A stretch of DNA of 20,335 nt from a virus: IMG/VR virus record IMGVR_UViG_3300025086_000332, positions 1 through 20,335 of that record. One strand, 5' to 3'. The position numbers were made by a program, and so were the translations under genes. The notes beneath the pieces were generated by a model. The model did no database searches and was not told the DNA's origin. It worked only from the letters and a program-made list of their open reading frames with translations. Numbering within the stretch: the stretch's first letter is position 1; each line of letters opens with the position of its first letter. Positions 1 to 20,335 of this stretch are shown piece by piece.

Positions 1-1842
1 CAGGGCAACATGCAGGGCTTTCAAGATTATATGACACAAGACCCAATGCGTCAGCAACGTATGCAACAGTTTACTAATCAAGCAATACAGATGGCACGTG
101 GTGGTGTAGTTAAGATGCAAGAGGGTGGCACTACTGAACCAGCACCTGTAGAAGAAGCACCTGCTGTAGAAACAACATCAAAGTCACCAAGCATAGGTGA
201 CATCACTGTAGATAGAATGTCAACAGGCGCATTACCTGTAGGCGGTGTAACAAAAGTAGAAAAAACACCTATATCAGGCGACCAGCTACTTAGCACAGGT
301 ACTGGTACACTTGAACCAATAGAAAGTATATCTACTGCTGTAGCTGATACAACACAAGCAGATGCTGTTCAAGAAAAACAAGCAAACAAAATGGAAGCAT
401 CTCAATCTGCTGATGGTATACAAACAGCACTAGATGCTACACAAGCGGCACAAGGAACTGTTGACCCAAGAGCAGAAGTAATAGCCGCACAACAAACAGT
501 ATCATCTGTAGGTAATTTAGATGCCGCACAAGGTAATGCTATACTTATGAATAATCCTGTACAACGTGAGATACAGGATGGTGAACTTATTAGTGGTGTA
601 GCTAACGCAGAAAAAGCCGCTAAGTTCACCGAAGAAATACAAGCCGCACAAGCGACCCCATCAAAACAAGCTACTGTGCAAGGTCAATTAGAAGGATTAA
701 TGCAAAACTTTGAAGGTGGTAATACACCTGCATGGGCATCAGGAGCAATGAGGGCGGCACAAGGTATGTTAGCTTCTCGTGGTTTAGGTGCATCTTCTGT
801 TGCTGGACAGGCTATTGTACAAGCGGCAATGGAATCAGCACTACCTATAGCACAAGCTGATGCATCTACTGTAGCACAGTTTGAATCACAGAACTTGACA
901 AACAGACAGCAACGTGCTATGCTTGCGGCACAGCAACGTGCTACATTTATGGGCATGGAGTTTGACCAAGCATTTCAAGCTAGAGTACAAAATGCAGGAC
1001 GTATAGCTGACGTAGCTAATATGAACTTTACTGCTGAACAAAATATTGCTCTTGAAAACAGTCGTATTGCTAATACAATGAACTTAGCTAACTTGTCTAA
1101 CTCACAAGCAATGGTTATGGCAGAAGCTGCGGCATTGTCTAATTTAGATATGGCTAACTTAAACAACAGGCAACAAGCCGCAGTACAGAATGCACAGAAC
1201 TTTATGCAGATGGATATGCAGAATCTTTCTAATAGACAACAAACAGAAATGTTTAAGGCACAATCTCGTATCCAATCTTTGTTTACAGACCAAGCGGCAG
1301 AGAATGCTTCAAGACAGTTTAATGCTACATCACAGAACCAAACAGACCAGTTCTTTGCTAATTTAACATCTGCTGTAAATCAATTTAACTCTTCACAAGC
1401 TAATGCACAGTCACAGTTTAATGCAGGTCAGGTGAATACGGTTGAAAGATTTAACCAAGAGATTGCTAATCAACGTGACCAGTTTAATGCACAAAATCAA
1501 TTGGTGATAGCACAAGCTAATGCACAATGGCGTAGACAAATAGCTACAGCAGATACTGCCGCAGTTAATCGTGCTAATGAAGTTAATGCTCAAGCAGTGC
1601 TTGAAATATCTAGTGAAGCATACAATAATCTGTGGCAACATTATGCCGATACTATGGAGTGGGCATGGACATCTACTGAAGGTGAATTAGATAGAAGAAA
1701 CAAACTAGCTGAACAACAGTTAGAAAATGATGGTGTAATAAAGCAGAGCGAAATAAATAAAGCGTCAGCTTCAGGTCAAGCAATGGGAAGTTTATTTACT
1801 GAACTAGGCAGTGCATTTATAACAAGTAGATTTGGTGGTTAA
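1..1842 (+). CDS. Gln/Asn-rich virion structural protein, probably cut at its 5' end
   Basis: The frame is open to the left edge, so the gene may start upstream; the first ATG in view is at 10 and gives 610 residues (numbering below uses it). I recognise no enzymatic domain. Residues 29-40 contain a short ARGGVVKMQEGG stretch, a type of segment seen in marine T7-like phage structural proteins. Residues 40-220 are low complexity, rich in Thr, Ala, Gln and acidic residues. A conserved-looking block at 239-285 (AWASGAMRAAQ, then SRGLGASS, then AMESALPIAQADA) is followed by a long Gln/Asn/Ala-rich helical region to about 530. That region carries repeats: NLTNRQQ, NLNNRQQ and NLSNRQQ near 295, 383 and 405, and QFN repeats near 436-493. 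There are no Cys residues and no membrane segment. It is the first of five co-directional genes. A virion role is inferred from context and composition. Confidence 0.7.
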   Translation, partial: QGNMQGFQDYMTQDPMRQQRMQQFTNQAIQMARGGVVKMQEGGTTEPAPVEEAPAVETTSKSPSIGDITVDRMSTGALPVGGVTKVEKTPISGDQLLSTGTGTLEPIESISTAVADTTQADAVQEKQANKMEASQSADGIQTALDATQAAQGTVDPRAEVIAAQQTVSSVGNLDAAQGNAILMNNPVQREIQDGELISGVANAEKAAKFTEEIQAAQATPSKQATVQGQLEGLMQNFEGGNTPAWASGAMRAAQGMLASRGLGASSVAGQAIVQAAMESALPIAQADASTVAQFESQNLTNRQQRAMLAAQQRATFMGMEFDQAFQARVQNAGRIADVANMNFTAEQNIALENSRIANTMNLANLSNSQAMVMAEAAALSNLDMANLNNRQQAAVQNAQNFMQMDMQNLSNRQQTEMFKAQSRIQSLFTDQAAENASRQFNATSQNQTDQFFANLTSAVNQFNSSQANAQSQFNAGQVNTVERFNQEIANQRDQFNAQNQLVIAQANAQWRRQIATADTAAVNRANEVNAQAVLEISSEAYNNLWQHYADTMEWAWTSTEGELDRRNKLAEQQLENDGVIKQSEINKASASGQAMGSLFTELGSAFITSRFGG

Positions 1843-1843
1843 T

Positions 1844-2059
1844 ATGCAAACAAATAACGCAGAACTTTTATATAAACAAGCTGAACGTGCTTCAAGTATG
1901 CTTAAAAATAAACAATCAACTACACCTAACACAGGTTTGTTATCACCTATGAGAAGTAGAAATCAAAACAATGACAGTGTAAAAGATAATCCTGCATATA
2001 GGGCAATAGAAATATTTAATACATTGAATGCAAAACGTATGGAGATAAAGAATGGCTGA
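1844..2059 (+). CDS. small hypothetical protein in the virion module
   Basis: A 71-residue protein of unknown function. The ATG at 1844 is preferred over an in-frame TTG at 1832 because a GGTGG ribosome-binding site lies 5 bases before it; the start follows the stop of the previous gene directly. The protein is polar and rich in Asn, Ser and Lys, with no Cys and no hydrophobic segment. Its N-terminal half (AELLYKQAERASSML) can form an amphipathic helix. It overlaps the next gene by 8 bases, which suggests translational coupling. Its place among virion genes suggests a minor structural or assembly role, but nothing in the sequence shows this. Confidence 0.6.
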   Translation: MQTNNAELLYKQAERASSMLKNKQSTTPNTGLLSPMRSRNQNNDSVKDNPAYRAIEIFNTLNAKRMEIKNG

Positions 2060-2546
2060 ACCTATGTTTGATGCACCAATTCCGGGACAGTCTCTTACAG
2101 CAGAACTTGGGGCTAGACCTTGGCAAAGTCCACCACAGTTTACTACAGTAGATGAGGCGCTAGAATTTTATGTACCTCGCATGGCAAGTGATTCATTCTC
2201 CGAAAAACTAATTGATGTTATGGAGATGGGTGTACCACTAACTACATTAGCTAATAGTATGCAGATGAATAGTGTAATGGAAGGTAAGCACAGTGTAGAC
2301 GTAGGCATTATAATTATGCCAGTGCTGATAGAGATGATGAGACTGATAGGAGATTCAGCAGGTATTGAATACGATACAGGTATGGACAAGAAAGAAAAAA
2401 CACGCTCCACTTTAATTACTAAAGCATTGAATAAGTTACGTGATGAAGAAGCAAAGAATGAAACAACTGAAGAACCTGAAGAAGTAGTAGAAGAACCAAC
2501 ACCAGTTGAAGAAGAAGAGCCGAAGGGCTTAATGGCGAGGAGATAA
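2052..2546 (+). CDS. hypothetical protein, acidic C-terminal tail, virion module
   Basis: A 164-residue protein that I do not recognise as a named family. The start has a GGAG ribosome-binding site inside the end of the previous gene. The N-terminal third has a Pro-rich stretch (APIPGQS, ARPWQSPPQF). The middle, residues 60-105, is rich in Met, Ile, Leu and Val (GIIIMPVLIEMMRLIG) and probably forms buried helices rather than a membrane span. The last 30 residues are strongly acidic (runs of Glu with Pro and Thr) and end in GLMARR. Acidic-tailed small proteins in virion operons can be chaperones or connector-associated proteins, but this is only a suggestion. Confidence 0.6.
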   Translation: MAEPMFDAPIPGQSLTAELGARPWQSPPQFTTVDEALEFYVPRMASDSFSEKLIDVMEMGVPLTTLANSMQMNSVMEGKHSVDVGIIIMPVLIEMMRLIGDSAGIEYDTGMDKKEKTRSTLITKALNKLRDEEAKNETTEEPEEVVEEPTPVEEEEPKGLMARR

Positions 2547-2549
2547 AGC

Positions 2550-3878
2550 ATGGCATTTTTAGGTGGTTTGTTTGGTGATATAAAGACATCTGATGTTTTA
2601 GTTGGTGCAGCAAAACGTGGTGCTGAGATACTAAGAGATGAGAGAGAGGAAGCTAATGAAACTGTAAGTCGTATGGCTGACTATCAAATTAAAAAGAACT
2701 TTGAAGAGCAAGAGAGATATCAAACAGAGTTAAGAGAAAACATAGAAATAATTAAAGGTATAGCAGGACGTGCTGGTGGATTAGACGTTGCTGAATACTT
2801 AGTTAGAGAGCATGGTCTTCAAGGGGCAATAGAACAATCTGCCAGATATGAAAATTTAATTTCATTAGGCGTATCACCTACCTTTATAACAAATGAAGGT
2901 ACACAAAATACAGCAGAAGAATTAGCATCTTATGTTACAGCTAACCCAACAGTGTTTAAAGCAAGTCCTAGAAAACAAGGCGGTATACTTGGTGCAATAG
3001 GTTTAGGTAGAGACTTGGGCGCAGAAGCACAAGGACAAACAGATGCAGCAATTGAAGCTATGGGTTATGGTAGATATACAAAACCAGATTTAGGTATTGC
3101 TCCTACTATGTCTGATACTTTTGATAAACAAAGTTTATATTCTTTACCAAACTTAGCTGAAGAAGCACAGAGGCTGATGCTGTTGTCTACTAATTTAGAA
3201 GAAGGTGGCGACCCTGAAGGTGCTAAAAAACAAGCTGACAAAGCTAGGCTATTAGTTGAGCAATATAAATATATTAACAACACAGGTTCTGGATTAACAG
3301 AGGCTCGTACTACACAGAATCAAAAAATTATTGGTCAACAATTAGCTACGTTAGCTGGTACATTTGACCAACTTATTCCTTTAGGTGCAGGTGAGTATGA
3401 AGTTAAAACAAAACTTACTAAATCTGAAGACATTAATAAACACAATATGGCAATTAATAAATTAGTAGTTGTAAAAGACCAAGCAATAACTGCTGGTATG
3501 TCTGCTGCTAAAGCAGAAGAACAACTCTACAACATATTTAAAAATAATTTAACTCCTCAACTTGTGACTATAGATGGTGTACCTACGATTGTTGCACTTA
3601 AAAATGAGGATGGCTCAACTCAACAATTAGTTGAAGGTGGTTTTTCTACAGGGGTAAATGCATTTGCACCACCTAAACCTGCTAATAATATACCTAATAA
3701 TAATATACCTAATAATAATATTGTACCTGATGTAGAAGATTTACAATCTAAAATAGACAAAATAAATAAAACAGCAAATATTACAGATAATGCTAGATTG
3801 ATAACTCAACTTAGCCAAGAAATAGGTGCAGATAAAGTACAACAGCTTATGGACGATGGTATTATTAGAGAAAGATAA
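2550..3878 (+). CDS. putative virion-associated protein, 442 residues
   Basis: No known domain is recognised. The ATG at 2550 has a strong GAGGAGA site just upstream and follows the previous stop by 3 bases. The N-terminus (MAFLGGLFGD) is short and hydrophobic. It is followed by a highly charged helical stretch at about 20-75 that could form a coiled coil. The middle is Gly/Ala/Gln-rich. Near residues 377-391 is a tandem PANNI-PNNNI-PNNNI repeat, encoded by three 15-base DNA repeats and probably a flexible linker before a final helical domain of about 50 residues. There are no Cys residues. Lying between structural genes and directly before the giant internal-protein gene, it is probably a virion internal or ejected protein; this is inferred from position. 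Confidence 0.6.
   Translation: MAFLGGLFGDIKTSDVLVGAAKRGAEILRDEREEANETVSRMADYQIKKNFEEQERYQTELRENIEIIKGIAGRAGGLDVAEYLVREHGLQGAIEQSARYENLISLGVSPTFITNEGTQNTAEELASYVTANPTVFKASPRKQGGILGAIGLGRDLGAEAQGQTDAAIEAMGYGRYTKPDLGIAPTMSDTFDKQSLYSLPNLAEEAQRLMLLSTNLEEGGDPEGAKKQADKARLLVEQYKYINNTGSGLTEARTTQNQKIIGQQLATLAGTFDQLIPLGAGEYEVKTKLTKSEDINKHNMAINKLVVVKDQAITAGMSAAKAEEQLYNIFKNNLTPQLVTIDGVPTIVALKNEDGSTQQLVEGGFSTGVNAFAPPKPANNIPNNNIPNNNIVPDVEDLQSKIDKINKTANITDNARLITQLSQEIGADKVQQLMDDGIIRER
3678..3722 (+). repeat. three tandem 15-base repeats inside a coding region
   Basis: Three head-to-tail copies of a 15-base unit, CCTAATAATAATATA. The first copy has GCT in place of the first AAT, and the third ends in T. They encode PANNI, PNNNI and PNNNI in the 442-residue protein. 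The unit length is a multiple of three, so copy-number change by slippage would keep the frame and alter only linker length. Confidence 0.85.
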
Positions 3879-3882
3879 GATA

Positions 3883-6800
3883 GTGAATGAAATAAATAAA
3901 GAATCGCTATTAAAAGATAAACAGTTTTTGGATGATGCTACTGCATTTCTTGTAGATAGAGGTGGGTACTCTGCTAGACAGTTACTGTCTGCTGAATCTA
4001 TATACGATAAGTATATGGAACACTTTCGTTTTCAAAATGTAAATGAAGCTACAGCAATTAGTGACATGATATATGCACAGGGTGCAGACGAAGAAGAAAA
4101 AGAACGCATGGCTCGTCTGATGGATACGTATGATAATATGGATAGTGACTTTGGTTTAAAAGCTATCGGTGATTATGCGGCAGGTATAGCATCTGCTCCA
4201 TCTACATACGCAGGTATCGTTACAGGTGGTGGTGCAAAAATTGGTGCATTAGCTGCACAACAAGGTGTTAAACTTGGTATTCGTGAAGTACTCAAGCGTG
4301 GTGTGGCTGGTGAAGCATTACGTAAAGCAGCTACAGCAGGTATTGTTCGCGCTGGTGCAGTAGAGGGTGTATTAGGTGCAGGACAAGTAGCCGCCCAAGA
4401 AGAAACACGTGTTGAGACAGGAATGCAAGAAGACATTCGTGGTGGTGCTGTAGCATTGGGTGGGGCTTTAAGTGTAGTTCCCGGTGCAGTATTTGGTGCT
4501 GGTCAGCAATTACAAAGAGCGATTACATCTAATGTAGCGGAACGAACAAGTAAGATAACTAAATATAGAAAGCATAAAGAGTTAAAGGCAAAGCAAGTAG
4601 AGGTAGATAAAGTATTTGAGGATTCAGAAACTAGCGATATGGCACTTGATATTTTTCAAGATATTCAAGAATTAGGTAGTGATAAAAAAGTACCCTTCTC
4701 AAAAACAATACCTGAAGAATTGAAAGAAGGAAAAAAACTTAGGGAAGATTTATCTGAGCCAGTAACTATAGATGAATTGAAGTTGAAGTTAAAGTTAGCA
4801 TCAGATATAGAAACTCAAACTTTTAAAAGTATAGCTGCTGTAGGTGCGAAGCTATCTAAAATGATACCCGATATGGTTGTTGAGGGTGGTGGAGTAGAGC
4901 GAGTAGGTTCTAAAATAACAAGAGCATTAATGTCAGGTGCAATAGAAACTAAAAAAGGTGTTGTAGAAAAGTTTGATGCAAATAGTTTAGTTAATATTGC
5001 TGACGAATATGGTATAAGTATTGAGCAACTTGCACCTCTTTGGGCGGCATCTGTTAGTGAAGGGATGGCAAAAGGTGGAGTATTGTCTGGCATTTCTAAA
5101 CGTGCAGCTAAAGAACAACTAAAGAAACTAGATAATTTAGACCGTGCAATGTTAGATGCCGCATCTTTTGGTGATGTACAGATGCTTACTAGACAAGCCA
5201 GAGATAGATTAAATGAAGTTGAAAATGTAATAGGAAAAAGTCACCTAGAAAAAGCAATGTCTGTTATGGGAAACATTGCTAAAGCACGTGTAGGATTAAT
5301 GACAATACAATTAGCAACAACATCAAGAAATGTGTCTGCTGGATATTTACGTAATCTTGTGTATGCCTTTGACAATTTAGGACAAGGTTTGTATAATCAA
5401 GCTGTACCTCAACAAACAGCTAAAAGAAGATTAAAACAGATAGGAAATTATGAGCCTACAGATGAGGAGATAAAAGAAGAAACATTACGTGCTGTTAATT
5501 TAGGTAAAGCACAAATGCGTACCTTTGTTGATTCTCTCGCATTTAAAGACTTGATGACTGTAACTACTGCGGAGACTACTGCTCTAGCAAAGCTAATGCA
5601 AGACCCTGACTTTGGCAAATCTAAAGCTGCGCAAAAGTTGTTTTTAGATATGGGTCATGCAACAGAAGAGTTAGATAAGGGCGATACCTTTTTAGATAAG
5701 GGTTTATTTCGTGCCGCAAGATTAGGTAACAAGTTAAACACCATGTCAGATAACATGTTTAAACGTGCTATATTAGGACGGGAGTTAAACAAAAGTATAA
5801 GAGCAACAGGTGCAAAGATAGACAGAGTTGGACTAGGAACAGCATCTCAAGTATTTAAAAATGAAGAGGCTTTTAATACTTATAAATTAGAAAATCCGTG
5901 GTACGTAAAAGTAAAAAATAATATAGCCAAAGATGCTGTATTAGGTGCAGATGAATTAAAACAATTATCTGATAAAATTACTTTTAAATCTTTAAATAAT
6001 TTAGATTTAAATCAACTATTGAAAACAGGTAGATTTACTGATATAGATGATGAAGTTATTGCTAGAGGAATGACTGAAGCACTAGACTTTACATACCAAA
6101 CATCGGACTTCGGTACTAGAGCAGGAGGTTTTAATAAGTTTGCAACATTTTTTATAGATACTTTTCAAACTCCTTTAGGCTCTGCCTTCGTTCCTTTTCC
6201 TAGATATATGATTAATCAATTTAGGTTTATGTATGAACATGCACCTATACTAGGTACTTTAAACTTAGGTGGTATAAAAAATGTAGCTGGTTCTGCTACA
6301 GGTAAGTACGCAACTAAACCTTTTCTAGATTTGGGTGCTGAATCCGTGGCAAAACAAATGACAGGACTTATGACTATAGGTGCTTTCTTTGGTTTAAGGT
6401 CTACGTTTGGAGATGCAACAACAGGACCATTTCAATATGAGAATCCATATGGTTCTGGTACAGTAAATGCAGAAGCCTTACTAGGACCTTTTACTGCACA
6501 TGCTTTAATTGCAGACGCTTTGTATAGAATAGAAAATAAGGATAAAGTTAATGAGCCTATTGAAATTAGAAATTTTATTAAGGCTGTAGGTGGTGGTCAG
6601 TTTAGAGGAACGGGATTAAATCTAGTAGATAATGTTGCTGACACAATTCAAAGTGGTCTTGATGATGGTCAAACTACACAACAAATATCCGATGCAACAG
6701 CAAAACTATTAGGTAATTATTTAAACAGTTTTACTGTTGGAGCAGGTGTATTAAAAGACGTAGTTGCTACACTAGACCCAGACTTCCGAATACTACCAAA

Positions 6801-7473
6801 TAATACAGATGTTAAGTTCATACCTTACATGCTGAAACAGGCAACACGTTCTTTCCCTCAAGCAGTAGATGATGATGCTTCTTTTTATGGTTACACAGGG
6901 CTAGGTCCTAAACGTGACCGACTTGAAAGTGCTACTAGAACTACAGGTGTCAGGTCACTTAATCCTTTTATGAGACAAATAACAGGTCTTGGTCAAGAAG
7001 AAGAAAGAAATCTAGCTGAGAAAGAGTTTGATAGGCTAGGAATAAAGTGGTTTGAGATACAACCTACAAAGATTAAAGGTGACACAGACCTAACCAATAA
7101 ACAAAAGCTGTATATGGCAGAGCATGTAGAGAAAGATGTAACTGCTTATATAGCAAGTGATGAAGAATATTATGCATTCAAAAATGAACCCATGATACAA
7201 AAGAGTTTAGTAAAACAACAGATTGCAAAAGCTAAAGCTAAAGCAAAGGCTCTAGTATATAACAAGAATGTGTATGAAGTTACAAATGAAATAGATAGAT
7301 TTGCTAAGATAACGTATTTAAATAAACTTAATGATGTAGATAAAGCTAAAATAGAAATGTATTATAGGCAAGAAACAGTAAGCGAAAAGTATCCAGAAGG
7401 TATTCCTATAGGTGATAATTACTTAGCTGCTTTATATATTGCAGAAGAACTAGGTTTATATACAGTAGATTAA
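3883..7473 (+). CDS. very large internal/ejected virion protein (putative)
   Basis: About 1,196 residues from the chosen GTG at 3883, which follows the previous stop by 4 bases and has a GAGAAAG site about 8 bases upstream. An ATG at 3856 (9 codons longer, overlapping the previous gene) is the main alternative. The N-terminus (FLDDATAFLVDRGG, then EHFRFQNVNEATAISD) resembles, from memory, the start of large internal proteins of T7-like marine phages. After it come Gly/Ala-rich hydrophobic stretches (DYAAGIASAPSTYAG and GGAVALGGALSVVPG) that could insert into a membrane. The rest is mostly helical with few aromatic clusters and no lysozyme or peptidase motif that I can see. T7 gp15 and gp16 are large internal core proteins ejected to form a trans-envelope channel; this is the best analogue in size and gene position. 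The family call is inference. Confidence 0.65.
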   Translation: MNEINKESLLKDKQFLDDATAFLVDRGGYSARQLLSAESIYDKYMEHFRFQNVNEATAISDMIYAQGADEEEKERMARLMDTYDNMDSDFGLKAIGDYAAGIASAPSTYAGIVTGGGAKIGALAAQQGVKLGIREVLKRGVAGEALRKAATAGIVRAGAVEGVLGAGQVAAQEETRVETGMQEDIRGGAVALGGALSVVPGAVFGAGQQLQRAITSNVAERTSKITKYRKHKELKAKQVEVDKVFEDSETSDMALDIFQDIQELGSDKKVPFSKTIPEELKEGKKLREDLSEPVTIDELKLKLKLASDIETQTFKSIAAVGAKLSKMIPDMVVEGGGVERVGSKITRALMSGAIETKKGVVEKFDANSLVNIADEYGISIEQLAPLWAASVSEGMAKGGVLSGISKRAAKEQLKKLDNLDRAMLDAASFGDVQMLTRQARDRLNEVENVIGKSHLEKAMSVMGNIAKARVGLMTIQLATTSRNVSAGYLRNLVYAFDNLGQGLYNQAVPQQTAKRRLKQIGNYEPTDEEIKEETLRAVNLGKAQMRTFVDSLAFKDLMTVTTAETTALAKLMQDPDFGKSKAAQKLFLDMGHATEELDKGDTFLDKGLFRAARLGNKLNTMSDNMFKRAILGRELNKSIRATGAKIDRVGLGTASQVFKNEEAFNTYKLENPWYVKVKNNIAKDAVLGADELKQLSDKITFKSLNNLDLNQLLKTGRFTDIDDEVIARGMTEALDFTYQTSDFGTRAGGFNKFATFFIDTFQTPLGSAFVPFPRYMINQFRFMYEHAPILGTLNLGGIKNVAGSATGKYATKPFLDLGAESVAKQMTGLMTIGAFFGLRSTFGDATTGPFQYENPYGSGTVNAEALLGPFTAHALIADALYRIENKDKVNEPIEIRNFIKAVGGGQFRGTGLNLVDNVADTIQSGLDDGQTTQQISDATAKLLGNYLNSFTVGAGVLKDVVATLDPDFRILPNNTDVKFIPYMLKQATRSFPQAVDDDASFYGYTGLGPKRDRLESATRTTGVRSLNPFMRQITGLGQEEERNLAEKEFDRLGIKWFEIQPTKIKGDTDLTNKQKLYMAEHVEKDVTAYIASDEEYYAFKNEPMIQKSLVKQQIAKAKAKAKALVYNKNVYEVTNEIDRFAKITYLNKLNDVDKAKIEMYYRQETVSEKYPEGIPIGDNYLAALYIAEELGLYTVD

Positions 7474-7480
7474 AAAATAA

Positions 7481-7507
7481 AAGGGGCAATTAAGCCCCTT
7501 CTTTTTT
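7481..7507. terminator. bidirectional hairpin terminator between convergent gene sets
   Basis: A perfect 7-base-pair stem, AAGGGGC pairing with GCCCCTT, has a 6-base loop (AATTAA). On the + strand it is followed by CTTTTTT. On the - strand it is followed by TTTTATTTTTTA, so both directions have a U-rich tail. It starts 8 bases after the stop of the giant virion protein and touches the stop of the MazG-like gene, so it can end both converging transcription units. Confidence 0.9.
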
Positions 7508-7889
7508 ACCTATTATCGCCATCACCTTGGATAGCATTACGTTTTTTTCTGTCCTCTAGTTTATCTAAGTTCTGTGTGGCAATAACAGACAGAGAAACAT
7601 CTAAGTCTTGTGCAAGCGTAGCACAATACCATAACACATCTCCTATCTCAAAGGCTATGTCTATCTTCTTCTGCTCATAGTCTTCTTGATTATAGCCATC
7701 ACGTATTAACTTCTTTACTTTATTGGCTATCTCACCTGCCTCACCTGCTAGTCCTAGTGCAGGATAAGTTATCCTATATGATTCAGGATAGATAGCATAC
7801 GACTTTGCTTTCTTTTGATACTCATTTAATTGCATGTTAGGATACTTCTCCTCTTGCCATTTAGCCATTTCGTATTCAAGCCACTGCAC
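7506..7889 (-). CDS. mazG: MazG-like nucleotide pyrophosphohydrolase
   Basis: A 127-residue member of the all-alpha NTP pyrophosphohydrolase (MazG) superfamily, which hydrolyses nucleoside triphosphates to monophosphates plus pyrophosphate. The metal-binding signature is visible: GLAGEAGEIANK with E50 and E53 (ExxE), then FEIGDVLWY with E81 and D84 (ExxD). The size fits the single-domain phage form. The GTG at 7889 has a good AAAGGA site 7 bases upstream and overlaps the previous stop. However, the family usually begins near MQLNEYQKKA, so an internal ATG 18 codons later is possible. It is the last gene of the early operon and ends at the terminator. Marine phage MazG proteins have been proposed to act on (p)ppGpp or on dNTP pools; the substrate cannot be read from the sequence. 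Confidence 0.85.
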   Translation of the reverse strand: MQWLEYEMAKWQEEKYPNMQLNEYQKKAKSYAIYPESYRITYPALGLAGEAGEIANKVKKLIRDGYNQEDYEQKKIDIAFEIGDVLWYCATLAQDLDVSLSVIATQNLDKLEDRKKRNAIQGDGDNR

Positions 7890-8304
7890 TTTCTTGTCCT
7901 TTAAATGCTTTGATTACATCAGAAGAGAATAACTTCTTTAGGTTTAAGAGGTACATACGTGCGGCATTATTATCTCCACCAGACACAGACTTCTTGTAAT
8001 CTAGGTTGTCAATTATTTTTCTTAAAGATTTTGTGTCAAAGACTAGCGTAGCAAATGTTTCATCCCCAATACACAGATTATGAAACCAGTAATCTGATTC
8101 CGTAGCATTGATTCCACTTGGCTTACCATAGCATTCGTATTCAATGCATATATTACCCGTCTTTTGCCATATATCTCTTTCACTCTTAACCTCTATCTTT
8201 CCTTGTTGTAACATATCGGCAATCTGCTGTTCTCTAACCTCTCCATATGCTAAGTCAATATCAAACTTCTTTCGGTCTTTAATTTGTGGTTTCATTTGAT
8301 TCAC
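7876..8304 (-). CDS. hypothetical protein, possible PD-(D/E)XK nuclease fold
   Basis: A 142-residue protein. The chosen start is a GTG at 8304 with AAGGA 8 bases upstream; the ATG at 8295 is too far from that site. The N-terminal half shows a charged helix (residues 14-34), then a strand ending in I37-E-V-K40, then a second strand-like NICIEYE. This order, with an E-x-K triad on a beta strand, is what PD-(D/E)XK nucleases show, and the later TESDYWFH would fit a conserved aromatic block of such folds. A clear upstream Asp partner is not certain (D16 and D30 are candidates). The C-terminal half is helical and Lys-rich. It overlaps mazG by 14 bases. The nuclease reading is a weak motif-based suggestion. 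Confidence 0.6.
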   Translation of the reverse strand: MNQMKPQIKDRKKFDIDLAYGEVREQQIADMLQQGKIEVKSERDIWQKTGNICIEYECYGKPSGINATESDYWFHNLCIGDETFATLVFDTKSLRKIIDNLDYKKSVSGGDNNAARMYLLNLKKLFSSDVIKAFKGQESAVA

Positions 8305-8506
8305 TATTAGTATCCTTTTGTAATGATTTAATTAATGTATTTGAAAAAGCACTCTCTGCCATAACCATTTGGTCTAAGTCAAATTTTGCTTTCTCTATCC
8401 TAGCTCGTAAAGACTTTACTTGTGTTAATACATACAACTCTTTATCATCTAAATCTGATACGTCATACTCTGTATTATCTACTTTAATTTTATTATCTTC
8501 TGACAT
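8279..8506 (-). CDS. DUF6447-like small coiled protein
   Basis: A 75-residue protein starting at the ATG at 8506, which has GGAG about 9 bases upstream. An earlier in-frame ATG 11 codons upstream lacks such a site. The sequence opens with a KVDNTEYDVSDLDDKE strand/turn segment, then a long charged helix (residues 20-55) likely to form a coiled coil, then a Ser/Asn-rich polar tail. This pattern recalls DUF6447, a small family of unknown function in marine phages and bacteria, but I recall it from memory only. It overlaps the upstream 41-residue gene by 14 bases and the downstream gene by 26 bases. Confidence 0.65.
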   Translation of the reverse strand: MSEDNKIKVDNTEYDVSDLDDKELYVLTQVKSLRARIEKAKFDLDQMVMAESAFSNTLIKSLQKDTNSESNETTN

Positions 8507-8618
8507 TATTCTTTCTCCATCTATGTTTAAAAAATACAATTATATTTATCATCGTGTTTATAGATATAGCAGTAAGCATTGCTACTTCCCACCAATTAGC
8601 TACATAATTTAGAACCAT
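8493..8618 (-). CDS. tiny membrane protein, 41 residues
   Basis: This short reading frame fills the gap between two genes. It starts with ATG at 8618, inside the last codons of the upstream 56-residue gene, and overlaps the start of the downstream gene. A GGGG lies about 9 bases upstream of the ATG. Residues 11-30 (EVAMLTAISI then NTMINIIVFF) are hydrophobic enough for a single membrane span, followed by a basic tail (KHRWRKNNVRR), which predicts the C-terminus in the cytoplasm. The overlaps at both ends and the membrane-plus-basic-tail design support a real gene. Function is unknown. Confidence 0.5.
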   Translation of the reverse strand: MVLNYVANWWEVAMLTAISINTMINIIVFFKHRWRKNNVRR

Positions 8619-8779
8619 CCTAGCTTGACCCCATTATGTATAATAATGAAAAAGCAAGCAACCAAGTGAGTGAGTACCCAAAAGGTACGTAACATAGCAG
8701 CCATATCGCTTTCACTTTCATCATCTGATATCTTGCTCCCAATTGTTTTTGCCCATACTCTCCATGCTTTACTTCTCAT
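8609..8779 (-). CDS. small membrane protein, 56 residues
   Basis: It starts with ATG at 8779, overlapping the stop of the DUF1127-like gene by 11 bases, with an AAGAAAGAAC purine stretch upstream. The N-terminal half is basic then acidic (MRSKAWRVWAKTIG, then DDESESD). Residues 32-48 (TFWVLTHLVACFFIIIH) form one predicted membrane span, and the protein ends VKLGWF. Together with the next 41-residue gene it forms a pair of tiny membrane proteins between the DUF1127-like and DUF6447-like genes. Function is unknown. Confidence 0.6.
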   Translation of the reverse strand: MRSKAWRVWAKTIGSKISDDESESDMAAMLRTFWVLTHLVACFFIIIHNGVKLGWF

Positions 8780-8960
8780 AGTTCTTTCTTTGTAACTCTG
8801 TATACGCTAGTTTTTCTATGTCATGTCTTCTTATACCCATATCTTCTAACGTATGGTCAGGTAAATCTTGTAGTGTTCTTATTATCTTTCGTGTCTTACG
8901 CCAGTCTATAACATATCTCATAAATCTTGTCAAGTAATTTTCCAGTGCTAATTTTTTCAT
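8769..8960 (-). CDS. DUF1127-like (YjiS-type) small protein
   Basis: 63 residues from the ATG at 8960, which has AGGAG 6 bases upstream; an earlier in-frame ATG at 9023 would add 21 residues and overlap the reductase gene, but lacks this site. The region from WRKTRKIIRTLQDLPDHTLE through DMGIRRHDIEKLAY matches the DUF1127 pattern: a basic helix, a Leu-rich turn (L-x-x-L-xD-xxL), then D-(I/M)-G-(I/L)-x-R-x-(D/E)-I. DUF1127 proteins are small, Arg-rich and common in Proteobacteria, above all Alphaproteobacteria. Some have been reported to act in phosphate or carbon metabolism and in RNA turnover. Such a gene in a phage operon may have come from the host and may act on host regulation; this is inference. 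It lies directly after the ribonucleotide reductase gene. Confidence 0.75.
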   Translation of the reverse strand: MKKLALENYLTRFMRYVIDWRKTRKIIRTLQDLPDHTLEDMGIRRHDIEKLAYTELQRKNYEK

Positions 8961-9019
8961 TGTATCTCCTGTTGTGTTTATATATTCTCTTTTGTTTCCT
9001 AAATACCCGGGAACGTACT

Positions 9020-10963
9020 TCATGCTGCAGTCAAGTCCACTACTTCACAGACCCCTGCTGAACATGCTAACTCACGTCCACCCGATGTATTATCTTCTTT
9101 CTCAAACTCAGGCAGTAAAGACCAGTCAACTGTATCTGGCATACGTGCAAACAGTTCAGTGTATTTGTCCTTATCTATATCTTGATAGGGTGCTTGCTGA
9201 TATGTATGCTCACTAAATGGTAAGAAGCTAATGCCTGATACCTCATCAAAGTTTTCATACACCCATGCACCTACATCCATCCACTCGTGTTCTTTTACAG
9301 AGATAGTGACAGATGGCTTATGCTCACACCAATGTCTCTGATATAGTAGCCATAAGTCTAGCTGTTCAATAGCTGTCATACCAGTACGTGTTACTGCACC
9401 AGAGGGTGACTGCATTGGAAAGCTAAATACTGTAGTGCTATCAGGCTTCATTACATCTGGCTCTGCTGGTATACCCTGTGCTACTAAGAACTGTGTTAGT
9501 GGGTCTTTGTTATCGCCACGCACAGTACGTACATAGTATGGGTTGTGTCTAGCATGAATGCCTGATGCACTGTCAACTAATTGACTAACTGTGCCACTAG
9601 GTTTAACGCATGTAATAGCAGTAGACTGATTAATACCTAGCTGTTCAGCAAATTTTGCATTTGTTTCTACAGCTACAGTTTTTAATTCTTCAAGTAATGT
9701 ACCAATGTTAGTACCATAAGTAGTACTCTGTCCTGCCAGTATCTGATTATCCATGATACCAGTAAGTGACACACCAAGTAGTCTCTCTTCCTGCGTATTT
9801 CTTTTCCATACATCTCTTAGATATTTAAAGTCTGTCATTGTAGACTGAAACGTACCTAATATAGTAGCAATACGTACCTTTTTACGTAGTGATTCCATAT
9901 TATCAGATGCACGTGCCACTACTTCAGATAGATTGCAGAACTGATATGGACGTAAGATAATTTCACTGCATGGGTTGCAACCAAAAGCGTAGTCAGTATC
10001 ACGTCTACCATTCTTAGCGGCTTGTTTGATAGCTGATGCACGATTGAATATGCCACGCTCACCCGACTTGCTTTCGTACAAGGACACCCACTCACGCATA
10101 AATGTACCCATCTGTGGTTTCTCTTTGTAGGCTACAGAGTTATTAGCTAACGCACGTTGCCCTTCATTCTCCCACCACTGACCTGACTTAGCGTGTGCCA
10201 TCTGGTCATCATTAAGATTAGACAATGAAATCAATGCACTACGTCTAACCCCACCTACAACTACAACTTCACCTATCTTACACATGATGTCGTGACATTC
10301 AATAGGGTACAGCCTACGACCTGATGCACCCTTGAACTTCTCAATGCAGAAGTTAAACAACTCTATCAAAGGTTGTGGTCCTGATGCCCTACCACCAAAT
10401 GTCTTCAGCCTTGCACCTGCTGGACGCACTTTAGATACATCCCACTTTGGTATCTGACCTGCATATAACATAGCAATCAACTCACGTAATGCTTTAGACC
10501 ACCCGGGTCTGCTGTCACCAACCTTAATTACTGTGTCGCTGTACTCAAAGTGTTCATTAACTATAGGCAACTTGTCTACAGCGTTACGCTCCACAGAGAA
10601 GCCTACACCTGTGCCACACATTAAGATGTACATTGTCTCATCAAATGCTCTAGGACTGTCTACAGGTACGTAAGAACAGTTGTATCCACCTACATGGCAT
10701 CTATCTAAGGCAGGTCCTGATGTCATCAATGCTCTCATGCTTGGCATCACTCTTTGCTCAAGCACTGCTTCCTCTAACTCACTACGTAATGAATCAGATA
10801 AGTCAAAGTCACACGTTTCTTTTAGGTGATTTGTCATGTAGTCAAAGTATCTTGCTACTGTTTCTCCCCATGTCTCACGTCTTTGCTCATCCTCTTTCCA
10901 TCTAGCGTAGCGAGATAGAGCAATAAAGTTTTGATAGTCTGTTGGTAAGTAATTGCTTATCAT
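9020..10963 (-). CDS. nrdJ: class II (adenosylcobalamin-dependent) ribonucleotide reductase, monomeric type
   Basis: 647 residues; it reduces ribonucleotides to deoxyribonucleotides for phage DNA synthesis, using coenzyme B12 to make a cysteine thiyl radical. The active-site block is GCNPCSEIIL with N330, C332 (radical Cys) and E334, followed 11 residues later by C343. C96 (GGYNCSY) is the probable partner of the C343 redox pair. Near the C-terminus C634 and C639 (ACSAGVCE) form the CxxxxC pair that is re-reduced by thioredoxin. The same spacings occur in the Lactobacillus leichmannii monomeric enzyme (C408/C419 and C731/C736). The protein is somewhat shorter than that enzyme (about 740 residues). 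The ATG at 10963 overlaps the upstream stop and has GGAGA upstream. There is no separate beta-subunit gene, consistent with class II. Confidence 0.93.
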   Translation of the reverse strand: MISNYLPTDYQNFIALSRYARWKEDEQRRETWGETVARYFDYMTNHLKETCDFDLSDSLRSELEEAVLEQRVMPSMRALMTSGPALDRCHVGGYNCSYVPVDSPRAFDETMYILMCGTGVGFSVERNAVDKLPIVNEHFEYSDTVIKVGDSRPGWSKALRELIAMLYAGQIPKWDVSKVRPAGARLKTFGGRASGPQPLIELFNFCIEKFKGASGRRLYPIECHDIMCKIGEVVVVGGVRRSALISLSNLNDDQMAHAKSGQWWENEGQRALANNSVAYKEKPQMGTFMREWVSLYESKSGERGIFNRASAIKQAAKNGRRDTDYAFGCNPCSEIILRPYQFCNLSEVVARASDNMESLRKKVRIATILGTFQSTMTDFKYLRDVWKRNTQEERLLGVSLTGIMDNQILAGQSTTYGTNIGTLLEELKTVAVETNAKFAEQLGINQSTAITCVKPSGTVSQLVDSASGIHARHNPYYVRTVRGDNKDPLTQFLVAQGIPAEPDVMKPDSTTVFSFPMQSPSGAVTRTGMTAIEQLDLWLLYQRHWCEHKPSVTISVKEHEWMDVGAWVYENFDEVSGISFLPFSEHTYQQAPYQDIDKDKYTELFARMPDTVDWSLLPEFEKEDNTSGGRELACSAGVCEVVDLTAA

Positions 10964-11127
10964 GTATTGTTCTCCATTTTAGCTTTTATATATTTTAAAT
11001 TTATCCCATCTATATCATAAATTATATCACGTATAACTTCTCTTATTTCTTCCGAAGGGTTTTCATCAGCAGGTAGTTGATACTCTTCTTCATCTACTTC
11101 TAAGGTTAGGTACACTTTAACTTTCAT
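10960..11127 (-). CDS. small hypothetical protein, 55 residues
   Basis: This short gene fills the space between the DUF3310 gene and nrdJ. It starts with ATG at 11127, overlapping the upstream gene by 11 bases, with AGAAGG about 10 bases before the start. It ends with TGA in an ATGA overlap with nrdJ. The protein is acidic and alternates hydrophobic and polar residues (MKVKVYLTLEVDEEEY), predicting a beta strand, then PADENPSEEIREVIRDIIYDI, a helix, then a short strand (LKYIKAK). A beta-alpha-beta fold is likely. Small proteins with this layout occur in many phages, but I know no function. Confidence 0.65.
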   Translation of the reverse strand: MKVKVYLTLEVDEEEYQLPADENPSEEIREVIRDIIYDIDGINLKYIKAKMENNT

Positions 11128-11392
11128 TTGGTTCACGACCTTCTAGTTGATTAATACGCATATCAATATACCTTTTAGCTTTATTTAAATCTGTTATCTC
11201 AGCAGTGTTAGATTTATACCCTGCTCTCATTATATATTTTATTACATTACCCATCCAAAAGGGTAACTCATTATTCATTATAAATGATACAGGCTCAATA
11301 GCATAACGCTCGTAGTGTTTTGGATTTGTAATTACGTCTGATTGTGCCAGTGCTTGTTTCATGTACGCTTCGTGTCCTATCTGCTCATTCAT
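11117..11392 (-). CDS. DUF3310 family protein (putative nucleotide-kinase-like)
   Basis: 91 residues. The DUF3310 pattern is clear: NPKHYERYAIEPVSFI, then WMGNVIKYIMRAGYK, then DLNKAKRYIDMRINQLEG. The family is widespread in phages; T7 gp1.7, a nucleotide kinase, is as far as I recall grouped with it, so a nucleotide-metabolism role is plausible and fits the neighbouring reductase. No Walker A motif is present. The ATG at 11392 shares one base with the upstream stop (TAATG) and has GAGGG 9 bases upstream. Confidence 0.85.
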   Translation of the reverse strand: MNEQIGHEAYMKQALAQSDVITNPKHYERYAIEPVSFIMNNELPFWMGNVIKYIMRAGYKSNTAEITDLNKAKRYIDMRINQLEGREPNES

Positions 11393-11763
11393 TATGCATT
11401 TCCCTCTCTATCACTAACAAAATTTAATTTAATTATATTACCATCATGTTCTACTTCAACTGTTGTGCTTTTACTTTCATACATTTCATCTAACAGTTCC
11501 ATAAAATCATCAGGATAATTTTCTGTAACATAGTTATGTATAGCTTCACGAACATAAGGGTCTATCTCCATAACAGATACAGAAGATATTAACATCCTTA
11601 CGAAGAAATCTATACCTGCATACGCCTTCTTTGTCAACATTTTTTTATCAGGGTATGCTACAGTTAAATCTACTTCACCACTCCACTCATTTCTTTCATT
11701 AAAGGTAGGCTTTACTTGTATAAAAAAATCACGTGTAATATCAAAGTTGTCATTTTTAATCAT
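11392..11763 (-). CDS. hypothetical protein, 123 residues
   Basis: I do not recognise this gene. The protein is acidic, with alternating strand-like segments (FFIQVKPTFNE, EVDLTVAYPD), a central amphipathic helix (AGIDFFVRMLISSVSVM), a helical EAIHNYVTENYPDDFMELLDEMYES segment, and a final strand (TTVEVEHDGNIIKLNFV). It has no Cys, no metal-binding pattern and no membrane span. It starts with ATG at 11763, overlapping the stop of endonuclease I by 4 bases, with AAAGGA about 7 bases upstream. It lies between recombination and nucleotide-metabolism genes, so a role in DNA metabolism is possible but not shown. Confidence 0.65.
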   Translation of the reverse strand: MIKNDNFDITRDFFIQVKPTFNERNEWSGEVDLTVAYPDKKMLTKKAYAGIDFFVRMLISSVSVMEIDPYVREAIHNYVTENYPDDFMELLDEMYESKSTTVEVEHDGNIIKLNFVSDREGNA

Positions 11764-12236
11764 CTTTTTTTCCTTTCTATTTTTTTAATTGGGAAAGGTA
11801 TAAACTTTGGATGATTGTTTTTACCTTTTTCTTCAAGCCATGCTTCAGGAATAATCCTATCATAATATTTAAAATCATGTTTGTCACACCACTCACCATA
11901 AGAAGACTTTGCACCCTTGCGTAATTTTCTTTTACTGTTTGTAAACACAAATCTTATATCTAAATTAGGATGTTGCTTTTTTACTTCCTTATGTTTTCTT
12001 CTATCTTGTGTAGTAAAGAAACCTTTTGTTTCAATTATTATACCATTGTCTAATACAAAGTCAGGTGTATAAGTTCTGTATGCTAAGTCTTCCCATTCAA
12101 TCTTAATACTTTCATATTCAAATTTAATATTTAAAGCAGTAAGTCTTTCTGAGGTAGCAAGTTCTAGTCCACTTCTATAACCATACTTACGAGCTACTCT
12201 GAACTGTCTATGATATGAAGATTTAGGCAACCTCAT
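11760..12236 (-). CDS. endonuclease I, T7 gp3-type Holliday junction resolvase
   Basis: 158 residues, close to T7 endonuclease I (149). The family active site is visible and in register: E25 (RSGLE), E40, D59 (TPDFVL), E69 and K71 (IIETKG). T7 uses E20, E35, D55, E65 and K67, so spacings match within one residue. The C-terminal half carries the basic VFTNSKRKLRKGAKSSYGEWC region expected for DNA contact. The enzyme resolves four-way junctions and branched replication intermediates and helps degrade host DNA. It overlaps the upstream exonuclease gene by 14 bases, so nuclease production is probably coupled. Confidence 0.93.
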   Translation of the reverse strand: MRLPKSSYHRQFRVARKYGYRSGLELATSERLTALNIKFEYESIKIEWEDLAYRTYTPDFVLDNGIIIETKGFFTTQDRRKHKEVKKQHPNLDIRFVFTNSKRKLRKGAKSSYGEWCDKHDFKYYDRIIPEAWLEEKGKNNHPKFIPFPIKKIERKKR

Positions 12237-13083
12237 ATTCCTTTGCTAACTCAACATACTTAACAATCTTAGGTTCTTTAGCTTGAGATTTAACAGCAGG
12301 TAGTTCTTTTAAAGAAGGCCAACAACTAAATCTGTAGTCACAAAATCCACACTCAGTACCTAAAATTTTATTACCTGTAGGTTTACCTCTAAATGTTTCT
12401 ACCTGCGGCTCAAAACATCTTTCAAATTTATTTTCTTTTAGTTTAGTATTTACATTTTTTATTTTATTTAATTCTTGTTCTACATCAATGTTGTTAGCAG
12501 GTACATATTTAAATTCACCATTAGCTTTATTAACGACCCACCAACCACCTGCTTTTAGTCCAGATGCTTTTGCATAACCTGCAAGTTGTCCTATATAACC
12601 AAAGGCATCACCTGATTTCAATGTGTCAAAAGATTCAAACTTATGTTTATATGACCAGTCAGATGCAGATTTAATGTCATCAACAGCACCATCAATAACA
12701 ATATCATATGTTCCATTAATAGTGTCATCGTCTATAGATAACTTAACAGTATCAGAATCTTTGTATTCTACTTTAGCTTCTTTTAATAAACCTTTAAATA
12801 CAGCTTCAACAATATCCCCTAACATCATATTCATAATGAATGTAGTAGGTTTTGGTAAAGCAGTTTCAGGTTTATTCTTTTCAAACCACAACTGACAATA
12901 AGGTCTGCCAACATTTGACATACGTAATTTAAACTTTCTAGGTTCACTCTCACCAAATTGTTTTAGTACTGCTTCATAAACATCATTAGAAATTTGAGAT
13001 GCTACATCTTTTGATATAGCACCTTTTCCTTTAACAACTTTTTCTAAGTATTGATGTAAAGCTATTTCTGCTCTGTGATTCAT
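12223..13083 (-). CDS. Cas4/RecB-like PD-(D/E)XK exonuclease with probable Fe-S cluster
   Basis: 286 residues. Nuclease motifs in order: D127 (GTYDIVIDG), D136-x-K138 (DDIKSAS), and Q166 with Y170 (QLAGY, motif IV of the RecB/Cas4 group). Four cysteines are placed as in Fe-S nucleases: C63 (PYCQLW) far upstream, then C245, C248 and C254 near the C-terminus (CGFCDYRFSC). Family members (Cas4, AddB, phage RecB-like nucleases) chew DNA ends. In T7-like phages the exonuclease (gp6) removes primers and degrades host DNA; this gene occupies that place though from a different family than gp6. The ATG at 13083 overlaps the upstream stop (ATGA). Confidence 0.88.
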   Translation of the reverse strand: MNHRAEIALHQYLEKVVKGKGAISKDVASQISNDVYEAVLKQFGESEPRKFKLRMSNVGRPYCQLWFEKNKPETALPKPTTFIMNMMLGDIVEAVFKGLLKEAKVEYKDSDTVKLSIDDDTINGTYDIVIDGAVDDIKSASDWSYKHKFESFDTLKSGDAFGYIGQLAGYAKASGLKAGGWWVVNKANGEFKYVPANNIDVEQELNKIKNVNTKLKENKFERCFEPQVETFRGKPTGNKILGTECGFCDYRFSCWPSLKELPAVKSQAKEPKIVKYVELAKEYEVA

Positions 13084-13931
13084 ACTGCTTCCTCTACATC
13101 ACTAACATCAATAAACTCATCAGTGTCTATAGGTTTGTTGTTTTTGTTCCACTCATTTAAAACATAATCATTGTGTGATTCAATGCTTTCCATAAAAGAT
13201 GTAAACAAAGATTGGTCATCATCCGATATTTCAATTGATGACTGCATGTTTAACATTGGCACAGGCACATAGTATGAATTACCTGTTGGTAAGTCTCTCT
13301 TAGCAGTGTCAATATTTATAGTATGTAACATAGGAAGACGTTTCATTTTATTAAGTTTAGCAAAAACACTACCCATGTTTTTAAAACCTTCCTTAGTATC
13401 TACATCCCAAACAAAAGGTACATCTTGAATAGGATGAGCATCACCTTCTTCAGTTACTGCATCTGCCATAGTTACTGTACCATACACTACACGTGTTCGT
13501 TTGATAGCACGAAGTAAATCTTTAGTTTCTTGTGGCAAGGAATTAAAATCTTCAATCCAACCAGAGGGTTTACCACAATTAAAATCACCTACTGTATCTT
13601 TTAAATCTACGTTAAAACTATCTGCCATCAAAGTTTTGACATAGGTGTTACTGTTTGGGTCATACTTCTGATACATAAATCGTTGTACAAAAGGTCTGAT
13701 GATAGCACTCTCTGCATACACAGTAGTACCATTCTTTAATTCAAAGCCACCAGATAGTACTTCAACCTTTACCATCTTACCATTCATATTTGTCTCACCA
13801 TATAAAGGCTTCTTGTTTACTCGTAGTCGAGCTAGACTAGATTTACTTTCACTGCCTGTGTCGTAAGCCATGCCCATCATCTTTGCCATTGCTGCATAAT
13901 CGTTTGTATTTATTACTGCTAATTCACTCAT
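13080..13931 (-). CDS. hypothetical protein, candidate single-stranded DNA-binding protein
   Basis: 283 residues, not matched to a named family by eye. The central part is rich in beta-strand segments and aromatic/basic residues (RVNKKPLYGET, RFMYQKYDPNS, KRTRVVYGTVTM), which an OB-fold could explain. The C-terminal 20 residues are strongly acidic (DTDEFIDVSDVEEAV), as in SSB proteins and T7 gp2.5, where the acidic tail binds replisome partners. It sits between DNA polymerase and exonuclease, where a replisome protein is expected, and no other SSB candidate is visible. AGGAG lies about 10 bases before the ATG. The SSB role is inference from composition and position. Confidence 0.7.
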   Translation of the reverse strand: MSELAVINTNDYAAMAKMMGMAYDTGSESKSSLARLRVNKKPLYGETNMNGKMVKVEVLSGGFELKNGTTVYAESAIIRPFVQRFMYQKYDPNSNTYVKTLMADSFNVDLKDTVGDFNCGKPSGWIEDFNSLPQETKDLLRAIKRTRVVYGTVTMADAVTEEGDAHPIQDVPFVWDVDTKEGFKNMGSVFAKLNKMKRLPMLHTINIDTAKRDLPTGNSYYVPVPMLNMQSSIEISDDDQSLFTSFMESIESHNDYVLNEWNKNNKPIDTDEFIDVSDVEEAV

Positions 13932-13971
13932 AAATTTTATCTCCTATACTGTAATTGAGTTCGTAGTTATA

Positions 13972-16014
13972 TCATATAACGTCTTTGGTGTCAAGCCAAT
14001 TCGGACCTATTTTTGCTTCTAATAATAGTGGAACATTAAATGTTATACCCCACTTAGTATTAAGTATACTTTCTAGTTCCATGTTTGTTTTATTTATTAT
14101 TTCTATTACTCCTTTCTCTTCATCGGGATGTATATCAATTACAATACTGTCGTGAACTGTGTTAACAATACATGACTTAAAAGTTTTCAATAGCTTATGT
14201 ATATGTATCATAGCCACAGGAACTATGTCAGCAGTAGCAAACCCTTGGACAGGATAGTTCTTAATGTTAGTAAAGTAAGTTACACCACCATTAGGTCTAC
14301 GTTGTACATTAGGAAACGAGTATTGTCTACCTGATGGTATAGTAATATACCTATGTGTTAAAGCCTCTTCAGCCAGTCTGGTGTGCCATAGCTTGATTCC
14401 TTGGTACTTTTCCGTAAAGTGTTCGTAGTACGCCGCTTCAGCATGTGTGCGTCCATATCCCGTTGCTCCGTAAAGTGGCGCGAATGTATGTGCTTTTGCT
14501 TCTTGGCGACTAGTCTTCTGACCTGCATCACTAATAACTTTGGCAGTGTAACTATGTACATCAAAACCTGTTTTAACTTCTTCAATTGCTACTCCATCAT
14601 TTGAAAGGAACGCCGCTACACGAAACTCTAACTGTGCAAAGTCAGCTTCCATAATTTTACCACCATCCCAACGCGATACAAATACTTTCTTTACAGGAAA
14701 CGTACCACCACGAGGCATGTTCTGCATATTAGGATTAGAACCTGATAACCTGCCTGTTGCAGTTCTATGTTGCATTAAACTTACATGTAACTTACCATCA
14801 GGTTTTGTATACGTTTCAATACCATTTACATAAGTAGATATGTAAGATTCTACAGCATTTAAACGTATAACTTTAGACAAAAATTGTTCAGCTTGTGTCA
14901 TCTCTTTTGATTTAGCTACAGCTTGTAGGTGTTTTAGATTATCCTTTCCTGTACTAAAACCATTAGCACTAGCCCACTTAGATGATGGTGCTTTAAACTT
15001 TAGTCCTGCTATTTGTTTGGTGTCATTATATATAAAGCCTTCAGAATGACAAACAACACACTTATTATCTTTAGCGTATGGTGTACCATCCTTTTTAGTT
15101 TTACGTATATAACCTTTACCTTTACAAGTATTACATTTATCAGCCAATGTTTTAAAAACTGTAGCAGTTTCAAGCCTAATTAAATCTCTCCACTGTGTAT
15201 CCTTCATGTATTCACTATAAGAATTAGCCCATACATTTTTATCTCTTGGCTTCCTAGAATATATTACCCAAGATAATTGCTCTGGACTACTAAGATTTAT
15301 TTTTGTGTCACCCATCAAGTCTTGTACATCTTTTAGTAATTGACTTGTAAGTTCTAGTTTTTCTTTTTCAAACTCCTCTCTAACATCATTAAGAATATTA
15401 GTGTCTACTGATATACCATTACAGTATGTATCAGCTAGAACTTTACATAACTCATTAGTTAGTACAACTGTATCTAACAGTGTTGAATATTCTTTTGTGT
15501 TTAACTTTTTCCATTGTAAATCAGATAGTTCTTGAGTTGCCTTTACGTCAGTTAAACAATATTCTGATAACTCATCTAATGGAATATCATTTGTATTCAA
15601 ACCTTTAGCATAGTATTCTTTTAATGTTCCAAGTTTACGAGTTAGGTTATGCCTTTCAGCACATGCCTCAAGTGATAGGCTACCTTGCTTATCACCCCTT
15701 TGTAATACATACTCTACTAACATGGTATCCCAAATTGCACCATCATATTTAAAACCACACTCCCACAACCACTGTAATTCATATGCCGCATTGTGACATA
15801 TTAATACAGTAGCTTCGTCTAAGAACCATTGAACACGCTCATGGTAATTATGTTTACTCACATGCTCTGGGTGGTCAAATGGAAATGAATACTCAGCACC
15901 TGCATCAGTTCTTATGCCAACTAGGACAAGAGAATTGTCAGGCTCAAAAGGGTCAAGGTGTAATTTACCATCACGCTTTTGTGTATTTGTTTCCACATCT
16001 ATTGTTACTTTCAT
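13972..16014 (-). CDS. polA: family A DNA polymerase with 3'-5' exonuclease and DnaJ-like zinc insert
   Basis: 680 residues. Exonuclease domain: D6-x-E8 (IDVETN), N75 with E79 (HNAAYE; the usual Asp of motif II is Glu), and Y152 with D156 (YCLTD). Residues 294-327 hold a DnaJ-like zinc finger: C294-x2-C297-x-G-x-G and C319-x2-C322-x3-G. Such a partial DnaJ insert between exonuclease and polymerase domains is described for the HMO-2011 phage group. Polymerase domain: HRTATGRL (417-424), motif A D458 and E463 (DFAQLE), motif B R503, K507, F511 and Y515-G516, motif C H621-D622-S623. All catalytic polymerase residues are present, so it should be active. The residue at E. coli position 762 is Phe (F511). 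AAGGAATAG precedes the ATG. Confidence 0.96.
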   Translation of the reverse strand: MKVTIDVETNTQKRDGKLHLDPFEPDNSLVLVGIRTDAGAEYSFPFDHPEHVSKHNYHERVQWFLDEATVLICHNAAYELQWLWECGFKYDGAIWDTMLVEYVLQRGDKQGSLSLEACAERHNLTRKLGTLKEYYAKGLNTNDIPLDELSEYCLTDVKATQELSDLQWKKLNTKEYSTLLDTVVLTNELCKVLADTYCNGISVDTNILNDVREEFEKEKLELTSQLLKDVQDLMGDTKINLSSPEQLSWVIYSRKPRDKNVWANSYSEYMKDTQWRDLIRLETATVFKTLADKCNTCKGKGYIRKTKKDGTPYAKDNKCVVCHSEGFIYNDTKQIAGLKFKAPSSKWASANGFSTGKDNLKHLQAVAKSKEMTQAEQFLSKVIRLNAVESYISTYVNGIETYTKPDGKLHVSLMQHRTATGRLSGSNPNMQNMPRGGTFPVKKVFVSRWDGGKIMEADFAQLEFRVAAFLSNDGVAIEEVKTGFDVHSYTAKVISDAGQKTSRQEAKAHTFAPLYGATGYGRTHAEAAYYEHFTEKYQGIKLWHTRLAEEALTHRYITIPSGRQYSFPNVQRRPNGGVTYFTNIKNYPVQGFATADIVPVAMIHIHKLLKTFKSCIVNTVHDSIVIDIHPDEEKGVIEIINKTNMELESILNTKWGITFNVPLLLEAKIGPNWLDTKDVI

Positions 16015-16016
16015 AA

Positions 16017-16205
16017 CTATTCCTTTGTATGTTTAAAATATATCTTATCACCTAATGGTAAAGACAATTCTGCATTTTCTATATCTTGTTTTCCTACGTA
16101 CTCCCATGTGTATCCATTGTTTCTGTTCTCTTCTACTGCATTTATAAATGTAGCATTTTCATTACTAAACAATGCCACCATTACTATTCCAAAAATTGTT
16201 ATCAT
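16017..16205 (-). CDS. small hypothetical protein with hydrophobic N-terminus
   Basis: 62 residues, between helicase and polymerase genes. The ATG at 16205 shares one base with the helicase stop (TAATG); GGAAGG lies about 11 bases upstream. Residues 1-14 (MITIFGIVMVALFS) are hydrophobic but short for a full membrane span, so they may be a buried strand. The rest is polar, with NRNNGYTWEYVGKQ and a final strand KIYFKHTK, which suggests a small alpha/beta fold. It stops 3 bases before the polymerase start. Its position suggests a small replication accessory factor, but no motif shows this. Confidence 0.65.
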   Translation of the reverse strand: MITIFGIVMVALFSNENATFINAVEENRNNGYTWEYVGKQDIENAELSLPLGDKIYFKHTKE

Positions 16206-17428
16206 TATACTTTATACCTTCCTGTTACGTTATCTATATTACACAATAGTCTGCCATGCCAACCAGATAATTTATTCTTCACAATATTAATGTGTCTTTG
16301 TGGGTCATTATTATCTGAGTTGTTACCAATTGCAGGGTTAGCAGCAATCAATAACATCAAGTCAGCTTCGGCAGCTTTGCCTGTCTTTGAACCTTCCATC
16401 ATACTCTGGTTCAATGTCACCTTACCTTCAGCTTCTGCTGATAGTTGAGACATATAAAATATGGCACAGTTATGCTCCTTTCCTATCTGTCGTGCCTTTA
16501 TTACATTAGCTTTCAAAGATTCGTCTTGCCTAAGATTAGAATCTATCTTAGCAAACTTATCTCCCATATCTAGTACAACTATATCTGGATTATAAGATTT
16601 GCAAACACCATCTACCCAATTCATATTCTTTCCTGTACTATCTTTCATATACAAGTTTGGCATATTTTCATAAGCACTTCTGCCTAACTCTCTGTCTAGT
16701 TTTAATTTATCCTCAGAATAATTTGATGCTACACAAGCATAACGTCTTGCTACTCTGTCATACTTTTCTTCATTGATAAGCACTAAACACTTAGCACCCT
16801 GTTCAAGAAACCCCCCGGGACCTGCTAACATACTAGCGTGGAAAGATGTCTTACCAGTATTAGGTCTAGCACCTACCTCAATCAACATACCAGAGTTAAC
16901 ACCTGCTACAACTTGTGCTAGTGTAGGTAAGTTAAACTTCCAACGACTGTGTTCTTCTAGCATATCCATTATAGTATCATAAGATATATCTTCCCATTCA
17001 ACACTAGTCGTTGGTGTAAAATCAGAATTGTATTTAGCAATTAAATCTTTTAAAGGTTGTAGAGTAGTGATGTCACCATTAGATAAGTCTACTGCTAGGT
17101 TAACTAGTTCATCTCCTACGTGCTTGCGAAACAGCTTGGATAGTACATCATTTGCTACATCAGTACCCATAGGTTGTTCATTCTTTATGGAGTGAAACAA
17201 CGCATCAAACTGATGCATTTGTGCAGTAGTAAGAGATGGGTTTTCTGATATAAAAAACATATGTACTTCTTCAGGTGTCAAGTCACGTCTATAAGTAGTA
17301 ACCATCTCATCAATAATCTTCTTAACTTTCTTAGCATCAGTGGAGAACAGAGTGTCTGGGCATCTATCTCCACGATTATTATCGTGAAAGTCTTTATTCA
17401 TTAAGGTACGTAATAGTGTTTGTTCCAT
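16205..17428 (-). CDS. replicative DNA helicase, DnaB/T7 gp4 C-terminal type
   Basis: 407 residues. The N-terminal 150 residues are helical and lack zinc or Toprim motifs. The RecA-like core follows: Walker A at 186-195 (GARPNTGKTS, K193 and T194), the NEEKYDRVARRYA segment near 219, Walker B with D282 to D287 (DIVVLD), the Q-containing MSQLS at 326-330, and KNKLSGWHGR near 384-393, typical of DnaB/gp4 ring helicases. It unwinds DNA ahead of the polymerase as a hexamer. In T7 this domain is fused to the primase; here it is a separate gene starting at the stop of the primase gene (TAATG). Confidence 0.93.
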   Translation of the reverse strand: MEQTLLRTLMNKDFHDNNRGDRCPDTLFSTDAKKVKKIIDEMVTTYRRDLTPEEVHMFFISENPSLTTAQMHQFDALFHSIKNEQPMGTDVANDVLSKLFRKHVGDELVNLAVDLSNGDITTLQPLKDLIAKYNSDFTPTTSVEWEDISYDTIMDMLEEHSRWKFNLPTLAQVVAGVNSGMLIEVGARPNTGKTSFHASMLAGPGGFLEQGAKCLVLINEEKYDRVARRYACVASNYSEDKLKLDRELGRSAYENMPNLYMKDSTGKNMNWVDGVCKSYNPDIVVLDMGDKFAKIDSNLRQDESLKANVIKARQIGKEHNCAIFYMSQLSAEAEGKVTLNQSMMEGSKTGKAAEADLMLLIAANPAIGNNSDNNDPQRHINIVKNKLSGWHGRLLCNIDNVTGRYKV

Positions 17429-18168
17429 TACACACCACCTAATCTTATCATCATATCAATGTCATCCTTTCGTTGATATTTTAAATCATTATTTAATCTT
17501 AGTAACTTAGAGTTGGGTATATCCTGTGTCATCTTTACAGCTTTTGTTATGGCATCAGGGTCAAGGGCTACTAAAACAGTTGAGAACTGCGAAAGTATCT
17601 GCTTATGTTGTACCAACAAAGTTGTTCCAAGTAACGCGACCCCAACAAAACCATTCACATTACCTGCCACTACAGCACTAACACAGTCCTCAACCACCAC
17701 TGCGACATCACCAGAGCCATAACGATATGGGAAAGGAGAGAAACCATATCGCTTCCACTTGGGTTGCCGCCATCCTGCCAACGCTCTACCAGTAGCGTCA
17801 ACAAAAACACCATCATTCATCACAGGAAATACTACTCTGTCTTCTCTGACATCATAAAGTATATCAACCTGTGCGTATGTTATTGCCCACCTGTGTAGGA
17901 AATCTAATACGTGTCCTCTATTTCTATGAGGTACAATGTACTCAGGCATTACAAATTCTTTTTGTTGCTCCTTCTTTTTATTTATCTGTTCTACAGATAG
18001 TCGTGTTTTCTCGTTACCTTTTACATCACAACTAGCTTTATAACAATTCCACATTAACTTACCCATGTCATTTGTAATAGTAAAAGTATTATAACCTTTA
18101 CATATTGGGCAGTTAGTTCTTACTGTTTCACCTATGCCAACATCTATATCATTTAATATCTTTAACAT
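17428..18168 (-). CDS. DNA primase with zinc finger and Toprim domain
   Basis: 246 residues, equal to the T7 gp4 primase half alone. The zinc-binding domain has C20, C23, C42 and C47 (NCPICKG, then WNCYKASC). The Toprim-like catalytic core shows VVVED at 157-161 (E160) and ALDPDA at 201-206 (D203 and D205), which bind the metal ions for RNA primer synthesis. It makes the primers that the polymerase extends. The start has AAGGAG upstream of ATG at 18168 and the stop overlaps the helicase start, so the two are probably made together. The split from the helicase is clear because of the stop codon, unless a sequencing error is present. Confidence 0.92.
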   Translation of the reverse strand: MLKILNDIDVGIGETVRTNCPICKGYNTFTITNDMGKLMWNCYKASCDVKGNEKTRLSVEQINKKKEQQKEFVMPEYIVPHRNRGHVLDFLHRWAITYAQVDILYDVREDRVVFPVMNDGVFVDATGRALAGWRQPKWKRYGFSPFPYRYGSGDVAVVVEDCVSAVVAGNVNGFVGVALLGTTLLVQHKQILSQFSTVLVALDPDAITKAVKMTQDIPNSKLLRLNNDLKYQRKDDIDMMIRLGGV

Positions 18169-18204
18169 TATATATATTACTCCTTTCTTGTCGGCATTTA
18201 ATAT

Positions 18205-19077
18205 TTATGTATCACGATTTTGTCTTGCTGTCAAGGCATAATTAGCACTGTCGTAAGTATTTTTTATGTATGGTTTCACACTTTGTGGGTTACTATGTCC
18301 TGTAACCGACATGATTTGTGCAATGCCGACACCTGCCTCAACCATTTCTGTTGTACCTGTCCTGCGTAAGTCAGACAACCTTAATTCTTTTGGCAAACCT
18401 GCCTCATCTATTAGCTGACGAGAAAACTTTGACATCTTAAACATACTATAAGGTATATATTCTCCTTTATAAGGGCTAGGTCTGGGTGCAATGTAATTTT
18501 GAAAACCAAAATCATCGTGTTGCTGCACTAACATCTCCATTAAGTTATCGCTTATAGGTAAGAATACTTCTGCTCTACGCTTACTCTGCTCAATGGAACA
18601 CCTTTGCTTGGTAAAACTAATAGTATCCCATGTCAACACTCGCATATCACCTACACGTTGACACCATTCGTATGCCATCTGTGCAATCAAACCCAGATTG
18701 CGCCACTTGTAATCACTATATGCATGGTCAAGTAATTGTTGTACTTGTTCAGGTGTCCAAACAGTTTTTCTACTTTTAGTTGACCTCTTCTTAACTGAGG
18801 CAAATGGATTAGTGCTTATATTCTCCATGCGAACTGCATAGTTCATAACTATATTTGCTACACACACTATATGATTAGCATATGATACACCCATGCTACA
18901 CCAGAAATCGTAGGCAAGTTTAGCTTTCTTTGTTGTCAAAAGATTGACATCTAATTCCTCACCAAAATATTTAGTGAAACAACTCATCATGTATTTATAG
19001 TGTTGTTTAGTTTCTTTACGTAACTCTTTGTATTCTATAGAACTTTTGTATTGCTCTATCAGTATTGTTATTGTCAT
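18205..19077 (-). CDS. int: tyrosine recombinase (phage integrase), altered catalytic His
   Basis: 290 residues. The N-terminal SAM-like/core-binding part (residues 1-95) is helical and basic. Catalytic domain: R141 (QRVGDMRVLTW), K166 (QSKRRAEVF), R238 (LSDLRRTGTTEM), H261 (TGHSNPQS) and Y270 (VKPYIKNT). The H of the usual HxxR motif is Ser (S235). This change occurs in some family members, so activity may remain. Such enzymes integrate phage DNA at an attachment site. AGGAGT precedes ATG at 19077. It is followed by the primase gene with 36 bases between. No tRNA-like attP core was seen next to it. Confidence 0.92.
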   Translation of the reverse strand: MTITILIEQYKSSIEYKELRKETKQHYKYMMSCFTKYFGEELDVNLLTTKKAKLAYDFWCSMGVSYANHIVCVANIVMNYAVRMENISTNPFASVKKRSTKSRKTVWTPEQVQQLLDHAYSDYKWRNLGLIAQMAYEWCQRVGDMRVLTWDTISFTKQRCSIEQSKRRAEVFLPISDNLMEMLVQQHDDFGFQNYIAPRPSPYKGEYIPYSMFKMSKFSRQLIDEAGLPKELRLSDLRRTGTTEMVEAGVGIAQIMSVTGHSNPQSVKPYIKNTYDSANYALTARQNRDT

Positions 19078-19145
19078 AGTGTACTCCTATATATACTATA
19101 GCCTATACATATCCATATATAAATTATTACAAGTTCTAGCAACAT
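19078..19145 (-). promoter_or_regulatory. AT-rich gap upstream of the integrase gene, possible promoter
   Basis: This 68-base stretch is the longest gap in the early operon. On the - strand it holds a TTGTAA, then 19 bases, then TATAGG, a poor match to a sigma-70 promoter, and the integrase ribosome-binding site. A short inverted repeat, CTATA-GTATA-TATAG, lies at 19087-19101. It is the most likely place for a separate promoter, operator or attachment site, but none is convincing. Confidence 0.25.
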
Positions 19146-19319
19146 CTAGTCACAACTATTTAATCGTGACATCTCAGCTACATAAATAGCTTTGCGTTCA
19201 TCATAATATGAATTGTCTAATGAAGACATGTAACCCATTCTAGGATATGTGTCATAAAACATTTGTATTCTCCTATCCATTTCTTCTTTTGATTCTGTTT
19301 CAATTCTTACTGTTATCAT
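19146..19319 (-). CDS. small hypothetical protein, 57 residues
   Basis: A short gene upstream of the integrase, starting with ATG at 19319 inside the end of the upstream gene, with AAGGA about 9 bases before the ATG, and ending in TAG. The N-terminus (MITVRIETESKEE) is a strand followed by an amphipathic helix with basic residues, then a Tyr/Ser-rich segment (YDTYPRMGYMSSLDNSYYDE) and a final helix. There is no membrane segment. Function is unknown; support is the ribosome-binding site and the tight packing. Confidence 0.55.
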   Translation of the reverse strand: MITVRIETESKEEMDRRIQMFYDTYPRMGYMSSLDNSYYDERKAIYVAEMSRLNSCD

Positions 19320-19437
19320 AGGTTGTATCCTTTACAATATCTGTATCTTCTTCATCTAATATACCTACCACTTGCTCTCGCCATGATTCATAACATCGCT
19401 CAAGTGAATCCACAATATCTAATAGTTCTTCATTCAT
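19300..19437 (-). CDS. small acidic hypothetical protein, 45 residues
   Basis: The ATG at 19437 is chosen because GGAGG lies exactly 5 bases upstream; a longer in-frame start lacks this support and would run deep into the upstream gene. The 45-residue protein is acidic, with a helix MNEELLDIVDSLERCYES and a final Asp/Lys/Asn-rich tail. It overlaps the upstream membrane-protein gene by 8 bases and the next gene by 20. Function is unknown. Confidence 0.55.
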   Translation of the reverse strand: MNEELLDIVDSLERCYESWREQVVGILDEEDTDIVKDTTYDNSKN

Positions 19438-19711
19438 GCTCACCTCCATTACCTCTGCCAAGTCCACCAAAGTATTGTGGTCTACGCTTGGCTGTTTGAA
19501 ATACACCGACAGTAATAAATATACCTGCCAGTAATAGCGTATGTGCTACGGCACTAATGCCAAAGGCAACTATAGAGCCTATTGACATACTGAATATAAT
19601 GCACCACATCCATGCTAATACTTGCATCACCATGTGCCTTGTGTTGATGTCAGGCACATTGGACAATGGATTTTTAGCATCATCCATAATCATATTATAT
19701 AATTTTATCAT
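19430..19711 (-). CDS. membrane protein with two predicted spans
   Basis: 93 residues starting at the ATG at 19711, preceded by GGGGAG and overlapping the upstream stop (ATGA). The first 25 residues are polar. Two hydrophobic helices follow, about 29-51 (VMQVLAWMWCIIFSMSIG...) and 53-72 (SAVAHTLLLAGIFITVGVF), then a basic, Gly-rich tail (TAKRRPQYFGGLGRGNGG). The size and two-span layout are compatible with a holin, but the gene lies in the early operon, away from any visible lysin, so a host-membrane or takeover role is equally possible. The family is not recognised. Confidence 0.7.
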   Translation of the reverse strand: MIKLYNMIMDDAKNPLSNVPDINTRHMVMQVLAWMWCIIFSMSIGSIVAFGISAVAHTLLLAGIFITVGVFQTAKRRPQYFGGLGRGNGGEHE

Positions 19712-19869
19712 AGGAACTTCTCCCCAAATGCTATTAACGTCATGTAAAATCCAATAGCAAACACAGACATAATTGCAAATCGCAGCACATTATCCATGAA
19801 TGGGTCTTGCATCTCATTCTTGTTCATCCAGAATGTTAGTATTGTTTTAAGTAGTTTTATCAATTTCAT
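19708..19869 (-). CDS. small membrane protein, 53 residues
   Basis: It starts with ATG at 19869, one base after the upstream stop (TAATATG), with AAGGATGGA upstream, and ends in an ATGA overlap with the two-span membrane protein gene. The N-terminus is basic and hydrophobic (MKLIKLLKTILTFW), followed by a polar NKNEMQDP loop and one predicted span (about residues 29-48, LRFAIMSVFAIGFYMTLIAF). The overlap and shared membrane character suggest it works with the next gene. Function is unknown. Confidence 0.6.
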   Translation of the reverse strand: MKLIKLLKTILTFWMNKNEMQDPFMDNVLRFAIMSVFAIGFYMTLIAFGEKFL

Positions 19870-19870
19870 A

Positions 19871-20215
19871 TTAATCCATCCTTGTTATAAAGTGTCCATG
19901 ATACCTACCAATTCTTGTAGGCAATGCTGTAATAGCATAGGGATAAAAATAAACTGTACCCTCTTTTGTTTTCATTGTAGCTATACAATCTAAGTCCTCA
20001 TCCTCATCATGCTCTGACTTGTATGCACCAGTGTCTGTGACAGTACCATTAAATTCATACAAACCCCATTCATATTTATGCCTCATAAAGTTTACAATGT
20101 CATCATCACCTAATACATTAAACTCATGTACCCATATAGGTAACAATCCAAGTGCCTCTCTTACATCCTCTGGTGGTAAGTGTCCATACTTTTCTTTATT
20201 AATTATTATTGTCAT
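19871..20215 (-). CDS. hypothetical protein, 114 residues
   Basis: The ATG at 20215 is chosen for its AAGGAG site about 8 bases upstream; an earlier in-frame ATG would add 22 residues that overlap the upstream gene. The protein begins TIIINKEKYGHLPPEDVREAL, then contains a helix and aromatic-rich segments (RHKYEWGLYEFNG), an acidic stretch (EHDEDEDLD), and a strand-rich C-terminus with TVYFYPYAITAL and RYHGHF. There is no membrane span. I do not recognise the family. Small alpha/beta protein of the early region, function unknown. Confidence 0.6.
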   Translation of the reverse strand: MTIIINKEKYGHLPPEDVREALGLLPIWVHEFNVLGDDDIVNFMRHKYEWGLYEFNGTVTDTGAYKSEHDEDEDLDCIATMKTKEGTVYFYPYAITALPTRIGRYHGHFITRMD

Positions 20216-20335
20216 CTTGGTTCTCCTTAGTAAATGTAATTGTAACCTTGCCATCCATGCCATACCGCAACTTGTATGCAAATGGACACTTCTCTAACCA
20301 ATTAAACAACTTATCAATTTTTTCTCTATCAAAAA
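20199..20335 (-). CDS. C-terminal end of a truncated hypothetical gene
   Basis: An open frame enters from the right edge and ends in TAA at 20199, giving at least 44 residues. The visible part is FDREKIDKLFNWLEKCPFAY, a helix, then KLRYGMDGKVTITFTKE, strand-like, and an Asp/Asn tail. It overlaps the next gene by 17 bases. The rest of the gene lies outside the window. Function is unknown. Confidence 0.5.
   Translation of the reverse strand, partial: FDREKIDKLFNWLEKCPFAYKLRYGMDGKVTITFTKENQDDNNN

Follow-up and report, generated by a model that had tools for sequence, protein, structure and literature searches.

Introduction

Phages of the HMO-2011 type, an abundant marine group, carry a "partial DnaJ domain" in their DNA polymerase, which has been published as a hallmark of the group and placed between the exonuclease and polymerase domains, and a host-chaperone analogy with lambda has been drawn (PMC9038755). 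Two literal CXXCXGXG motifs serve as a filter (PMC9038755, PMC8528129). Other family A polymerases illustrate what the thumb and its insertions contribute. When the thumb of E. coli Pol I is truncated, both processivity and fidelity drop (PMC10061031, citing Minnick 1996). The thumb insertion of T7 DNA polymerase works as a clamp, and its basic residues touch the DNA backbone in simulations (PMC5984650). In plant organellar polymerases, a lysine-rich insertion in the thumb (insertion 1) is poised to contact duplex DNA (PMC7699545).

Here we analyzed a virus record of 20,335 bases (the window, meaning the whole stretch of DNA), whose minus strand encodes a polymerase of this kind. Like the polymerases of HMO-2011, CRP-1, CRP-2, CRP-3 and HTVC033P, it belongs to family A, joins an exonuclease to a polymerase and has the same spacing within its cysteine finger; the gene order primase-helicase-polymerase-next gene is also that of HMO-2011. 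It differs from the HMO-2011-type polymerases in its second cysteine motif, which is CVVCHSEG rather than CxxCxGxG, and in a Glu at the exo II position. The presence of the finger in HMO-2011-type polymerases is already known; our analysis adds its placement on the thumb and the constrained basic hairpin that it carries.

Domain organization of the polymerase

The 680-residue polymerase was matched by the Pfam families PF00476 (E 1e-56) and PF01612 (E 2.5e-6). Its AlphaFold2 model (mean pLDDT 90.7, pTM 0.84) has the full Pol I fold, with a VIA-align Z of 34.6 to Bacillus Pol I 4f3o over 531 residues. The preliminary description of this DNA called the exonuclease intact. The domain is indeed matched by Pfam, but Glu79 occupies the exo II position, where the catalytic Asp is expected and which we take to be that of D424 in E. 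coli Pol I. Asp is found there in 230 of the 234 aligned polymerases; those with Glu are the window polymerase and the ones closest to it (L002, L003 and L004). Judging from the alignment, this small clade may have altered proofreading.

Table 1. Features of the polymerase gene and its neighbors, with positions in the window.
Feature	Position	Strand	Basis
Family A DNA polymerase with 3'-5' exonuclease domain, 680 aa	13972-16014	minus	ORF translation, Pfam, structure match
Exonuclease domain, residues 1-175; Glu79 at exo II position (codon GAA, 15778-15780)	15490-16014	minus	Pfam, alignment
Palm and fingers, residues 406-680, with motifs A, B and C	13975-14799	minus	Pfam, alignment
Thumb helix H1, residues 244-252, opposite Pol I SSTKQLQTI	15259-15285	minus	AlphaFold2 model, profile alignment
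Thumb-tip insertion, residues 253-356 (two short helices, two strands, finger)	14947-15258	minus	model, profile alignment
Thumb helix H2, residues 357-369	14908-14946	minus	AlphaFold2 model
Putative DnaJ-like zinc finger, residues 291-330	15025-15144	minus	Pfam, motifs, conservation, profile matches
First cysteine pair (CxxC), C294 (15135-15133) and C297 (15126-15124)	15124-15135	minus	motif
Second cysteine pair (CxxC), C319 (15060-15058) and C322 (15051-15049)	15049-15060	minus	motif
Basic hairpin joining the cysteine pairs, residues 302-318, conserved pattern K-x-K-K-[DN]-G-x-P	15061-15111	minus	charge, dN/dS
283-aa protein, probable gp32-like SSB with acidic C-terminal tail	13080-13931	minus	model, tail charge
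DnaB-like replicative helicase, same replication module	16205-17428	minus	Pfam/PHROGs
Probable DNA primase	17428-18168	minus	position (HMO-2011 gp10) and PF13155 Toprim E 0.08, below cut-off

Location of the finger

A profile built from a 124-row polymerase alignment was compared with E. coli Pol I by hhalign (E 7e-38). The phage stretch INLSSPEQLSWVIY is paired with FNLSSTKQLQTILF of Pol I, and approximately 100 phage residues (about 254-350) face a short Pol I loop. In the AlphaFold2 model the thumb comprises helices H (residues 205-234) and H1, two small helices, then H2 and I (373-402), in names that we take to follow the Pol I convention. Two strands, at residues 287-293 and 327-335, flank the finger, and blocks of pLDDT between 84 and 94 cover the insertion stretch. 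Because the register of hhalign with Pol I and the model both place it there, the finger is assigned to the thumb tip, within an insertion of about 104 residues between helices H1 and H2. The preliminary description had set it between the exonuclease and polymerase domains; by the Pol I alignment and the model it lies rather inside the thumb subdomain, after H1, and the published wording, which is the same, hides this location. The insertion is short or absent in Pol I and in StenR269 and Zobellviridae-type polymerases. The T7 gp5 insertion, between helices H and H1, precedes the NPSS motif of H1. In the Pol I register the finger follows H1, although a weak T7 profile alignment sets the finger opposite the T7 insertion.

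Conservation of the cysteine motifs

The four cysteines C294, C297, C319 and C322 are located as had been described, with CNTCKGKG (CxxCxGxG) as the first motif and CVVCHSEG (CxxCxxxG) as the second, which falls short of a full CxxCxGxG. The motif pair did not occur once in 20,000 shuffles of the polymerase's own residues. Viral contigs were scanned six times, with finger-bearing queries and one finger-less query, and conservation was counted in the loci found with the finger-bearing queries. All four cysteines were present in 244 of the 245 loci of the first scans, the remaining locus (L176) ending before the site, and in 77 of the 78 CRP-738-type loci, the remaining one (L362) starting inside it. 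Loss of these cysteines across close relatives, which would have spoken against the finger, was looked for, and all four are kept in every relative that spans the site (321/321). These counts include near-identical sequences and at least two contigs present twice under different locus ids; since the relatives were sampled by their similarity to such polymerases, the counts apply to this group and should not be read as an unbiased survey.

The first half of the finger has CxxCxGxG and the second CxxCxxxG in 320 of the 321 sequences each, and both halves are literally CxxCxGxG in 211. Among 57 sequences below 80% identity, the four cysteines and G299, G301, G310 and G326 are invariant. In most sequences 21 residues separate the cysteine pairs. 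Most members of the CRP-738 group (L299-L376) have 33-34 there, a loop longer by 12-13 residues, which stays K/R-rich in the sequences inspected. We infer that the four cysteines bind zinc, because they are invariant and stand in DnaJ-like spacing. The view that the finger is a folded module rather than a degraded relic also agrees with the complete conservation of its cysteines and with the pLDDT blocks of the insertion.

Relation to DnaJ

The likeness to DnaJ that had been proposed holds up in several comparisons. The DnaJ central domain PF00684 matches residues 291-331 of the whole polymerase weakly (E 5e-4; 20.6 bits, below the cut-off of 32.7), covering positions 15-56 of the 65 in the profile, and all 61 finger segments match it at E<=1. 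The best solved-structure match of the finger profile is the DnaJ cysteine-rich domain 1exk (hmmsearch E 1.5e-4), over motifs II and III and the hairpin between them, followed by the Q antitermination protein 7ubj (E 0.033), with other DnaJ domains lower. By hhalign, the profile aligns with residues 156-195 of E. coli DnaJ (E 1.4e-5). The shared element is a pair of CxxCxGxG-type knuckles around a short hairpin. The full PF00684 layout has four CxxCxGxG motifs and two zinc sites, whereas the finger has two motifs, and no J domain was matched by Pfam in the polymerase up to E 1. The finger thus resembles the inner half (motifs II-III) of the DnaJ zinc domain and would hold one zinc site instead of two; it further differs from DnaJ in its basic hairpin and in lying inside a polymerase.

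Cys/Gly-rich finger segments score with many families (86 counted). Phage Q antitermination proteins and Anti-TRAP are likewise small, carry two CxxCxGxG-type knuckles and score with the finger profile, but these scores are weak (7ubj as above; the Anti-TRAP family in 44 of the 61 segments) and the proteins are not polymerases. Because short segments of such composition raise scores in many families, common descent of the finger with DnaJ is likely on sequence grounds, short of proven.

The basic hairpin

In each of the 315 sequences counted, the loop that separates the two cysteine pairs is basic (net charge +3 to +11, mean +6.4); six of the 321 lay beyond the range of residues analyzed. The window polymerase as a whole has a net charge of -3. 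In the window the loop is KGKGYIRKTKKDGTPYAKDNK, with a net charge of +6. Of the 660 segments of equal length in the window polymerase, only 5, the loop itself counted, match or exceed this charge, which ranks the loop among the most basic segments without making it unique. In the 57 sequences below 80% identity, hairpin conservation reaches 100% for G310, 96% for K308, 88% for K305 and 82% for K307.

Residues 302-318 have a dN/dS of 0.093, close to the palm and fingers (0.094) and the exonuclease (0.105). Values are higher in the insertion, 0.141 ahead of the finger and 0.135 behind it; the finger taken as a whole gives 0.151, and its non-Cys positions, pooled, give 0.182, that is, rather free variation. 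These are rough values, pooled over 95 separate pairs without confidence intervals and with pS near 0.5. Since the hairpin is always basic and has a dN/dS like that of the catalytic palm, the sequences point to a conserved surface and not to filler.

The neighboring gene

The conserved gene following the polymerase has no match in Pfam or PHROGs, and its HMO-2011 counterpart is annotated "hypothetical protein". Its product was modeled from an 81-row alignment (pLDDT 88). The nearest structure is the RB69 gp32 core 2a1k (VIA Z 8.6, 168 aligned residues, 3.8 Å), and the T4 gp32 core 1gpc gives a Z of 8.0, the two alignments covering 168-178 residues. Further gp32 chains score 7.3 and 7.0, the unrelated 9teh 7.4 and the next row 4.3; the lower rows hold many other single-stranded DNA-binding or OB-fold proteins at low Z. 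Some BFVD matches of the model are named single-stranded DNA-binding protein, and a Foldseek search against the PDB gave no match at E<=0.001. The last 15 residues of proteins of this type have a mean net charge of -5, and -4 or lower in 177 of 236 loci, with downstream ORFs taken by position and loci that have no downstream ORF of the set size dropped. The model thus suggests a probable gp32-like SSB and a candidate partner of the finger, which gives this gene a likely role. The searched text of PMC9038755 mentions no SSB; the abbreviation occurs in a figure legend of PMC6918029 that covers several phage groups.

Possible functions of the finger

Starting from the observed motif and its complete conservation, the position on the thumb in profile and model, and the charge and constraint of the hairpin, we propose that a zinc-stapled basic hairpin grips duplex DNA and raises processivity, in function like the T7 thumb insertion. 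Based on sequence, model and analogy, we give this reading a probability of roughly 0.5. A single zinc site made by the four cysteines would pin together the base of a two-stranded, K/R-rich hairpin, which would stand on the thumb tip in the insertion between H1 and H2. From there the hairpin would rest on the sugar-phosphate backbone of the nascent duplex and slow its release. Processivity would then come from a built-in element, whereas the thumb insertion of T7 DNA polymerase must bind thioredoxin. The two share a thumb-tip insertion with basic loops in a phage family A polymerase, and the T7 insertion is without zinc. Insertion 1 of the plant organellar polymerases is also a lysine-rich thumb insertion; a zinc finger is undescribed in the available part of PMC7699545. 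Several observations count against DNA gripping: the basic charge would suit acidic-tailed protein partners equally well, a few other segments of the window polymerase are as basic as the loop, finger-less relatives replicate without the finger, and the pooled non-Cys positions of the finger vary rather freely.

The first of these leads to the main rival reading, possible if somewhat unlikely and drawn by analogy, in which the hairpin docks the acidic C-terminal tail of the phage SSB candidate and couples polymerase and SSB at the fork; DNA gripping could coexist with it. The neighboring model is gp32-like (Z 8.6 and 8.0) and has an acidic tail, but SSBs commonly have acidic tails irrespective of the polymerase that they accompany, and the gp32-like fold is a middling structural match for which Foldseek found no PDB counterpart. 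The SSB tail of T7 gp2.5 binds the T7 thumb insertion (PMC7699545), and the PolA of Clostridium perfringens is predicted to bind SSB via the thumb tip (PMC10061031). We consider it improbable that the zinc site only stabilizes a long thumb insertion, with a hairpin that has no partner: the cysteines and glycines are the most invariant residues, as this would have it, but the remainder of the insertion is under weaker constraint than the hairpin, which is always basic.

Kinship of the finger with DnaJ motifs II-III might suggest that it recruits host DnaK/DnaJ to the replication complex, as in lambda. This analogy seems very unlikely to apply, given the missing J domain match, the presence of only two of the four DnaJ motifs, the position of the finger in a polymerase thumb and the strong basic charge of a hairpin whose aligned segment in E. 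coli DnaJ has one Arg and no Lys. The least probable reading, to which we assign hardly any weight, makes the CxxC pairs a redox or metal sensor that switches the polymerase by host zinc or redox state. CxxC pairs can act as such switches, but CxxCxGxG knuckles are usually of the structural zinc type, and nothing in the gene context suggests sensing.

DNA gripping and SSB docking can be combined in a bolder and rather doubtful proposal, in which the finger is a self-contained substitute for the thioredoxin-charged insertion of T7, a zinc-stapled clamp that would hold the duplex and catch the acidic tail of the gp32-like SSB encoded next door. If this were true, the finger would be what chiefly provides processivity and coupling in one of the most abundant groups of marine phages; it would also be, to our knowledge, the first zinc-dependent thumb in family A. 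The literature searched, outside which many subscription papers lie, describes neither a zinc-dependent family A thumb nor a tested function of the finger. A taxonomic label thereby becomes a biochemical question, namely whether a thumb stapled by zinc can confer processivity, or coupling to SSB, with no protein taken from the host.

Distribution and origin of the finger

The window polymerase combines in one protein the three elements that define the HMO-2011 type, a family A polymerase, a 3'-5' exonuclease and a partial DnaJ domain. That the finger marks this type, as the preliminary description held, agrees with the published papers and with the GenBank note on HMO-2011; the alignment with the HMO-2011 polymerase that it had proposed gave 62.9% identity over the whole protein. 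In a palm tree built without the finger, the window groups with HMO-2011 (starred set of 8 rows, 97/96 and 99/98). Since the window has a second motif other than the literal CxxCxGxG and nevertheless groups with HMO-2011 in this tree, the rule of two literal motifs looks too strict. The published filter would miss about one third of the sampled relatives (110/321), the window included.

A search of 50,697 phage records with the finger alone returned the polymerases of 12 HMO-2011-type records, plus a hypothetical protein in three Brevibacillus records (E ~2). A structure search of BFVD gave, among the matches listed, general family A polymerases only, and no close relative of the polymerase was found in the plasmids searched. 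Bacterial and archaeal genomes yielded 71 loci, of which those near the window are L377-L385. The contigs of these loci come from metagenome bins named Flavobacteriales, Neomarinimicrobiota, Euryarchaeota and others, and two of the bins hold identically named contigs; most likely, L377-L385 are phage contigs that were binned wrongly.

Among 41 MEP401-type loci, 39 have a recognizable thumb tip; none of these has a CxxC there, and three have a Cys. The finger is also absent from the polymerases of ICP2, QDWS535, StenR269 and L388. The palm tree divides 20 finger rows into two sets and puts the finger-less StenR269 and L388 beside the HMO-2011 set (starred 96/86). When the longest rows are left out (seven rows, dropped by name), a single finger clade is not rejected (p-AU 0.124). 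The finger may have arisen by one gain followed by a loss or by two gains, or the division may be a long-branch error. StenR269 (L088) and L388 have a short, Pol I-like thumb tip. A gene with a thioredoxin domain lies close upstream of the StenR269 polymerase and could be another solution to processivity. We also considered whether the finger had grown around a hairpin of the finger-less MEP401-type polymerases (IGHYKTG..GEVKYK). MAFFT aligns the two, but hhalign of the thumb segments does not, either locally or globally, and this origin was rejected.

Other genes in the window

No RNA family or tRNA was found when the window was searched for them. An integrase is encoded at 18205-19077 on the minus strand (PHROGs), so the phage may be temperate. 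A B12-dependent (class II) ribonucleotide reductase with a class II insertion domain lies at 9020-10963 on the minus strand. Beside it, a small DUF1127 protein (8769-9023, minus strand, E 9e-9) is perhaps host-derived; DUF1127 proteins are common in alphaproteobacteria.
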